A stretch of 64,000 nucleotides of DNA from Robiginitalea sp. GTDB taxonomy: Bacteria; Bacteroidota; Bacteroidia; Flavobacteriales; Flavobacteriaceae. This document shows, piece after piece, positions 1 through 64,000 of this stretch; the stretch's first letter is position 1, and each line of letters opens with the position of its first letter. The notes below the pieces were generated by a model. It worked only from the letters and a program-made list of their open reading frames with translations, made no database searches and was not told the DNA's origin. The DNA lies in the NCBI GenBank assembly GCA_024638915.1, contig JAHEJJ010000003.1, positions 1-64,000 on the forward strand, in the 5' to 3' direction. Both the position numbers and the translations under genes were made by a program.

Positions 1-233
1 AACGCATCCCATCTCAGGTTAACCTTAAATGCGACCCTGAAAAAGCTGTTGGTTTAAGAGAAGAGTATGATGGGATCATAATGCCGGGTTATCATATGAG
101 TAAAACACATTGGAATACCTTGTATCTGGAACAACTCCCTTTTAAACTATTACAGGAATTGATAGACCATAGTTATGATCTTGTGGTGGATAATCTACCT
201 GGAAAATTAAAAGAAGAACTTACCCTGCTTTAG
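1..233 (+). CDS. MmcQ/YjbR family protein, 5'-truncated
   Basis: Only the last 76 codons are present; the reading frame begins at base 3 and ends with TAG at 231-233. The visible part contains GYHMSKTHWNT followed by LIDHSYDLVV, the characteristic C-terminal half of the MmcQ/YjbR (DUF419) family: small cytoplasmic proteins with a CyaY-like fold, loosely described as DNA-binding. The precise function is not established for the family. Its stop codon overlaps the stop codon of the convergent DUF4407 gene, so the two genes have no intergenic space and no visible terminator. The identification rests on the motif pattern alone. Confidence 0.8.
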   Translation, partial: RIPSQVNLKCDPEKAVGLREEYDGIIMPGYHMSKTHWNTLYLEQLPFKLLQELIDHSYDLVVDNLPGKLKEELTLL

Positions 234-1330
234 AGATTTTTTATCTGAATTTCATGAAAACTGTCGGCCTGAAGGCGGAGTAATTCTTCTGCCTTCTGTT
301 TTTTATAGGCATATACAGCTTGCTCCTCAGCGATCTCGGCATAGATCTTTTCGTTAAGGGTCGAGTCGGCCGCCAGTATTTCCGCGCGTTGAGCTACTTT
401 TTGTTCTACCCAGGTGGCTATAATAGACTCCTCCTCCCGCAGTTTCATGTCGTATGGACCTTTGGGGGCCACTAATTTGACAAAAATAGGCGAGGTTTCG
501 ATAGCCAGGAACAACAAGAAGATAAAGAATGAAGGAAACCAAGGCAGTGCACCCAAGGCGTTGATACGGGCCATTAAACCGTCGAAACCGTCAATAATCG
601 GTTGTGAATTTTCAACAACTGTCACATATTCCTGGTTCAGGCTGGCGATCTGAGCCTCGATGTCGAGGATTTTCTGCTTGTTGGTCTCTTTTAATTCGGA
701 CAGCTCTGCCAGATAGCCATCGTGCTTTTCACGCTTTTCACGATATACAGGACCTTTCCCTACCAATAAGGTTCCCTTGCGACCTTCAGCCTCTGCGATA
801 TAAGTTTCATACAGCTCATTGGTTTCCTGTTCTTTGCTATCAATCTCCGCTTTCAAGGTTTCTATTTCCGATTGTAGTTCTTCAACAGCGGGGGTGTACT
901 GAAGTGAGATTTGTTCTTTATTGGCCAGGGTAAGATCATTTTTTTGTTCCAATAAAACCCGGTCGATTTCTTTTTCGAAGATCTTTAATTCGAGGGGTTT
1001 TGATATAACAACGGCGATGATAACCGCCAAGATGATTCTTGGAGTGGCTTGCCATAGTTCGCTTTTAACACTGTTTCTTTTTTTGATTGTGGAAACGATA
1101 AAGCGATCGAGATTGAAGATCAGTAAGCCCCATAGAAGCCCAAAAATCACGGCGGTATAGACATTATCAAATACCGTAAATAATGCATATGACGCAGCGA
1201 TAAAGGCCATTAATGCCGTAAAGAATACGGTAGCGCCAATACCTGCGTATTTGTTTTTTTCACCTGATGAACAAGTTTCCAGAATATCCATATCCGCTCC
1301 GGAACAGAGCAGAAAGAAGCGACGTATCAT
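230..1330 (-). CDS. DUF4407 domain-containing membrane protein
   Basis: A 366-residue protein with a start ATG at 1330. Hydrophobic segments are visible at about residues 31-53, 57-79, 96-114 and 266-286. Between the third and fourth lies a long charged heptad-like region (about 121-240) that should form a coiled coil. The order of N-terminal pair of membrane helices with the motif NLDRFIVSTIKK, coiled coil and C-terminal helix matches the DUF4407 family, whose function is unknown. The C-terminal tail (287-366) is charged and probably cytoplasmic. No operon partner is seen; the gene converges on the yjbR-like gene with overlapping stops. Family assignment is good; function is not inferable. 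Confidence 0.85.
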   Translation of the reverse strand: MIRRFFLLCSGADMDILETCSSGEKNKYAGIGATVFFTALMAFIAASYALFTVFDNVYTAVIFGLLWGLLIFNLDRFIVSTIKKRNSVKSELWQATPRIILAVIIAVVISKPLELKIFEKEIDRVLLEQKNDLTLANKEQISLQYTPAVEELQSEIETLKAEIDSKEQETNELYETYIAEAEGRKGTLLVGKGPVYREKREKHDGYLAELSELKETNKQKILDIEAQIASLNQEYVTVVENSQPIIDGFDGLMARINALGALPWFPSFFIFLLFLAIETSPIFVKLVAPKGPYDMKLREEESIIATWVEQKVAQRAEILAADSTLNEKIYAEIAEEQAVYAYKKQKAEELLRLQADSFHEIQIKNL

Positions 1331-1419
1331 AATAGTGTTCGTTTTTGATTGCTTGCTTGTTAGAACGCAACTATCTACCTTTTGTTACAAAAAAGATCAC
1401 TAGATTTTCGTTCCCTTCC

Positions 1420-2811
1420 CTAGTTCTTATACAGTTCAGCAAAGTATTTATAGAAATACGGGATGGTTTCAATACCCTTTAGGAAATTCCATATGGCCAG
1501 ATGTTCGTTCGGGGAGTGGATGGCATTGCTATCCAGGCCAAACCCCATGAGAATTGATTTGGTACCTAGTTCATCTTCGAAGAGCGGTACGATCGGAATA
1601 CTACCTCCGTTGCGTTTCGGAATAGGCACTTTGCCAAAAGTAGTCTCGTAGGCTTTGCTGGCCGCCTGGTAACCAATGCTGTCTATTGGGGTTACATAAC
1701 TCTGTCCGCCATGGTGGGGCGTTACTTTTACCCGTACGCCCACCGGGGCTATGCTTTCGAAATGTTTCGTAAAGAGTTCGGTGATTTCTATCCAGTCCTG
1801 CTGTGGTACAAGACGCATAGAAATTTTGGCATATGCCTTGCTGGGGATGACCGTTTTGGCGCCTTCACCTGTATAGCCACCCCAAATACCATTCACATCG
1901 AGCGTTGGCCTGATGGAATTCCTTTCGTTGGTGGTATAGTTCTTTTCCCCATATACCGCATCGATCTCGAGAGCTTCCCGGTATGCATCGAGGCTAAAAG
2001 GGGCCATGCCCATGACCCGTCTTTCCTCCTCAGAAAGATCCTCCACTTTATCGTAGAAGCCAGGGATGGCGATATGATTGTTCTCATCGTGCAACGAGGC
2101 GATCATTTTGTTGAGGACGTTGATGGGGTTGGCCACCGCACCACCATATAAACCCGAATGGAGATCACGATTCGGACCGGTCACTTCAACCTCTACATAG
2201 CTCAATCCACGAAGGCCGGTAGTGATGGAGGGCACGTCGTTGGCGATCATCCCTGTGTCGGAGATCAGGATGATATCGTTTTTCAATTTATCGTGATTCT
2301 CCTTAACAAAGTCTCCAAGACTAGAGCTGCCAACTTCTTCCTCGCCTTCGATCATAAACTTCACATTGCAGGGAAGGCGATCGTTCCGGACCATAAATTC
2401 AAGGGCTTTTACATGCATAAACATCTGTCCCTTATCATCTGAAGCACCTCTGGCAAAAATGGCACCGTCCGGATGGAGCTCAGTTGGCCTGACCACTGGT
2501 TCGAAAGGAGGAGAGTCCCATAAATCTATGGGGTCGGGAGGTTGTACGTCGTAATGCCCGTACACCAGCACTGTCGGTAGGGAGGAGTCTATTATTTTTT
2601 CGCCGTATACAATCGGGTAGCCCTTGGTTTCGCATATTTCCACCAGTTCACATCCGGCGTCTGTAAGCGCAGCAGCCACATTCTTGGCGGCGTTCATCAC
2701 ATCTTCTGAAAACGCTGAATCCGCACTTACCGATGGAATTCGCAAGAGCTCGAAAAGTTCATTAATAAATCGTTGTTTATTCCTGGAAATATATTCACCA
2801 ACGCTGTCCAT
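1420..2811 (-). CDS. M20 family dipeptidase (zinc metallopeptidase)
   Basis: A 463-residue cytoplasmic dipeptidase of peptidase family M20 (CNDP-like). Metal-binding elements are visible: YGHYDVQPPDP (H86, D88), the bridging aspartate in GASDDKGQ (about D125), the catalytic/ligand glutamates in EGEEEVGS (about 157-159) and a late HSPNEH histidine. A dimerisation (lid) domain should lie in the middle. The reading frame stays open upstream to 3006, but that extension has no family similarity and runs through a promoter and tRNA-like sequence, so the ATG at 2811 (MDSVGEYISRNK) is chosen. The gene is divergent from the tRNA-Leu unit. Substrate specificity cannot be read from the sequence. Confidence 0.92.
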   Translation of the reverse strand: MDSVGEYISRNKQRFINELFELLRIPSVSADSAFSEDVMNAAKNVAAALTDAGCELVEICETKGYPIVYGEKIIDSSLPTVLVYGHYDVQPPDPIDLWDSPPFEPVVRPTELHPDGAIFARGASDDKGQMFMHVKALEFMVRNDRLPCNVKFMIEGEEEVGSSSLGDFVKENHDKLKNDIILISDTGMIANDVPSITTGLRGLSYVEVEVTGPNRDLHSGLYGGAVANPINVLNKMIASLHDENNHIAIPGFYDKVEDLSEEERRVMGMAPFSLDAYREALEIDAVYGEKNYTTNERNSIRPTLDVNGIWGGYTGEGAKTVIPSKAYAKISMRLVPQQDWIEITELFTKHFESIAPVGVRVKVTPHHGGQSYVTPIDSIGYQAASKAYETTFGKVPIPKRNGGSIPIVPLFEDELGTKSILMGFGLDSNAIHSPNEHLAIWNFLKGIETIPYFYKYFAELYKN

Positions 2812-2895
2812 AAAGATCAATTGTAGTTGTGATAAATGTACAAAAAGATGTATGGAAATTTTGTCTTTATAAAGTTTAAAATTATTATTTTCATC

Positions 2896-2903
2896 TATAT
2901 TTG
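2896..2903 (+). promoter_or_regulatory. Promoter -7 element upstream of tRNA-Leu
   Basis: TATATTTG matches the Bacteroidota -7 consensus TAnnTTTG. It is followed by CAGCCC, the same continuation seen after the rplM promoter (minus strand, 35736-35743). No good -33 TTTG is present 19 bases upstream (GTTT lies near 2874). The predicted transcript would start around 2910 and run through the tRNA-like remnant into tRNA-Leu. Confidence 0.5.
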
Positions 2904-2926
2904 CAGCCCCAATGCAAATTGGAAAA

Positions 2927-2997
2927 CCAGGCGTGGTGGTCCCGATAACTATCGGGAGGCAGACACACAGAGGATTTGGTAAATGATGTCGAATCCT
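2927..2997 (+). pseudogene. Degenerate tRNA-Leu-like remnant
   Basis: Bases 2927-2939 match the 5' end of the downstream tRNA-Leu (3015-3027) at 12 of 13 positions. Bases 2958-2966 (GGCAGACAC) match its D-arm 3' half (3032-3040) at 8 of 9. Between them, the four D-loop bases of the real tRNA are replaced by an 18-base palindrome. Further on, TGTCGAATCC resembles a T-loop, but there is no anticodon arm or 3' acceptor strand that pairs. This reads as a decayed duplicate of the tRNA gene. It could also be a processed leader; the matches are short. Confidence 0.4.
2940..2957. repeat. 18-base palindrome TCCCGATA-AC-TATCGGGA
   Basis: Perfect 8-base inverted repeat with a 2-base centre, sitting exactly at the D-loop position of the tRNA-Leu-like remnant. 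As RNA it would form a short GC-containing hairpin. No second perfect copy was noticed in the window. Confidence 0.7.
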
Positions 2998-3014
2998 TAA
3001 TGACATAAAGAAAT

Positions 3015-3096
3015 GCAGGCGTGGTGGAATTGGTAGACACGCTAGACTTAGGATCTAGTGCCGAAAGGTGTGAGAGTTCGAGTCTCTCCGCCTGTA
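3015..3096 (+). tRNA. tRNA-Leu (anticodon TAG)
   Basis: An 82-base class II tRNA. Acceptor strands are GCAGGCG and CGCCTGT (G-U closing pair) with discriminator A. The D-arm contains GTGGAATTGGTAGACAC, the anticodon stem-loop is CTAGA/CTTAGGA/TCTAG with anticodon TAG, there is a short variable arm, and the T-loop is TTCGAGT. CCA is not encoded. A strong terminator follows 8 bases downstream. Confidence 0.95.
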
Positions 3097-3103
3097 CAAA
3101 GAA

Positions 3104-3134
3104 AAAGCTCATCCAGTTTGGATGGGCTTTTTTT
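3104..3134 (+). terminator. Rho-independent terminator after tRNA-Leu
   Basis: An 11-base-pair stem (AAAGCTCATCC with GGATGGGCTTT, one G-T pair), a 5-base loop and a run of seven T. It ends the tRNA-Leu transcript. Confidence 0.85.
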
Positions 3135-3296
3135 GATTCGGTGAGACGAGAAGTATATCCCGACCCTTGCGTGGGGAAGTCTCTGCGCCTTTACAAAGTA
3201 AAATAACCTCCTTGCCAGGAGATTTTCCTAAAACGAGATGATCTCATACAGGTACAATTGCAGAGATCAAGAATGGAGAGTATTTAGAGGTTTCGC

Positions 3297-3425
3297 TTAC
3301 AACAAACCAAACAAGGCTAAAATCAGGCTTATTACCACAGCGGCCAGTATCAATACCAGGACCACAACCATCACTTTCAAAAAACCGTTGAGGACTCTGG
3401 TTCCAAAAGTCAAGTGTTCTTCCAT
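3297..3425 (-). CDS. Small single-span membrane protein (42 aa), hypothetical
   Basis: A 42-codon ORF starting at ATG 3425 and ending TAA at 3297. The first 17 residues are polar to mixed (MEEHLTFGTRVLNGFLK). The rest, about residues 18-42, is almost entirely hydrophobic, a clear membrane helix running to the C-terminus. It lies alone in the gap between the tRNA-Leu terminator and the sugar transporter. I do not recognise a family. The strong hydrophobic design, good start and isolated position argue for a real gene, but ORFs this short can arise by chance. A 12-base direct repeat lies immediately upstream of its start. Confidence 0.5.
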   Translation of the reverse strand: MEEHLTFGTRVLNGFLKVMVVVLVLILAAVVISLILALFGLL

Positions 3426-3467
3426 AATGCTAAAAATTACAACATTTTAAGCAGAAATGCTAAAAAT
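3426..3467. repeat. Two 12-base direct repeats upstream of the small membrane gene
   Basis: AATGCTAAAAAT occurs at 3426-3437 and 3456-3467, offset by 30 bases (about three helical turns), directly upstream of the 42-residue ORF. It could be an operator or simply AT-rich coincidence. The rest of 3468-3578 shows nothing recognisable. Confidence 0.4.
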
Positions 3468-3578
3468 CTGTTGTTATAGTTAGCTCAATATCGGACAGTT
3501 GCATCAGTGTTCCAGAAAGATAAGGACATCTGCCCGATTTTCTCGATGAAGAACATATTTTAACCATAAATGGCCCTT

Positions 3579-4928
3579 TCATCGATCCCCAGAGCGCATT
3601 TTCTGTTCCAATTCCTCCAGTGAAATCCCTTTGGTTTCGGGCATCATAACCAGTACAAACACTAGCTGCAGGATCATCATGAAACCGAAGAAAACAAATA
3701 TTGGCCAGGGATTGTCTTTAAAAACCCCGTGGTCTGCATCCAGGAAGATAGGTGTTAGCAAGGTGATAAGCGCGGCGAAAATCCAATGCGTACCTGTACC
3801 CCAGCTTTGGCCAAATGCCCTGACCTTGTTGGGAAAAATCTCTGAAATAAACACCCAGATCACCGCTCCCTGGCCAATGGCATGTGCCGCTATGAAAACC
3901 AGGATGAATATCAGCAATAATGTGGAACTTGCCCCGCTGTAAAAACACCAGCCCACCATTAATAAACTTATAATATATCCCAGGGATCCAATCTTCATCA
4001 GCTGCCTTCTGCCAAGCTGATCGATCAGCCGTATACCGATCAGGGTAAATACAAGGTTTACGATGCCAATGGAAATCGAACTGAACAATGAATCCTTGGC
4101 CGCTAATCCGGCTCTTTCCAGGATTTCCGGGGCATAGTACAGCACAAAGTTGATGCCCGATAATTGATTGAAAAAGGCGATCAAAAATGCGAGTATAAGG
4201 GGTTTTTGATAAGTTTTTGAAAAGAGCCTTTCTTTATGGCTAGTGTCGCCTTCAGAACGCTTGATCTCGGCCATTTTTTCGAGGGCGTGCTCCTTGTTCG
4301 AGAGAAATTCGAGCGTTTGCAAGCCCGCCTTTTCATCATGCTTTTTAAGTATCAGCCACCTCGGACTATTGGGAATTCTAAAGACCATGATACTATAGGC
4401 CAAAGCCGGAATAGCTTCTACTCCCAGCATCCACCTCCAGTCGTTAATACCGTCGAAACCTTTAAGCAGGTAGTTGGAAATAAAGGCTATAAAAATTCCA
4501 AATACAATATTAAATTGATAGAGGGCGCCGAGTTTACCCCGGTTCTTAGAAGAGGATATTTCCGAGATATAAATAGGTGCAGCCACTGAGGAAGCTCCTA
4601 CCCCTATGCCGCCGATCAACCTGAAAAAAGAAAACATATAGGGGTCTACCGCCAGTGCTGAGCCAAGAGCAGAAATAAAATATAATACACCAATCCAGAA
4701 CAAGGTCTTTTTCCTGCCAAATTTATCGCAGGGAATCCCACCGAAAAGTGCTCCTATCACCGTGCCCCAAAGGGCCATGGACATGATAAACGTGCCGTGA
4801 AACCAGGGAGATGTATTCCAAAGTTCTTTAATGGGCAGATTAGCCCCGCTAATAACCACGGTATCAAATCCAAATAGAAAGCCCGCCAGGGCGGCGGTTA
4901 GCGATATTCTAAAAATTTTCCGATCCAT
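3579..4928 (-). CDS. Sugar porter family MFS transporter (sugar:H+ symporter)
   Basis: 449 residues, normal for the sugar porter family (XylE/GalP type) with 12 membrane helices. Seen motifs: FLFGFDTVVISG in helix 1, CDKFGRKKTLF between helices 2 and 3, RLIGGIGVGASSVAAPIYISE in helix 4, QLSGINFVLYYAPEI in helix 7 and PETKGISLEELE at the C-terminus. These are the standard family signatures, so import of a hexose or pentose driven by protons (or sodium) across the inner membrane is expected. The sugar is not readable; no catabolic genes are adjacent. It may be co-transcribed with the downstream-facing lipoprotein gene, 57 bases away. Confidence 0.93.
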   Translation of the reverse strand: MDRKIFRISLTAALAGFLFGFDTVVISGANLPIKELWNTSPWFHGTFIMSMALWGTVIGALFGGIPCDKFGRKKTLFWIGVLYFISALGSALAVDPYMFSFFRLIGGIGVGASSVAAPIYISEISSSKNRGKLGALYQFNIVFGIFIAFISNYLLKGFDGINDWRWMLGVEAIPALAYSIMVFRIPNSPRWLILKKHDEKAGLQTLEFLSNKEHALEKMAEIKRSEGDTSHKERLFSKTYQKPLILAFLIAFFNQLSGINFVLYYAPEILERAGLAAKDSLFSSISIGIVNLVFTLIGIRLIDQLGRRQLMKIGSLGYIISLLMVGWCFYSGASSTLLLIFILVFIAAHAIGQGAVIWVFISEIFPNKVRAFGQSWGTGTHWIFAALITLLTPIFLDADHGVFKDNPWPIFVFFGFMMILQLVFVLVMMPETKGISLEELEQKMRSGDR

Positions 4929-4985
4929 TGGTTAGTCAGTTTGAGTAAATCTAACAAAAAAACCGACATGTGGAAGTAAAGAGGA

Positions 4986-5231
4986 TCAGGCCTTTATAGG
5001 CCGTAGTGTATCGAGTTCTGAATTCAAATTTTTCTTAGCCCTGCCAGGAGTCCAGTCAACAGGCTGTTCCAATTCCGGTATTTCATAAAGATCACTGCTA
5101 TCCCTCAGTTTTTCAAGTGGTGAGGTTTGGTCGGTCTCAGGTTTAATGGTGTTTTCCTTTGCGTTACGACATCCGATAAGGAATGCGAGCAATAAAGTCA
5201 GGATTATATAAAATTTCGGAACAATTTTCAT
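4986..5231 (-). CDS. Small putative lipoprotein
   Basis: 81 residues. The N-terminus MKIVPKFYIILTLLLAFLIGC is a lipoprotein signal with the lipobox LIGC, so the mature protein of about 61 residues should be lipid-anchored. The remainder is polar, with no domain I recognise. It lies 20 bases downstream of waaA on the same strand and is likely in the same transcript, which suggests but does not prove an envelope role. Confidence 0.7.
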   Translation of the reverse strand: MKIVPKFYIILTLLLAFLIGCRNAKENTIKPETDQTSPLEKLRDSSDLYEIPELEQPVDWTPGRAKKNLNSELDTLRPIKA

Positions 5232-5251
5232 ATCACCATCTACTTAGTACC

Positions 5252-6535
5252 TTACAATAACGTACGTAGATGGTCAATTATTTGGATGCTGGCCCCTCTT
5301 TTACTCGTTATATAGTCGCTATTGATCAGTCCGGTGTTCTTGCGAAAGTCCTGGTCGCCTATAAGCTGATCCATAAACTGATTGAACTCCGCGGCACCGT
5401 TGACCACCAGTATCCCTTTCCGGTGTACCAGATCCATCGCTTCCTGAAAATTGTGGTATTTCGGCCCGATAAGTACTGGAATTCCGAAGACTGCCGGCTC
5501 CAGGGTATTGTGAAGACCTGTTGCGAATCCTCCACCGACATAGGCCACATCGGCGTATTGGTATATGCGTGTAAGCAGGCCTATGGTGTTGATGATCAAC
5601 ACCTGAATACCATCCAAGGAATTATCATCTAATTCGGAGAATAAAAGGGAAGGTTTGGTAAGTTTATTTTGCAATTGCCTGAGATGGTCGGGTTTTATGT
5701 CATGAGGTGCGATTACAGTGCGCAATTCACCCTTATAATTATTGATATAATCCAGGATTACGTCCTCATCTTCCGGCCAGGTACTGCCAGCCACAAAACA
5801 CGGAAAATCCTTCTTGAATGCGGCCATAAAATCTAAAGTAGTCCGCTGCTCTCTAATGAAAGCAACCCTGTCAAAGCGGGTATCACCGCTGAGAATTGTC
5901 TCTTCTATCCCAATCTCTTTCATTAATTGTTGAGAAGCTTCATTCTGTACAAAGATTTTGGTGAAACGCCCAAGAGCTTTTCTCATAAACCCTCCATACC
6001 ATTTGAAATATACCTGCCTTTTTGAAAATATCGCAGAGATCAATACGATAGGGACTTTTCTGGAATGCAGTGTTTTGAGGTAGTTTGGCCAGATCTCGTA
6101 TTTGATAAAGATGGCCAGGACTGGTTTTACCATATCCAGAAACCTTTTCGCATTCCGTTGAGTGTCCATGGGAAGATAGCAAACTGCATCGGCTGCTTTA
6201 GTATTTTTTCTCACCTCGTAACCCGAAGGTGAGAAAAACGTAAGCAGGATAAAATGATCCTGGAATTCTTTCCTGAGTTTTTCAATTACGGGTAATCCTT
6301 GTTCGTATTCTCCAAGCGAAGCCGCATGGATCCATATGACTGGGCGGTTTTTTGGGAGCAACTGCTCCAGATAGTCTTGTACCGATTTCCTGCCTTTTAC
6401 GAATTTATTGATTTTAGGATTGAATAGGGCGAGGATGTTGAGCAAAGCCCAGCTCAGATGCAGTCCGATATGGTACAGAAAGTACAACTCTGATTCTTTT
6501 GCTGCTAAATTAACGTTCTTTTCCCAAGAGGCCAT
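5252..6535 (-). CDS. waaA: 3-deoxy-D-manno-octulosonic acid (Kdo) transferase
   Basis: 427 residues, normal for WaaA/KdtA, which transfers Kdo from CMP-Kdo to lipid A precursor at the cytoplasmic face of the inner membrane. It starts with a hydrophobic anchor (LYFLYHIGLHLSWALLNI). Family motifs follow: IHAASLGEYEQGLPVI, SPSGYE, IKYEIWPNYL, AGSTWPEDE, IAPHD and a C-terminal GT-B motif around GGGFATGLHNTLEPAVFGIPV. The only ATG is at 6535, which adds about 16 residues before the usual start; a TTG just before LYFLYHI could be the true start. The gene is divergent from the DegT aminotransferase gene. Confidence 0.93.
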   Translation of the reverse strand: MASWEKNVNLAAKESELYFLYHIGLHLSWALLNILALFNPKINKFVKGRKSVQDYLEQLLPKNRPVIWIHAASLGEYEQGLPVIEKLRKEFQDHFILLTFFSPSGYEVRKNTKAADAVCYLPMDTQRNAKRFLDMVKPVLAIFIKYEIWPNYLKTLHSRKVPIVLISAIFSKRQVYFKWYGGFMRKALGRFTKIFVQNEASQQLMKEIGIEETILSGDTRFDRVAFIREQRTTLDFMAAFKKDFPCFVAGSTWPEDEDVILDYINNYKGELRTVIAPHDIKPDHLRQLQNKLTKPSLLFSELDDNSLDGIQVLIINTIGLLTRIYQYADVAYVGGGFATGLHNTLEPAVFGIPVLIGPKYHNFQEAMDLVHRKGILVVNGAAEFNQFMDQLIGDQDFRKNTGLINSDYITSKRGASIQIIDHLRTLL

Positions 6536-6593
6536 AAGGAGGTGTTGAAGCGGTTCCTTAATTTTGTAATATTGTCAATTGAAATCAGTCAGA

Positions 6594-7748
6594 ATGAAGA
6601 AAATTCAGATGGTCGATCTCGTCGGTCAGTATGCGGAAATTAAAGAAGAAGTGGATACTTCTATATCCCAAATTCTCGAGCAAGCGACATTCATCAATGG
6701 GCCTCAGGTACATTCTTTTCAGGCAGATTTGGAAGCTTACCTGGGTGTAAAACACGTCATACCCTGTGCCAACGGAACAGACGCGCTGCAAATTGCGATG
6801 ATGGGTTTGGATTTAAAACCGGGAGATGAGGTGATTACTGCAGATTTTACATTTGCCGCCACCGTCGAGGTAATAGCTTTATTACAACTTACCCCGGTAC
6901 TGGTAGATGTGGAAAAAGATAGCTTTAACATCGACCTCAAAGCCATCGAAAGGGCCGTCACTCCGAAAACGAAAGCGATTGTCCCTGTTCACCTATTCGG
7001 CCAGTGTGCCGATATGGAGGGGATTATGAAGCTTGCCGTCAAACATAATTTATATGTGATTGAAGATAACGCCCAGGCTATAGGGGCTAATTACACCTTC
7101 TCCGATGGCCGCAAGCAAAAGGCAGGCACCATAGGTCATGTGGGTGCCACCTCTTTCTTCCCCTCCAAAAATTTGGGATGCTATGGCGACGGGGGGGCTT
7201 TGTTTACCAACGATGATGAGCTGGCGCATACCATTCGTGGTATTGTAAATCACGGCATGTATCGGCGATACTACCACGATGTGGTTGGGGTAAACTCCAG
7301 ACTCGACTCAATTCAAGCTGCAGTATTAAGCGCAAAACTTCCGCATTTAGATAATTACTGTGAGAGTAGGAGATCGGCGGCCAGGAAATATTCGGCGGCT
7401 TTTGCCTCTCATCCGAATATAATCGTTCCCAGTGCATCCAAAAAATGCGATGGCATATGTGCCGATTGCGACTGCCATGTTTTTCATCAATATACATTGA
7501 GGATCACCAACGGCCGGAGAGATGTACTTGCCGATCATCTGGGTCAACAGGGAATTCCTTTTGGCATTTACTATCCTATACCGCTACACCTCCAAAAAGC
7601 CTACGCCGATGAGCGCTACAATGAGGACGATTTTGGGGTGACCAACCAGCTGGTAAAGGAAGTGATCTCGCTACCCATGCACACCGAACTCGACGATGAA
7701 CAGATAAATCATATAACCGAAACGGTTCTTCAATTTATAGATGGATGA
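6594..7748 (+). CDS. DegT/DnrJ/EryC1/StrS family PLP-dependent sugar aminotransferase
   Basis: A 384-residue fold type I aminotransferase acting on keto-sugar nucleotides, normally for surface polysaccharides. Seen: substrate-loop NGTDALQ (61-67), EDNAQA (157-162) with the PLP-nitrogen aspartate, and the PLP lysine K192 in TSFFPSKNLGCYGDGG. The frame is open from a TTG at 6579, but ATG at 6594 (MKKIQMVDL) fits the family start. Unusual feature: a cysteine cluster C285-X3-C-X2-C-X-C294 followed by HVFHQY, just before a conserved active-site region; it could bind a metal. Followed by galE after a 115-base gap, which fits a nucleotide-sugar role; the sugar is unknown. Confidence 0.92.
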   Translation: MKKIQMVDLVGQYAEIKEEVDTSISQILEQATFINGPQVHSFQADLEAYLGVKHVIPCANGTDALQIAMMGLDLKPGDEVITADFTFAATVEVIALLQLTPVLVDVEKDSFNIDLKAIERAVTPKTKAIVPVHLFGQCADMEGIMKLAVKHNLYVIEDNAQAIGANYTFSDGRKQKAGTIGHVGATSFFPSKNLGCYGDGGALFTNDDELAHTIRGIVNHGMYRRYYHDVVGVNSRLDSIQAAVLSAKLPHLDNYCESRRSAARKYSAAFASHPNIIVPSASKKCDGICADCDCHVFHQYTLRITNGRRDVLADHLGQQGIPFGIYYPIPLHLQKAYADERYNEDDFGVTNQLVKEVISLPMHTELDDEQINHITETVLQFIDG

Positions 7749-7863
7749 ATCATAGATCAATCCACATGCAAACAGTTGGTAGAACATTAAAAGCTTGCTT
7801 GTTATCGCCTGATTTATCGTACGAAATCCATTTAAAATACTGTTATACCATTAACCCATACCT

Positions 7864-8886
7864 ATGAAAATACTCGTTACCGGTGGCCTTGGATTTATCG
7901 GTTCCCATACTGTAGTGGAACTACAGGATAAAGGTTTTGAAGTTGTTATTGTAGATGATTGTTCCAATGCCTCCGAAGAAGTACTCGAAGGGATCAGCAG
8001 TATCAGTGGGCAAATGCCGATATTCGAAAAGCTCAATCTAAGGGAAAAAGAAAGAGTCCAGGAATTTTTTAAAAGACATCAGGACATTAAAGGGATTATC
8101 CATTTTGCAGCGTCAAAGGCAGTGGGAGAAAGTGTGGAAAAACCATTATTGTATTATGAGAACAATCTCCATTCATTGATCTATCTTTTGAAATGGATGT
8201 CGGAAAAGGGTGGCGCATTTATTTTTAGTTCTTCCTGCACAGTATACGGACAGGCAGATGAAATGCCAATCACCGAAGACGCGCCGGTGAAACCCGCCGA
8301 ATCTCCCTATGGCAATACAAAGCAAATGGGAGAGGAAATCCTTCGGGATACCTGTACGGTTACGCCTGAATTAAAGGCTATTGCGCTGCGCTATTTCAAT
8401 CCTATCGGAGCGCACCCTAGTGCTAAAATCGGGGAATTGCCCATCGGCGTTCCTCAAAATCTGGTTCCCTTTATTACCCAAACAGGCATTGGTCTCAGAC
8501 CGGAACTTTCGGTATTCGGAAATGACTACCCTACACGAGACGGCACCTGTGTCAGGGATTATATCCATGTCGTAGACCTGGCCCGGGCACATGTAGTAGC
8601 TTTGGAAAGAATTTTAAATACTAAACAGCAAAGCAACTATGAGATCTTTAACCTGGGAACAGGAAAGGGAAGCACAGTACTGGAAGTGATCGACAGTTTT
8701 CAGAAGGTTTCCGGCAAGGAGCTCAATTATAAAATAGTAGATCGACGCCCCGGTGACATTACCGAGGCTTATGCAGATACTACAAAAGCAAATCGTATAT
8801 TGGGCTGGAAAGCGCAATCAACACTCGATGACGCCATGCGTTCAGCCTGGGACTGGGAGCTAAAGATACGCCGGGGAAATTCCTGA
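7864..8886 (+). CDS. galE: UDP-glucose 4-epimerase
   Basis: A 340-residue extended short-chain dehydrogenase, the usual length for GalE, which interconverts UDP-glucose and UDP-galactose using bound NAD. Seen: the NAD-binding glycine motif TGGLGFIGSH (6-15), FAASKAVGESV, the catalytic FSSSCTVYG with serine near 123, the Y149-X3-K153 pair in SPYGNTK, RYFNPIGAHPS and YIHVVDLA. All catalytic residues are present. The upstream DegT gene and waaA suggest a surface-polysaccharide neighbourhood, though GalE also serves galactose catabolism. Confidence 0.94.
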   Translation: MKILVTGGLGFIGSHTVVELQDKGFEVVIVDDCSNASEEVLEGISSISGQMPIFEKLNLREKERVQEFFKRHQDIKGIIHFAASKAVGESVEKPLLYYENNLHSLIYLLKWMSEKGGAFIFSSSCTVYGQADEMPITEDAPVKPAESPYGNTKQMGEEILRDTCTVTPELKAIALRYFNPIGAHPSAKIGELPIGVPQNLVPFITQTGIGLRPELSVFGNDYPTRDGTCVRDYIHVVDLARAHVVALERILNTKQQSNYEIFNLGTGKGSTVLEVIDSFQKVSGKELNYKIVDRRPGDITEAYADTTKANRILGWKAQSTLDDAMRSAWDWELKIRRGNS

Positions 8887-8975
8887 GGCAATTTTGAGTT
8901 GAAAGTTGAAAGTGATGATCAAGCATTGAGGAATCAGCAGTACAGCCATTGGGAAAGTTGATTATTTAAATTTAT

Positions 8976-9047
8976 TCCAATATCCAAACTCCAATTCCCA
9001 AACTTGAATCTCTGATATACAATGTCCAAATCCCAATGTCCAATTTA
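8976..9047. repeat. Degenerate 14-base-period tandem repeats in the galE-amidohydrolase gap
   Basis: TCCAATATCCAAAC (8976-8989) is followed directly by TCCAATTCCCAAAC (8990-9003), 12 of 14 identical. Slightly further on, CAATGTCC recurs at 9020 and 9034, again 14 bases apart. Just upstream GTTGAAA is doubled at 8898-8911. The 226-base gap is otherwise AT-rich with no ORF or hairpin that I can support. Confidence 0.6.
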
Positions 9048-9112
9048 TAATAAGTGAATAATCAATAATTTATTTTCGGCAATCGCCAACCATTATAAAA
9101 ACCAGCTCCATT

Positions 9113-10393
9113 ATGTTTAAAAAAGTTTTGAATTTCAGCTGTCTTCTAATATCCGTTAGCCTTTTCAGTCAGGATATTTATCTGCAATGCGGCCAATTGT
9201 TAGACACCAAAAACGGTAAACTTAGCGATGAAGTAACCGTTGTGGTCTCGGGGAATAAAATCACCAAAATAGAAAATGGATTTATTAGTGGCCGTGAACA
9301 GGACCAGCTTCTGGATCTCAGGGATAAGACGGTACTTCCAGGCCTTATAGACATGCATGTCCATATCGAAGGCCAGTCCAGCCCGGATCGGTATTTGAAA
9401 CGGTTTACCGATAATGAAGCCGATGTTGCTTTGCAATCTACAGTCTATGCCGAGCGTACCCTAATGGCCGGATTTACCACTGTTCGAGATCTGGGGGGCT
9501 CCGGGGTGAACATCGCGTTGAGGAAAGCTATAAACAAGGGCATTGTAAAAGGCCCCAGAATCTTTACCTCGGGAAAATCCATAGCCACCACTGGAGGTCA
9601 TGCCGACCCTACCAATGGTTACAAAATGGCAAATATGGGCGATCCGGGACCCAAGGAAGGGGTTGTTAATTCCCCTGAGGATGGAAGGAAAGCAGTACGC
9701 CAACGCTATAAAGAAGGAGCCGATGTGATTAAAATTACCGCCACTGGTGGAGTGCTCAGTGTGGCCAAGAGTGGAAGTAATCCACAGTTTACCATTGAAG
9801 AGATCAAGGCCATTACAGAAACGGCCAACGATTATGGTATGCTTACCGCCGCCCATGCACATGGTGATCTTGGGATGCAGCGCGCGATTAAAGGTGGAAT
9901 AAAGACCATTGAACATGGCAGCTATATGAGTGAGGAGACGATGGATCTTATGAAACAGTACAACGTATATATGGTTCCTACCATTTCTGCAGGGAAAAAG
10001 GTCGTGGAAAAGGCCAAAATTCCAGGTTATTTTCCTGAAGTGGTAGCCAAAAAGGCTATTGAGGTTGGTGCTCTGGTACAGGAAACCTTTGGGAAAGCCT
10101 ATAAGAAAGGAGTATTGATAGGATTTGGTACAGACGCCGGCGTTTTCCCCCATGGAGAAAATGCAATCGAGTTTCAGTATATGGTAGAAGCCGGAATGCC
10201 GGCCACCGAGGCGATTAAGGCCGCTACTGTAACCAATGCAGAACTTTTGGGAATGGGAGATTCGCTGGGGCAGATACAAGGCGGATTTATAGCCGATATC
10301 ATAGCTGTTGAGAATGATCCAGTCAAAGACGTCAAAACATTGCAAAATGTTGTCTTCGTTATGAAGGAAGGTATAATATACAAACAACCATAA
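9113..10393 (+). CDS. Exported amidohydrolase family protein
   Basis: 426 residues. The first 19 or so (MFKKVLNFSCLLISVSLFS) form a Sec signal peptide, so it should act in the periplasm or outside. The TIM-barrel amidohydrolase metal site is visible: DMHVHIEG (H82, H84), a later HAHGD, an IEHGSYM histidine and the catalytic aspartate in GTDAGVFPHGEN. A likely metal-bridging lysine sits in ADVIKITATGG. This resembles the imidazolonepropionase-like/Xaa-Pro (prolidase-type) secreted amidohydrolases; the substrate (peptide, amide or cyclic amide) is not determinable. There is no type IX secretion C-terminal domain. It is followed by a small gene after 30 bases. Confidence 0.9.
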   Translation: MFKKVLNFSCLLISVSLFSQDIYLQCGQLLDTKNGKLSDEVTVVVSGNKITKIENGFISGREQDQLLDLRDKTVLPGLIDMHVHIEGQSSPDRYLKRFTDNEADVALQSTVYAERTLMAGFTTVRDLGGSGVNIALRKAINKGIVKGPRIFTSGKSIATTGGHADPTNGYKMANMGDPGPKEGVVNSPEDGRKAVRQRYKEGADVIKITATGGVLSVAKSGSNPQFTIEEIKAITETANDYGMLTAAHAHGDLGMQRAIKGGIKTIEHGSYMSEETMDLMKQYNVYMVPTISAGKKVVEKAKIPGYFPEVVAKKAIEVGALVQETFGKAYKKGVLIGFGTDAGVFPHGENAIEFQYMVEAGMPATEAIKAATVTNAELLGMGDSLGQIQGGFIADIIAVENDPVKDVKTLQNVVFVMKEGIIYKQP

Positions 10394-10423
10394 GTATCTC
10401 TGAGAACCATCCTTTGATTCGCT

Positions 10424-10777
10424 ATGCAACCCAACTTTCCAAATAGCCTGGCACTGCTTCGGCAAGCAGAATCTGATAAGCTCTATCATAAATTGCTCCT
10501 TCAGCTTGATAAGGATTTTAAACTGGCCAACATACCAATAGAGATCATCAGTCCCATTACACCACAAGAACTGGTGAGTTTGTTGCGCGAAAAAATATAT
10601 CGGCTGATTATGGAAAATGTGACGAAATGCCTGGACCTTTTCTATATAGTTGATATTCCCGAAGCGGCTTTGGCTGAACTGGAAGGGGAAGATGCTGTGG
10701 AAAAGGCAGAATATCTAAGCTTCTTACTTCTCAAAAGAACCTGGAAGAAAGTATGGTATAAAGAGCGATACTCCTAG
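10424..10777 (+). CDS. Conserved hypothetical protein (117 aa)
   Basis: A soluble-looking protein of 117 residues without signal peptide or membrane segment. It looks largely helical, with acidic stretches (LEGEDAVEKAEY) and a basic end (KRTWKKVWYKERYS). I do not recognise a domain. It lies 30 bases after the amidohydrolase on the same strand and converges with the beta-barrel gene 8 bases away, so it may be translated from the amidohydrolase transcript. It is probably a lineage-specific flavobacterial protein. Confidence 0.65.
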   Translation: MQPNFPNSLALLRQAESDKLYHKLLLQLDKDFKLANIPIEIISPITPQELVSLLREKIYRLIMENVTKCLDLFYIVDIPEAALAELEGEDAVEKAEYLSFLLLKRTWKKVWYKERYS

Positions 10778-10785
10778 TATCTGTT

Positions 10786-11334
10786 TTAGAAGTAGACACG
10801 GACAAAGGGGGCCCATGCACTGGCATAAATACTCTTGTCTTCATTAAAAAGTACGTTGTACCGCATACCGGCCATTACGTTCCTATTGCCCACACCTAGG
10901 CCAAAATAAAGTGCAGGAGACCAAAAGTTATCTTCGAACACTTCCCCAACAACGGTATCCTTCCTATTGACCCGGATCTGTTCGAATTCAGCGGAGAACT
11001 GCATAGCGGGAATGGGATTGAAAAAACTCACGACGCTACCCCCGAATGCTGTAAATTCACTGCGATCGAAAGAAGAAGGTTCGAATTTGGAATAGTTAAA
11101 ACTCAATCCAAGTCCGGCCGCGAACATCGGACTCACCTGGTAAATCGCACTCGGTGCAAGAGCAATGGTAAAGGAGCTGTTGCTGAATCCCAGGCCAATA
11201 CCTCCTCCATATCGAACATTAGACCAGAAATCTCCTTTGGGCCCCGGCCCCTGGGCAATAGCGGTCCATGCCATTGTTCCGAGGAAGAGGATCAGAATTA
11301 GCTTTTTTAACGCGACTGATGAAAGTGTTATCAC
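10786..11334 (-). CDS. Outer-membrane beta-barrel protein next to sucA
   Basis: 182 residues with an N-terminal signal (LKKLILILFLGTMAWTAIAQ, cleavage after about AIAQ). The body is made of alternating short beta-strand-like segments (IGLGFSNSSFTIALAPSAIY, AAGLGLSFNYSKF, LYFGLGVGNRNVMAGMRYNV) and ends in an aromatic residue (VRVYF), typical of small outer-membrane barrels. The chosen start is GTG at 11334; no ATG lies before the signal, so the start is less certain. Such genes beside sucA are sometimes labelled alpha-ketoglutarate decarboxylase in databases; nothing in this sequence supports an enzyme. Divergent from sucA. Confidence 0.75.
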   Translation of the reverse strand: MITLSSVALKKLILILFLGTMAWTAIAQGPGPKGDFWSNVRYGGGIGLGFSNSSFTIALAPSAIYQVSPMFAAGLGLSFNYSKFEPSSFDRSEFTAFGGSVVSFFNPIPAMQFSAEFEQIRVNRKDTVVGEVFEDNFWSPALYFGLGVGNRNVMAGMRYNVLFNEDKSIYASAWAPFVRVYF

Positions 11335-11394
11335 GAGTTCTTAGATTTTTAGCCAAAGGGCCACAGCTAAAACTAAATTAAGCATTAATTATTG

Positions 11395-11402
11395 TATTTT
11401 TG
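11395..11402 (+). promoter_or_regulatory. Putative promoter -7 element for sucAB
   Basis: TATTTTTG matches TAnnTTTG, 34 bases before the sucA ATG. There is no clear TTTG at the expected -33 position, so this is moderate evidence. Confidence 0.4.
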
Positions 11403-11436
11403 AGCTTATTAAGATAACGGATCCACGGAAAAAAAC

Positions 11437-14259
11437 ATGGACAAGTATTCCTTTTTAAATACAGCACATACCTCCTTTTTTGCTGAGCTGTACGATCGGT
11501 ACCTCATCAATCCCGATAGCGTAGAACCGAGTTGGAGAGCCTTTTTTCAGGGATTTGACTTTGGTATGGAGAGCGCACTTGATGAAGTGGGTGTTATCGC
11601 TGACGGTGAAATGAAAATAGTAGCCAACGGAGAGCAGGTGGCTATACCTGAAAAGGTTTACAAGGAGTTCAGGGTGATCCGGTTGATCGACGGATACCGC
11701 AGCAGGGGTCATTTATTTACCAAAACCAATCCTGTACGTGAGCGTAGAAAATACAGCCCAACACTTGATATTGAGAATTTCGGGCTTTCAAACGAAGACC
11801 TCGATACGGTTTTCAATGCAGGTGAGATTATAAATATCGGCCCGAATACACTCCGTCATATCATCGATCACTTACAACGCATCTATTGCGATTCGATAGG
11901 GGTGGAATACATGTACATCAGGATTCCGGAAAGGGTCCAGTGGATACAGGACTGGATTAATGTCAATGCTAATCACCCTCAATTCGATTCGGACAAAAAA
12001 AAGACTATCCTTCGCAAGCTCAATCAGGCGGTATCTTTCGAATCCTTCCTGCATACAAAATACGTAGGTCAGAAACGTTTTTCACTCGAGGGCAACGAAT
12101 CCTTGATACCGGCGGTAGACGCTATCGTTGAGAAGGCAGCGGAAATGGGGGTAAAACAGTTTGTCATGGGGATGGCCCATCGGGGCAGACTCAATGTCCT
12201 GACCAATATTTTTGGAAAATCTGCTAAAGATATTTTTAGCGAATTCGAAGGCAAAGACTACGAGCAACAGATTTTTGACGGGGATGTCAAATACCATCTT
12301 GGCTGGACTTCGGTGCGCACTTCGGACAACGGGAATAAAATCAATATGAACATAGCCCCAAATCCATCTCATCTTGAGACGGTGGGCGCTGTGGTAGAGG
12401 GTATCACCCGTGCAAAACAGGATACACACTATCCGGAAGATTTCTCTAAAGTGTTGCCTATAGTCGTGCATGGAGATGCTGCCATAGCCGGTCAGGGCCT
12501 TGCCTATGAGCTGGTTCAGATGGCAGGTTTAGAAGGTTACAGGACCAATGGTACCATCCATATTGTAGTCAATAACCAGATCGGATTCACCACTAATTAT
12601 CTCGATGGTAGATCCTCAACCTACTGCACGGATGTGGGTAAAGTTACATTGAGCCCTGTGCTCCATGTGAACGCAGATGACGTCGAGGCGGTGGTACATG
12701 CTTCACTTTTTGCACTGGAATATCGTATGAGATTCAAGGGCGATGTTTTTCTCGATCTGCTGGGATATAGGAAATATGGCCACAATGAAGGAGATGAACC
12801 GCGTTTCACACAGCCCAAGCTCTATAAGATCATCGCCAAGCACCAGAATCCCAGGGAGATCTACAAGGAAAAACTAATGTCAGCAGGCATTATAGACGAT
12901 GAATATGTAAAGAAACTGGAGTTGGAATACAAAGCCAGTCTTGAAGAAGAGTTGGAGGACTCCAAGAAAGAGGATAAGACCATCATCACCGCTTTTATGG
13001 CCGACGAGTGGAGCGGATTCCAACATGTCCGGGAATGGGAAATGATGGACCCCATAGATACAACATATAACCAGGAGCGGCTGGCTGAAATTGCCAGGGT
13101 GATCACCGAATTGCCCTCTGATAGGAAGTTCATCCGGAAAATAGAAAGACTCATATCCGATCGCAGAAAAATGTTTTTTGAAAGCGATCAGCTCGACTGG
13201 GCCATGGGAGAACTTCTCGCCTATGGCACATTGCTAGACGAGGGATATGGAGTAAGGATCTCCGGACAGGATGTTGAACGTGGGACCTTCTCGCATCGGC
13301 ATGCGGTGATAAAAGTGGAGGACAGTGAGGAAGAGATCATGTTATTAAATGGTATTTCAAAAGATCAGGGACTGTTCCAGATTTACAATTCGCTCTTATC
13401 GGAATATGGGGTCGTTGGGTTTGATTATGGTTATGCGATGGCCAGCCCCAATACACTGACTATCTGGGAGGCTCAGTTCGGGGACTTCAGCAACGGGGCC
13501 CAGATCATGATCGATCAGTATATCTCGGCAGCCGAAGATAAATGGAAGCTTCAAAACGGACTGGTTATGTTGCTGCCCCATGGATATGAAGGGCAAGGGG
13601 CAGAGCACTCTTCGGCCAGAATGGAACGCTATCTGCAGCTTTGTGCACGCGATAATATGTACGTTGCCGACTGTACTACACCTGCCAATTTATTCCACCT
13701 CTTGCGAAGGCAGATGAAGGCCGATTTCAGAAAGCCGCTTATCATCTTTACTCCAAAAAGTCTGCTGCGACACCCCAAAGCGGTTTCAACCGTGGAAGAA
13801 TTCGCAAACGGAGGTTTTCAAAAAGTGATCGATGATGAATTTGTAAATCCAAAAAAAGTAAAAAGCCTGGTTTTCTGTACTGGTAAATTTTATTACGATC
13901 TGCTCGCTGCAAGGGAAGAACTCGGTCGTGAAGATGTAGCCTTAGTTCGGGTAGAACTATTATTTCCCTTGCCATATGAGCAAATGATCGGTATTATTGA
14001 AAAATATAAGGAGGCCGACGATCTGGTATGGGCCCAGGAAGAGCCTCGTAACATGGGGGCCTGGACACATATATTTACCCACTTCGAAGGTGCGAGGAAA
14101 TTGAGAGTAGCTTCGAGAAGGTTTTATTCATCGCCGGCATCGGGCAGTGCTGTTCGTTCTAAGTTGAGGCATCAGCAAGTCATCGATTATGTTTTTGATA
14201 AATCGAAAAACAATATGACCCGCAGGCAAAGTAGAATATTTAAATCAGAAAGAGAATGA
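11437..14259 (+). CDS. sucA: 2-oxoglutarate dehydrogenase E1 component
   Basis: 940 residues, typical for the thiamine-diphosphate E1 subunit that decarboxylates 2-oxoglutarate in the TCA cycle. Seen: the N-terminal E2-binding segment ([18 protein letters not shown], with [10 protein letters not shown]), [12 protein letters not shown], the thiamine site from [10 protein letters not shown] to [11 protein letters not shown], the pyrimidine-domain HRHAV and GFDYGYAM, and [21 protein letters not shown]. The C-terminal domain ends near FKSERE. Its stop codon overlaps the start of sucB (ATGA), so the two are translationally coupled. The E3 subunit is not in this window. Confidence 0.97.
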
Positions 14260-15482
14260 TCTTAGAAATGAAAGTCCCTTCACCGGGAGAATCCATAACG
14301 GAAGTGGAAATTGCCCAGTGGCTGGTAAGCGATGGTGACTTTGTAGAGAAAGACCAGACTATAGCAGAGGTAGATTCGGACAAGGCCACTCTCGAATTAC
14401 CGGCAGAAGAGAGTGGTATTATTACGCTCAAAGCTGAAGAAGGCGATGCTGTAGCTGTGGGTGAGGTGGTGTGTCTGATCGATACAAGCGCTGAGAAACC
14501 AGATTCCAAAGAAGTTGAGGAAAAAGAAGAAAAAGTAAAAGAAAAAGTAACGGCCGAGGCCACAGTAGCATCCAAGCCATCGGTCGTTGAAGAGAAAACC
14601 ACTTATGCCAGTGGTAGTCCTTCTCCTGCGGCTCGTAAAATTTTGGATGAGAAAGGTATTGATGCTTCAGTAGTTGAGGGAACTGGAAGGAATGGCAGGA
14701 TCACCAAGGAAGATGCCCTTAAAGCTGTGCCCTCTATGGGCACCCCCAAAGGGGGTAGTCGGAGTGAAACCAGGACAAAGCTTTCCATGCTCAGGCGTAA
14801 AGTGGCCGAACGACTGGTAGCTGCAAAAAATGAGACGGCTATGCTCACCACCTTTAATGAGGTCGACATGAGTCCCATTTTTGAGTTACGCAAGCAATAC
14901 AAAGAAGTTTTTAAGGAAAAGCACGATGTAAGTCTCGGATTCATGTCGTTCTTCACCAAGGCAGTGATCCGCGCCCTTGAGATGTACCCAGCGGTTAACT
15001 CGATGATCGATGGGAAAGAAATGATCAGTTATGATTTCTGTGATATCAGTATCGCTGTATCAGGTCCGAAAGGTCTGATGGTCCCAGTGATCCGCAATGC
15101 GGAAAACCTGAGTTTCAGAGGAATTGAATCCGAGGTAAAACGACTGGCAATAAGGGCTCGAGAGGGACAGATTACAGTCGATGAGATGACAGGTGGTACC
15201 TTTACCATTTCAAACGGTGGTGTTTTCGGCTCCATGTTGTCGACACCCATCATCAATCCTCCTCAAAGCGGTATCCTTGGCATGCACAATATTGTTGAAC
15301 GACCTATTGTCAGAGACGGTCAAATAGTGATCGCTCCGGTGATGTACGTCGCCTTATCGTACGATCATCGCATCATCGATGGCAAAGAGTCTGTAAGCTT
15401 TCTGGTGGCTGTTAAAGAAGCCCTGGAGGATCCTGTAGAGCTTCTTATGGATGGTGATATCAAAAGAGCATTGGAGTTATAA
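14256..15482 (+). CDS. sucB: 2-oxoglutarate dehydrogenase E2 component (dihydrolipoyl succinyltransferase)
   Basis: 408 residues. Domain order: one lipoyl domain (about 1-78) with the lipoylated lysine K43 in [11 protein letters not shown]; an acidic/lysine linker; the peripheral subunit-binding domain (about 120-155: [14 protein letters not shown]...GRITKEDAL); and the catalytic acyltransferase domain ending in SYDHRIIDG with H371 and D375. It transfers the succinyl group to CoA. It overlaps sucA by four bases and converges with the peroxidase gene after 16 bases. Confidence 0.97.
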
Positions 15483-15498
15483 AAATAACGTAACCCAG

Positions 15499-16842
15499 TT
15501 AATCACATCCAAGGTCCGATCTTGATTGTTCATCTGCATTGGGGAAACAACTGCCTAGCGGAGTAGTATCAGGGACATATCGTATTAGATTACCATCGTA
15601 TAATCCGTGTTCAATAAATAAACTAAGTTGTTCGATTTCTTCAGCACTTAACCCCAGTGGGATGAATTGGGATGAAATGCTCTCCAACGGTACTTCGGTG
15701 TTTTCGGAAATAGCCGTATTTTTATATTCAACAACCTCAACAATGCTATTGAAACTGCCACCGTGGCCGAGAAATGAAACATCCTTAAGATTATAAAGTG
15801 TAGGTGTTTTAAAAGTATAATCGTCATCAGTTTCACCTGTAAATCCGCCTCTTCCCTTAGAGGTGGCTTCATCAACATTTCCTATAATGTTACCACCGCT
15901 GAGGTCATTCATTCCCAAAGCATGAAATTCCATTCCATTGAGCCCAGGCCCCGAATGGCATTCAAAACAATTCGCTTTTCCGTAAAATAACAAGGCACCC
16001 TTTAATTCTGCCTCGGTCAGCTCATGGACCTCATTTCTCACAAACTTTTGAAATGGAGCTTCGTTAGCCATAACAGTCCTTTCGAAAGCCGCAATGGCAA
16101 GACCAGCATTTACAAGCGTGTAGCGTTCGTTTTCAGCTACTTCAGGAAAGGCGCGGTCGAATAATTCTCTGTACGGCCCGTTGTCGATAATGGAAATATC
16201 GAGTTGTAATCTATGGACACCCAATCCAGCAATTGCCTGGGTCTCCAGACCTTCAAAGCCCAGTAAATTCGTTTCCTTAGGTGTATCCGGGGTCCAGTTG
16301 GCCTCGGTGCCGGCATTTAGACCCAAGGCACCAAATTGCCCATTCCAAAGCATAAGGTTTTGGTAGGCTGTGTTCAGCACTGTAGGCGTTCGAATGGGTT
16401 GTACGTCAAGAGAATCAGGTGAATAGGCCGGATTGGCAATTCGGCTTTCACCGAGCAGGCCAAATCCCCAACCTCCTTCGCCAATACCTTGTTTAATTCC
16501 ACTTTGAAATCCTGCGGCAGCATGATGGCAGCTTGCACAGGAATATGTGCCTTCTCCAATGCTCTCCTTAGGATTCAGGGCAAGACCTGTTTCGTGAAAC
16601 AAAAATTTTCCGAGTATTACTTTGTCTGCAGTAATCGGATTCATTTGATCTGCAGGAATAGCAGCATAGTCCGAACTGTTGGGCATCGAGATAGCCTCTA
16701 AGGATCCAAAAAGTTCAATTAGTCTTTCTCTGAGCTGTGTTTCGGTTTCATTTGATCCTATAATTCCTTCATCGTCTTTAGAACATGAAAATATTATAAG
16801 GGATAGTCCAGCCAAAAAAAACATTCTCTTAATCAGGATCAT
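15499..16842 (-). CDS. Di-haem cytochrome c peroxidase family (MauG/CCP) lipoprotein
   Basis: 447 residues. The N-terminus (MFFLAGLSLIIFSC) is a lipoprotein signal with a cysteine at the cleavage site, so the protein is probably membrane-anchored in the periplasm. Two c-type haem motifs are visible, CASCHH in the first half and CFECHSG in the second, and SIGEGTYSCASCHH with KTPTLYNLKDVSFLGHGG fit the di-haem peroxidase fold. It would reduce hydrogen peroxide with electrons from cytochrome c, or act as a MauG-type oxidase. No partner gene is adjacent. The exact start (ATG 16842 or the internal ATG seven codons later) is uncertain. Confidence 0.9.
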   Translation of the reverse strand: MILIKRMFFLAGLSLIIFSCSKDDEGIIGSNETETQLRERLIELFGSLEAISMPNSSDYAAIPADQMNPITADKVILGKFLFHETGLALNPKESIGEGTYSCASCHHAAAGFQSGIKQGIGEGGWGFGLLGESRIANPAYSPDSLDVQPIRTPTVLNTAYQNLMLWNGQFGALGLNAGTEANWTPDTPKETNLLGFEGLETQAIAGLGVHRLQLDISIIDNGPYRELFDRAFPEVAENERYTLVNAGLAIAAFERTVMANEAPFQKFVRNEVHELTEAELKGALLFYGKANCFECHSGPGLNGMEFHALGMNDLSGGNIIGNVDEATSKGRGGFTGETDDDYTFKTPTLYNLKDVSFLGHGGSFNSIVEVVEYKNTAISENTEVPLESISSQFIPLGLSAEEIEQLSLFIEHGLYDGNLIRYVPDTTPLGSCFPNADEQSRSDLGCD

Positions 16843-16915
16843 AGGTCAAGCATTAAAAAGTCAGGTTTAGGAATCAAAAAGATAGAGAACTCGATGTAAA
16901 CTGAGCTGTTTGAAA

Positions 16916-17335
16916 TTATTTTTTTAGATACAGGAATTCGTTTTTATAGTCGATTACAGCCTTTCCTCTTATCAGTATATCAGAACCGATTATGCCATCT
17001 ACCGGCTTGGCCTGATGTATGATTAAGGCCTCATTCACATGGATGAGATCAAAGAGGACAATTTTCAGTTTTTTCCACTTCCAACGGCCAATTTCAATCG
17101 AGTTCTTGTCAGAGATCAAGGTCTCCATTTCCCTTGCGCCGGCCCCGGCAGCTTTTATTTCAGAAGCCTCCGAGACAAGTCCAAAATGATCGGCTTTATC
17201 GATACCCACACAGGTATTAGACGCTCCTGTATCCAGTATAAAACGTCCTTCAACGCCATTTATTTTGGCGCTCAATTCAAAATGATTCGTATCGGTAAGA
17301 AAGAGGGGAACAGGGATGTAGTTTTTCCTGTTCAT
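16916..17335 (-). CDS. Retropepsin-like aspartic protease family protein
   Basis: 139 residues from ATG 17335 (MNRKNYIPVPLF); an upstream in-frame TTG at 17356 is less likely. One aspartic protease signature, FILDTGASNTCVG, is followed by a second hydrophobic-G-D element, IDGIIGSDIL, the arrangement of single-domain retropepsin-like (clan AA) proteins that act as dimers. There is no signal peptide, so it should be cytoplasmic. The substrate is unknown. It is divergent from tatD with a 61-base gap, so the two promoters must overlap. Confidence 0.85.
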   Translation of the reverse strand: MNRKNYIPVPLFLTDTNHFELSAKINGVEGRFILDTGASNTCVGIDKADHFGLVSEASEIKAAGAGAREMETLISDKNSIEIGRWKWKKLKIVLFDLIHVNEALIIHQAKPVDGIIGSDILIRGKAVIDYKNEFLYLKK

Positions 17336-17396
17336 TATTTTTTTAAGTCGGGCCAAGAATGATCATTTTTGGCAAAGATAATCCTATTTTTGTTGA

Positions 17397-18164
17397 ATGA
17401 TGCTGACTGATACGCATACCCATCTTTATGCAGAGGCCTTTGACCAGGACAGGGATCAGGTTATTAAAAATGCTATAGATTCTGGTATCTCGAGATTTTT
17501 TGTCCCCGCCATCGATTCGACCTATACCGATGCAATGATTACCCTTGAGGAACGCTTTCCCTCGCATGTGTTTTTGATGATGGGACTTCATCCCACCAGT
17601 GTGAAGGAAGATTTTCGAAGAGAATTAGAACATGTGGAACATATGTTGGGCTCACATAAGTTTTATGCCGTAGGGGAGATCGGTATTGATCTGTATTGGG
17701 ATCGCACCTATTTAGACCAGCAGCGCAAGGCCTTCAAATATCAAATCGAACTAGCCCAAAAAAATAATCTGCCCATAGTGATCCATTGCCGGGATTCTTT
17801 CGATGAAATTATTGAGGTTTTGGATGAAGTGGCAACAGGCTCATTACGCGGAATATTCCATTGCTTCACCGGTACGCTCGACCAGGCACATACGGCCATA
17901 GCCCATAATATGAAGCTGGGTATCGGCGGGGTTGTCACCTTTAAAAATGGTAAGATCGATACTTTTCTCAACCAAATAGATCTTCGTCATATTGTTTTGG
18001 AAACAGATGCTCCTTACCTGGCGCCAGTACCCTATCGGGGTAAGCGCAACGAGAGTTTGTATCTGAAACTGGTAGTTGATAAACTATGTAAAATTTACCA
18101 AGCAAGCCCTGAAGAAATCGCCCGAATAACCACCGAAAACTCCAGGGAAATCTTTGGAATCTAA
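17397..18164 (+). CDS. tatD: TatD family metal-dependent hydrolase
   Basis: 255 residues, the usual size for TatD DNases (TIM-barrel, two-metal, 3'-5' exonuclease in repair). Seen: the metal-binding TDTHTHL at the N-terminus, VGEIGIDLYWD, IHCRDSFDEIIEVL, GIFHCFTGTL and ETDAPYLAPVPYRGKRN. A TATTTTTG promoter-like element at 17385-17392 lies only 4 bases before the ATG, so the message may be leaderless or start at the second ATG (17400). The asparaginase gene follows after 6 bases, so these two form an operon. Confidence 0.92.
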   Translation: MMLTDTHTHLYAEAFDQDRDQVIKNAIDSGISRFFVPAIDSTYTDAMITLEERFPSHVFLMMGLHPTSVKEDFRRELEHVEHMLGSHKFYAVGEIGIDLYWDRTYLDQQRKAFKYQIELAQKNNLPIVIHCRDSFDEIIEVLDEVATGSLRGIFHCFTGTLDQAHTAIAHNMKLGIGGVVTFKNGKIDTFLNQIDLRHIVLETDAPYLAPVPYRGKRNESLYLKLVVDKLCKIYQASPEEIARITTENSREIFGI

Positions 18165-18170
18165 AATCAT

Positions 18171-19199
18171 ATGAGCAAAAGAACCCGAATTTTATTGATC
18201 TACACAGGAGGAACCATAGGTATGGTCAAGGAATATCAAACCGGAACGTTAAAGCCTTTCAATTTCGACAAGCTCGTAGAACAGATCCCCGAATTGGGTC
18301 AGCTGGATTGTACCATCCACAGCATTTCCTTTAAGCACCCTCTGGATTCGTCCAATATGAATCCCACCCATTGGATTCACATCGCTGATATCATCGAAAA
18401 ATATTATGAGGAGTACGAGGGCTTTGTTGTGCTTCATGGAAGCGATACGATGAGTTATACCTCTTCAGCCTTGAGTTACATGTTGGAGAATCTTGGAAAA
18501 CCGGTAATATTTACAGGGTCTCAATTGCCCATTGGTGATTTGCGCACCGACGCAAAGGAAAATCTTATAACTTCGATCCAGATAGCGGGCATGCAGAAGG
18601 GTAATAGACCGCTGATACGCGAAGTGTGTTTATATTTTGAACATAAATTATACCGCGCAAACAGAACAACAAAAGTCAATGCTGAACACTTTGAGGCTTT
18701 TATGTCTCCAAATTATCCACCTCTAGCCGAATCTGGTGTACATATAAAGGTAAATGAGGAAGATCTATGGGAGCCTGGAAGAAAAAGGAAGTTCGCGGCA
18801 CATAAAAAACTCGACGATCGCGTGGCTATATTCAAATTGTTCCCGGGATTTAATCAGCAATTGCTGAAAGGTATACTCCGGGTATCGGATTTACAGGCGA
18901 TAATCCTGGAGACCTATGGAGCGGGCAATGCACCTACAGACAGGTGGTTTATAGAGGAACTGGCTGCTGCCAAAAAAAGAGGACTTCATATAGTCAATGT
19001 CACTCAGTGTCCGGGAGGAGGTGTCAGTATGGGTCGGTACGAAACCAGTGAGGCTTTAAGGAGATTGCAAATCATAAATGGTTCGGATATCACTACCGAA
19101 GGGGCCATTACCAAGCTGATGTACCTTTTGGGGCGAGAGATATCATCGACCTCTTTTAAAACGGTTTTTGAAACCTCCATACGCGGTGAAATGTCCTAA
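18171..19199 (+). CDS. ansA: Type I (cytoplasmic) L-asparaginase
   Basis: 342 residues without a signal peptide, matching cytoplasmic L-asparaginase I, which hydrolyses asparagine to aspartate and ammonia. Seen: the first nucleophile motif YTGGTIGMV, the second catalytic motif VVLHGSDTMSYTSSALSYML, SQLPIGDLRTDAKENL and NVTQCPGGGVSMGRYE. The gene follows tatD after 6 bases. A second asparagine-related hydrolase of an unrelated fold lies at 39545-40540. Confidence 0.92.
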   Translation: MSKRTRILLIYTGGTIGMVKEYQTGTLKPFNFDKLVEQIPELGQLDCTIHSISFKHPLDSSNMNPTHWIHIADIIEKYYEEYEGFVVLHGSDTMSYTSSALSYMLENLGKPVIFTGSQLPIGDLRTDAKENLITSIQIAGMQKGNRPLIREVCLYFEHKLYRANRTTKVNAEHFEAFMSPNYPPLAESGVHIKVNEEDLWEPGRKRKFAAHKKLDDRVAIFKLFPGFNQQLLKGILRVSDLQAIILETYGAGNAPTDRWFIEELAAAKKRGLHIVNVTQCPGGGVSMGRYETSEALRRLQIINGSDITTEGAITKLMYLLGREISSTSFKTVFETSIRGEMS

Positions 19200-19266
19200 A
19201 ATTCAGAAGTAAAATTTCTATAAATAAGATTTTTTTTGTTTCTTGGACGCCCTGTCATAGGGAACT

Positions 19267-19354
19267 AGAGAGGTGGCCGAGTGGTCGAAGGCGCACGCCT
19301 GGAAAGTGTGTATACACCAAAAGTGTATCGAGGGTTCGAATCCCTTCCTCTCTG
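19267..19354 (+). tRNA. tRNA-Ser (anticodon GGA)
   Basis: 88-base class II tRNA. Acceptor strands AGAGAGG and CCTCTCT pair fully, with discriminator G. The anticodon arm is CACGC/CTGGAAA/GTGTG giving anticodon GGA. A long variable arm (TATACACCAAAAGTGTATC) and the T-arm AGGGTTCGAATCCCT are present. CCA is not encoded. The 242 bases to the next gene hold no other feature I can support beyond AT-rich sequence. Confidence 0.95.
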
Positions 19355-19596
19355 CTTCAATTTGAAATCGATGCTCTTTGGCTAAGCGGTTGCTTTTTAT
19401 TGAATCCTTTCGGAATGATAGAACTGCATAATTCTACTCCAGAAAAGTATCTTTTTGTCCTAAAGGATTAAATCGCGGTAGTCGTGGATAAATTGGTCCT
19501 TCCCTCTTGATCCATAGGCCCGAAGATTTAATTTTTTAATTGTATTTTTTTTTTATCTTTAACCCTATTAACTAACTAAATTTAAGTTTGAAAGAA

Positions 19597-20376
19597 ATGA
19601 AAAGACTATTCTCAATCCTGGCCATGGCTGGGCTATTTGTACTCAGTACGAATACGGTAAGCGCGAAAGCAGTAGCTTCAAATTTATCTTCCACAATTGC
19701 AGCGACTGCTGTAATGCTACAGGATGAAGCTGCCGCAGAGACGAGTAAAGGATTTACTCAAGTATTAAAGGAGCAATTTATCCAGGGTGGTGCAGGTTTT
19801 ATGGGTATAGTTCTTTTGTGTTTGATTTTAGGACTTGCAGTGGCCATTGAAAGAATTATTTACCTTAATATGGCAAGCACCAATACCAGCAAGCTTAAGC
19901 AGCAGGTAGAAGATGCCTTGGCATCCGGAGGTGTAGAGGCCGCTAAAGAGGTATGTAGAAATACCAGGGGTCCTGTTGCTTCCATATACTACCAGGGTTT
20001 AGACCGGGCTGGTGAGAGCGTGGAATCTGCGGAGAAAGCTGTTGTGGCCTACGGAGGTGTACAAATGGGACAGTTGGAAAAGAATGTTTCCTGGCTGTCG
20101 CTATTTATCGCTATTGCACCGATGCTTGGTTTCATGGGTACGGTAATCGGTATGATTCAGGCCTTCCAGAAAATTAGTGCTGTAGGTAATCTTAGTGCAT
20201 CGTTGATCGCAGGTGATATCCAGGTGGCGTTATTGACCACGGTATTCGGTTTGATCACAGCGATCATTCTTCAGATCTTTTACAACTACATCGTTGCGAA
20301 GATTGATCAGATCGTCAATGACATGGAAGATTCTTCAATCTCATTGATAGATATGCTTGTAGATCACAAGAAATAA
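19597..20376 (+). CDS. exbB: MotA/TolQ/ExbB proton channel family protein
   Basis: 259 residues from ATG 19597 (an in-frame TTG at 19588 is less likely). An N-terminal signal-like segment (MKRLFSILAMAGLFVLSTNTVSA) precedes the channel domain. Three membrane helices are visible: MGIVLLCLILGLAVAIERIIY, WLSLFIAIAPMLGFMGTVIGMI and IQVALLTTVFGLITAIILQI. The signature APMLGFMGTVIGMIQAF is diagnostic. With ExbD it converts proton-motive force into motion that energises TonB-dependent outer-membrane transport. It heads an operon with a membrane protein and two exbD genes. An imperfect promoter element (TATCTTTA, 19554-19561) lies upstream. Confidence 0.93.
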   Translation: MKRLFSILAMAGLFVLSTNTVSAKAVASNLSSTIAATAVMLQDEAAAETSKGFTQVLKEQFIQGGAGFMGIVLLCLILGLAVAIERIIYLNMASTNTSKLKQQVEDALASGGVEAAKEVCRNTRGPVASIYYQGLDRAGESVESAEKAVVAYGGVQMGQLEKNVSWLSLFIAIAPMLGFMGTVIGMIQAFQKISAVGNLSASLIAGDIQVALLTTVFGLITAIILQIFYNYIVAKIDQIVNDMEDSSISLIDMLVDHKK

Positions 20377-20400
20377 TTCGGATACCTAAACGATAGCTCT

Positions 20401-20844
20401 ATGAACAAAATAGTAAAAATAGCACTAGCTGTAATTGGCGTAATCTCGGCAATTTTATGGTACCAACTGCCCGGGCGGGATGTTCCCGTCGGTGAAGCTG
20501 CACAAAGCGGTGCGATGAATATCATGTTTATGATCACCTATATTCTTCTATTCGTTGCAGTGGCGGCCAGTTTGTTATTTACGATAGCCAATCTTTTCGC
20601 TCACCCAAAAAAGCTCAAGAAGACCTTAATGATCGTCGCTGGCTTTCTGGTTGTCGTGTTGATCGCTTATGCGACCTCCAGCGGAACGGATATCAATATT
20701 GAGGAAATGGCCAACCGCGGAGTAGCCACCACTGAAAGCACTGTAAAAAGAATTGGAACAGGCTTGAATTTATTTTTCTTTCTCGTAGTCATCGCCATAG
20801 GATTGATGGCTTGGGGAGGTTTGAAAAAAGTAATTAGCAAATAA
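20401..20844 (+). CDS. Conserved membrane protein in the ExbBD operon
   Basis: 147 residues with about four hydrophobic segments: near 5-22, 40-65, 78-94 and 123-142. Between the first two is a short polar loop (YQLPGRDVPVGEAAQSG), and between the last two a polar loop with DINIEEMANRG. No named domain is recognised. It sits 24 bases after exbB and 18 bases before the first exbD, all in one direction, so it is probably an accessory subunit of the energiser complex; that role is inferred from position only. Confidence 0.75.
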   Translation: MNKIVKIALAVIGVISAILWYQLPGRDVPVGEAAQSGAMNIMFMITYILLFVAVAASLLFTIANLFAHPKKLKKTLMIVAGFLVVVLIAYATSSGTDINIEEMANRGVATTESTVKRIGTGLNLFFFLVVIAIGLMAWGGLKKVISK

Positions 20845-20862
20845 TAAATAATTCATAAGGAT

Positions 20863-21471
20863 ATGCCTAGAAGAGGAGGACCACCCGAAGTGAACGCCGG
20901 ATCGATGGCAGATATAGCATTCCTATTGTTGATCTTTTTCCTGGTGACAACCACCATTGAAACAGATGCAGGACTCGATAGGATGTTGCCTCCGCTGGAG
21001 CCGCCAGATACGGATGTAATCATAAAGCAAAAGAATATATTCACGGTGAATATTAATAAGAATGGTCAGTTACTGGTGGAAGAGGAACTGATCGATCTTA
21101 AAAGCCTTAGAGCAAAAGCGATTGCATTTCTTGATAACGGAGGAGACGGTAGTTGTAGCTTCTGTAAGGGTAGGAGGGATGCGAGTTCTTCTGATAACCC
21201 TGGCAAGGCGATTATCTCGCTGAAAAACGACAGGGAAACTAAATACGGCACCTATATCACCGTTCAAAATGAACTGGTGGGAGCCTATAACGATTTGCGA
21301 AACAGAGAAGCCCAAAGGTTGTACGGAAGGGATTTTACCGAGATGGAAGCCGAATTCCTGAATCCGGAGACACCATCAAGAATAAGAGATGACCTCGAAG
21401 AGAAGGTGAAGAGAGTACAGGGTCTATATCCTCAGAAACTCTCGGAAGCAGAAACGTCAACCTCTAACTAA
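20863..21471 (+). CDS. exbD: ExbD/TolR family biopolymer transport protein, first copy
   Basis: 202 residues, longer than a classical ExbD (about 140). The single membrane helix carries the conserved proton-binding aspartate D17 in MADIAFLLLIFFLVTTT. The periplasmic domain contains an insertion with C98-S-F-C101 (GSCSFCKGRRD), and the C-terminus has an extra charged helical tail. The CXXC pair could form a disulfide or bind a metal; this is inference. It probably assembles with ExbB and the second ExbD. It overlaps no neighbour; 16 bases separate it from the next exbD. Confidence 0.92.
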   Translation: MPRRGGPPEVNAGSMADIAFLLLIFFLVTTTIETDAGLDRMLPPLEPPDTDVIIKQKNIFTVNINKNGQLLVEEELIDLKSLRAKAIAFLDNGGDGSCSFCKGRRDASSSDNPGKAIISLKNDRETKYGTYITVQNELVGAYNDLRNREAQRLYGRDFTEMEAEFLNPETPSRIRDDLEEKVKRVQGLYPQKLSEAETSTSN

Positions 21472-21487
21472 TCATCAGAAGAAAATT

Positions 21488-21970
21488 ATGGCAAAGTTTA
21501 ACAAGAAAAAAGACGGAGATCTGCCCGCAGTATCAACAGCATCATTGCCCGATATTGTATTTATGCTCCTATTCTTCTTTATGACCGTTACGACCATGAA
21601 GGATAGTTCTCTGATGGTCGAGAATCAACTACCCAACGCAAGCGAAGTTAAAAAGCTTGAAAAAAAGGACAGGGTATTGTATATCTATATTGGTAAGCCG
21701 ACCCGCGAATATCAGAAGGTCTTCGGGACAGAATCGAAGATCCAGCTGAACGACAAGTTCGCAAGCGTTTCCGAAGTGGGAGATTTTATTCTACAGGAAC
21801 GGGCCAAAAAGCCTCAGGAACTTCAAAATGTGCTTACTACAGCTCTGAAGGTCGATAAGAATGCGAATATGGGCCTTATTTCTGATATCAAACAAGAATT
21901 GAGAAAGGTAAACGCCCTTAAGGTGAATTATACTACCTATGAAGGTGATGCCTTTAGGAATCTGCAATAG
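21488..21970 (+). CDS. exbD: ExbD/TolR family biopolymer transport protein, second copy
   Basis: 160 residues. A lysine-rich start (MAKFNKKKDGD) is followed by one membrane helix with the conserved aspartate D22 in PDIVFMLLFFFMTVTT. The periplasmic part has an ExbD-like alpha/beta pattern and no cysteines, unlike the first copy. Two different ExbD paralogs with one ExbB is a common Bacteroidota arrangement. It ends the operon; a terminator follows 28 bases downstream. Confidence 0.92.
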   Translation: MAKFNKKKDGDLPAVSTASLPDIVFMLLFFFMTVTTMKDSSLMVENQLPNASEVKKLEKKDRVLYIYIGKPTREYQKVFGTESKIQLNDKFASVSEVGDFILQERAKKPQELQNVLTTALKVDKNANMGLISDIKQELRKVNALKVNYTTYEGDAFRNLQ

Positions 21971-21998
21971 CGAACTGCCTCCAAGGACAGTACGTTTA

Positions 21999-22035
21999 AG
22001 AAAGCGCTTTGATTTATAATTAAGGCGCTTTTTTC
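21999..22035 (+). terminator. Rho-independent terminator after the exbBDD operon
   Basis: AAAGCGC (22001-22007) pairs with GCGCTTT (22025-22031), extended by a few weak pairs, followed by a T-run. The loop is fairly large and AT-rich. It lies just before the barrel gene, which would then need its own promoter or read-through. Confidence 0.65.
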
Positions 22036-22046
22036 ATTGTAATAAG

Positions 22047-22763
22047 ATGGTTGAAAAGTTTACCTTTATCACTGTGAGAGTTTTAGTGATCCTGTTATGT
22101 TTCCTATCTGTATTGGGGTTAAGCGCCCAGGAGGAAGGTCCTCTGTTAACGCCAGACCCAAAATACCTGGAGGACCAATTCTATTTAGGGGTTAGTTATA
22201 ATATTTTACTCAACAGACCTCAGGGGGTCAGTATGCGTAGTCTCTCCTATGGATTGTTCGGAGGGTTTATAAAGGATATCCCAGTAAATAAAGATAGGAA
22301 CCTGGGGTTCGGCCTGGGGATTGGATACGGTATAAATTCGTATTATACCAATCTGCTGGCAACCGAAACTCCTGATGGAATTGAGTACTCCGTCATCGGT
22401 GGCGATACTTCCTTTAAAAGGAGTAAGATTGAAACCCATGCCCTCGAGCTGCCGCTGGAATTTCGCTGGAGAACCTCCAATAGCATCAGCCACAAATTTT
22501 GGCGGATCTATACAGGAGTTAAGTTCAGCTATATTTTCACGGGTAGGTCGAGATTTGTCTCAGATACGATAAAAACAAGTTTTACCAATGGTGATGTCCG
22601 CCAATTTCAATACGGGCTAATCCTCAGCCTCGGCTACAATACCATTAACTTCCACGCATACTATGCATTGCAGGATCTTTTCAATGACAATGTCCAAACC
22701 ATCGATGGGAGCCGTTTGGGTTTTGTGCCCTTGCATTTCGGCATTATATTTTATATTCTTTGA
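22047..22763 (+). CDS. Outer-membrane beta-barrel protein (PorT-like fold)
   Basis: 238 residues with a Sec signal (about 1-27, ending LGLSAQ). The body is rich in amphipathic strands (FYLGVSYNILL, SLSYGLFGGFI, GFGLGIGYGI, WRIYTGVKFSYIF, FQYGLILSLGYNTI) and ends LHFGIIFYIL. This matches the outer-membrane beta-barrel/PorT-like family. It lies directly downstream of the ExbBD operon, but nothing shows that it works with it, and it is not identifiable as the type IX secretion protein PorT itself. Confidence 0.8.
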   Translation: MVEKFTFITVRVLVILLCFLSVLGLSAQEEGPLLTPDPKYLEDQFYLGVSYNILLNRPQGVSMRSLSYGLFGGFIKDIPVNKDRNLGFGLGIGYGINSYYTNLLATETPDGIEYSVIGGDTSFKRSKIETHALELPLEFRWRTSNSISHKFWRIYTGVKFSYIFTGRSRFVSDTIKTSFTNGDVRQFQYGLILSLGYNTINFHAYYALQDLFNDNVQTIDGSRLGFVPLHFGIIFYIL

Positions 22764-22814
22764 AAACAAATATTGGCCAAACATCTATGCATCGGTAAGG
22801 CTTCAACCGAGTAA

Positions 22815-23420
22815 TTATAGCCAGAATTTTACCGTTAGCAATTGAGATCCCAGTCCGAGCAAAAGACCGATTAACACCTCGGCTTTACTGTGTTCGTAAA
22901 GGTACAATCGGGCGGTGGCTACCATACCCGTACAAACTGTAAAAGCACTTATTGCCAGAATAATATTGATTTCAAAGTGGATGCTGAGGTTGATCAGATA
23001 CATTAAAAAACTACCCATCCCAACCATGTGAAGACTGTTTTTAAACTTAAGAAACAGGAGTAAAAGACTAGAGGCGATGGCAGCAAGTAATCCTACAAAA
23101 AAATAGTACAGTTCGGCGGTGTAATTGTTGGGTATCACCTTAATGAGGATCATAAGCAAAAGCGCAATGCATATAATCAAAGGAAAAATTCTTTCCTTTT
23201 GGCTCCTGAGAAATACCGAATTTACCACACCCAGGTTTCTAAGTATGAAGAAGCTTATAATGGGAATGATAATCGTTAATATAAAGACAGGCAAAATATT
23301 ACCACTTTGTAATTCAAGTGGGGTGTATTTCGGTGTCACCAAAAAATAGGCAATGGTGCCAGCCATAGGGACAAAAAGCGGGTGAAAAATATAGGATATG
23401 AGCAGAAAAAGCTGCCGCAT
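22815..23420 (-). CDS. PAP2-like membrane protein with incomplete phosphatase motifs
   Basis: 201 residues, mostly hydrophobic, with about six membrane helices. The C-terminal segment ATARLYLYEHSKAEVLIGLLLG has the spacing of the third PAP2 phosphatase motif (R...H...D/E), but the usual PSGH motif is not visible. So it resembles phosphatidic-acid phosphatase type 2 proteins but may be inactive or diverged. Its ATG overlaps the rpoN stop codon (TAATG), giving translational coupling to the sigma-54 gene. Function unknown. Confidence 0.6.
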   Translation of the reverse strand: MRQLFLLISYIFHPLFVPMAGTIAYFLVTPKYTPLELQSGNILPVFILTIIIPIISFFILRNLGVVNSVFLRSQKERIFPLIICIALLLMILIKVIPNNYTAELYYFFVGLLAAIASSLLLLFLKFKNSLHMVGMGSFLMYLINLSIHFEINIILAISAFTVCTGMVATARLYLYEHSKAEVLIGLLLGLGSQLLTVKFWL

Positions 23421-24877
23421 TAGATCTTTTTTCGTAAGCGGGCCACCGGGATGCCCAATTGTTCACGATATTTTGCGACGGTTCTACGAGCTATGGGATA
23501 ACCTTTTTCCTTTAAAATATTGGCCAGTTTATCATCGGTTAGAGGTTTTTTCTTGTCCTCTTCCCTGATCACCGTTTCCAGTATCTTCTTGATCTCCCTT
23601 GTGGAAACATCTTCTCCTTCTGTATTCTTCATCGACTCTGAGAAGAACTCTTTGATCAGCTTGGTTCCGTAAGGCGTATCCACATACTTGCTGTTGGCCA
23701 CTCTCGATACCGTGGAAACATCCATATCGATCGTGTCGGCAATATCTTTCAGGATCATGGGCCGCAACTTGCGTTCATCCCCACTGAGAAAATATTTCTT
23801 TTGATATGCCATGATAGCATTCATGGTGATAAAAAGAGTCTGTTGCCTTTGTCTTATGGCGTCGATAAACCACTTGGCGGCATCTAATTTTTGTTTGATG
23901 AAGAGTACCGCATCTTTCTGGGATTTGGAACGGTCTTTAGCACTTTTATAACCGGCTAGCATATTCTGATACTCCTTGGATACATGTAATTCAGGAGCGT
24001 TTCTTCCATTAAGCGTCAGTTCTAGTTCACCGTCTATGATACGAATGGCAAAATCCGGAACAATATGCTCGATAATTTTGCTATTACCTGAATAGGAGCC
24101 CCCGGGTTTGGGGTTTAGTTTCTCTATTTCAGAAATGGCATTTTTAAGCCCGCTCTCATCTATGTTATGCCTTTGAAGAAGCTTGTCGTAATGTTTTTTG
24201 GAAAATTGCTCAAAGGATTTCTCCAGGATTTCTATGGCCATGAGTATATTCTCGCTGGGTTCTTTCCGCTTGAGTTGTAAGATCAGACATTCTTCTAGCG
24301 ATCTTGCCCCCACACCGGGCGGATCCATATCCTGGACGATCTTTAGCACCCTTTTAATCGTAGATTCATCTACAAAGACATTCTGAGTAAAGGCCAGGTC
24401 GTCCATAATATCGGTGACGGGCCTGCGTATATAACCGCTTTCATCAACACTTCCTACCAAAAATTCAGCCACAGTCCATTCTTCATCGGTCAGGTAAACA
24501 GTATTCAATTGATTGATCAGAAATTGATTAAAAGAAACCCCTGCTGCGTATGGAATATTTTTCTCCTCGTCATCGGCACTGTAATTGCTGGTACGCGTCC
24601 TGTAGTCCGGGACTTCATCATCACTAAGATATTCATCTATGTTTATGTCGTCCGTATTGATCGTATCGGTCTCCGTTTCGGTATCGATAGAATCTCCATA
24701 TTCATCTTCCAGCCCGCTGCTCTCTTCCTTACCGCTCTCCAGTGCAGGATTCTCTTCGAGTTCCTGCTTTAAACGTTGTTCAAATGCCTGGGTCGGCAAT
24801 TGGATCAACTTCATTAACTGAATTTGTTGAGGAGAAAGCTTTTGCGATAACTTAAACTGTAAGTGTTGTTTTAGCAT
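23420..24877 (-). CDS. rpoN: RNA polymerase sigma-54 factor
   Basis: 485 residues, normal length. Region I begins MLKQHLQFKLSQKLSPQQIQLMKLIQLPTQ-like (glutamine- and leucine-rich activator-interaction region). An acidic linker (about 55-110) follows, then the core-binding domain, then the DNA-binding part with the helix-turn-helix TIDMDVSTVSRVANSKYVDTPYG and the terminal RpoN box ARRTVAKYREQLGIP. It directs transcription from -24/-12 promoters with an AAA+ activator; no such activator is in the window. It is probably co-transcribed with the PAP2-like gene and perhaps asnS upstream. Confidence 0.96.
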   Translation of the reverse strand: MLKQHLQFKLSQKLSPQQIQLMKLIQLPTQAFEQRLKQELEENPALESGKEESSGLEDEYGDSIDTETETDTINTDDINIDEYLSDDEVPDYRTRTSNYSADDEEKNIPYAAGVSFNQFLINQLNTVYLTDEEWTVAEFLVGSVDESGYIRRPVTDIMDDLAFTQNVFVDESTIKRVLKIVQDMDPPGVGARSLEECLILQLKRKEPSENILMAIEILEKSFEQFSKKHYDKLLQRHNIDESGLKNAISEIEKLNPKPGGSYSGNSKIIEHIVPDFAIRIIDGELELTLNGRNAPELHVSKEYQNMLAGYKSAKDRSKSQKDAVLFIKQKLDAAKWFIDAIRQRQQTLFITMNAIMAYQKKYFLSGDERKLRPMILKDIADTIDMDVSTVSRVANSKYVDTPYGTKLIKEFFSESMKNTEGEDVSTREIKKILETVIREEDKKKPLTDDKLANILKEKGYPIARRTVAKYREQLGIPVARLRKKI

Positions 24878-24920
24878 AGGGCTACCCTTCGGGCTTTCTT
24901 ATAAAATTAAAGAATTCTGT

Positions 24921-26360
24921 TCAAAATTCTGCGTTTTGGGGTGTTCTGGGGAAAGGGATTACATCCCTGATATTTCCCATACCTGTCACAAATTGCACCA
25001 TACGTTCAAATCCTAAACCAAATCCGCTGTGCTCGGCTGTTCCATATCTCCTCAGATCGAGATACCACCAGAGTTCTTTTTCATCGATACCCAGGGCCTT
25101 GATTTTTTCCTGTAGAACCTCTAGCCGTTCCTCCCTTTGAGAGCCACCGACGATTTCACCGATGCCCGGAAAAAGAATGTCCATAGCCCTGACTGTCTTC
25201 CCATCTTCGTTCAGGCGCATATAAAACGCCTTAATCTTGGCGGGATAATCGTAAAGGATAACCGGGCAATTGAAATGCTTCTCCACCAGATAGCGTTCAT
25301 GCTCGCTCTGCAGATCAATACCCCACTCTTCAATAAGGTATTGGAACTTCTTCTTCTTGTTGGGTTTGCTGTTTTTCAGAATTTCTATGGCCTCGGTATA
25401 GGTGATCCTTTTAAACTCATTTCTGCTGACGAACTCCAATTTTTCGATCAAGGGCATTGAACTTCTCTCGTGCTGTGGTTTAGATTTCTCCTCATCCTCC
25501 AGTCTTTTTTGAAGGAATTGGAGATCTTCCTCGCAATGTTCAAGAACATATTCGATGATATTTTTGATGAAATCCTCGGCCAGGTTCATATTGTCCTGGA
25601 GGTCGTAAAAGGCCATTTCCGGTTCTATCATCCAAAATTCGGCCAGGTGCCGGGAGGTGTTCGAATTCTCAGCCCTGAAGGTAGGACCAAACGTATAGAC
25701 CTTACCCAGGCCCATCGCATAGGCCTCTGCTTCCAACTGGCCCGAAACAGTAAGATTGGTTTCTTTCCCAAAAAAATCCTGACCAAAATCTACCGTTCCT
25801 TCCGATGTCTGTGGAGGTGATTTGGGATCAAGAGTAGTGACTCTGAACATCTCACCAGCACCTTCGGCATCGGAACCCGTAATGATGGGCGAGTGCATAT
25901 AATAAAAACCATTCTTCTGAAAATAATGGTGGATGGCAAAAGCCAATGCCGAACGCAATCGCATTACAGCTGCAAAAGTATTGGTGCGCACCCTGAGATG
26001 CGCCTGTTCCCTGAGAAACTCCATGCTATGCTTTTTCGGCTGAATGGGATAGTTTTCAGGGTTGGCTCCGCCGTGAATGCGAATATCGTTTACCTGGATT
26101 TCAACGGATTGGCCACGACCCTGACTCTCCACCAAAACGCCCTTGACCCATAGGGCGGCCCCGGTGCTGATTTGCTTTAAAATGTCTTCTTCAAATTTTT
26201 CAAAATCGACAACACATTGAATATTCCTTAATGTCGAGCCGTCGTTCAGCGCTATAAAACGATTACTTCTAAAAGCTTTTACCCAACCGTTCACCGTCAC
26301 CTCCTGTCCGGTGGCCGCGAGGGAAAGCAATTCGGTAACACTAGATGTTTTCATGGACAT
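24921..26360 (-). CDS. asnS: Asparaginyl-tRNA synthetase
   Basis: 479 residues, class IIb synthetase. The N-terminal OB-fold anticodon-binding domain (GQEVTVNGWVKAFRSNRFIALNDGS) is followed by the catalytic domain with motif 2 (TFGPTFRAENSNTSRHLAEFWMIEPEMAF) and motif 3 (GLGFERMVQFVTGMGNIRDVIPFPRTP). It charges tRNA-Asn with asparagine. The presence of the enzyme suggests direct Asn-tRNA formation. ATG at 26360 or the one two codons later could be the start. It sits 43 bases from rpoN on the same strand. Confidence 0.96.
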   Translation of the reverse strand: MSMKTSSVTELLSLAATGQEVTVNGWVKAFRSNRFIALNDGSTLRNIQCVVDFEKFEEDILKQISTGAALWVKGVLVESQGRGQSVEIQVNDIRIHGGANPENYPIQPKKHSMEFLREQAHLRVRTNTFAAVMRLRSALAFAIHHYFQKNGFYYMHSPIITGSDAEGAGEMFRVTTLDPKSPPQTSEGTVDFGQDFFGKETNLTVSGQLEAEAYAMGLGKVYTFGPTFRAENSNTSRHLAEFWMIEPEMAFYDLQDNMNLAEDFIKNIIEYVLEHCEEDLQFLQKRLEDEEKSKPQHERSSMPLIEKLEFVSRNEFKRITYTEAIEILKNSKPNKKKKFQYLIEEWGIDLQSEHERYLVEKHFNCPVILYDYPAKIKAFYMRLNEDGKTVRAMDILFPGIGEIVGGSQREERLEVLQEKIKALGIDEKELWWYLDLRRYGTAEHSGFGLGFERMVQFVTGMGNIRDVIPFPRTPQNAEF

Positions 26361-26448
26361 GCCCTGCTCATTTTGAACCGCAAAGATAATTCAAAGGACA
26401 GAACTTTAGGCAGGGTTTCTTATGAATTGGTTACTTGTACTTCTTATT

Positions 26449-28851
26449 TTATTGCTCCTCACTCGCAATAGGGATCTCTTCTTTGGGCAGAATATCGATT
26501 TGAGGTTCTTTGAGCACCTCTTTGTTCGCAATGCTGCGTTCCAGTGAAAGAAGCAGCGATGGAAGGAGGACAAGATTGGCCAGCATGGCAAAGAGTAAAG
26601 TTGCCGACACGAGTGCCCCAAGGGCAACAGTACCCCCAAAACTGGAGATGATAAAAACCGAAAATCCGAAAAACAGAACGATAGAGGTGTAAAACATACT
26701 CACACCGGTCTCCCTCAATGCAGCATAGACAGACTTTTGGATCCGCCATTGATTTGCGATCAATTCCTGTCGGTATTTGGCCAGGAAATGAATTGTATCA
26801 TCTACAGAAATCCCAAAAGCGATGCTGAATACCAAAATAGTTGAGGGTTTGATCGGAACGCCGACAAAACCCATTACTCCGGCTGTAACCACCAAAGGCA
26901 GCAAGTTGGGGATCAAGGAGATAATAATCATCTTAAACGAACGGAACAAATAGGCCATAAACATCGCAATGAGTGCGATGGCCAGGGAAAGCGACAATAT
27001 TAGGTTTTTCACAAGGTACTTTGTGCCTTTGAGGAATAAAAGGGCCTTACCGGTAAGATATACTCTGTAGCGTTCTGCCGGGAAGGTCTTATTGATCGTC
27101 TCGATGAGCTGAGCTTCTATTTCCTCCATGCGCTCGGTCTTTACATCGCGTATATAAGTAGTGATCCGGGCCACTTGTCCGGTACTGTCCACAAAATTTT
27201 CCAGGAGATCGGCATTGCCTTGCGAGTTACGGACCACGTCCATAATAAAGGTATTTTCCTGCGAGGTCGGAAGCTGATAGTATTTGGGAATCCCATTATA
27301 AAAAGCCTGTTTGGAGTATTTTACCAGATTTACCACCGAAACGGGTTTTGATAGTTCGGGGGTGCTTTCTATAAGTTGTTCTATTTCATTCATTCTTCGG
27401 ATGGTGGCCGGTTTTAGAATTCCTTTCCTCCGTGTGGCATCTACCACGATCTCCACCGGCATAATTCCTTTGAACTCTTCCTCGAAGAACCGGATGTCAT
27501 CGAAAAATGCGGCACTTTTGGGCATATCCTCTATAGGGCTACCAGAGATATTGATCTGATAAATGCCTATGATACTGATCACCAATAAACCCAACGAAAC
27601 GACATAGACCGATATTCTCCTGTCCCTCACCAGGCGTTCCATCCAATTTACAAAAGTATCGATCCACCTTTTATTCAGATGTTTGAGGTGCTTGGTTTTT
27701 GGAAGGGACATAAAGCTGTATACTATAGGGATGATCAAAAGCGATAGGATAAAGATGCCGATGATATTGATCGAAGCCACAATACCGAATTCGGTTAGCA
27801 ACTTACTGTCGGTAATAATAAATGTGGCAAAACCCGAGGCGGTAGTAACATTGGTCATCAGGGTAGCGTTCCCGATTTTGGTAATTACCCTCTGCAGAGA
27901 AAGCGCCTGATTGCCATGTTTTTTGACCTCCTGCTGGTATTTATTGATCAGAAAGATACAATTGGGTATACCGATAACAATAATAAGAGGGGGGATTAGC
28001 GCGGTGAGTACGGTAATTTCATATTGAAGCAAACCAAGAACTCCGAAGGCCCACATAACACCTATGATTACCACACAGATCGATATGAAGGTTGCCCTGA
28101 AACTTCTGAAAAAGAAGAAAAAGATCAAGGAGGTGATTAATAAGGCGGCTCCGATGAACACTCCTATTTCATCAATAATGTACTGGGCATTCAAGGTGCG
28201 GATGTACGGCATACCGGAGACTCTGACGTCGAGACCCGTTTCTTCTTCAAAATTGTCGATTAGATTGGTCAGATCATTGAGAACGAAATCCTTCCTGACA
28301 TTGGTATTTACGATGTCCTGATCAAGGTAAACCACTGTCCGGATCGTGCGCGTCTCTTTGTTAAACAGTAGGTTTTCATAAAAAGGCATATTATTGAAAA
28401 GATAGTTGGTGAGACTATCTAATTCTTTCTTAGACTCTACTTCTTTGGTCACCCAGGGTTTTAGGACAAATCTTTGGGCGTCATTGTCTTTGACCAGCTG
28501 CTTCAGATTATCGGTGGAAATAACAAAAGAAACTTCTGGGAACGCATCTAATTGTTTGCTCAGCCTGTTCCAGCGATTAAAGTTCTCGGGCACAAACAAG
28601 GCACTGTCGCGTATCCCTAGAACAAGGGCATTGCCTTCCTCGCCAAATATATCCAGAAACTCATTGTACTGCTGATTGAAGGGATGGTCGTCCGGAAGCA
28701 GGTTCGCCTCTGAACGTGTGAAGCGCATATTCTCCCATTGAAGCGCAAGAAAAACGGTTACCAGGACAATCCCTGTGAGGATTAGAATTCTGTTCCTCAG
28801 TATAATCCTTGCTGTAATGGCCCAGAAATCTGTTGCACGCTTGGAAACCAT
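26449..28851 (-). CDS. RND superfamily exporter, MMPL family
   Basis: 800 residues with the two-fold repeated RND layout: one membrane helix, a large periplasmic loop, then five or six helices, repeated. Each half has the family motif in the fourth helix region: PPLIIVIGIPNCIFLINKYQQE in the first half and GISVDDTIHFLAKYRQE in the second. The size and architecture match the MMPL/predicted exporter family (hydrophobic or lipid-like cargo) rather than multidrug AcrB (about 1030 residues). It should use the proton gradient in the inner membrane. No membrane-fusion or outer-membrane partner is adjacent; the cargo is unknown. Confidence 0.9.
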   Translation of the reverse strand: MVSKRATDFWAITARIILRNRILILTGIVLVTVFLALQWENMRFTRSEANLLPDDHPFNQQYNEFLDIFGEEGNALVLGIRDSALFVPENFNRWNRLSKQLDAFPEVSFVISTDNLKQLVKDNDAQRFVLKPWVTKEVESKKELDSLTNYLFNNMPFYENLLFNKETRTIRTVVYLDQDIVNTNVRKDFVLNDLTNLIDNFEEETGLDVRVSGMPYIRTLNAQYIIDEIGVFIGAALLITSLIFFFFFRSFRATFISICVVIIGVMWAFGVLGLLQYEITVLTALIPPLIIVIGIPNCIFLINKYQQEVKKHGNQALSLQRVITKIGNATLMTNVTTASGFATFIITDSKLLTEFGIVASINIIGIFILSLLIIPIVYSFMSLPKTKHLKHLNKRWIDTFVNWMERLVRDRRISVYVVSLGLLVISIIGIYQINISGSPIEDMPKSAAFFDDIRFFEEEFKGIMPVEIVVDATRRKGILKPATIRRMNEIEQLIESTPELSKPVSVVNLVKYSKQAFYNGIPKYYQLPTSQENTFIMDVVRNSQGNADLLENFVDSTGQVARITTYIRDVKTERMEEIEAQLIETINKTFPAERYRVYLTGKALLFLKGTKYLVKNLILSLSLAIALIAMFMAYLFRSFKMIIISLIPNLLPLVVTAGVMGFVGVPIKPSTILVFSIAFGISVDDTIHFLAKYRQELIANQWRIQKSVYAALRETGVSMFYTSIVLFFGFSVFIISSFGGTVALGALVSATLLFAMLANLVLLPSLLLSLERSIANKEVLKEPQIDILPKEEIPIASEEQ

Positions 28852-29016
28852 GCTTCCTTTTTTGTTGGGGGCAAAGGTAGAAAATGCGGGGCAGTGTTCC
28901 TAAAAACAGCGCTTCTAATGTATGGGACTGAATTTAACCCACATAATCATATTCTAGAAAAGATAAGCGGCTTTTTCATACCTTCAACATAGGGGTTCAG
29001 TAAGAAGAAAAGACGT

Positions 29017-29139
29017 ATGAAGCGACATAAAAGGTTTGGAAAACGGGCCAGGATGGCTTACCGGCTGATCATCGTGATCTGTACAATTGCACTAGTCGCA
29101 GCGTTGATAGGGCTGTATTTTTTGGGTAAACTGGACTAG
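29017..29139 (+). CDS. Small single-span membrane protein (40 aa), hypothetical
   Basis: A 40-codon ORF between the exporter and frr. The N-terminus is strongly basic (MKRHKRFGKRARMAYR), followed by one membrane helix at about residues 17-36 (LIIVICTIALVAALIGLYFLG) and a short LD tail. The positive-inside rule predicts the N-terminus in the cytoplasm. Start ATG 29017, stop TAG 29137. I do not recognise a family. The design looks like a genuine small membrane protein, but the ORF is short and its reality is not proven. The 165 bases before it show no clear promoter. Confidence 0.5.
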   Translation: MKRHKRFGKRARMAYRLIIVICTIALVAALIGLYFLGKLD

Positions 29140-29220
29140 TTAGTACCAAACCTTTAAAAGGTAAGCGAGCCCTGCCCGCTTGAAGAACTTAAGTTACTTG
29201 CCCTTAATTCGATAGCCAGC

Positions 29221-29775
29221 TTACACCTTCATGATTTCAGCTTCTTTGCTATGCAGTAGTGTCTCTATTCTTTCCGTATAATCATTGGTGATCTCCTGGA
29301 TATCGATCTCAGCATTTTTTTCCAGGTCTTCCGAAATATCCAGATTCTTGATCTCCTTGTTGGCGTCCTGACGGGAACTGCGGATGCTTACCTTGGCATC
29401 TTCTGCCTCAGCTTTAGCTTGTTTTACAAGCTGAATCCTGCGTTCCTCTGTTAATGGCGGTACGTTTATAATGATCATTTCACCATTGTTCATAGGATTG
29501 AAACCGAGATTGGCATGCATAATCGCGGTTTCTATTTCCTGCAATAAACTTTTTTCCCAAGGCTGCACAGAAATGGTCCTGGCATCGGGTGTGTTGATAT
29601 TGGAGACCTGAGATAGAGGGGTCTGAGAACCATAATACTCCACCATTACAGTAGAAAGCATAGAAGGACTAGCCTTTCCGGCCCTGATTTTGATAAATTC
29701 CTTTTGCAGATGCAAAATGGCAGCATCCATACTCTCTTTAGTACTCTCTAAAATAAATTTTACCTCTTCGTTCAT
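29221..29775 (-). CDS. frr: Ribosome recycling factor
   Basis: 184 residues, normal length. It splits post-termination ribosomes together with EF-G. Recognised by the whole three-helix-bundle pattern, including IRAGKASPSMLSTVMVEYYGS, the PLSQVSNINTPDARTISVQPWEK segment and IIINVPPLTEERRIQLVKQAK. It lies 40 bases downstream of pyrH on the same strand, the usual pyrH-frr pairing. Confidence 0.97.
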   Translation of the reverse strand: MNEEVKFILESTKESMDAAILHLQKEFIKIRAGKASPSMLSTVMVEYYGSQTPLSQVSNINTPDARTISVQPWEKSLLQEIETAIMHANLGFNPMNNGEMIIINVPPLTEERRIQLVKQAKAEAEDAKVSIRSSRQDANKEIKNLDISEDLEKNAEIDIQEITNDYTERIETLLHSKEAEIMKV

Positions 29776-29815
29776 TTCATTGGTATTATTGGTGCAGCGA
29801 TAACCAGGACATACT

Positions 29816-30523
29816 TTACAAGTTGACTACCGTGCCTATATTTTCACCCGAAACAATTCTGAGCAGATTGCCCTTTTTGTTCATATCGAATACCACTATG
29901 GGAAGTTCATTTTCCTGACTTAGTGTGAACGCTGTGGTATCCATGACCTTAAGCCCTCTCGTGAGCACGTCTTTAAAACTAATGGTATCAAATTTAGTGG
30001 CAGACTTATCCTTTTCCGGATCGCTGGAATAGATACCATCTACTCTGGTTCCTTTCAGGATCACATCGGCCTCAATTTCAATAGCCCTCAATACGGCAGC
30101 AGAGTCGGTCGTGAAATATGGATTTCCGGTTCCTCCACCAAAAATTACCACCCTGCCTTTTTCAAGATGACGCAGTGCTCTTCTTCTGATGAATGGTTCG
30201 GCCACTTCATTGATTTTGATAGCTGATTGTAATCGGGTTTGAACGCCTTTATCTTCAAGCGCACTTTGAAGGGCAAGACCATTTATCACCGTGGCCAACA
30301 TTCCCATATGATCTCCCTGTACCCTGTCCATCCCGTTGCTGGCTCCTGAAATCCCCCTGTAAATATTACCACCGCCGATTACTATGGCCACCTCTACTCC
30401 TTTGTCCACGACCTCCTTGATTTCTTCAGCGTATGTCGCCAATCTTTTTGGATCAATCCCGTATTGACGCTCACCCATTAAAGCTTCGCCGCTTAATTTC
30501 AGAAGTATTCGTTTATAAGGCAT
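29816..30523 (-). CDS. pyrH: Uridylate kinase (UMP kinase)
   Basis: 235 residues from ATG 30523 ([15 protein letters not shown]), which fits the family; the frame stays open 12 codons further to 30559 but those extra residues overlap the promoter element. Bacterial UMP kinase is a hexameric amino-acid-kinase-fold enzyme making UDP from UMP. Motifs: [40 protein letters not shown] and [16 protein letters not shown]. It is followed by frr. Confidence 0.97.
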
Positions 30524-30546
30524 ATTCAGCTTGTATTTACGCTTAA

Positions 30547-30554
30547 CAAAAATA
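30547..30554 (-). promoter_or_regulatory. Putative promoter -7 element for pyrH-frr
   Basis: Read on the minus strand the sequence is TATTTTTG, matching TAnnTTTG, about 24 bases before the pyrH ATG at 30523. This also argues against the longer pyrH start at 30559. No clean -33 TTTG is seen. Confidence 0.4.
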
Positions 30555-30678
30555 ATCAAAATAATTTAGGGATATCAACGGACATGGAGGTTCCAAAAGC
30601 CAATTATTTAACAATCTTGGCAGTATTGATAATTAATTTTAATATTCTTGTGGGATGTTCACTCAATTGTTTGTTGCC

Positions 30679-32544
30679 ATGCGGAATTATGTTTTAGTAT
30701 TACTGGTTTGTACAATACTGCTGGGATGCAAGTCTACCCAAACACTGATAAAGGCAGAGGAAAGCAAGGTGCTTACCCATATCGACCTTATTAAGCTCAA
30801 TCAGGATAGGGTTTTGGTCACCTTGGATCCGGGAGCTTTTACCAAGGAGGCCATCAATTTTTATATTCCTAAAACGGTTCCTGGAACCTATAGCCTGGAT
30901 AATTATGGCCAATATATCGAGGAGTTTAAAGCCTATGATTATAAAGGAGAAGAGCTCCAGGTGACTCAATCTGACAAAAACACATGGTTTATTTCATCAG
31001 CCCGCGAACTGGACAAGATAAGTTATTATGTCAACGATACATTTGATCAGGAAAGTTCTTCTTCGGACGTTGTTTTTTCACCGGCGGGGACCAATATCAA
31101 AGCAGGGGAGAATTATATGCTTAACCTTCATGGTTTTGTAGGATATTTTGAAGGACTTAAGGAAGTACCATATGAAATTACCATTGATGTCCCATCAGGA
31201 TTGACCGCCACTACCTCGCTTTCGAAATCGGCTGTAGCGGAGGGCGAGAGTTCGGACAAGTTTATGGCAGAGCGCTATTTTGAAGTGATTGATAATCCCA
31301 TCATGTACGCCAGTCCAAATAATGCATCATTTACCATTAATGATATTGAAATTACCATAGGGGTTTATTCTCCCAATAATGTTTATAAGGCTTCTGATTT
31401 TAAGCTCAAGATGGAGGAGATGATGCGCGCGCAAAAAGCATTTTTAGGCGATACTGACAGCACCCGGGAGTACAATATTTTGCTCTATCTCTCTACGATG
31501 GACCAGGACGATGCTTCAGGTTTCGGGGCTTTGGAACATCATACCTCTACGGTGGTGGTTTTTCCGGAACAGATGCCTAAGGAAGGACTGGAACAACTTA
31601 TGGTCGATGTGGTATCTCACGAATTTTTCCATATCGTAACGCCTTTAAATGTCCATTCAAAGGAGATACACTATTTCGATTATAACGAACCAAAAATGTC
31701 GGAACACCTGTGGATGTATGAAGGAACAACAGAATATTTTGCCAATCTTTTCCAAATTCAGCAAGGCCTCATAGAAGAGCGGGACTTTTACAATCGTATT
31801 ATAGGAAAGATCGATAATTCCCTATTTTATGACGATGCTATGTCTTTTACCAGGATGAGCAAGAACATCTATGAGGACCCGTATAAAGACAACTATGCCA
31901 ACGTTTATGAAAAAGGCGCACTGATCAATATGTGTGTAGATATTTTATTGCGGGAATGGAGCGATGGGGAAAAAGGGGTCTTATGGCTGCTGAAGGAACT
32001 CTCATCCAGGTACGATGAACATACCCCTTTTGATGATATGGCGCTCATCGATGAGATAACGGGGATGACCAGCCTGGAAATAGGAATTTTTTTCGAGCTT
32101 CATGTGCAGGGGGATCAACCTATAGATTATGAGGCCTTTTTTGGCAAGATGGGTCTTTCCATCGCTATGGCGCAGGAGGAAAGCAGTTATTTTTTTAAAG
32201 GTGACATACCCTATATCGACGTGGATCCTTCAGACAACAGCATTTTTGTACGGCAGGGGATTGAATTGAGTTCTTTCTTCACATCCCTGGGTATACAGGG
32301 AGGCGATACGCTGCTTAGCATTGATGGTTCGGCGATCGACCTTGAATCTATTCGCCCGATTATCGGACAGAGCTTCGGATGGAACCCCGATAAAGAGATT
32401 CATATCGAAATAATGCGTGAAGGGGAGAAGATGGAATTTAAAGGGCCTGTAGGTCGCCCCCTGGTGAAGATCAGATCTCTGGTTCCTTTGGAAAACAATA
32501 CGGAAGGGCAAGTCCGATTAAGGGAAGCCTGGCTTAAAGGATGA
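30679..32544 (+). CDS. M61 family metallopeptidase with PDZ domain, lipoprotein
   Basis: 621 residues from ATG 30679. This start gives a compact lipoprotein signal (MRNYVLVLLVCTILLGC) with lipobox LLGC; an ATG at 30655 would add eight residues. A weak promoter-like TATTCTTG at 30643-30650 also favours the later start. After a beta-rich N-terminal domain comes the zinc site H314-E-F-F-H318 with the third ligand in MYEGTTEYF, the gluzincin M61 (glycyl aminopeptidase) pattern. A PDZ-like domain lies near the C-terminus (GIQGGDTLLSIDG). It should act in the periplasm or on the outer membrane. Substrates are unknown. Confidence 0.9.
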   Translation: MRNYVLVLLVCTILLGCKSTQTLIKAEESKVLTHIDLIKLNQDRVLVTLDPGAFTKEAINFYIPKTVPGTYSLDNYGQYIEEFKAYDYKGEELQVTQSDKNTWFISSARELDKISYYVNDTFDQESSSSDVVFSPAGTNIKAGENYMLNLHGFVGYFEGLKEVPYEITIDVPSGLTATTSLSKSAVAEGESSDKFMAERYFEVIDNPIMYASPNNASFTINDIEITIGVYSPNNVYKASDFKLKMEEMMRAQKAFLGDTDSTREYNILLYLSTMDQDDASGFGALEHHTSTVVVFPEQMPKEGLEQLMVDVVSHEFFHIVTPLNVHSKEIHYFDYNEPKMSEHLWMYEGTTEYFANLFQIQQGLIEERDFYNRIIGKIDNSLFYDDAMSFTRMSKNIYEDPYKDNYANVYEKGALINMCVDILLREWSDGEKGVLWLLKELSSRYDEHTPFDDMALIDEITGMTSLEIGIFFELHVQGDQPIDYEAFFGKMGLSIAMAQEESSYFFKGDIPYIDVDPSDNSIFVRQGIELSSFFTSLGIQGGDTLLSIDGSAIDLESIRPIIGQSFGWNPDKEIHIEIMREGEKMEFKGPVGRPLVKIRSLVPLENNTEGQVRLREAWLKG

Positions 32545-32551
32545 TACGGAT

Positions 32552-32589
32552 ATAAAAAAACCGCATCACAAGGAATGCGGTTTTTTATA
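32552..32589. terminator. Bidirectional terminator between the M61 peptidase gene and tsf
   Basis: A-run followed by CCGCAT, a 8-base loop, ATGCGG and a T-run: the stem AAAAAACCGCAT/ATGCGGTTTTTT is flanked by A and T tracts, so it can end transcripts from both convergent genes. Confidence 0.85.
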
Positions 32590-32602
32590 ATAAGGTGTGA
32601 TA

Positions 32603-33427
32603 TTAACCGAGCGCTACACGCTGAAACCCGGTCACTTGCAGACTATTGTCTACTGATTTTACGTACTGTTCAACCGTTTGTTTGCTGTCTTTAATAAAGG
32701 CCTGATTGACCAGGGTATTATCTTTAAAAAACCGGTTGAGTTTACCTTTGGCAATATTATCGAGCATAGCTTCAGGTTTCCCTTCCTGCCTTAACTGGTC
32801 TTTCGCAATCTCTATTTCCTTCTCGATCACAGAGGCCTCTACCTGCTCCTTGTTCAAGGCGATAGGATTCATAGCAGCAGCTTGCATTGCTACATCCTTG
32901 GCAGCCACTTCAACGCCCTCAACTGCAGCGGAAAGACCTACCAACGTAGCAATCTTATTCCCTGCGTGGATGTATGAGCCTACAAATGGTGCGGACAGCT
33001 TTTTAAATCCTCCAATCTCTATTTTCTCGCCGATAACGCCTGTTTGTTCGGTGAGTTTTTCCTTTACCGTAATCCCGTTATAATTTGCATTCAGGAAATC
33101 ATCTTTGCTATCATAGTTCAATGCGATTTCTGCAAATTCCTTCGCAAGAGAAATAAAGCTTTCATTTTTGGCGACGAAGTCGGTTTCGCAATTCAACGAA
33201 ATTATAACACCATTGGTACGATCTGTATTTACCTGGGCAATTGCAGCACCTTCAGAGGACTCCCTGTCTGCCCTTTTTGCAGCAACCTTCTGACCCTTTT
33301 TTCTCAGAAGCTCAATTGCTTTTTCAAAATCACCTTCTGCTTCTACCAGTGCATTCTTGCAATCCATCATACCGGCACCGGTGGTCTTTCTCAGTTTATT
33401 TACTTCTGCAGCGGTTACTTTTACCAT
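32603..33427 (-). CDS. tsf: Translation elongation factor Ts
   Basis: 274 residues, the guanine-nucleotide exchange factor for EF-Tu. The N-terminal UBA-like domain VTAAEVNKLRKTTGAGMMDCKNAL, with the typical CKNAL helix, and the TDFVAKNESF motif that contacts EF-Tu are visible. It follows rpsB on the minus strand after 35 bases, the standard rpsB-tsf operon. Confidence 0.97.
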   Translation of the reverse strand: MVKVTAAEVNKLRKTTGAGMMDCKNALVEAEGDFEKAIELLRKKGQKVAAKRADRESSEGAAIAQVNTDRTNGVIISLNCETDFVAKNESFISLAKEFAEIALNYDSKDDFLNANYNGITVKEKLTEQTGVIGEKIEIGGFKKLSAPFVGSYIHAGNKIATLVGLSAAVEGVEVAAKDVAMQAAAMNPIALNKEQVEASVIEKEIEIAKDQLRQEGKPEAMLDNIAKGKLNRFFKDNTLVNQAFIKDSKQTVEQYVKSVDNSLQVTGFQRVALG

Positions 33428-33462
33428 TTCACGTTTGTTTTAAATATTCTTAATCACTATTA

Positions 33463-34623
33463 TTATTCTACGCCTGCTTTGGCCTTATCCTGCCACTCCT
33501 TTAAAGCGTCCCATTTGCCATCTGCGGCCATCTTGGCTTGTTTTGGCCAGGATGTGGGATCCAGATGCGCCATTCTACTGCTGGCTTCGGTAAGTATTTC
33601 CTTGATCTTTTCGGCCTTAGACTTAGCCAGTTTGTCATAAGTATCTACCCCGGCAGCAACAAGCGCCTCTGCCGCTTTAGGGCCAATTCCCTCGATCTTG
33701 GTCAAATTATCCGGATCTTTGGAAGCCGCTTTTTTTGAAGCCTTTTCTGCTGTTGCTTCTTCTTTGGCAACCGGTGCAGCTTCAACTTTTTTATCTGCCT
33801 TTGGTTCCTTTTTTGGAGCTTTTTCAACTTGTGGTTCGGCCTTCGCCTCTTCTGTTGGCTGTTTTTCTTTTACTTCCTTTTCTGCCTGACTTTCAGCTGA
33901 TTCTTCAGCCGCTTTCTCTGCTTGTTTTTCAGATTTGCGTTCTGCAAGACCCTCCGCAACGGCGTCGGTAACTTTAGACATGATAATTTCAATTGATTTT
34001 GAAGCATCATCATTCGAAGGAATTACAAAATCTATTGGCCGTGGATCCGAGTTGGTATCTACCATAGCAAAAATCGGGATCTTAAGTTTTTGTGCTTCTT
34101 TGACTGCAATGTTCTCACGCATGATATCTACTACGAAGATCGCTCCAGGTAGACGGGTCATATCGGAAATTGAACCCAGGTTCTTTTCGAGCTTGGCCCG
34201 TAATCGATCTACCTGTAAACGCTCCTTTTTTGATAGCGTATTGAAAGTACCATCTTTCTTCATCCGATCGATAGACGCCATCTTCTTTACGGCTTTTCGG
34301 ATCGTTACAAAATTGGTTAGCATACCGCCAGGCCAGCGCTCTGTGATATAAGGCATATTTACCTTGGCTACCTTATCGGAAACGATATCCTTGGCCTGCT
34401 TTTTAGTGGCGACAAACAGAATTTTTCGGCCAGACGCTGCAATTTTTTTGAGGGCCTCACCGGCTTCCTCAATTTTTGCTGCTGTTTTATAAAGATTGAT
34501 TACGTGGATCCCGTTGCGCTCCATGTAGATATAGGGAGCCATGTTAGGATTCCATTTACGGGTCAAATGCCCAAAATGCACTCCTGCATTCAGGAGTTCT
34601 TTTACTTCTACTTTCTTTGCCAT
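33463..34623 (-). CDS. rpsB: 30S ribosomal protein S2 with C-terminal helix-hairpin-helix extension
   Basis: 386 residues from ATG 34623 (MAKKVEVKELL); ordinary S2 proteins are about 230-260. Residues 1-230 are a normal S2 (GVHFGHLTRKWNPNMAPYI, RWPGGMLTNF, FVVDIMRENIAVKEAQKL, DTNSDPRPIDFVIPSNDDA). Residues about 231-302 form a low-complexity Ala/Lys/Glu linker. Residues 303-386 form a separate folded-looking domain with a helix-hairpin-helix core (LTKIEGIGPKAAEALVAAG) and a second motif (DPTSWPKQAKMAADGKWDAL). Related modules are known on bL21 in Bacteroidota. The extension probably binds nucleic acid; its role on the ribosome is unknown. Co-transcribed with tsf. Confidence 0.97.
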   Translation of the reverse strand: MAKKVEVKELLNAGVHFGHLTRKWNPNMAPYIYMERNGIHVINLYKTAAKIEEAGEALKKIAASGRKILFVATKKQAKDIVSDKVAKVNMPYITERWPGGMLTNFVTIRKAVKKMASIDRMKKDGTFNTLSKKERLQVDRLRAKLEKNLGSISDMTRLPGAIFVVDIMRENIAVKEAQKLKIPIFAMVDTNSDPRPIDFVIPSNDDASKSIEIIMSKVTDAVAEGLAERKSEKQAEKAAEESAESQAEKEVKEKQPTEEAKAEPQVEKAPKKEPKADKKVEAAPVAKEEATAEKASKKAASKDPDNLTKIEGIGPKAAEALVAAGVDTYDKLAKSKAEKIKEILTEASSRMAHLDPTSWPKQAKMAADGKWDALKEWQDKAKAGVE

Positions 34624-34674
34624 TTTTAAACTTAGTTTACGTTCTTTTGAATTAGCAATGTCCAAGTGGTATCA

Positions 34675-34688
34675 CGCAAGCTCTTGCG
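34675..34688 (-). promoter_or_regulatory. Hairpin in the rpsB leader
   Basis: CGCAAG/CTTGCG inverted repeat with a 2-base centre, 52-65 bases upstream of the rpsB ATG. In other bacteria rpsB leaders carry structures through which S2 represses its own synthesis; whether this hairpin does so is inference. Confidence 0.35.
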
Positions 34689-34773
34689 GAAGCCTTAAAC
34701 ATTTAGATGCTAAACTAATTTCAATTCGGACATAAGTCTTATATCGATGAAACTCTGTTCCGAATTTTTAATG

Positions 34774-34789
34774 ATCCTTAAATAAGGAT
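34774..34789. repeat. 16-base inverted repeat in the rpsI-rpsB gap
   Basis: ATCCTTA-AA-TAAGGAT, followed on the minus strand by a short A/T-rich run. It could be a weak terminator after rpsI or part of the rpsB promoter region. Nothing else was recognised in this 222-base gap apart from the rpsB leader hairpin. Confidence 0.4.
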
Positions 34790-34845
34790 TTTCAAAGAAC
34801 CTGGTTATTAACATGGGATTTACAAAGCGCAATCCCCTTTTCAAA

Positions 34846-35232
34846 TTAACGTTTGGAGAACTGGAATTTCTTACGGGCTTTTTTCTGCCCATATTTCTTT
34901 CGTTCGACCATTCTGGGATCCCTTGTGAGTAATCCTTCAGGTTTCAGATGGCTCCTATTCTCTTCATCTATTTCGCATAGGGCTCTGGATAAGGCAAGCC
35001 GAACTGCTTCAGCCTGTCCGGTGATGCCACCACCATAAACATTGATCTTTGCGTCGTATTGACCACTGGTATTGGTCAGTTCAAATGCCTGATTGACCTT
35101 ATATTGCAAGGTAGCTGTAGGAAAATATTCCTTAAAGTCTTTTTTGTTGACACTAATGTTTCCTTTTCCCGCGGATAAATAGATACGGGCTACTGCTGTT
35201 TTTCTTCTTCCGATTTTATGAATAACATCCAT
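34846..35232 (-). CDS. rpsI: 30S ribosomal protein S9
   Basis: 128 residues, with the classic beginning HKIGRRKTAVARIYLSAGKG and the basic C-terminus ending in KARKKFQFSKR, whose last residues reach the P-site tRNA. Its ATG shares one base with the rplM stop (TAATG), so it is translationally coupled to L13. Confidence 0.98.
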   Translation of the reverse strand: MDVIHKIGRRKTAVARIYLSAGKGNISVNKKDFKEYFPTATLQYKVNQAFELTNTSGQYDAKINVYGGGITGQAEAVRLALSRALCEIDEENRSHLKPEGLLTRDPRMVERKKYGQKKARKKFQFSKR

Positions 35233-35687
35233 TATTTCAGGTCATTTATATTTATTGCCTTCGGTTTCTGTGCTTCCTGCCCGTGTTCGGTTCCAGTATA
35301 TACCCTTAGGTTTCTAAAAAGTTCAGCACCCAGTTTATTTTTTGGGAGCATACCTTTTACCGCTTTTTCAACAAGGCTGGTCGGTTTTTTACTCAGCATT
35401 TCGCTGGCAGTTCTTGACCTTTGACCTCCCGGATAGCCGGTAAAACGCTGGTACGTTTTAGCTTCCCATTTGTTACCGCTCAGATGAATCTTCTCAGCAT
35501 TGATCACTACTACATTGTCACCACAGTCAACATGAGGTGTAAAATCAGGTTTATGCTTGCCTCTAAGTAGTATTGCTACTTTAGAAGCCAGTCTTCCCAG
35601 GGTTTGCCCTTCGGCATCGACCAACAACCACTGTTTTTTTACAGTTTTTCTATTGGCTGAAACGGTCTTATAACTCAGTGTATCCAC
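35232..35687 (-). CDS. rplM: 50S ribosomal protein L13
   Basis: 151 residues, with LGRLASKVAILLRGKHKPDFTPHVDCGDNVVVINAEKI and the family motif AVKGMLPKNKLG. The start is GTG at 35687 (MDTLSYKT), which matches the expected N-terminus; no ATG is nearby. It forms a coupled operon with rpsI. A strong promoter lies about 50 bases upstream. Confidence 0.98.
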   Translation of the reverse strand: MDTLSYKTVSANRKTVKKQWLLVDAEGQTLGRLASKVAILLRGKHKPDFTPHVDCGDNVVVINAEKIHLSGNKWEAKTYQRFTGYPGGQRSRTASEMLSKKPTSLVEKAVKGMLPKNKLGAELFRNLRVYTGTEHGQEAQKPKAININDLK

Positions 35688-35735
35688 AAGCTATTGTTTT
35701 ATCAATTAAACACTTGAATCCCGATAAACGGGCTG

Positions 35736-35766
35736 CAAATGTACAACTATTAAGTTGAATTACAAA
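35736..35766 (-). promoter_or_regulatory. Promoter for rplM-rpsI
   Basis: On the minus strand: TTTG (35766-35763), 19 bases, then TACATTTG (35743-35736), a full match to the Bacteroidota TTTG-N19-TAnnTTTG pattern. The transcript should start near 35729, right at a small CCCG-TTTAT-CGGG hairpin (35720-35732). Confidence 0.75.
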
Positions 35767-36098
35767 TCCTTGTTTTGTATATATGGCAAAATTTTACAGT
35801 GAATTTTTAAGATGCTCATAGTTCCTCAACTATGGGTATAATCTCTGATTTAAGATCAAGTGGTTCGTTGTTCTGAATTATGATGGTAAATAGGATTTTG
35901 ATCTTGCTCCTGGGCACGGGTGGGTCATATGCGTTGTAGACGACCGGGTTCCGCCGGGAAAATCGAAAAAATGGAATATTCTGTGCTATTGATCGAATCC
36001 CGGAATTCAATATAATACCCGATGAAGCGTAAAATAACATAATATCCGGGGTATTTTTACGTTTTGTTCCTTATAACAAGCAAAATCCCCTATTTGAG
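35767..36098. other. Intergenic region, no gene supported
   Basis: 332 bases between the rplM promoter and the lipocalin-like gene. A 74-codon minus-strand ORF (35816-36040) is present but has no recognisable family, signal or operon context, and I do not call it. A promoter for the downstream lipoprotein gene is expected near 36045-36075, but no good match is seen. Confidence 0.5.
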
Positions 36099-36596
36099 AT
36101 GAAACGCATTGTACTACTGTTAATAATCGCCGCAGCTCTCGTCGTTTCCTGTTCTTCCGATAAGGAAAATGAAGGTTCAGATCCTAATGATATTGTGGGC
36201 ACATGGGACCTTGTCGCTTTGGAGATCGATGAGACCACCGCAACAGATGATGAAGAATTTGCCAAAGAACTTTTGGATTTTCTGTCGGCTCTGGATTGTT
36301 ATATCCTGACCTACACGTTCAACGCAGACGGAAGTGTAATATCGGAAAACAAGGGCAATTACCTGGTAATAAATGCCAACCCGGGCGGCAGTGGCCTGGA
36401 TATTCCATGCCCATCCGAAAAAGATACCGAAATAGATGAATATCTTTTTAACGGCGAAGTACTTACCTATATAGACGAAACCGGAGAAACAGATGTTGCT
36501 GTAGAGATTATGGGAAATACGATCCGAATAAGTGCGACCGACCTCGATGTTGAGAATTTCGACGATGGTGGAACGCTCGTATTTGCACGCCGATAA
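36099..36596 (+). CDS. Lipocalin-like lipoprotein
   Basis: 165 residues. The signal MKRIVLLLIIAAALVVSC has a lipobox (VVSC), so the mature protein is lipid-anchored. The start of the mature domain, DIVGTWDLVALEID, and the beta-strand pattern with TYTFNADGSVI and TLVFARR resemble the lipocalin-like domain common in Bacteroidota lipoproteins. Two cysteines (in LDCYIL and DIPCPSE) could form a disulfide. The ligand and role are unknown. It stands alone and converges with polA at a shared terminator. Confidence 0.8.
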   Translation: MKRIVLLLIIAAALVVSCSSDKENEGSDPNDIVGTWDLVALEIDETTATDDEEFAKELLDFLSALDCYILTYTFNADGSVISENKGNYLVINANPGGSGLDIPCPSEKDTEIDEYLFNGEVLTYIDETGETDVAVEIMGNTIRISATDLDVENFDDGGTLVFARR

Positions 36597-36618
36597 AATT
36601 TACCGAATAAAATGCATA

Positions 36619-36648
36619 TACCCTCCCATATTCGGGAGGGTTTTTTTG
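36619..36648. terminator. Terminator between lipoprotein gene and polA
   Basis: CCCTCCC/GGGAGGG perfect 7-pair stem with a 6-base loop and seven T. Oriented to end the plus-strand gene. There is no matching A-tract, so use by polA is less likely. Confidence 0.85.
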
Positions 36649-36656
36649 TTTTTCTT

Positions 36657-39488
36657 CTAATGGGCTTCCAACCAATTATTGCCCATGCCAATATCAACCA
36701 CCAGTGGCACTTCGAGTGTAAAGGCGTTTTCCATTTCTGACCTGACGACCTTCTTAATTTCCTCCAATTCTGGTTTATAAACATCGAAAACCAATTCATC
36801 GTGCACCTGTAACAACATTCGCGTCCTGTAGTTTCCATCAGACAATCTACGGTGGATATTGATCATGGCTACCTTAATAATGTCTGCAGCACTTCCCTGG
36901 ATTGGCGCGTTAACAGCATTGCGTTCTGCTGCTCCCCTGACCACAGCATTTCCAGCATTGATATCTTTAAGGTAGCGCCTGCGCCCCATGACGGTTTGCA
37001 CATAGCCATTTTCCCTTGCAAAGTCAATTTGATCGCTAATGTATTCGCGAAGTTTGGGATAAGTTTTATAATATGTATCGATCAACTCTTTCGCCTCGGT
37101 TCTCGACAAATCGGTCTGGTTGCTCAAACCAAAGGCTGAGACTCCATAAATGATCCCGAAATTAACCGTCTTGGCATTGCCTCTTTGTTCTCGCGTTACT
37201 TCACCCAGCGGCACCCCAAATACTTTGGAAGCTGTTGAGGCATGAATATCTTCGCCATTTTTAAAGGCTTCGATCATATTGGATTCCTGGCTCAGGGCAG
37301 CGATGATTCGCAATTCGATCTGAGAGTAATCCGCGGCAAGCAGGTCATAGTCTTCATCTCGAGGGATAAAAGCCTTTCTGATCTGGCGCCCTCTTTCTGT
37401 TCGGATCGGGATATTCTGCAGATTTGGGTTATTACTGCTCAACCGACCTGTAGCGGCAACGGCTTGCATATAATAGGTATGTACTCTTCCCGTGCTGGGT
37501 TCCACTTGTTCCGGCAATGCATCTACATAGGTGCTTTTTAGTTTGGAAAGGCCGCGATATTCGAGGACGTTCCGAATGATCTCATGATCTTTTGCAAGAT
37601 AGGATAGTACGTCTTCCGCCGTAGAATATTGTCCGGTTCTGGTTTTCTTAGGCTTTTCCACCAGTTTTAGTTTTTCAAAGAGGATCTCTCCTAATTGTTT
37701 AGGCGAAGCAATATTAAATTCTTCACCGGCCTGCTGATAGATTTTCTCCTGTAATCCATGGATATCTTTTTCGAGTTCTTTGGATAGCGAATTGAGGAAA
37801 TCAGCATCTAGATTTATTCCCTCCAGCTCCATGTCTGCAAGGACCTGCAACAACGGAATTTCAATATCCTGGAACAACCCAGCTGTATTGGCCTCCTTGA
37901 GTTCCTTCCTGAAATGCTGGGCTAGTTGATAGGTAATATCGGCATCCTCCACGGCATATTCCGTCTGCTGTTCCAAAGGCACCTCTCGCATACTCAACTG
38001 TCCTTTTCCCTTTTTGCCGATCAGGCTGGTTATGGAAATTGGGGAATAATTCAAATACGTTTCAGATAATACATCCATATTATGACGCATATCGGGGTTG
38101 ATCAGATAATGTGCCAACATGGTATCAAACAAAGGAGCCTTCACCCCGATATCGTATTTCCGCAAAACCTTGATATCGTATTTCAGGTTCTGACCGATCT
38201 TTTCTATGGCTGGATCATCGAAAAATGGCCTCAATTCCTCCAGTATTTTTCGGCTTTCTTCCCGATCTTCAGGGAAGGGGAGATAGTATCCTTTTCCGGA
38301 TTCCCATGAAAAGGCGATTCCGACTAATTCAGCTTCAATCGGGTTGAGCGAGGTGGTCTCTGTATCAAAACATACCGATGACTGTTTCAGAAGGTTTTCA
38401 ATAAATAGCTTCATTCCCATTCCATCTGACACCGTCTGGTATACGTGCGGGACATCTGCGATGGTTTTCCTGCCTGAAACTTCCTTTATGGTGGCGGAGC
38501 CGCCCGCCGAATCAAAGAGCGAAAACTGACCACTTCCGGCTGTAGCCGATTCTTTCGGTTTTTGGCTTTGGGTTTCGGCCTCTTTTGCAGGTTCCTCGTT
38601 GGCTGTAGAAAAGATTTTGATAAATTGTTCCCTGAGGCGTCTGAATTCCAATTCCTCAAATATTTCCTGAACCTTATCTCCATCCGGCATGGAAAGTTCG
38701 TAATCCTCGGCGTTGAATTTTACATCACAGGTCACGCAAATGGTCGCCAGCTTTTTAGACAATCTTCCCAACTCTGAATTCTCTTCAACTTTTTCACGCA
38801 TTTTGCCTTTTAGTTGATCGGTATTGCTCAGTAGTCTTTCGAGAGATCCAAATTGGGCTATAAACTTCTTGGCTGTTTTGTCGCCCACCCCCGGCAGTCC
38901 GGGAATGTTATCACTCGCATCTCCCATCATCCCCAAATAATCTATCACCTGTTCCGGGCGTTCCACGCCAAAACGTTTTTGTACTTCGGGTATCCCCCAT
39001 ATCTCAATGCCATTACCCATTCGTGAAGGCCTGTACATCACTATATTTTCAGACACCAATTGACCGAAATCCTTATCGGGGGTAACCATAAATACTTTAT
39101 AGCCTTCGTTCTCGGCCTGTTTGGCCAGGGTGCCTATAATATCATCCGCTTCCAACCCCGAGACCTCAACCACCGGGATATGCATGGCCTTGAGGATCTC
39201 CTGAATATAAGGTATCGCTATTCGAATTGCATCTGGTGTCTCATCGCGGTTAGCTTTGTATTCTGGATAAAGCTCGGTACGCTCAGTACTGCCATCTTTA
39301 TCGAAACATACCGCGAGATGATCGGGCTTTTCCCTTTTGATCACGTCGAATAGCGAATTCACAAAACCCATTATGGCCGAAGTATCCATCCCTTTTGAGT
39401 TGATTCTTGGGTTTTTGATAAGGGCGTAGTAGCCCCTGAAAATCAGGGCATAGGCATCGAGTAAAAAAAGTCTCTTTTGTTCAGCCAT
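36657..39488 (-). CDS. polA: DNA polymerase I
   Basis: 943 residues with all three domains: an N-terminal 5'-3' flap nuclease (about 1-300: LFLLDAYALIFRGYYAL, VSGLEADDIIGTLA, GDASDNIPGLPGVGDKTA), a 3'-5' exonuclease with intact FDTETTSLNP, and the family A polymerase domain (DYSQIELRIIAALS, the O-helix RGNAKTVNFGIIYGVSAFGLS and QVHDELVFDV). The proofreading acidic residues D and E are present, so it should be active, unlike in several other phyla. It functions in gap filling and primer removal. Single gene, no operon partner. Confidence 0.97.
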   Translation of the reverse strand: MAEQKRLFLLDAYALIFRGYYALIKNPRINSKGMDTSAIMGFVNSLFDVIKREKPDHLAVCFDKDGSTERTELYPEYKANRDETPDAIRIAIPYIQEILKAMHIPVVEVSGLEADDIIGTLAKQAENEGYKVFMVTPDKDFGQLVSENIVMYRPSRMGNGIEIWGIPEVQKRFGVERPEQVIDYLGMMGDASDNIPGLPGVGDKTAKKFIAQFGSLERLLSNTDQLKGKMREKVEENSELGRLSKKLATICVTCDVKFNAEDYELSMPDGDKVQEIFEELEFRRLREQFIKIFSTANEEPAKEAETQSQKPKESATAGSGQFSLFDSAGGSATIKEVSGRKTIADVPHVYQTVSDGMGMKLFIENLLKQSSVCFDTETTSLNPIEAELVGIAFSWESGKGYYLPFPEDREESRKILEELRPFFDDPAIEKIGQNLKYDIKVLRKYDIGVKAPLFDTMLAHYLINPDMRHNMDVLSETYLNYSPISITSLIGKKGKGQLSMREVPLEQQTEYAVEDADITYQLAQHFRKELKEANTAGLFQDIEIPLLQVLADMELEGINLDADFLNSLSKELEKDIHGLQEKIYQQAGEEFNIASPKQLGEILFEKLKLVEKPKKTRTGQYSTAEDVLSYLAKDHEIIRNVLEYRGLSKLKSTYVDALPEQVEPSTGRVHTYYMQAVAATGRLSSNNPNLQNIPIRTERGRQIRKAFIPRDEDYDLLAADYSQIELRIIAALSQESNMIEAFKNGEDIHASTASKVFGVPLGEVTREQRGNAKTVNFGIIYGVSAFGLSNQTDLSRTEAKELIDTYYKTYPKLREYISDQIDFARENGYVQTVMGRRRYLKDINAGNAVVRGAAERNAVNAPIQGSAADIIKVAMINIHRRLSDGNYRTRMLLQVHDELVFDVYKPELEEIKKVVRSEMENAFTLEVPLVVDIGMGNNWLEAH

Positions 39489-39544
39489 TCCGGAAGTATT
39501 TGAAGAATATCAAATCTACAAAGAATATATCCTAATTAAAGCCA

Positions 39545-40540
39545 TCATTTAGCCAAGTAGCTACTGGAAGGATTGTTTTTATGTCCCTTTCCTGAATAAA
39601 CCCGATATGAGAAACCGGGATGAATACAGAACCCACCGGTTTCACCATTTCTATTTATAGCGATAAAACCAATTTGAAAATCCAGTTTATCCTTATTTTT
39701 TTCGATAATACGTTGAACCGCAGTTCTACAGGCTTCTTGTGGCGATTTCCCCTGCCGCATCAATTCCACCACCAGAAAACTTCCCACAGTGCGTATCACT
39801 TCTTCCCCTACACCTGTAGCGGTGGCACCTCCAACTTCATTGTCTACGAAAAGCCCGGCGCCAATTATGGGTGAGTCTCCAACACGACCAGCAATTTTAT
39901 AGGCCATACCACTGGTGGTACATGCCCCGGCAATATCGCCATTTCCATCGATAGCGAGCATCCCGATGGTATCGTGATTTTCAATGTTAATCACTGGTCT
40001 ATATTGCGCGGTCTTTTTCCATTGGAGCCACTCCTGTTTTGATTTTTCGGTCAGCAGCTCCTCTTTTTCGAATCCCTGGCTATAGGCAAATTGTTCAGCA
40101 CCTTTTCCAGCCAGGATGACATGAGGGGTTTCTTCCATTACCTTTCTCGCCACCGATATAGGATGGGCTATGTTTTGAAGGTAAACCACCGAGCCACAGT
40201 TGCTATCCTTATCCATAATACAGGCATCCAAAGTCACGTTCCCATCCCTGTCGGGCCTGCCTCCCTTACCGACAGATTGGTTGTTTTCATCTGCTTCCTC
40301 GATCCTTACCCCCTGCTCAACCGCATCCAGCGCACTTCCACCGTTTTGCAACACAGACCAGGCCTTCTCTGTAGCGTTGGGAACATCCCAGGTAGCAATA
40401 ACTATAGGTTTTAGATCTATGGAAGAGGGGTTGGGAGAATTACCGCTTTCCAAACCTTGCCTTTCTCCTGCTATTAGGGGAGTTGATAATATACCCGCCG
40501 TTGAAAGCGTAGATTTTTCAAGGAATTTTCTCCTGTTCAT
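39545..40540 (-). CDS. N4-(beta-N-acetylglucosaminyl)-L-asparaginase (glycosylasparaginase)
   Basis: 331 residues, an Ntn-hydrolase precursor. The N-terminus NRRKFLEKS with arginines 3-4 and a hydrophobic stretch is a Tat-type signal, so it is exported folded. The self-cleavage site is HD190-T191 in ENHDTIGMLAIDG: the new N-terminal threonine is the nucleophile. Substrate-loop RVGDSPIIGAGLFVDNEVGGATATG is intact. It releases N-linked glycan from asparagine, consistent with glycoprotein degradation in the periplasm. It is divergent from cutC. Confidence 0.93.
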   Translation of the reverse strand: MNRRKFLEKSTLSTAGILSTPLIAGERQGLESGNSPNPSSIDLKPIVIATWDVPNATEKAWSVLQNGGSALDAVEQGVRIEEADENNQSVGKGGRPDRDGNVTLDACIMDKDSNCGSVVYLQNIAHPISVARKVMEETPHVILAGKGAEQFAYSQGFEKEELLTEKSKQEWLQWKKTAQYRPVINIENHDTIGMLAIDGNGDIAGACTTSGMAYKIAGRVGDSPIIGAGLFVDNEVGGATATGVGEEVIRTVGSFLVVELMRQGKSPQEACRTAVQRIIEKNKDKLDFQIGFIAINRNGETGGFCIHPGFSYRVYSGKGHKNNPSSSYLAK

Positions 40541-40582
40541 TCGGTATCCTTCTTTACATTTATAGATTTAAATATAAGCAAT

Positions 40583-41305
40583 ATGATTATAGAAGTATGT
40601 GCTAACTCAGTAGAGTCTGCGCTGATTGCAGAAAAGGCCGGAGCAAATCGACTTGAAGTCTGTTCGGAACTCGGTATAGGAGGAATAACACCGTCATATG
40701 GAGTTCTGATCAGGATCAGAGAAATGGTATCCATACCGGTACACATACTTATCAGACCCAGAAGCGGCCATTTCTGTTATTCGGATATTGAATTTGATGT
40801 GATGCTTTCCGATATCGATCGCTGTGTTGAGATGGGATTCGAAGGTATTGTGAGCGGGGTGCTTAACCCAGACTTTACTTTAGACAGAGCACGTACTGCA
40901 ACACTTGTGGAGCGCGCTGACGGCTTAAAATTTACATTCCACAGGGCGTTCGATTGGGTAGTGGATCCTTTTGAAACGCTGACTGAATTGGAAGACATAG
41001 GCGTTCACTATATACTTAGTTCGGGCCAGGGAAAGACCGCTGCTGAAGGGATGCCACTTTTAAAAAAGCTGCTTGAAAAAGCGGTGAACTGTACGATAAT
41101 CCCCGCCTCAGGAATTAGGTCCGAAATTGCTCATGAACTCCAAGGACTGGGATTCTCCGCGCTCCACTTATCCGGGATAAATCGGTATCCAAATTTGGAT
41201 GCAAGCGCAAAAATATCGATGATGACCCCAGAGTTGCTTTCAGATGACGCTATTGTCCTTACCGATGGAGAGATTATTGAGGATGTCATAAAAACCGTTA
41301 AATAA
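40583..41305 (+). CDS. cutC: CutC family protein
   Basis: 240 residues, a TIM-barrel of the CutC family. The family has been linked to copper handling in E. coli, but this role is disputed. Recognised by the N-terminal IEVCANSVESALIAEKAGANRLEVC, the HILIRPRSGHFCYS segment with its possible metal-binding His/Cys, TFHRAFD and ILSSGQGKTAAEG. It starts 42 bases from the divergent glycosylasparaginase gene. Confidence 0.93.
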   Translation: MIIEVCANSVESALIAEKAGANRLEVCSELGIGGITPSYGVLIRIREMVSIPVHILIRPRSGHFCYSDIEFDVMLSDIDRCVEMGFEGIVSGVLNPDFTLDRARTATLVERADGLKFTFHRAFDWVVDPFETLTELEDIGVHYILSSGQGKTAAEGMPLLKKLLEKAVNCTIIPASGIRSEIAHELQGLGFSALHLSGINRYPNLDASAKISMMTPELLSDDAIVLTDGEIIEDVIKTVK

Positions 41306-41339
41306 ATGCCCGTTTCGAAGAGGAATCCTGCTAAAAAAA

Positions 41340-41347
41340 TATATTTG
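41340..41347 (+). promoter_or_regulatory. Putative promoter -7 element for the metallophosphoesterase gene
   Basis: TATATTTG, a full match to TAnnTTTG, 12 bases before the ATG at 41360, implying a very short leader. No TTTG at the ideal -33 position. Confidence 0.45.
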
Positions 41348-41359
41348 TAAAAAAAGCCA

Positions 41360-42589
41360 ATGCTGCGCTGGATCGTTTTTGTCATTATTTACCTGATCAT
41401 GGGGTTCTATACCCTGCAGGCCCTAAAAACGGCTACGAGATTCCCGTGGGTATATTATGCTTTTATGGCTTTATCGGTGCTGGTGCTCGGTAATTTCATT
41501 TACCAGTTTAACTGGAGCGGTGATCCGGGACGCGTCTTGAGCAAACCTAAAAGTTATGCCTTCGGCTTCCTTATAGCCATGCTTACTTTTAATTTCATTA
41601 CAATTTTATTCCTGTTTTCCGAGGATATTTTCCGATTCGTGTCAGCGGTGTACTCGAGGTTATATGGAAGGGACCAGGAATTCGGATTACCCACTCGACG
41701 GAGATTTCTGAGTCTGATGGCCATGGGTATTGCCGCCGTACCCTTTAGTGCTTTGCTTTACGGAATGTATCGCGGCAAATACAACTTTAAGGTGCTGAAA
41801 TACAATCTGGAATTCGACGATCTTCCGCCCTCCTTCGACGGTTATCAGATCACACAAATATCGGATATACATAGTGGGAGTTTCGATAACCGAAAGAAGA
41901 TCTCTTATGCGATCGACCTGATCAATCTTCAGCAAAGCGATGTGATTCTATTCACCGGCGATATGGTCAATAATAAATCCGAGGAAATGAGGCCCTGGAC
42001 AGGGCTGTTTTCTAAACTCGATGCTCCTGATGGGAAGTATTCTATCCTGGGAAATCACGACTATGGCGACTATATCCCCTGGCCGACCGAAGAATTGAAG
42101 CAAGAAAATCTCGAGGACTTAATAAAGATGCAGCGGGAAATGGGCTTCGATCTTCTGTTGAACGAAAGCCGCTACCTGAAAAAGGGTGATGATAAACTCG
42201 CCTTGATCGGGGTGGAGAATTGGGGCCGTGGAGGATTTAAAAAGGCAGGAGATTTGGCCAAGGCCAGTTCGAACATAGACCACGATGACTTTAAGATCCT
42301 GCTCAGTCATGATCCCTCACACTGGGAAGACAAGGTCGTTACAGATGAAATGCACTACCATCTTACCCTCAGCGGACATACACATGGTATGCAGTTCGGT
42401 ATAGAAATTCCGGGAATTGTGAAATGGAGCCCGGTCAAATGGCGATATAAGTATTGGGCAGGTATTTATGAGGAGATGGGGCAGTATATTAATGTTAACC
42501 GGGGTTTCGGATTTATTGGATATCCGGGCAGAGTGGGAATTTGGCCAGAAATCACTGTGATTACATTAAAAAAGAGGCCGGCAGCATAG
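41360..42589 (+). CDS. Membrane-anchored metallophosphoesterase
   Basis: 409 residues. The first third has four hydrophobic segments (about 3-20, 30-50, 70-95 and 115-135). The rest is a calcineurin-like phosphoesterase domain with all metal motifs: QISDIHSGSF, FTGDMVNNK, LGNHDYGDY, LLSHDPSHW and LSGHTHGMQFG. The layout matches the YkuE/YaeI-like membrane-linked phosphodiesterases, which may act on lipid or cell-wall precursors. The side of the membrane is not clear. Single gene. Confidence 0.92.
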   Translation: MLRWIVFVIIYLIMGFYTLQALKTATRFPWVYYAFMALSVLVLGNFIYQFNWSGDPGRVLSKPKSYAFGFLIAMLTFNFITILFLFSEDIFRFVSAVYSRLYGRDQEFGLPTRRRFLSLMAMGIAAVPFSALLYGMYRGKYNFKVLKYNLEFDDLPPSFDGYQITQISDIHSGSFDNRKKISYAIDLINLQQSDVILFTGDMVNNKSEEMRPWTGLFSKLDAPDGKYSILGNHDYGDYIPWPTEELKQENLEDLIKMQREMGFDLLLNESRYLKKGDDKLALIGVENWGRGGFKKAGDLAKASSNIDHDDFKILLSHDPSHWEDKVVTDEMHYHLTLSGHTHGMQFGIEIPGIVKWSPVKWRYKYWAGIYEEMGQYINVNRGFGFIGYPGRVGIWPEITVITLKKRPAA

Positions 42590-42649
42590 CCGATGGAATG
42601 TTTGGATAGGCAAATTCTACACTAAAATGTATTTTTTAGCATTTTTTCT

Positions 42650-42657
42650 TACTTTTG
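42650..42657 (+). promoter_or_regulatory. Putative promoter -7 element for the thioredoxin-like gene
   Basis: TACTTTTG, a match to TAnnTTTG, 24 bases upstream of the ATG at 42681. No clear -33. Confidence 0.4.
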
Positions 42658-42680
42658 ACGTATAACCCAATGATTTACAT

Positions 42681-42977
42681 ATGTCTAAATTCGGTGAACT
42701 TATAGATCTTAACATTCCGGTGCTCTTGGACTTTTATGCCGAATGGAATGAGCATTCTACCTCGATGCATCCTGTGCTAAGGGATGTCGCTGCCGCGCTT
42801 GGCGATAAGGGAAAAGTGATCAAGATAGATGTGGACAAGAATAAAGAATTGTCTCAGGCACTTCGTATCAAGGGTCTGCCTACTTTGATGATCTACAAGA
42901 AAGGTGAGATGGTTTGGCGCCAAAGTGGTGAACAAGATGCCAATACCCTGATCGGGATCCTTAACGAATATCTTTAA
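42681..42977 (+). CDS. Thioredoxin-fold protein lacking the CXXC active site
   Basis: 98 residues, about the size of a thioredoxin. The fold signatures are kept: VLLDFYAEW (15-22), VIKIDVDKN and the cis-proline loop GLPTLMIYKKGE (65-76). The active site WCGPC is replaced by W22-N-E-H-S26, and the protein contains no cysteine at all. It therefore cannot do thiol-disulfide exchange; it may be a chaperone, binding module or regulatory protein. No signal peptide, so cytoplasmic. Its neighbour genes give no hint of a partner. Confidence 0.88.
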   Translation: MSKFGELIDLNIPVLLDFYAEWNEHSTSMHPVLRDVAAALGDKGKVIKIDVDKNKELSQALRIKGLPTLMIYKKGEMVWRQSGEQDANTLIGILNEYL

Positions 42978-43029
42978 GCTCTTTATCCATTCCCCGACTG
43001 AGCTAAAATTCCCCCGTTATTCTAGAATA

Positions 43030-46000
43030 TTATTTCGATGAAATGGTATCTTCGGTTTGAAGAGAATCCATATCGACAGCTGTGCCGTCGTTTGCCATGG
43101 TGTCCGATACGGGAACGGTATCGATCATATCAGGATCTGCTTCAGGAGACGATTGTTCAAGAAATTCATCCTGATAGAAATGCCTGAACTTATCGATGTA
43201 TTCATTAAACACAAGTGTTTCCTGTTCCGAAACATCGCGGATATCATGTTCAATGGTGATATCGATGATTCGTCTGTAGGCTTCCATATCTGAAATAATA
43301 TCGTCGATATTGTCGTATTGTAAATCAAGTGGTATACCAGAGTAATACTCCAATCTTTCCTGGTAGATCTTTTTGAGTTTTTCAAAGATCTCCCTGGCTT
43401 TTTCAGCAGCTCCGACGCGGTAATATCCATCCACAAAGGGCTCCACAAAAGTGTAAAAGGCGAAATGTTTTACCGGTATATTTTCCATCGCAAGATCGAG
43501 GATATCTCTTGCCTTGTCGGTTTTGTTCTCTCTGATCAACGCCTCAGCCAGACGGGCGAGATTGCTTCGGAAAGAAATTCCCTGTGTCCTGGTTTGAGTA
43601 TCGTGATAAATTTTATCACTGCCCGAATTACCCCATTCCCAGTTCATCACCACATTATACATTAGATCAGTATCTATCCTTCCTAATTCAAATGCACTGC
43701 GGTTCTTGGTTTTTATTGGGACAAGTTTATAGGCAAGACCGTCGAGCTGGAGAAAGTCCTTCATCCAGATATATTCGGCTTTGTCAAAGCTTCCGCCGGA
43801 AAAATAAATAGGCCGTTTCCAATCGTTATTCGCCATGATATCGAGCATCATGATCCTGTTTTTGGGAAGAGCACTTTCAGGAAGATCAATATCGATGTAG
43901 TCTACGATCAAATCTGCGTCTTCGCGTTTTACCAGACCGCTTGCCAGAACATTCTCTTTGTTCACGGGGATCCGTATTTTATTGGTCGGATAATAAACCA
44001 GTTCCAGGGTGCTTTCCGGATATTCGTTTGTGTCGGCTCCTTGTCTTTCAAGGATATACCTGAATTTCGTCTGGGGCTTGTCGCTACCTACCCAATTCAT
44101 AAAGTCTTTAATGTCCCACCTCTTGTCTGTAATTCCCTGGTAATAGATCACATCCCGATTGCCATAACGGTAGAGTTCGTGGGTAAGCTGAGATGGGATC
44201 GGATCACTTTTATAGGCTTTGCGTTTCATCTGATCCACATACCAGTCTGTAGCAAATAAACTGGTACATATGATCCTTACATCGGTCCGGTGGCTCTCAA
44301 TTTCCTGAACATACCACAAGGGGAAAGTGTCATTATCTCCGATGGTGAAAAGCATCGCACCAGCATCTTTCTGGCAGGAATCAAGATAGGCCTTGGCCGA
44401 TGCTCTGGCTGTATATCGATCAGAGCGGTCGTGGTCATCCCAATTCTGAGCGGCCATCAATACCGGAACCGCCAGCAAGCAGATCAGGCTTATCGCCGGG
44501 GCCCATATTTTGGGCGTAATCCACTTTTTAAATTCATCGAACAGGGCATATACACCAAAACCGATCCAGATAGCAAAAATATAAAATGAGCCCACCAGCG
44601 AGTAGTCGCGCTCCCGGGGCTGGAAAATATGAGGATTGGTATAGAATTGAATGGCCAGTCCGGTAAAAATGAAGAAGACAAACAAAACCCAGAACTGTTT
44701 CGGGTTACGGGTGATCTGAAAAACCAGGCCTATGATCCCGAGCAACAATGGTAGGAAAAAGTAGGTGTTTCGACCTTTATTATCCAGTACGTCACTGGGT
44801 AAATTTTGCTGGCTTCCCAGGAACATGCTGTCGATGAATTTGATACCGCTCAACCACTCCCCATGGCCATTGTATTTGCCCTGAATATCATCTTTTTTTC
44901 CTACAAAATTCCAAAGGAAATACCGCCAGTACATATATCCAAACTGAAATTTAAGCATATACTCCAGATTATCCCATATTGAAGGGGGCTTTACTACAAG
45001 GTAATCACTGAACTGCTTGAGAAAACTTATATATTGCTGTTCATCGATCTCACCTCTTTCGTAGCCTGCCCTAAGTTCCGACACGGCCTTTCGCAACTCC
45101 TCATTGGAGGATTTAAGGCTGAAGTCGAGCGGACCAAAAAACTTCATGTAATTCTCCGCATGCTGATCGGACCACATCCTGGGGAGTATCCCCCGGTGGT
45201 CAGGATTTCCACCCTGGAGCGCATTTTTGTAGTGGTTTACTATTATATACTTGCCTAGTTTAAGATCTTTTTCATATTTGGGTTTGTCGTCCTTCTCTTC
45301 TCCGGGAGGAGCAAAGAGATCGGAGTAATAGGTGCCGTAAATGGGGCTGTCAACTCCGGGATATTGTTCACGATTATAATACGCCAGTAACGCTCTGGCA
45401 TCGGCCGGATTGTTCTCATTTACCACCACATTTGCATTGGCACGAATGGGTAACATGAGCCATGTGGAGAAACCCAGAAAAATAAAAAGTGCACATAACA
45501 CCAGTGTGTTGGCTATCCGGTAATTACTATTTCTGGTATAGCTCAGGCCAAAATAGAAGGCTGCGGCAAATACCACTCCCATGATAAGAGTTCCTGAGTT
45601 AAAAGGCAGGCCGATACTATTGATAAAAAACACTTCGCTCCATCCGAACAATTGCAAGACATAGGTCAGCGAAAATTTATATACCAGCATCAGGATAGCG
45701 ACTACGGCTATATTGGCGATAAGAAAGTTTTTTACCGTGGTCGTCTTGTATCTTTTAAAATAATAGAGCAATCCGATGGAAGGAATCGCCAGAAATCCCA
45801 TAAACTGAACTCCAAACGTCAAACCAATCACAAAGCAAATCAGTACGAGCCATCTATGTCCCCTCGGATCGTCGAGGTTATCGGTCCATTTTAATCCTAA
45901 CCATAGTAGCAGGGCCATGATAAGGCTTGCCATGGCATAGACTTCGGTTTCAACGGCATTAAACCAAAAGCTGTCTGAAAAGGTAAAGGCCAGGGCACCT

Positions 46001-46380
46001 ACAACACCACTGCCCAGTACCGCAATGGCTTTATTGTTGGTAAAATTCGCTTCACCGGAGATCAACTTCCTGCAAAGGTTGGTAATCGTCCAGAACATAA
46101 ATAATATAGTAAATGCGCTGGAAAAAGAAGAAACGTAATTTACCATTCGGGCGATCTGACTAGCCTCCAATGCAAACATCGAAAAGAAAGCTCCGATCAT
46201 TTGCAGCAATGGAGCCCCAGGTGGATGAGCCACCTGAAGTTTAGCCGAAGTGGTTATATATTCACCGGCATCCCAAAAACTCCCCGTAGGTTCTACTGTG
46301 ATTCCGTAGACCACTAGGGCTATAAAAAAAACGACCCATCCAAGGATGGTGTCCCATTTATCGAAATTCTTTGAAAACAT
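43030..46380 (-). CDS. DUF2723 family membrane protein
   Basis: 1116 residues. The N-terminal two thirds hold about a dozen membrane helices with the DUF2723 signature (TVEPTGSFWDAGEYITTSAKLQVAHPPGAPL, and VYAMASLIMALLLWLGLKW). The family is related in layout to protein O-mannosyltransferases (GT-C glycosyltransferases), so a periplasmic lipid-linked sugar transfer is plausible. The C-terminal third is soluble with helical, TPR-like sequence (LAEALIRENKTDKARDILDLAMENIPVKHF...) and ends in an acidic Asp/Ser/Thr-rich tail. The acceptor is unknown. It stands alone, converging with the thioredoxin-like gene. Confidence 0.9.
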   Translation of the reverse strand: MFSKNFDKWDTILGWVVFFIALVVYGITVEPTGSFWDAGEYITTSAKLQVAHPPGAPLLQMIGAFFSMFALEASQIARMVNYVSSFSSAFTILFMFWTITNLCRKLISGEANFTNNKAIAVLGSGVVGALAFTFSDSFWFNAVETEVYAMASLIMALLLWLGLKWTDNLDDPRGHRWLVLICFVIGLTFGVQFMGFLAIPSIGLLYYFKRYKTTTVKNFLIANIAVVAILMLVYKFSLTYVLQLFGWSEVFFINSIGLPFNSGTLIMGVVFAAAFYFGLSYTRNSNYRIANTLVLCALFIFLGFSTWLMLPIRANANVVVNENNPADARALLAYYNREQYPGVDSPIYGTYYSDLFAPPGEEKDDKPKYEKDLKLGKYIIVNHYKNALQGGNPDHRGILPRMWSDQHAENYMKFFGPLDFSLKSSNEELRKAVSELRAGYERGEIDEQQYISFLKQFSDYLVVKPPSIWDNLEYMLKFQFGYMYWRYFLWNFVGKKDDIQGKYNGHGEWLSGIKFIDSMFLGSQQNLPSDVLDNKGRNTYFFLPLLLGIIGLVFQITRNPKQFWVLFVFFIFTGLAIQFYTNPHIFQPRERDYSLVGSFYIFAIWIGFGVYALFDEFKKWITPKIWAPAISLICLLAVPVLMAAQNWDDHDRSDRYTARASAKAYLDSCQKDAGAMLFTIGDNDTFPLWYVQEIESHRTDVRIICTSLFATDWYVDQMKRKAYKSDPIPSQLTHELYRYGNRDVIYYQGITDKRWDIKDFMNWVGSDKPQTKFRYILERQGADTNEYPESTLELVYYPTNKIRIPVNKENVLASGLVKREDADLIVDYIDIDLPESALPKNRIMMLDIMANNDWKRPIYFSGGSFDKAEYIWMKDFLQLDGLAYKLVPIKTKNRSAFELGRIDTDLMYNVVMNWEWGNSGSDKIYHDTQTRTQGISFRSNLARLAEALIRENKTDKARDILDLAMENIPVKHFAFYTFVEPFVDGYYRVGAAEKAREIFEKLKKIYQERLEYYSGIPLDLQYDNIDDIISDMEAYRRIIDITIEHDIRDVSEQETLVFNEYIDKFRHFYQDEFLEQSSPEADPDMIDTVPVSDTMANDGTAVDMDSLQTEDTISSK

Positions 46381-46502
46381 GTAGTTCGGTGTTTGCCAGT
46401 CGGGGCGAATTTACTAATTAATATAGATATCGATGTACATTTTTGTCAAACCTTTAACAGCGCCATAGGCGCCTAATTTTTAAAGGAATGTGCTCAATTT
46501 TA

Positions 46503-46533
46503 TTTGTGCATAAGGAAGTTTGTTTTAAATTTG
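46503..46533 (+). promoter_or_regulatory. Promoter for tRNA-Gln
   Basis: TTTG (46503-46506), 19 bases, TAAATTTG (46526-46533): a perfect match to the Bacteroidota promoter pattern, with the tRNA starting 18 bases further on. Confidence 0.75.
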
Positions 46534-46551
46534 CTCGCTCTTTAGCGTAAC

Positions 46552-46623
46552 TGGCCTATGGTGTAATTGGCAACACAGCTGGTTTTGGTCCAGTCGTTCT
46601 AGGTTCGAGTCCTAGTAGGCCAA
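46552..46623 (+). tRNA. tRNA-Gln (anticodon TTG)
   Basis: 72 bases. Acceptor strands TGGCCTA and TAGGCCA pair fully with discriminator A. The anticodon stem-loop is GCTGG/TTTTGGT/CCAGT with anticodon TTG, and the T-arm is CTAGGTTCGAGTCCTAG. CCA is not encoded. Confidence 0.95.
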
Positions 46624-46639
46624 CAAGGAGCGCGTTTTA

Positions 46640-46670
46640 AATCCCGAACCATCAAGGTTTCGGGATTTTT
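46640..46670 (+). terminator. Terminator after tRNA-Gln
   Basis: AATCCCGAA pairs with TTCGGGATT around a short loop, followed by a T-run (46666-46670). Confidence 0.8.
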
Positions 46671-46753
46671 AGTTTTATGCTATCCGGAAAGGGAACCTTT
46701 AGCAAAACTTTATAATCTACGAGCCAGTATTTTGATGGTCTTGTATTAGCGCC

Positions 46754-48118
46754 TTAATGGTTGTGTTTATCAGGCCCTGGAATGCCGCCCTCCTGGGATC
46801 CCTGTTCTCTATCCGATCCTTCCACCGCGTCGGGCCTCGCGAGAACATCAAGGGCACTGGTTTCGTCCTCCTCCAAGTCGTAGGCTTCATCCCGCGCCAT
46901 CCTTTCTTCGTCGATCTGGTCGATCAAAGTGGTCATTTTGCGTTTGTCCTTGATCATCGCCCAGGTCATGATCAGACTGGTGCCGATAATCACAAAGAGA
47001 AGTATCCCCGATTCAAATCCTTCTACCTGAGCCTCGGAAGGAATGGCATAGAACAGGAGCACGGTGATCAGTCCTCTGGGGGCCACAAATAACTGTGGAA
47101 AAATATCTTTACCCAAAAGCAATCTCAGCAAACCATAACGGATGGCATAAATACTCAACAGGATAAGCAAGCTTACCAGGGTTACTTTGATACTTAGAAG
47201 CGACGACAAAACTATGGTCATACCGAAGAACACAAAGAAAAAGGTACGTACTACAAAAGCGGTTTCAAGGGTGATGATATGCAACTCGTGATAGATTTGC
47301 TCAGCCCTGTCTTCCCTGAGAAAATGGCGCAGTTTTCCTCCGAAGAACAGCTTCATATTCGCGATTACCAGACCGAAGACCAGGATGATAATAAGAGAGG
47401 AGAGATGAAATTTCTTTCCTATAGCATAGAGCAAAAGAAGTACGGAAATAAGAAGGAATTGCTTTGCCTGACTTCGGATTTCCTGAAAGATGAGAATAAT
47501 AGCATAACTGGCCATAAAGGCGATTACGATCGTTAGCAGGATGTTTCCACCGAATTCTACCGCCACGGAGCCTTCTTCCGGTTCAAGGCGTCCTAAAAGG
47601 AAATAGAACAATATAATACCCATGATATCGGAAAAAGTACTCTCATAGATATGAAATTCCTTTTTGCTTTCCTTCAATCCACTCACACTGGGTATAATGA
47701 TGGCACTCGATAAAATAGATAAGGGGGTAGCGTAGATCCAGGCGGTAAGCATGGTTATACCAGGCACGAACTGGTAAAGAATCAACGCAGCGATCCATGC
47801 TGAGAGGAGCAGGCCCGCCAGGGCGATTGCCATGGATTTCAAAATTGGCCAAAGCTTGTCCTTTTGCAATTTAAGTTCCAGTGCCGCTTCTAGCACAATC
47901 ATGATCAGCCCAATGATTCCGAGTATCTCCAGGGTAGCGAAAAAATCAACCTCTTCGGAGGTGATGTATTTCAGGACATACTGGAGTATGACCCCTAGTA
48001 CTATGAGCAACAATACGGAAGGGATATTGGTTTTTTTTGAAATCCCGTTAAATAGAAATGAGAGAATCAGAATAACAGAGATCTCAATGATGATGTTGTA
48101 TGAGGAAAATATATCCAT
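46754..48118 (-). CDS. Cation:proton antiporter (CPA family)
   Basis: 454 residues with about 12 membrane helices. Family pattern: SFLFNGISKKTNIPSVLLLIVLGVILQ at the N-terminus, IYATPLSILSSAIIIPSVSGL in the helix 4-5 region and FVAPRGLITVLLFYAIPSEA in the conserved RG motif helix. This is the monovalent cation:proton antiporter superfamily (NhaP/KefB-like), exchanging Na+ or K+ for H+. The usual ND/DD motif is not clear, so the ion is undetermined. The last 55 or so residues are a hydrophilic, acidic tail ending in PGPDKHNH. No neighbour in operon. Confidence 0.9.
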   Translation of the reverse strand: MDIFSSYNIIIEISVILILSFLFNGISKKTNIPSVLLLIVLGVILQYVLKYITSEEVDFFATLEILGIIGLIMIVLEAALELKLQKDKLWPILKSMAIALAGLLLSAWIAALILYQFVPGITMLTAWIYATPLSILSSAIIIPSVSGLKESKKEFHIYESTFSDIMGIILFYFLLGRLEPEEGSVAVEFGGNILLTIVIAFMASYAIILIFQEIRSQAKQFLLISVLLLLYAIGKKFHLSSLIIILVFGLVIANMKLFFGGKLRHFLREDRAEQIYHELHIITLETAFVVRTFFFVFFGMTIVLSSLLSIKVTLVSLLILLSIYAIRYGLLRLLLGKDIFPQLFVAPRGLITVLLFYAIPSEAQVEGFESGILLFVIIGTSLIMTWAMIKDKRKMTTLIDQIDEERMARDEAYDLEEDETSALDVLARPDAVEGSDREQGSQEGGIPGPDKHNH

Positions 48119-48227
48119 AGAGGGTCGATAAGGTTGTTTGCCGTCAGCTAACGATGACTAAAAATAACATTTATTCATCAAACGAATAACAGAGGGAGTT
48201 CTTATGCCAACTTTATGAAAAATGTCT

Positions 48228-48235
48228 TATATTTG
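48228..48235 (+). promoter_or_regulatory. Promoter -7 element for rimP-nusA-infB
   Basis: TATATTTG, a full match to TAnnTTTG, 68 bases before rimP. There is no perfect -33 TTTG at 19 bases; TTATG lies there. Confidence 0.55.
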
Positions 48236-48264
48236 CGCCACTGAAAGAATAGTAAAGTATTCAT

Positions 48265-48289
48265 GAGGGGACTTAGCGTCCCCTCTTTT
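48265..48289 (+). promoter_or_regulatory. Terminator-like hairpin in the rimP leader, with mini-ORF
   Basis: GAGGGGAC (48265-48272), loop TTAGC, GTCCCCTC (48278-48285) then TTTT: an 8-pair, GC-rich stem with a short T-run, between the promoter and rimP. A 16-codon ORF (48263-48313, MRGLSVPSFITEIYAA) starts inside it and overlaps the rimP start by 11 bases in another frame. This could be an attenuator for the operon, whose nusA product acts on hairpin termination; that is inference. Confidence 0.55.
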
Positions 48290-48302
48290 ATTACAGAAAT
48301 TT

Positions 48303-48764
48303 ATGCTGCATGAGAAGATCGAAGGGATTTTAGATGAGGTTTTGAAAGACCGGGACTCTCTTTTCTTGATCAGTTGCACGGTTGGAGCAGACCACAGTAT
48401 AAAGATCGTTCTGGATGGTGACAAAGGGGTAAATCTTAAGGATTGTATCGATGTCAGCAGAGCTGTGGAAGGCCGGCTAGACCGCGATGATTTAGATTTC
48501 TCGCTCGAAGTTACCTCTGCAGGTGCTACGGCACCATTGGTGATCCCCAGACAATACAGGAAGAATCTGGGCAGAAAACTAAGCATAAAAACCCCGCAGC
48601 AGCATTATGAAGGTAATCTCACGGCAGCAGATTCCAACATGATTACTCTGGAATGGAAAAGCCGGGAACCCAAGCCTGTCGGAAAAGGCAAGGTGACCGT
48701 GAAAAATAAGAAGGATATCCCTATTGAAGAGATAGAGGAAGCAAAAGTTGTATTAAAATTCTAA
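48303..48764 (+). CDS. rimP: Ribosome maturation factor RimP
   Basis: 153 residues, normal length. The N-terminal domain (MLHEKIEGILDEVLKDRDSLFLISCTVGADHSIKIVLDGDKGVNL) includes VSRAVEGRLDRDDLDFSLEVTSAGATAPL; the family motif normally reads S-P-G and here is SAGATAPL, slightly varied. It helps assemble the 30S subunit. First gene of the rimP-nusA-infB operon; 13 bases separate it from nusA. Confidence 0.93.
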   Translation: MLHEKIEGILDEVLKDRDSLFLISCTVGADHSIKIVLDGDKGVNLKDCIDVSRAVEGRLDRDDLDFSLEVTSAGATAPLVIPRQYRKNLGRKLSIKTPQQHYEGNLTAADSNMITLEWKSREPKPVGKGKVTVKNKKDIPIEEIEEAKVVLKF

Positions 48765-48777
48765 CGTAAGATCAAAA

Positions 48778-50010
48778 ATGGAAAATATTGCGTTGATCGA
48801 GTCCTTTTCGGAATTTAAAGATGACAAATTCATCGATCGTGTAACCTTGATGGCGATCCTTGAAGATGTTTTCAGGAATGCCCTAAAGAAAAAGTTCGGG
48901 TCCGATGATAACTTCGACATTATCATCAACCCCGATAAGGGAGACCTTGAGATTTGGAGAAATCGGGTGGTTGTGGAGGATGGAGAAGTAGAAGATCCCC
49001 TGGAGGAGATATCACTGACCGAAGCCAGAAAAATCGAACCTGATTTTGAGGTAGGTGAAGATGTATCTGAAGAAGTAAAACTGGCCCATCTAGGAAGACG
49101 TGCGATTTTGGCGTTACGCCAGAACCTGATTTCGAAGATCCACGAACATGACAATACCACCATTTACAAGCAGTTCAAGGATCTTGAAGGTGAGATCTAC
49201 ACGGCTGAGGTTCACCATATTCGCCATAAGGCGATCATTTTGTTAGATGATGAAGGCAACGAGATCATCCTGCCTAAGGATAAGCAGATCCCTTCAGATT
49301 TTTTCAGGAAGGGAGATAATGTACGGGGTATAATAGAAAGCGTTGAATTAAAGGGGAACAAACCGATGATCATCATGTCTCGAACCTCTCCAGTATTCCT
49401 TGAGCAGTTATTTTTTCAGGAGATACCCGAGGTTTTCGATGGGTTGATCAGTATTAAGAAAGCGGTGAGAATACCAGGAGAAAAAGCCAAGGTAGCTGTT
49501 GATTCCTATGACGACAGGATCGATCCCGTCGGAGCCTGTGTGGGGATGAAAGGATCGCGTATCCATGGTATCGTTCGCGAACTTGGCAACGAGAATATCG
49601 ACGTGATCAATTGGACCAACAACTCTCAACTGATGGTCACCCGTGCTTTAAGTCCGGCCAGGGTTACCTCTGTGAAGCTCAACGATGAAAAGAAGACGGC
49701 TCAGGTGATTCTTAAACCGGAGGAGGTGTCAAAAGCGATTGGAAGGGGAGGTCACAATATCCGTCTGGCGGGTCAGCTTACCGGATATGAGATCGATGTA
49801 TTCAGGGAAGGTATTGAGGAAGATGTGGAACTCACTGAATTCTCAGATGAAATCGAAAGCTGGATCATTGAAGAACTTAAAAAGATTGGTTTAGACACTG
49901 CCCGGAGCGTCCTTGAACAAGATGCGGCCGACCTTGTAAAACGAACCGACTTGGAAGAAGAAACGATTTTAGATGTTATAAGAATCCTCAAAGAGGAGTT
50001 TGAAGATTAA
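48778..50010 (+). CDS. nusA: Transcription termination/antitermination protein NusA
   Basis: 410 residues. An N-terminal RNA polymerase-binding domain (about 1-130), an S1 domain (about 135-200) and two KH domains (about 200-345, with [48 protein letters not shown] and [18 protein letters not shown]) are visible. A short acidic C-terminus ([17 protein letters not shown]...) follows; the two extra acidic repeats of E. coli NusA are absent. It modulates pausing and hairpin-dependent termination. 41 bases upstream of infB. Confidence 0.97.
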
Positions 50011-50051
50011 GCTATATATTAGCAACAAAAATTTATAGGGAACCTGTTTTT

Positions 50052-52691
50052 ATGGTAGATAATGCAACAATAAGGTTAAATAAGGTCTTGAGGGAACTCA
50101 ATATCTCACTGGATAGGGCAGTGGAATATCTCGCGTCTAAAGGACACGAGGTAGTCGCGCGGCCAACTACGAAAATATCCAATGAGGTATATCAGGTTTT
50201 GCTCGATGAGTTCCAGACCGATATGAGCAAAAAAGTTGCATCCAAAGAGGTCGGAGAAGAAAAACGGAAGGAGAAAGAGGCGATAATGCTTCAGCTCGAA
50301 AAGGAACAGGAAGAGAAACGCCTGGCGCGTGAAAAACGAACAGCTGCCAGGGAAGTTATAAAAGCGAAAGTAGAGCTGGCCGGTCCTAAAAAAGTAGGCA
50401 AGATAGACCTGGAGGTCAAGGAAGAGGCCAAGGAAGAGGTTAAGGAACCGGAAAAGAAGGTCGAAAAGAAAGTCGAAAAGCCCAAAAAGGTCGCGAAGAA
50501 ACCCGTCGCGAAGAAACCCGAACCGCCTAAAGAAGAGGAGAAGGCAGAAGATGTCGAAACGATAACAACTAAGTACAAAAAGTTGTCCGGGCCCAAGATC
50601 ATGGGCGACAAGATCGACTTGACCAAATTCGACAAACCCAAAAAGAAAAAAGAAGCACCGAAAAACAGCAAGGATACCGATCGCAAGAAACGAAGGAAGC
50701 GAATTGTCAGTGGAGGCCCATCGGGTAATATGCGCGGCAGAACCGGTGGTAAAAAACAACGTTTTTCCTCAACTCCTAAAGTAGAGCCTACCGAGGAAGA
50801 GGTACAGAAACAGGTACGGGAAACCCTTGAAAAACTTCAAGGAAAATCCAAGAAGGGAAAAGCGGCTAAATATCGGAGAGAAAAAAGGGATACCCACCGC
50901 CAGCAAACCGAGAAAGATCTCGAACAACAGGAACTGGAGAGCAAAATCCTCAAGGTTACGGAATTTGTAACGGCCGGGGAAGTGGCGACCATGATGAATG
51001 TTCCCACCACAGATATCATCTCCGCATGTATGTCTTTGGGTATTATGGTGACGATGAACCAGAGGCTCGACGCAGAAACCCTTTCCATTGTGGCGGAAGA
51101 ATTCGGTTATGAAGTAGAATTTGTCACCGCATCCCTGGAAGAATCTATCGATGAGGAACAGGACGCCCCTGAAGATCTCAAACCAAGGGCGCCCATTGTA
51201 ACGGTTATGGGTCATGTAGACCATGGTAAGACATCATTGCTTGATTATATTCGGCAGGAAAATGTTATTGCCGGTGAAAGTGGTGGTATTACCCAGCATA
51301 TCGGGGCCTATGGGGTGAGCCTTTCCAACGGACAGAAGATCACATTTCTCGATACACCAGGCCATGAAGCGTTTACGGCAATGCGTGCCAGAGGGGCTCA
51401 GGTAACAGATATCGCGATCATTGTCATCGCAGCAGACGACGATATCATGCCCCAGACTAAGGAAGCTATCAGCCATGCACAGGCGGCAGGTGTTCCAATA
51501 GTATTTGCCATCAATAAAATAGACAGGCCGGAGGCTAATCCTGATAAGATCAAGGAAGGTCTGGCCGCGATGAATCTGTTGGTAGAAGATTGGGGAGGAA
51601 AGATTCAATCGCATGACATATCCGCCAAGACCGGAGATGGTGTGAAGGAACTACTGGAAAAGGTACTCCTGGAGGCCGAACTTCTCGAATTGAAAGCCAA
51701 CCCGGATAAAATGGCTGTGGGTACAGTGGTCGAAGCCTTTCTCGATAAAGGCAGGGGCTACGTATCTACGATATTGGTGCAGGGAGGCATTTTAAGCATA
51801 GGCGACTATGTTTTGGCGGGTACCTGCAGTGGTAAAGTAAAAGCCATGCATGATGAACGTGGAAAAGACGTAAAAAAGGCCGGCCCTTCCACGCCAATTT
51901 CTATTCTTGGACTGGATGGTGCACCTCAGGCGGGTGATAAGTTCAAGGTACTGGAAGATGAAAGAGAAGCTAAGCAAATAGCGGCAAAACGCAGCCAGTT
52001 GCTAAGGGAACAATCGGTGAGAACACAACGTCATATTACCCTCGACGAAATTGGCAGGAGAATTGCTCTCGGAGAATTCAAGGAGTTGAACATCATACTT
52101 AAAGGCGACGTGGATGGTTCGGTAGAAGCCCTGACCGATTCCTTCCAAAAACTATCGACCGATGAGATCCAGGTAAATATTATACACAAAGCAGTTGGGG
52201 CCATTACAGAGTCCGATGTATTGCTGGCTTCGGCTTCCGATGCGATTGTTATCGGTTTTAATGTAAGACCGATGGGGAATGCTCGCGACATAGCTGAAAA
52301 AGAGGAGATCGATATCAGATTGTACTCTATCATTTACGATGCCATCAACGATTTGAAGGATGCGATGGAAGGTATGTTGTCGCCAGAAATCAAGGAAGAG
52401 ATCTCGGGTACTGCAGAAATTCGGGAGACCTTTAAGATATCGAAGATTGGAACCATTGCTGGTTGTATGGTGACAAGCGGCAAGATTTTCAGAAATTCCC
52501 AGATTCGCCTGATCCGTGATGGGGTGGTGATCTTCACCGGAGAATTGGCCTCTCTGAAACGCTTCAAAGACGATGTAAAGGAAGTGGCCAAAGGGTACGA
52601 TTGTGGACTACAGGTCAAAAACTACAATGATATCAAAACCAGCGATATCGTTGAAGCCTACAAGGAAGTGGCGGTTAGGAAAACGCTATAA
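50052..52691 (+). CDS. infB: Translation initiation factor IF-2
   Basis: 879 residues. The N-terminal third is an extended Lys/Glu-rich region (about 70-260, e.g. [20 protein letters not shown]) with a 15-base DNA tandem repeat. Then comes the IF2 N-terminal subdomain, the GTPase domain with G1 [13 protein letters not shown]2 [11 protein letters not shown]3 DTPGHEAF and G4 INKIDRPEA, then beta-barrel II ([14 protein letters not shown]) and the C-terminal fMet-tRNA-binding domain. It brings initiator tRNA to the 30S subunit. Last gene of the operon; it converges with the SPOR gene after 22 bases. Confidence 0.97.
50490..50519 (+). repeat. 15-base perfect tandem repeat in infB
   Basis: GTCGCGAAGAAACCC occurs twice head to tail (50490-50504 and 50505-50519), encoding the repeat [10 protein letters not shown] in the basic N-terminal linker of IF-2. 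Length variation here would keep the frame. Confidence 0.85.
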
Positions 52692-52713
52692 AAATTCAGA
52701 ATTTTAAATCTTT

Positions 52714-53079
52714 TTATTTCTTTTCGGATCTGAGGATCAGAGACTGGGGATATTTTTCGCGTATCAACTGAAAGTGGCGTTCGGCCTCTAACTTTGTGTT
52801 AAAACGACCGATACGAACACGGTAAGTTGGTGAATCGAATACGATCTTAGCCTTCCATTGAGGAAAATCTATTTCGGCATCTTGTTTTAATTTTTCAGCT
52901 TCGCTATAGCTTCCGAATCCGATCTGTATCGTATAAAAATCCCGATTGGAATTAGCGGCGGTATAAACTTCTAACAACTTGCTGATCTTTGGATCCTGTT
53001 TAACCGTAATTTTTCCATTCTGACCATAGCTAAAACTGGCGAAACCTACCATAATTACTATTATTGCTAGTTTTTTCAT
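52714..53079 (-). CDS. SPOR domain-containing exported protein
   Basis: 121 residues from ATG 53079 (MKKLAIIVIMVGFASFSYGQ, a Sec signal); the frame is open 12 codons further upstream without support. After the signal comes a short linker and a SPOR domain (FYTIQIGFGSYSEAEKLKQDA...YRVRIGRFNTKLEAERHFQLIREKYPQSLIL), which binds bare glycan strands of peptidoglycan. It is probably a periplasmic protein acting in division or envelope remodelling. Converges with infB. Confidence 0.88.
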   Translation of the reverse strand: MKKLAIIVIMVGFASFSYGQNGKITVKQDPKISKLLEVYTAANSNRDFYTIQIGFGSYSEAEKLKQDAEIDFPQWKAKIVFDSPTYRVRIGRFNTKLEAERHFQLIREKYPQSLILRSEKK

Positions 53080-53196
53080 GTGTTTGTAAAATTCCGTCTT
53101 TCCCATCGTGTGCAAAAGTAATTTTTTAAAGATTAAACATTATAAAAAAGACTTATTTAGAATAGTTATAAATTATAAATTATCAAGACGTTAACA

Positions 53197-53227
53197 TTTT
53201 CAGAATAAAGTCTATTCCTTATTTTTG
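53197..53227 (+). promoter_or_regulatory. Promoter for the act-cox operon
   Basis: TTTT (53197-53200), 19 bases, TATTTTTG (53220-53227): the -7 element matches fully and the -33 element has one mismatch. The leader before actA is about 80 bases. Confidence 0.6.
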
Positions 53228-53315
53228 ACGACAATTTGAGCGTCGATAAATTACCCCCATTGTCCCGTAATACCTGTAATTATCGTGCCAAAATTTAGAT
53301 GGAAATATTTTGAAT

Positions 53316-54695
53316 ATGAAAAAGGTTCCGTACCGCAATTACATTTCTAAAATTTTTGGTATTTGTATTGTAGTTTTTCTACTCTTTTCCACATCACTTT
53401 ATTCACAAGAAGAAACGCTTACCCAGGAGGCCGAAGTAGTTGAATCTGTAGCGGAGGCCGACACATCAGGAGGAGATCCTGCTAAGGGAAAACAGCTTTT
53501 CAATCAGAATTGTGCTGCCTGCCACGCGCTTAATCGCAAAATGACGGGCCCCGCATTGGCTAATGTGGAGACAAGACTTGCTGAAGAGGAAGGACTAGAC
53601 AAAGAATGGCTCTACGCATGGATCAAGAACAGCGCAGGCATGATCAGTGCCGGAGATACCTATGCCGTAAAGATTTATAACGAATACAATCAGGCGGCCA
53701 TGACGGCCTTTCCAACGCTATCCAACCAGGATATAGATGATATTTTAGCCTATACCGCGGCGCCCCCTCCTGCCCCTGTGGCGGCCGCTGCCGATGCGGC
53801 GACTCAAGTGGCAACATCGGAGACGGGTATTTCCAACGAGATTGTTCTTGGGGCACTGTTACTGATATTCGGCCTTCTGGTGATGATGCTCTTCCTGGTC
53901 AATCAGACCCTGAGGCGAATTGCTCAAGCTAATGGCGTGTTGATTGAAAAAGAAAAGGCCGCAAAGAGGACTCCTATCTGGAAAGCATTTGCACAGAATC
54001 AGTTTTTGGTCCTGGTATTTTCGATCTTCTTATTGCTGTCTGCAGCCTATTTTGCCTATGGCTGGTTTATGCAGATCGGTATAGATCAGGGTTATGCCCC
54101 GATTCAACCTATACATTATTCACACAAGATCCACGCTGGAGATAATAAGATCGAGTGCAAGTACTGCCACTCCTCAGCCAGAGTATCAAAGCATTCCGGG
54201 ATTCCTTCCCTCAACGTGTGTATGAATTGTCATAAATCGATTTATGAATATTCAGGAAACCCCGAGGGACCAAGTGCGGAGGATCTGGCAAACGGGTATA
54301 CCAATGAGTTTTACACGGCTGAGATCAAAAAATTATACAAGGCTGTTGGATGGGATGAAGAAAATCAGCAGTATACCGGAGAAACACAGCCTGTCGAGTG
54401 GGTACGTATTCACAACCTGCCTGACCTGGCCTATTTCAATCACTCCCAGCATGTTACCGTAGCCGGTATTGAGTGCCAGACCTGTCATGGTCCTGTTGAG
54501 GAAATGGAGATCATGTATCAATACTCCCCCCTGACAATGGGATGGTGTATAGACTGCCACAGGGAGACCAATGTGAATATAGCCGATAATGAATACTATG
54601 CCGAGATCCATGAGAAGCTTTCCAGGAAATATGGTATTGAGCAGTTGACAGCAGCTCAGATGGGAGGACTCGAATGCGGTAAATGTCACTATTAG
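53316..54695 (+). CDS. actA: Alternative complex III subunit ActA (multihaem cytochrome c)
   Basis: 459 residues from ATG 53316 (TTG at 53310 is also in frame). A Sec signal (about 1-31) is followed by a mono-haem cytochrome c domain (CAACH, GKQLFNQNCAACHALNRKMTGPAL), a Pro/Ala-rich linker, a membrane helix (near 170-195) and a second (near 225-250), then the five-haem domain with CKYCH, CMNCH, CQTCH, CIDCH and CGKCH: six haem motifs in total. ActA carries electrons in the quinol:cytochrome c oxidoreductase that replaces the bc1 complex. First gene of the operon; actB begins 35 bases later. Confidence 0.93.
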   Translation: MKKVPYRNYISKIFGICIVVFLLFSTSLYSQEETLTQEAEVVESVAEADTSGGDPAKGKQLFNQNCAACHALNRKMTGPALANVETRLAEEEGLDKEWLYAWIKNSAGMISAGDTYAVKIYNEYNQAAMTAFPTLSNQDIDDILAYTAAPPPAPVAAAADAATQVATSETGISNEIVLGALLLIFGLLVMMLFLVNQTLRRIAQANGVLIEKEKAAKRTPIWKAFAQNQFLVLVFSIFLLLSAAYFAYGWFMQIGIDQGYAPIQPIHYSHKIHAGDNKIECKYCHSSARVSKHSGIPSLNVCMNCHKSIYEYSGNPEGPSAEDLANGYTNEFYTAEIKKLYKAVGWDEENQQYTGETQPVEWVRIHNLPDLAYFNHSQHVTVAGIECQTCHGPVEEMEIMYQYSPLTMGWCIDCHRETNVNIADNEYYAEIHEKLSRKYGIEQLTAAQMGGLECGKCHY

Positions 54696-54730
54696 AAAAA
54701 TAACAAAGCAGCTAATTATAGGAATATTTG

Positions 54731-57700
54731 ATGGCATCAAACAAAAAATATTGGAAAAGCGAAGCGGAGTTAAATCCTAACGATTCCATTGTTGAGACGC
54801 TGAGACAAAACGAATTTCCCGAAGAGATTCCGGTAGATGAATTTCTTGGTGATAAAAATAAATTGTCCGATAGTTCTGCAAGCAGACGGGATTTCCTGAA
54901 GTATGTCGGATTTAGTACGGCTGCGGCTTCTTTAGCGGCCTGTGAAGGCCCGGTTAGGCGTTCCATACCATATGTCGTTCAACCCGAACAAATTATACCA
55001 GGAGTTGCTAATTACTATGCGACTTCCATCGCAAATGGTTTCGATTTTGCCAGTATACTTATCAAAACCAGGGAGGGGCGCCCTATCAAAGTCGAAAACA
55101 ACATGGAGGCCAATGTGCTGGGAAGTGCCAATGCAAGAGTGCAAGCCTCTGTACTTTCCCTTTACGACAGCACCAGGCTTCAGGGACCATTATCTAATGG
55201 AGAGCCAATAGATTGGAACGTTTTGGATGCGGCGGTAAAAGCCAAGCTTGCTGGATTGCAAAATTCCGATCAGAAACTGGTTTTCCTTACCCAGACCTAT
55301 GCCAGCCCATCTACCAACCGACTTATGGCGGAGTACAAAGCTGCCTACCCTAATTTCGTTCATATTACTTACGATGCTATATCAGAGGAAGCAGCGCTTA
55401 CTGCCTACGAAAACAAATATGGGGAACGGGCGCTGGCCAATTATAATTTTGAAAAAGCTGACCTAATCGTTTCTTTTGGTGCGGATATCCTCGCCGATTG
55501 GCAGGGAGGGGGTTATGACTCCGGTTACTCAAAAGGAAGAGTTCCCGCCAATGGCAAGATGTCAAGGCATGTACAACTGGAAGCGAATTTATCACTCACC
55601 GGCGCTAATGCCGATAAGCGAATCCCATTGAAACCGAGTGCTCAAAAAAAGGCTCTGGCCAGCCTTTATGGCATGCTCATCAACAGCAATATAAACAGCG
55701 GCCTCAATGATAATACAATACAAACGCTCGAAAGCATCGCGAAAGAGATAAAAAGTACTGGTGGAAGGGCTGTTGTGGTTACCGGTTTGGATGATGAGGA
55801 TGCACAAAGTGTCGTTCTGGCAATTAATGAAATGTTAAAGAGCGAAGCATTTGAACCCAACTCGCCTCGTTACACCAGACAAGGAAACAGCAAAGCGATC
55901 GCACAACTTATCACCGAAATGAATAGCGGTAAGGTGGGTGCTTTGATCATGGATGGTGTGAATCCTGTATTTACATTACCCAACGCTGCTGAATTTGTGG
56001 CAGGATTGGGGAAAGTTGATCTTTCAGTGGCCTTTTCAACCAACTGGACCGAAACCACTCAGGAGGTGCAATACACTGCCTCAGCAAATCATTATCTTGA
56101 ATCATGGGGTGACGCAGAGTTCCAGAAAGGTCATGTTAGCCTCATGCAACCCACTATCAAAGAGCTCTTTGATACCCGGCAATTTCAAACCGCAGCATTG
56201 GGATGGCTTGGAAACGACAAATCGTATTATGACTATGTAAAAGAGACCTGGGAAACACAGGTTCTCAATGGTGGATCGTGGAATCAAGCCCTTCATGATG
56301 GTATATATCGTTCAGCGCTTCAGGATGTGCTCGCTGCCGATACGGATCAGTTGGCTTCCGATGAGGATATGACGACCCAGACCGAGCCTTCCATAGAACC
56401 ATTGACCAGTGCTTTAAGGCGATTGGCATCCGCAGAAGAGGCCGAAGTGGAATTGACCTTATATTCCAAAGTAGGTATGGGCGACGGACAACAAGCCGGC
56501 AACCCTTGGTTACAAGAATTTCCTGATCCCATTACCCGTGTTACCTGGGACAATTACATCACTGTTTCCAGAGACGATGCCAATACATGGGGACTTACAA
56601 ATAAAAATGTGGCAAATGGTGGTTTGGATGGTAGTTATGTAAATCTTACTGTTGGAGATACCACCCTGCAGAATGTACCGGTTATCATACAACCAGGGCA
56701 GGCACCCGGAAGTATTGGGCTTTCCCTGGGTTATGGACGAGAAGTTGGCATGAAACAGGAAATGAAGACGGGGATCAACGCCTATGCTGTGTATAAAGGT
56801 TTCAAGGCTCAGCAGAATGCTAGCCTGGAGAAAGTTGCCGGCATGCACGAATTTGCCTGCATGCAATTACACAACACCCTGATGGGAAGAGGGGATATCA
56901 TAAAAGAGACCACACTTGAAATTTTCAATACCAAAGATGCAGCAGACTGGAATAAAATAGCACACGTGTCTTTGAATCACCAGGAAGTTCCCGCAACATC
57001 AGTAGACCTGTGGGATTCATTCGACAGATCTATAGGACATCATTTCAATATGTCTATCGACCTGAATGCTTGTACCGGCTGTGGTGCCTGCGTGATCGCA
57101 TGCCATGCTGAAAACAATATTGCCGTGGTGGGTAAAACGGAAGTAAGACGCTCCCGTGATATGCACTGGCTAAGGATAGACCGCTATTATTCCTCTGAAG
57201 ACACCTTTGAGCAGGATAATATTAAGAAAGACGAATTCTCCGGAGCTTTTGAATCCAAAACCGGGTTTGAACAGATGGAACACGCAGCAACAAATCCGCA
57301 GGTAGCTTTTCAACCTGTCATGTGCCAGCATTGTAACCATGCTCCATGTGAGACCGTATGTCCGGTAGCCGCCACCACTCATAGTCGCCAGGGACAAAAC
57401 CATATGGCCTATAACAGATGTGTCGGAACGCGTTACTGCGCCAATAACTGTCCTTATAAAGTAAGACGGTTTAACTGGTTCCTTTATAATAATAATGATG
57501 AGTTCGATTTCCATATGAATAACGACCTGGGTAAAATGGTCCTTAATCCTGATGTCACCGTTCGATCGCGGGGTGTTATCGAGAAATGTTCGCTCTGTAT
57601 CCAAAAAACCCAGAAAACGATACTCGATGCCAAAAGGGATGGCAGGATGATCAAGGATGGTGAATTCCAGACAGCCTGTTCCGCAGCCTGTAGTAATGGA

Positions 57701-57847
57701 GCAATAGTATTTGGAGATATCAACGACGGAGAAAGCAAGGTATCTGAACTTAAAGAAAGCGATCGTATGTATCACTTGTTGGAGAGTGTTGGCACCCAGC
57801 CAAATGTCTTCTATCATGTAAAAGTGAGAAATACAAAAGAAGCGTAA
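54731..57847 (+). CDS. actB: Alternative complex III subunit ActB (Fe-S protein with molybdopterin-oxidoreductase-like domain)
   Basis: 1038 residues from ATG 54731. SRRDFLKYVGFSTAAASLAAC (51-71) is a Tat-type signal ending in a lipobox-like cysteine. The large N-terminal domain has the molybdopterin-enzyme fold; in known ActB proteins it binds no molybdenum. The C-terminal domain carries four iron-sulfur cysteine clusters: CTGCGACVIAC, CQHCNHAPCETVC, CVGTRYCANNC and CSLCIQKTQ...CSAAC, as in NrfC-like ferredoxins (one cluster is normally 3Fe-4S). It sits at the periplasmic side and passes electrons to ActA. 31 bases to actC. Confidence 0.95.
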   Translation: MASNKKYWKSEAELNPNDSIVETLRQNEFPEEIPVDEFLGDKNKLSDSSASRRDFLKYVGFSTAAASLAACEGPVRRSIPYVVQPEQIIPGVANYYATSIANGFDFASILIKTREGRPIKVENNMEANVLGSANARVQASVLSLYDSTRLQGPLSNGEPIDWNVLDAAVKAKLAGLQNSDQKLVFLTQTYASPSTNRLMAEYKAAYPNFVHITYDAISEEAALTAYENKYGERALANYNFEKADLIVSFGADILADWQGGGYDSGYSKGRVPANGKMSRHVQLEANLSLTGANADKRIPLKPSAQKKALASLYGMLINSNINSGLNDNTIQTLESIAKEIKSTGGRAVVVTGLDDEDAQSVVLAINEMLKSEAFEPNSPRYTRQGNSKAIAQLITEMNSGKVGALIMDGVNPVFTLPNAAEFVAGLGKVDLSVAFSTNWTETTQEVQYTASANHYLESWGDAEFQKGHVSLMQPTIKELFDTRQFQTAALGWLGNDKSYYDYVKETWETQVLNGGSWNQALHDGIYRSALQDVLAADTDQLASDEDMTTQTEPSIEPLTSALRRLASAEEAEVELTLYSKVGMGDGQQAGNPWLQEFPDPITRVTWDNYITVSRDDANTWGLTNKNVANGGLDGSYVNLTVGDTTLQNVPVIIQPGQAPGSIGLSLGYGREVGMKQEMKTGINAYAVYKGFKAQQNASLEKVAGMHEFACMQLHNTLMGRGDIIKETTLEIFNTKDAADWNKIAHVSLNHQEVPATSVDLWDSFDRSIGHHFNMSIDLNACTGCGACVIACHAENNIAVVGKTEVRRSRDMHWLRIDRYYSSEDTFEQDNIKKDEFSGAFESKTGFEQMEHAATNPQVAFQPVMCQHCNHAPCETVCPVAATTHSRQGQNHMAYNRCVGTRYCANNCPYKVRRFNWFLYNNNDEFDFHMNNDLGKMVLNPDVTVRSRGVIEKCSLCIQKTQKTILDAKRDGRMIKDGEFQTACSAACSNGAIVFGDINDGESKVSELKESDRMYHLLESVGTQPNVFYHVKVRNTKEA

Positions 57848-57878
57848 TAAGAATAAAACGAAACTATAACTTAGATTT

Positions 57879-59615
57879 ATGGCGTCGCATTACGAAGCAC
57901 CAATTCGGAAACCACTGGTCCTTGGAGACAAAGGTTACCACGACGTATCAGTAGACATAGCTGCACCCGTCGAGGGCCGTGCCAACAGACAGTGGTGGAT
58001 AGTATTTTCCATTGCCCTGGCTGCACTCCTATGGGGTATCGGTGCTATAGTCTATACTATATCTACTGGGATCGGGACCTGGGGGTTGAATAAAACGGTC
58101 AACTGGGCTTGGGATATCACCAACTTCGTCTGGTGGGTGGGTATCGGCCATGCCGGGACCTTGATCTCTGCCGTATTGTTGCTCTTCCGGCAGAAGTGGA
58201 GAATGGCGATCAACCGTTCTGCTGAAGCAATGACAATCTTTTCGGTCATCCAGGCCGGACTATTTCCGATCATACACATGGGACGTCCATGGCTCGCTTA
58301 CTGGGTAGTGCCTATTCCAAACCAGTTCGGTTCGCTATGGGTCAATTTTAACTCACCACTGCTTTGGGACGTTTTTGCAATATCCACCTACCTCTCGGTT
58401 TCTCTTGTATTTTGGTGGACAGGTTTGTTGCCCGATTTTGGAATGATAAGAGACCGGGCTGTAAAACCATTTCAGAAAAAAATATATAGCCTTGTCAGTT
58501 TCGGATGGACAGGACGTGCAAAAGACTGGCAAAGATTTGAAGAGGTATCTCTCGTACTGGCCGGACTTGCAACGCCACTTGTTCTTTCGGTTCACACCAT
58601 TGTATCTTTCGACTTTGCTACTTCGGTGATCCCTGGTTGGCACACCACGATTTTCCCACCCTATTTTGTAGCCGGTGCGATCTTCTCTGGATTTGCCATG
58701 GTGCAAACCCTTTTGCTGATCATGCGGAAGGTTTGTAACCTCGAAGCATATATCACGGTACAGCATATCGAACTGATGAACATTGTTATCATGATCACCG
58801 GATCGATCGTTGGTTGTGCTTATATTACAGAGTTGTTCATCGCCTGGTATTCTGGGGTAGAATATGAACAATACGCTTTCCTGAACAGGGCAACCGGACC
58901 CTATTGGTGGGCATATTTACTGATGATGTCTTGTAATGTCTTGTCACCTCAGATCATGTGGTTCAAGAAGATCCGTACCAGTATCATGGTATCCTTCGTG
59001 ATCTCAATTGTGGTTAATGTGGGAATGTGGTTCGAGCGATTTGTGATTATCGTAACCTCACTTCACCGTGACTACCTGCCGTCTTCGTGGACAATGTTCT
59101 CACCAACCTTTGTGGACATAGGAATATTTATTGGAACAATAGGCTTCTTCTTCGTACTTTTCTTATTGTATGCACGAACCTTCCCTGTGATTGCACAGGC
59201 AGAGGTGAAGTCGATACTTAAATCCTCTGGAGAGCGATACAAAAAACTCCGGGCAGAAGGCAAACCGCTTTACGCTGTCACTAAAAACGGAATAATTAGG
59301 GAAACCTTTATAGAAAGTGAAGAAGAGGAATCCGCTACTGTAGGACAGCCGTCTCCGGCTTTCAATCTTTTGGATTCGATCGGTAAATTCGATCTTGAAA
59401 GTCAGAAACCAGACGACCTTAAGAAGGTTAAGGGTATTGGGCCTTTGATGGAAAAGACGCTTAACAAACTTGGAATTTTCAGCTTTCTGCAGGTTAGTAA
59501 AATGACTCAAAATGAATATAATCTGCTCGATTCTCTGACAGGGGCATTCCCTGGCAGAGCCCAGAGAGACGACTGGGCCGGGCAGGCGAGATTATTTTTA
59601 AACAGGGATAAATAA
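57879..59615 (+). CDS. actC: Alternative complex III subunit ActC (NrfD/PsrC-like) with helix-hairpin-helix tail
   Basis: 578 residues. About ten membrane helices of the NrfD/PsrC family occupy residues 35-440 (WWIVFSIALAALLWGIGAIVY, GIGHAGTLISAVLLLFRQKWR, FPIIHMGRPW...). These form the quinol-binding/proton-channel subunit. Beyond residue 440 is a cytoplasmic-looking linker and, at about 511-578, a helix-hairpin-helix module (PDDLKKVKGIGPLMEKTLNK...DDWAGQARLFL) like the one on S2 in this window. Typical ActC proteins end soon after the last helix, so this module is extra. Its role is unknown. 2 bases to actD. Confidence 0.95.
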   Translation: MASHYEAPIRKPLVLGDKGYHDVSVDIAAPVEGRANRQWWIVFSIALAALLWGIGAIVYTISTGIGTWGLNKTVNWAWDITNFVWWVGIGHAGTLISAVLLLFRQKWRMAINRSAEAMTIFSVIQAGLFPIIHMGRPWLAYWVVPIPNQFGSLWVNFNSPLLWDVFAISTYLSVSLVFWWTGLLPDFGMIRDRAVKPFQKKIYSLVSFGWTGRAKDWQRFEEVSLVLAGLATPLVLSVHTIVSFDFATSVIPGWHTTIFPPYFVAGAIFSGFAMVQTLLLIMRKVCNLEAYITVQHIELMNIVIMITGSIVGCAYITELFIAWYSGVEYEQYAFLNRATGPYWWAYLLMMSCNVLSPQIMWFKKIRTSIMVSFVISIVVNVGMWFERFVIIVTSLHRDYLPSSWTMFSPTFVDIGIFIGTIGFFFVLFLLYARTFPVIAQAEVKSILKSSGERYKKLRAEGKPLYAVTKNGIIRETFIESEEEESATVGQPSPAFNLLDSIGKFDLESQKPDDLKKVKGIGPLMEKTLNKLGIFSFLQVSKMTQNEYNLLDSLTGAFPGRAQRDDWAGQARLFLNRDK

Positions 59616-59617
59616 TT

Positions 59618-60145
59618 ATGGCAGCTACCGTTATTCACGCATATTACAATGATGATGATGTTCTGATGCATGCCGTCAAAAGAATCAAGGAGGCAAAACA
59701 TCATATAGAAGAGGTCTACTGTCCCTTCCCGGTTCACGGTTTGGATAAAGCTATGGGACTGGCCCCAACCCGTATAGCTATTACATCTTTTATGTATGGG
59801 GTATTGGGCCTTGTGGTTTCCATCGTGATGATGAACTACATTATGATACAGGACTGGCCGATGGACATCGGGGGGAAGCCTAGTTTTACTTATATCGAAA
59901 ACATGCCGGCCTTTGTCCCGATCATGTTCGAAATGACGGTGTTCTTTGCAGCACACCTCATGGTCATCACCTTTTATCTGAGGTCAAAATTATGGCCTTT
60001 TAAAGAAGCGGAAAACCCGGATATTCGCACTACCGACGATCATTTTGTGATGGAGATCGAGGTTCATGATAACGAAGCAGAATTGAAAGAGTTGCTGTTG
60101 GATACCGGAGCGGTTGAACTTAACATAATTAAAACCAGCCATTAG
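59618..60145 (+). CDS. actD: Alternative complex III subunit ActD (DUF3341)
   Basis: 175 residues. An N-terminal soluble part (YNDDDVLMHAVKRIKEAKHHIEEVYCPFPVHGLDKAMG) precedes two membrane helices (about 55-80 and 100-125), then an acidic C-terminal domain. This is the DUF3341 pattern of ActD, a small membrane subunit of the complex. The stop is directly followed by the actE ATG, no gap. Confidence 0.95.
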   Translation: MAATVIHAYYNDDDVLMHAVKRIKEAKHHIEEVYCPFPVHGLDKAMGLAPTRIAITSFMYGVLGLVVSIVMMNYIMIQDWPMDIGGKPSFTYIENMPAFVPIMFEMTVFFAAHLMVITFYLRSKLWPFKEAENPDIRTTDDHFVMEIEVHDNEAELKELLLDTGAVELNIIKTSH

Positions 60146-60706
60146 ATGAAAAGGCTAACCACTACATTTTTGCTTATAGCCACATTGGCACTTGTGAACA
60201 GTTGTGCCGATTCAAGCAGGCCCAACTATCAGTACATGCCTAATATGTATGAGCCTGTTGGTTATGAAACATACCAGGAAGTAGGATTTCTACCCGATGG
60301 AAGCGAGGCACTGACACCACCCGATAATACCATTTCCAGAGGATGGCTGCCCTACGAATTGGTCAATGACATAGAAGGAAAAGAACTTTCCAGAGCCATG
60401 GAGAGTCCACTCGATTCTCTGAACTCTGAAGCTAACCTGGCTGAAGGGAAAGAACTTTACGAGATTTACTGTGCCATCTGCCATGGGAATCAGGGAAAAG
60501 GTCAGGGGCAGTTGGTTAAACGTGAAAAGATCCTGGGAGTACCCAGTTATGCAGATGCCGCAAGAAATATAACGGTAGGCAGTACCTATCACGTCATCTA
60601 TTACGGATTGAATTCTATGGGTTCCTACGCCGGACAGTTGAATTATGAAGAAAGGTGGCAGGTTTCTGAATACGTGATGAAACTCAAAGAAGACTTATCA
60701 AACTAA
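60146..60706 (+). CDS. actE: Alternative complex III subunit ActE (mono-haem cytochrome c lipoprotein)
   Basis: 186 residues. The signal MKRLTTTFLLIATLALVNSC has a lipobox, so the protein is lipid-anchored on the periplasmic face. One haem motif, CAICHG, followed by GKGQGQLVKREK and a late methionine ligand region (GLNSMGSYAGQL) marks a class I cytochrome c. It carries electrons from ActA to the oxidase. 16 bases to actF. Confidence 0.95.
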   Translation: MKRLTTTFLLIATLALVNSCADSSRPNYQYMPNMYEPVGYETYQEVGFLPDGSEALTPPDNTISRGWLPYELVNDIEGKELSRAMESPLDSLNSEANLAEGKELYEIYCAICHGNQGKGQGQLVKREKILGVPSYADAARNITVGSTYHVIYYGLNSMGSYAGQLNYEERWQVSEYVMKLKEDLSN

Positions 60707-60722
60707 TACGTAGATAAAGAAT

Positions 60723-62039
60723 ATGTACACGTTTTCAAATAGGTTAAAAATCGGCTCCATTATCCTGATGGCCCTGGGATTATTAGGGATGGGAGTTGGA
60801 TTCATTTCGGCCCCGTCTACGGTCGAAGAAGCCCAGTCTATGGTGGCATCACATGGAGATGACCATGGTGGTGACGCGCACAGTGAAGTTGCCTCCCATA
60901 CCGATTCGGCACATGCCGGTGATGATCATGGGACAGATCACGGGGAACACCTCCTGCATCAATTGCAGAACCGGCCATGGTCTGCACTCTATGTTGCAGC
61001 ATTTTTCTTTTTTATGATCGCCTTAGGAGTGTTGGCTTTTTATGCCATCCAAAGGGCGGCCCAGGCAGGATGGTCTCCAATGCTCTTCCGGGTTATGGAA
61101 GGAATAACAGCCTATATTGTTCCGGGCGGAATAATACTATTTGTGTTTTTTATACTATCGGTAATGCATTTCAACCATATATTTCCATGGATGGATGCCG
61201 AGGTAGTCGCAAATGATGAACTCTTACTAGGTAAGAAAGGATACCTCAACGTTTCTTTCTTTCTGATCCGAGCCGCTATTTTCCTCGGTGGTTGGATCCT
61301 TTACCGGGAAGTATCAAGAAGATTGAGTATAGCACAGGATAATGCCGATGATTATTCGAATTTTAAAAAGAACTTTCGGTGGTCTGCAGGCTTCCTGGTA
61401 TTCTATCTGGTTACAGAATCTATCATGTCTTGGGACTGGATTATGAGCGTTGATCCTCACTGGTTCAGCACTTTATTTGGATGGTATGTTTTTGCCAGTA
61501 TGATCGTTTCCGGTATTACAGTGATCTCTATGATAGCGATCTATTTAAAATCCAAGGGATACCTGCCCGATGTTAATGACAGTCATATTCACGATTTAGC
61601 GAAATATATGTTCGGTTTCAGTATATTCTGGACCTATCTTTGGTTTGGTCAGTTTATGCTTATCTGGTACGCCAATATACCCGAAGAAGTCACCTATTTT
61701 GTGACCAGGATCGAAGATTTTAAATTGCCGTTTTTCGGCATGCTTGCCCTGAACTTTATATTCCCGGTTCTGGTCCTGATGAACAGCGATTACAAACGTG
61801 TTAATTGGTTTGTGATTATGACCGGACTGGTGATCCTTGTAGGGCATTACCTGGACGTTTTCAATATGATTACCCCCGCTACCGTGGGTGACCAGTGGTA
61901 TATAGGTTTACCTGAAATAGGCGCATTCCTATTCTTTGCAGGGTTGTTTATATTCTGGGTGTTTAGAGCACTGACCAAGGCTCCGTTACAGCCCACCAGA
62001 AATCCGTTCATCGAAGAAAGCAGGCAGTTTCATTATTAA
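60723..62039 (+). CDS. actF: Alternative complex III subunit ActF (NrfD-like)
   Basis: 438 residues with about ten membrane helices, the second PsrC/NrfD-like subunit of the complex. Between the first helix (about 8-29) and the second (about 85-108) is a long His/Asp-rich loop (residues about 43-80; DDHGGDAHSEVASH, HAGDDHGTDHGEH) that could bind a metal ion. The core sequences (MEGITAYIVPGGIILFVFFIL, SWDWIMSVDPHWFSTLFGWYVFAS) are standard for ActF. 19 bases to coxB. Confidence 0.95.
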   Translation: MYTFSNRLKIGSIILMALGLLGMGVGFISAPSTVEEAQSMVASHGDDHGGDAHSEVASHTDSAHAGDDHGTDHGEHLLHQLQNRPWSALYVAAFFFFMIALGVLAFYAIQRAAQAGWSPMLFRVMEGITAYIVPGGIILFVFFILSVMHFNHIFPWMDAEVVANDELLLGKKGYLNVSFFLIRAAIFLGGWILYREVSRRLSIAQDNADDYSNFKKNFRWSAGFLVFYLVTESIMSWDWIMSVDPHWFSTLFGWYVFASMIVSGITVISMIAIYLKSKGYLPDVNDSHIHDLAKYMFGFSIFWTYLWFGQFMLIWYANIPEEVTYFVTRIEDFKLPFFGMLALNFIFPVLVLMNSDYKRVNWFVIMTGLVILVGHYLDVFNMITPATVGDQWYIGLPEIGAFLFFAGLFIFWVFRALTKAPLQPTRNPFIEESRQFHY

Positions 62040-62058
62040 TGTGTATTAAGTTCCAACA

Positions 62059-63117
62059 ATGACTACATTCTTGATCTTAGCTGTTTTAGTATTAGTGGCA
62101 ATTGCAATTTGGCAGATGACCAAGATATTCGAATTGTCACAGGCTAAGGCAGAAACGGCTCAGGTAGCCAGTGATAAAGATAACAGGTACAACGGCTATT
62201 TGATGATGGCATTCCTGATCTTTATCTATGCCATTACTATTTTCAGTTTTGCAAAATATTCGAAATTTCTATTACCGGAAGCGGCATCAGAACACGGGGC
62301 CGACTACGACTACCTCATGCTGGTTTCCTTTGGTATCATATTCTTTGTACAAACCATAACCCAGTTCTTATTGCACTATTATGGATATAAGTATAGAGGA
62401 GAAAAAGGAAAAAAGGCACTCTTCTTTGCCGATAATGACCGACTTGAATTCATCTGGACCATTATCCCGGTGATCGTATTGGCCGGCTTGATACTCTGGG
62501 GGCTTTACACCTGGACGAATATCATGGACATAAATGAGGACGATGATCCCTTGATCGTGGAATTATATGCGCAACAGTTCAACTGGACAGCAAGGTATGG
62601 TGGTGCTGACAATGTGCTTGGAGAGGCTAATGTGCGAATGATCGATATCAACAGGGCAAATGTGCTGGGACTGGATGAATCCGATCCAAACTCAGCAGAT
62701 GACATCATTGTAAAAGAACTGCACTTGCCGGTAGGGAGAAAGGTAAATTTTAAAATGAGATCTCAAGATGTATTGCATTCGGCCTATATGCCACATTTTA
62801 GGGCACAGATGAATTGTGTTCCCGGAATGATCACCGAGTTCTCGTTCACACCGACAATTACTACTGCCCAGATTAGGCTAAACCCCGATGTAGTGGACAA
62901 GGTCAAAAGGACCAATGCGATAAGGGCAAAGCGTGCAATCAATGGAGAACCTAATTCTGATCCATGGGAATTCGACTATGTCTTGTTATGCAATAAGATT
63001 TGTGGGAAATCGCATTACAATATGCAAATGAAGATTATCGTAGAAACCGAAGAAGAGTTTAATGCATGGATGGCTGCCCAGCAGTCCTTCAAACAGACCC
63101 TGGCTTCGGTTCAATAA
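62059..63117 (+). CDS. coxB: Cytochrome c oxidase subunit II
   Basis: 352 residues. An N-terminal membrane helix is followed by two more (about 50-70 and 85-115) and a third near 130-155, then the cupredoxin domain. The Cu(A) site is complete: QDVLHSAYMPHFRAQMNC (histidine) and CNKICGKSHYNM (two cysteines, histidine, methionine). It takes electrons from ActE or a soluble cytochrome c and passes them to subunit I. The extended sequence between the strands is normal for this family. 39 bases to coxA. Confidence 0.95.
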   Translation: MTTFLILAVLVLVAIAIWQMTKIFELSQAKAETAQVASDKDNRYNGYLMMAFLIFIYAITIFSFAKYSKFLLPEAASEHGADYDYLMLVSFGIIFFVQTITQFLLHYYGYKYRGEKGKKALFFADNDRLEFIWTIIPVIVLAGLILWGLYTWTNIMDINEDDDPLIVELYAQQFNWTARYGGADNVLGEANVRMIDINRANVLGLDESDPNSADDIIVKELHLPVGRKVNFKMRSQDVLHSAYMPHFRAQMNCVPGMITEFSFTPTITTAQIRLNPDVVDKVKRTNAIRAKRAINGEPNSDPWEFDYVLLCNKICGKSHYNMQMKIIVETEEEFNAWMAAQQSFKQTLASVQ

Positions 63118-63156
63118 AAGAATATGCTATTAAAAAGAAAATAAAATAATTAGATT

Positions 63157-64000
63157 ATGTCTTTAACAGCTCATGCACATGTTGATGATCACGCGCACGA
63201 TCATGGACATCATCATAAGGAAACATTTGTAACAAAGTATATTTTTAGTCAGGATCATAAAATGATCTCGAAACAGTACCTGATCACAGGTCTGATCATG
63301 GGTGTGATCGGGATAGGGATGTCCCTATTATTTAGGATGCAATTGGCCTGGCCAGGCGAATCCTTTCCAATATTCGAGACATTCCTCGGCAAATGGGCCC
63401 CAGACGGGGTGATGGATGCCGACGTATACCTGGCGCTGGTGACTATTCATGGTACCATCATGGTATTCTTTGTGCTTACGGCAGGACTAAGCGGAACTTT
63501 TAGTAACCTCCTTATTCCCTTGCAGATTGGCGCAAGAGATATGGCCTCTGGATTTCTTAATATGTTGTCGTACTGGATGTTTTTTATTTCCAGTGTGATC
63601 ATGTTGATTTCCTTGTTTGTAGAGGCCGGCCCAGCCGCTGCGGGATGGACGATCTATCCACCCTTGAGCGCACTGCCTTTAGCACAGGCGGGTTCCGGGA
63701 TGGGAATGACGCTTTGGCTTGTCTCCATGGCAATATTTATTGCCTCCTCTCTCTTAGGTTCCCTGAATTATATAGTTACGGTACTGAACCTGAGAACCAA
63801 AGGTATGTCGATGACCAGGCTACCCCTGACCATCTGGGCGTTCTTTGTCACTGCGATAATCGGGGTCATTTCTTTCCCTGTATTATTATCTGCAGCCCTT
63901 TTGTTGATCATGGACCGTAGTTTCGGAACTTCTTTCTTTCTCTCCGATATATTTATACAAGGAGAAGTTTTGCACTATCAGGGGGGATCACCGGTTTTGT
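63157..64000 (+). CDS. coxA: Cytochrome c oxidase subunit I, 3'-truncated
   Basis: The first 281 codons of an aa3-type oxidase catalytic subunit; the gene runs off the window. A His/Asp-rich N-terminus (HAHVDDHAHDHGHHHKE) precedes the first helix. YIFSQDHKMISKQYLITG, the low-spin haem ligand region ALVTIHGTIMVFFVLTAG (with the H of TIHG), GARDMASGFLNMLSYW and LPLTIWAFFVTAIIGVIS are typical. The Cu(B) histidines lie beyond the end. It belongs to the act-cox transcription unit. Confidence 0.93.
   Translation, partial: MSLTAHAHVDDHAHDHGHHHKETFVTKYIFSQDHKMISKQYLITGLIMGVIGIGMSLLFRMQLAWPGESFPIFETFLGKWAPDGVMDADVYLALVTIHGTIMVFFVLTAGLSGTFSNLLIPLQIGARDMASGFLNMLSYWMFFISSVIMLISLFVEAGPAAAGWTIYPPLSALPLAQAGSGMGMTLWLVSMAIFIASSLLGSLNYIVTVLNLRTKGMSMTRLPLTIWAFFVTAIIGVISFPVLLSAALLLIMDRSFGTSFFLSDIFIQGEVLHYQGGSPVL

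Follow-up and report, generated by a model that had tools for sequence, protein, structure and literature searches.

A terminator-like hairpin upstream of rimP-nusA-infB recurs across sampled Bacteroidota and is a probable transcription attenuator

The window analyzed here, a stretch of 64,000 nt from Robiginitalea sp. (Flavobacteriaceae), carries on its forward strand rimP (48303..48764; Pfam PF02576 and PF17384), nusA (48778..50010; PF08529 and PF13184, with PF23095 under its cut-off) and infB, coding for IF-2 (50052..52691; PF11987, PF00009 and PF04760). The upstream neighbor of the rimP leader, a Na/H exchanger gene identified by Pfam (46754-48118), lies on the minus strand and is divergent. 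A −7 promoter box, TATATTTG (48228..48235, + strand), is seen in the sequence and conforms to TAnnTTTG, which we take to be the Bacteroidota promoter type; its position would set the transcription start site at about 48240 and predicts a 5′ leader of 63 nt (48240..48302, +). Within this leader, sequence, fold, conservation and covariation all point to a terminator-like stem-loop, GAGGGGAC-TTAGC-GTCCCCTC (48265..48285, +), with the U-tract TTTTATTA (48286..48293, +) directly 3′ of the stem. In its RNA form the hairpin reads GAGGGGAC-UUAGC-GUCCCCUC, then UUUUAUUA; it has eight pairs, six of them G-C, and a loop of 5 nt, and stands about 30 nt from the −7 box, about 25 nt beyond the predicted start site and 17 nt ahead of rimP. 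A mini-ORF, MRGLSVPSFITEIYAA (48263..48313, +; 16 codons and a stop), overlaps the rimP ATG at 48303. The initial annotation had described an 8-pair GC-rich stem between promoter and rimP, a short T-run, a 16-codon mini-ORF overlapping the rimP start and a rimP-nusA-infB operon; the coordinates, pairs, tail and box of the stem are as described there, the mini-ORF is present, Pfam identifies RimP, NusA and IF-2, and the U-tract is indeed short, and interrupted.

The 63-nt leader folds at −18.8 kcal/mol, compared with a mean of −9.3 (sd 2.4) for shuffled sequences (z = −4.0), and none of 200 shuffles folds as well. The pattern GGGGACN3-9GTCCCC has a single site in the whole assembly (3.04 Mb, 81 contigs). 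Terminator-like shape, and nothing more, would also be expected of a chance hairpin or of the 3′ terminator of an upstream gene. The latter is discarded because the neighboring gene is divergent, and the promoter box lies between the two. A chance hairpin is ruled out by the fold relative to shuffles, by control ORF starts, of which only 3 of 253 (3 of 162 where the intergenic space is at least 100 nt) have a hairpin meeting our strict definition within 60 nt upstream, and by recurrence in relatives throughout the phylum. We consider either origin extremely improbable.

Leaders were taken from 50 of 56 rimP-bearing genomes of the family, G001 and six more, and, among genomes with rimP, from 36 of 38 in the order, 71 of 72 in the class and 33 of 46 in other classes, the last being mostly those with the strongest RimP scores. 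Two family genomes (G017 and G051) were viewed separately from these counts and four (G049, G063, G070 and G074) were considered for model matches only. A relaxed detector, which folds the arm preceding a T-run and includes a first-T rule, identified a hairpin with a T-run ahead of rimP in 57/57 leaders from the family, 35/36 from the order, 63/71 from the class and 30/33 from other classes, and in 4/171, 2/108, 11/213 and 7/99 of the respective shuffled sequences (24/591 in total). The strict detector, which demands a perfect stem with a minimum of 5 pairs, 5 or more T in 8 and a stability of −8 kcal/mol or better within 60 nt of the rimP start, gave matches in 49/51 and, for the further family leaders, 6/6, then in 32/36 order, 64/71 class and 21/33 other-class leaders; shuffles matched in 2/255 and 0/30 (the two family sets), 1/180, 3/355 and 2/165 cases. 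In the other classes the stems, such as TCGCCC..GGGCGA, GAAAGTGGGG..CCCCACTTTT and GGTGAGCG..CACTCGCT, are unrelated in sequence, stand at the same place and likewise lead into T-runs starting 10-43 nt ahead of rimP. A hairpin before rimP recurs through the sampled Bacteroidota.

The only order leader missed by the relaxed detector (G095) has a 10-pair stem with the tail CTTTTATAT, which failed the first-T rule. Among the eight class misses, no hairpin was seen in the leaders of G144 and G179, and for G131 and G161 the rimP start used deviated by 87 and 33 nt from the expected one; in G131 a covariance-model match lies around 20 nt before the start that was expected. The remaining four (G122, G125, G130 and G188; loci L258, L115, L271 and L119) possess the stem, with the letters GGGGAC/GTCCCC kept, followed by a poor T-tail, an arrangement suggestive of a further role for the stem.

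A covariance model of the hairpin had its best match immediately before rimP in 52 of 56 rimP-bearing family genomes (60 searched); 31 of these 52 had contributed to the model, and the independent genomes account for 21 of 25. The other four family genomes carry variant hairpins with T-runs (G017 and G051) or imperfect hairpins (G021 and G068) before rimP. Among 73 rimP-bearing genomes of the class sample, the model matched at rimP with E ≤ 0.01 in 22, four of which were in the model, and some genomes of this sample had better matches away from rimP. The model is thus specific within the family and weak beyond it. Altogether 68 matches lie away from rimP (22 family, 46 class). Thirteen of them were inspected, and 11 fall within about 65 nt after a same-strand open frame and look like ordinary 3′ terminators, which led us to reject a regulon built on the same hairpin elsewhere. 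One of these 11 (G066, locus L307, around 502-530) is a hairpin with a T-run that also precedes an open frame, MTENLQLKIDRVSKILMEDMF..., for which there was no Pfam match; it is possibly a second leader of the rimP-hairpin type.

The initial annotation had staked its attenuator beforehand in part on compensatory conservation of the stem in relatives, and such conservation was found: 5 of the 8 pairs are changed on both sides among 52 family leaders. The alignment was built from the promoter box regardless of pairing, and includes 52 of 53 leaders (G053, with no −7 box in the searched stretch, was dropped), the start points of G010 and G022 having been set by hand. In this alignment 96.9% of the cells pair, the covariation score is 0.126 as opposed to 0.095 when shuffled, a value reached by none of 500 shuffles, and 1 shuffle in 500 attains as many cells with both sides changed. 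Slid versions of the same alignment score 0.025-0.112 and have as many as four doubly changed pairs, which leaves a moderate margin for this set. A second alignment is limited to 45 hairpins with a perfect stem and a loop of 5 or 6, a selection that by itself makes all cells pair; six of its eight pairs are changed on both sides and none of 500 shuffles reaches any of five measures. A MAFFT alignment of 135 mixed hairpins, in which some left arms were shifted, was left out of the counts. Clear compensatory stems include GAGCGGAC/GUCCGCUC (G061), GAGGCACGC/GCGUGCCUC (G108) and GAUGGGGC/GCCCCAUC (G113).

In the 52-leader alignment, near-invariance is confined to the columns of the −7 box and the C that follows it, the stem and the U-tract. 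Half of the class hairpins (32 of 64) retain the letters GGGGAC/GUCCCC, more than a plain terminator would require. Given this, and their persistence in the four class genomes with a poor T-tail, it is conceivable, although rather unlikely, that the Bacteroidia stem is, beyond a terminator, a sequence-specific RNA site read by an operon product, either NusA through its KH domains or RimP. If so, the stem would be a feedback switch addressed by sequence, with its distance from the promoter kept steady. Many family leaders also have in common the stretch just 3′ of the −7 box (CCACTGAAAG in the window, family consensus CCGTTGAAAG), which is near the predicted transcript start and possibly represents an initial-transcription signal.

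In the tail of the hairpin, T occupies positions 1-4 in 96, 98, 100 and 98% of 55 family hairpins, when the background 10-30 nt before the ATG of 304 control starts is 0.21-0.46 T per position. The family tail is mostly TTTTTATA, interrupted like TTTTATTA in the window, and T-runs of 8 and 9 accompany the imperfect stems of the family genomes G021 and G068. Interruptions of the distal U-tract have been reported for NusA-dependent terminators (PMC8060035). On the 161-kb contig to which the window belongs, a terminator of this kind is found at 14 of 122 ORF 3′ ends and in 2 of 114 intragenic windows; at −14.7 kcal/mol the rimP hairpin is within the range of these 14 ORF-end terminators, six of which are as stable or more. 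Elsewhere on the same contig (C57, about 121330-121390, minus strand, outside the window; L297), the hairpin AAAGCGCCTGCGGGCGCTTT with a T-run precedes a DUF255/thioredoxin-like gene (PF03190); an upstream frame apparently ends before this hairpin, which makes a 3′ terminator probable.

The conserved U-tract favors termination over the other role put forward in the initial annotation, in which the hairpin shields the 5′ end of the operon mRNA from decay and terminates nothing. Such a stabilizer would equally be expected at a steady distance from the transcript 5′ end, as seen, and would account for the persistence of the stem with a poor T-tail in the four class genomes. It needs no U-tract, however, and neither the near-invariant T of the family tails, far above the control starts, nor the T-runs that again end unrelated stems elsewhere in the phylum would be explained by it. 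We therefore find mRNA stabilization unlikely.

We also compared the distance of the stem from the promoter with its distance from the start codon, which bears on whether the stem is instead a translational operator bound by a protein, or an element of translation initiation, close to the rimP start (for RimP, NusA, IF2 or a ribosomal protein). An element fixed to the start codon would agree with the usual closeness of the stem to the ATG (medians 15-17 nt; quartiles 14-18 nt in named and 14-17 nt in family leaders), and the conservation of the stem letters beyond pairing would suit a bound protein. The hairpin is within 60 nt of the rimP ATG in 67 of 80 named Flavobacteriaceae loci. In the other 13 (L156, L157, L158, L160, L163, L164, L165, L168, L170, L174, L181, L188 and L191), not all independent since four are Arenibacter, its 5′ end is 87-203 nt from the ATG and about 65-180 nt separate the terminator from the ATG instead of the usual 14-18, and yet the −7 box still lies 35-38 nt before the stem in each. 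Likewise, the model match in G053 is 98 nt upstream of the rimP match, the nearer hairpin being a different one. A TAnnTTTG box is present at most 70 nt upstream of the stem in 47/47 family and 73/76 named leaders in which a regular expression located the stem (4 of 51 and 4 of 80 leaders, respectively, escaped it and are omitted from the tally). From box to stem the distance is 31-38 nt in named (sd 1.6, n = 73) and 26-38 nt in family leaders (sd 2.5, n = 47), a spread bounded by the search range itself, as the search for the box was limited to 18-70 nt ahead of the stem; from stem to ATG it is 10-180 nt (sd 39.1, n = 76) and 9-108 nt (sd 14.3, n = 47). The wide deviations on the start-codon side are due to the minority with long gaps, the long family value being that of G053, and the case for the promoter side rests on these long-gap genomes. 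In the order sample caught by the regular expression the distance from stem to ATG (sd 2.1, n = 14) is in fact tighter than that from box to stem (sd 3.0, n = 12), so that both sides are tight there. Because the stem stayed with the promoter where the gap is long, a transcriptional or 5′-end role fits and a start-codon role does not; the constant promoter-to-stem spacing favors a transcriptional role, and the 13 long-gap loci count against a translational element, which we hold to be quite improbable.

The mini-ORF invites yet another reading, a leader-peptide attenuator in which a ribosome translating the 16 codons opens the terminator. An AUG indeed stands at the base of the stem in 24 of the 51 family leaders and in 50 of the 80 named ones; these are raw counts, and the regular expression found no hairpin in 5 and 6 leaders of the two sets, respectively. 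The AUG is missing in the remaining leaders, the frames extend over 4-166 codons, occur in all three frames relative to rimP and sometimes run into it, and the recurring residues MRG..VPSF are those that the conserved hairpin DNA itself spells when translated. A conserved leader peptide is accordingly rejected, and attenuation by a translating ribosome appears very unlikely. The initial annotation had listed the mini-ORF together with the hairpin; with a start codon so often absent and neither length nor frame kept, we judge that it is not conserved and is apparently incidental. Further 5′, a weak 5-pair hairpin, GAATA-GTAAAG-TATTC (48247..48262, +), which did not figure in the initial annotation, is part of the minimum free energy fold of the leader and is not family-wide. 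Its motif, GRRTA-N-TATTC directly upstream of the terminator, occurs in 41 of 71 named leaders examined, at loci titled Flagellimonas, Allomuricauda, Arenibacter, Maribacter, Eudoraea, Zobellia and the like, and could be a pause or binding site.

Taken together, these observations suggest that the hairpin and its U-tract are probably an intrinsic-terminator attenuator whose readthrough is most likely set by NusA. We infer that termination probably takes place in vivo at this site and that readthrough is regulated. An intrinsic terminator at about +25 to +55 would make each RNA polymerase choose between release and readthrough: part of the polymerases leaving the rimP promoter would stop at about +50 to +55 and free a short RNA, and the remainder would read through into rimP-nusA-infB. 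NusA, which the operon encodes and which is known elsewhere to stimulate termination at such sites, is the most likely effector by analogy with other bacteria; more NusA would then cause more termination and, in turn, less NusA and IF2. The feedback attenuator proposed in the initial annotation draws support from the covariation in relatives, from the unrelated stems with T-runs in other classes and from published parallels for the operon. What speaks against an attenuator is the short, interrupted U-tract of the window, the six class genomes with a poor T-tail or no hairpin, the stem letters kept beyond the needs of a terminator, the usually constant distance to the ATG and the lack of a visible antiterminator. 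To our knowledge, termination control has been little studied in Bacteroidota. NusA is central to transcription and IF2 to translation, and an early brake of one and the same kind appears to act on the operon they share in phyla whose separation is very ancient.

Attenuation at this operon has precedents, in agreement with the remark of the initial annotation that it is autoregulated in other bacteria. In Bacillus subtilis, NusA is reported to autoregulate by stimulating termination in its own 5′ leader (PMC12288461); the operon and the presence of a leader terminator are the same, the evidence is experimental there and sequence-based here, and the leader is 180 nt long (PMC2965389) compared with about 60 nt predicted in the window. 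In Streptococcus agalactiae, which belongs to another phylum, RNA-seq revealed termination 31 nt after the transcription start site before rimP-nusA-infB (gbs0413-gbs0418), with a short and a long RNA, and NusA feedback was suggested (PMC4448216). Control of the operon may differ between groups, given that expression of an E. coli fusion comprising the rimP 5′ UTR and ORF is lower in a Rho mutant (PMC7815308).

The closest description is that of the rimP-leader by Naville and Gautheret (2010, PMC2965389), who ranked rimP first among genes predicted to be attenuation-regulated in 302 genomes, reported a conserved G-rich/C-rich stem and favored NusA as the effector. Their leader and ours share the gene and operon, a G-rich 5′ arm and a C-rich 3′ arm followed by a T-stretch, as well as the lack of a visible antiterminator or larger element; no antiterminator is visible in the rimP leader of the window, nor any larger conserved element in the 52-leader alignment. 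The window hairpin, located in the 5′ UTR of rimP-nusA-infB and consisting of GAGGGGAC/GUCCCCUC and UUUU, thus agrees with the broad description of that family. The rimP-leader is 4-130 nt from the gene start, and the distance is 17 nt in the window and 10-180 nt in 76 named relatives, a few of which exceed 130. Its stem is GGGc...gCCC, whereas most Flavobacteriaceae leaders have GGGGAC...GUCCCC; among 45 aligned relatives, GGG/CCC is kept and the pair at the depth of the inner c...g is A-U in 39, G-C in 5 and C-G in 1. The main text of that article contains neither the string "Bacteroid" nor "Flavobact". Rfam RF01770 (rimP), a model of 102 positions named for the leader of the same gene, is not among the matches up to E = 10 for window positions 48150-48400; none of 61 Bacteroidota genomes passes its gathering cut-off, the weak matches in five of them are not at rimP, and across 14 control genomes it matches in E. 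coli only. Membership of RF01770 was rejected on these grounds.

Our literature search, which covered titles, abstract openings and passages and few subscription papers, returned no attenuator mechanism for rimP in Bacteroidota. A transcriptome study of Flavobacterium psychrophilum mentions, upstream of rimP, a structured 5′ element that other Flavobacteriaceae genera also have and that matches no Rfam family (PMC9723704). Gene and family are the same, and in the passage concerned the element is only named, with no sequence, mechanism or link to NusA; it is very probably the element described here. The kind of attenuator found at rimP-nusA-infB and the existence of a structured rimP 5′ element in Flavobacteriaceae were therefore already known, and our analysis adds to them the spread through the phylum, the promoter-stem geometry and the covariation of the stem.
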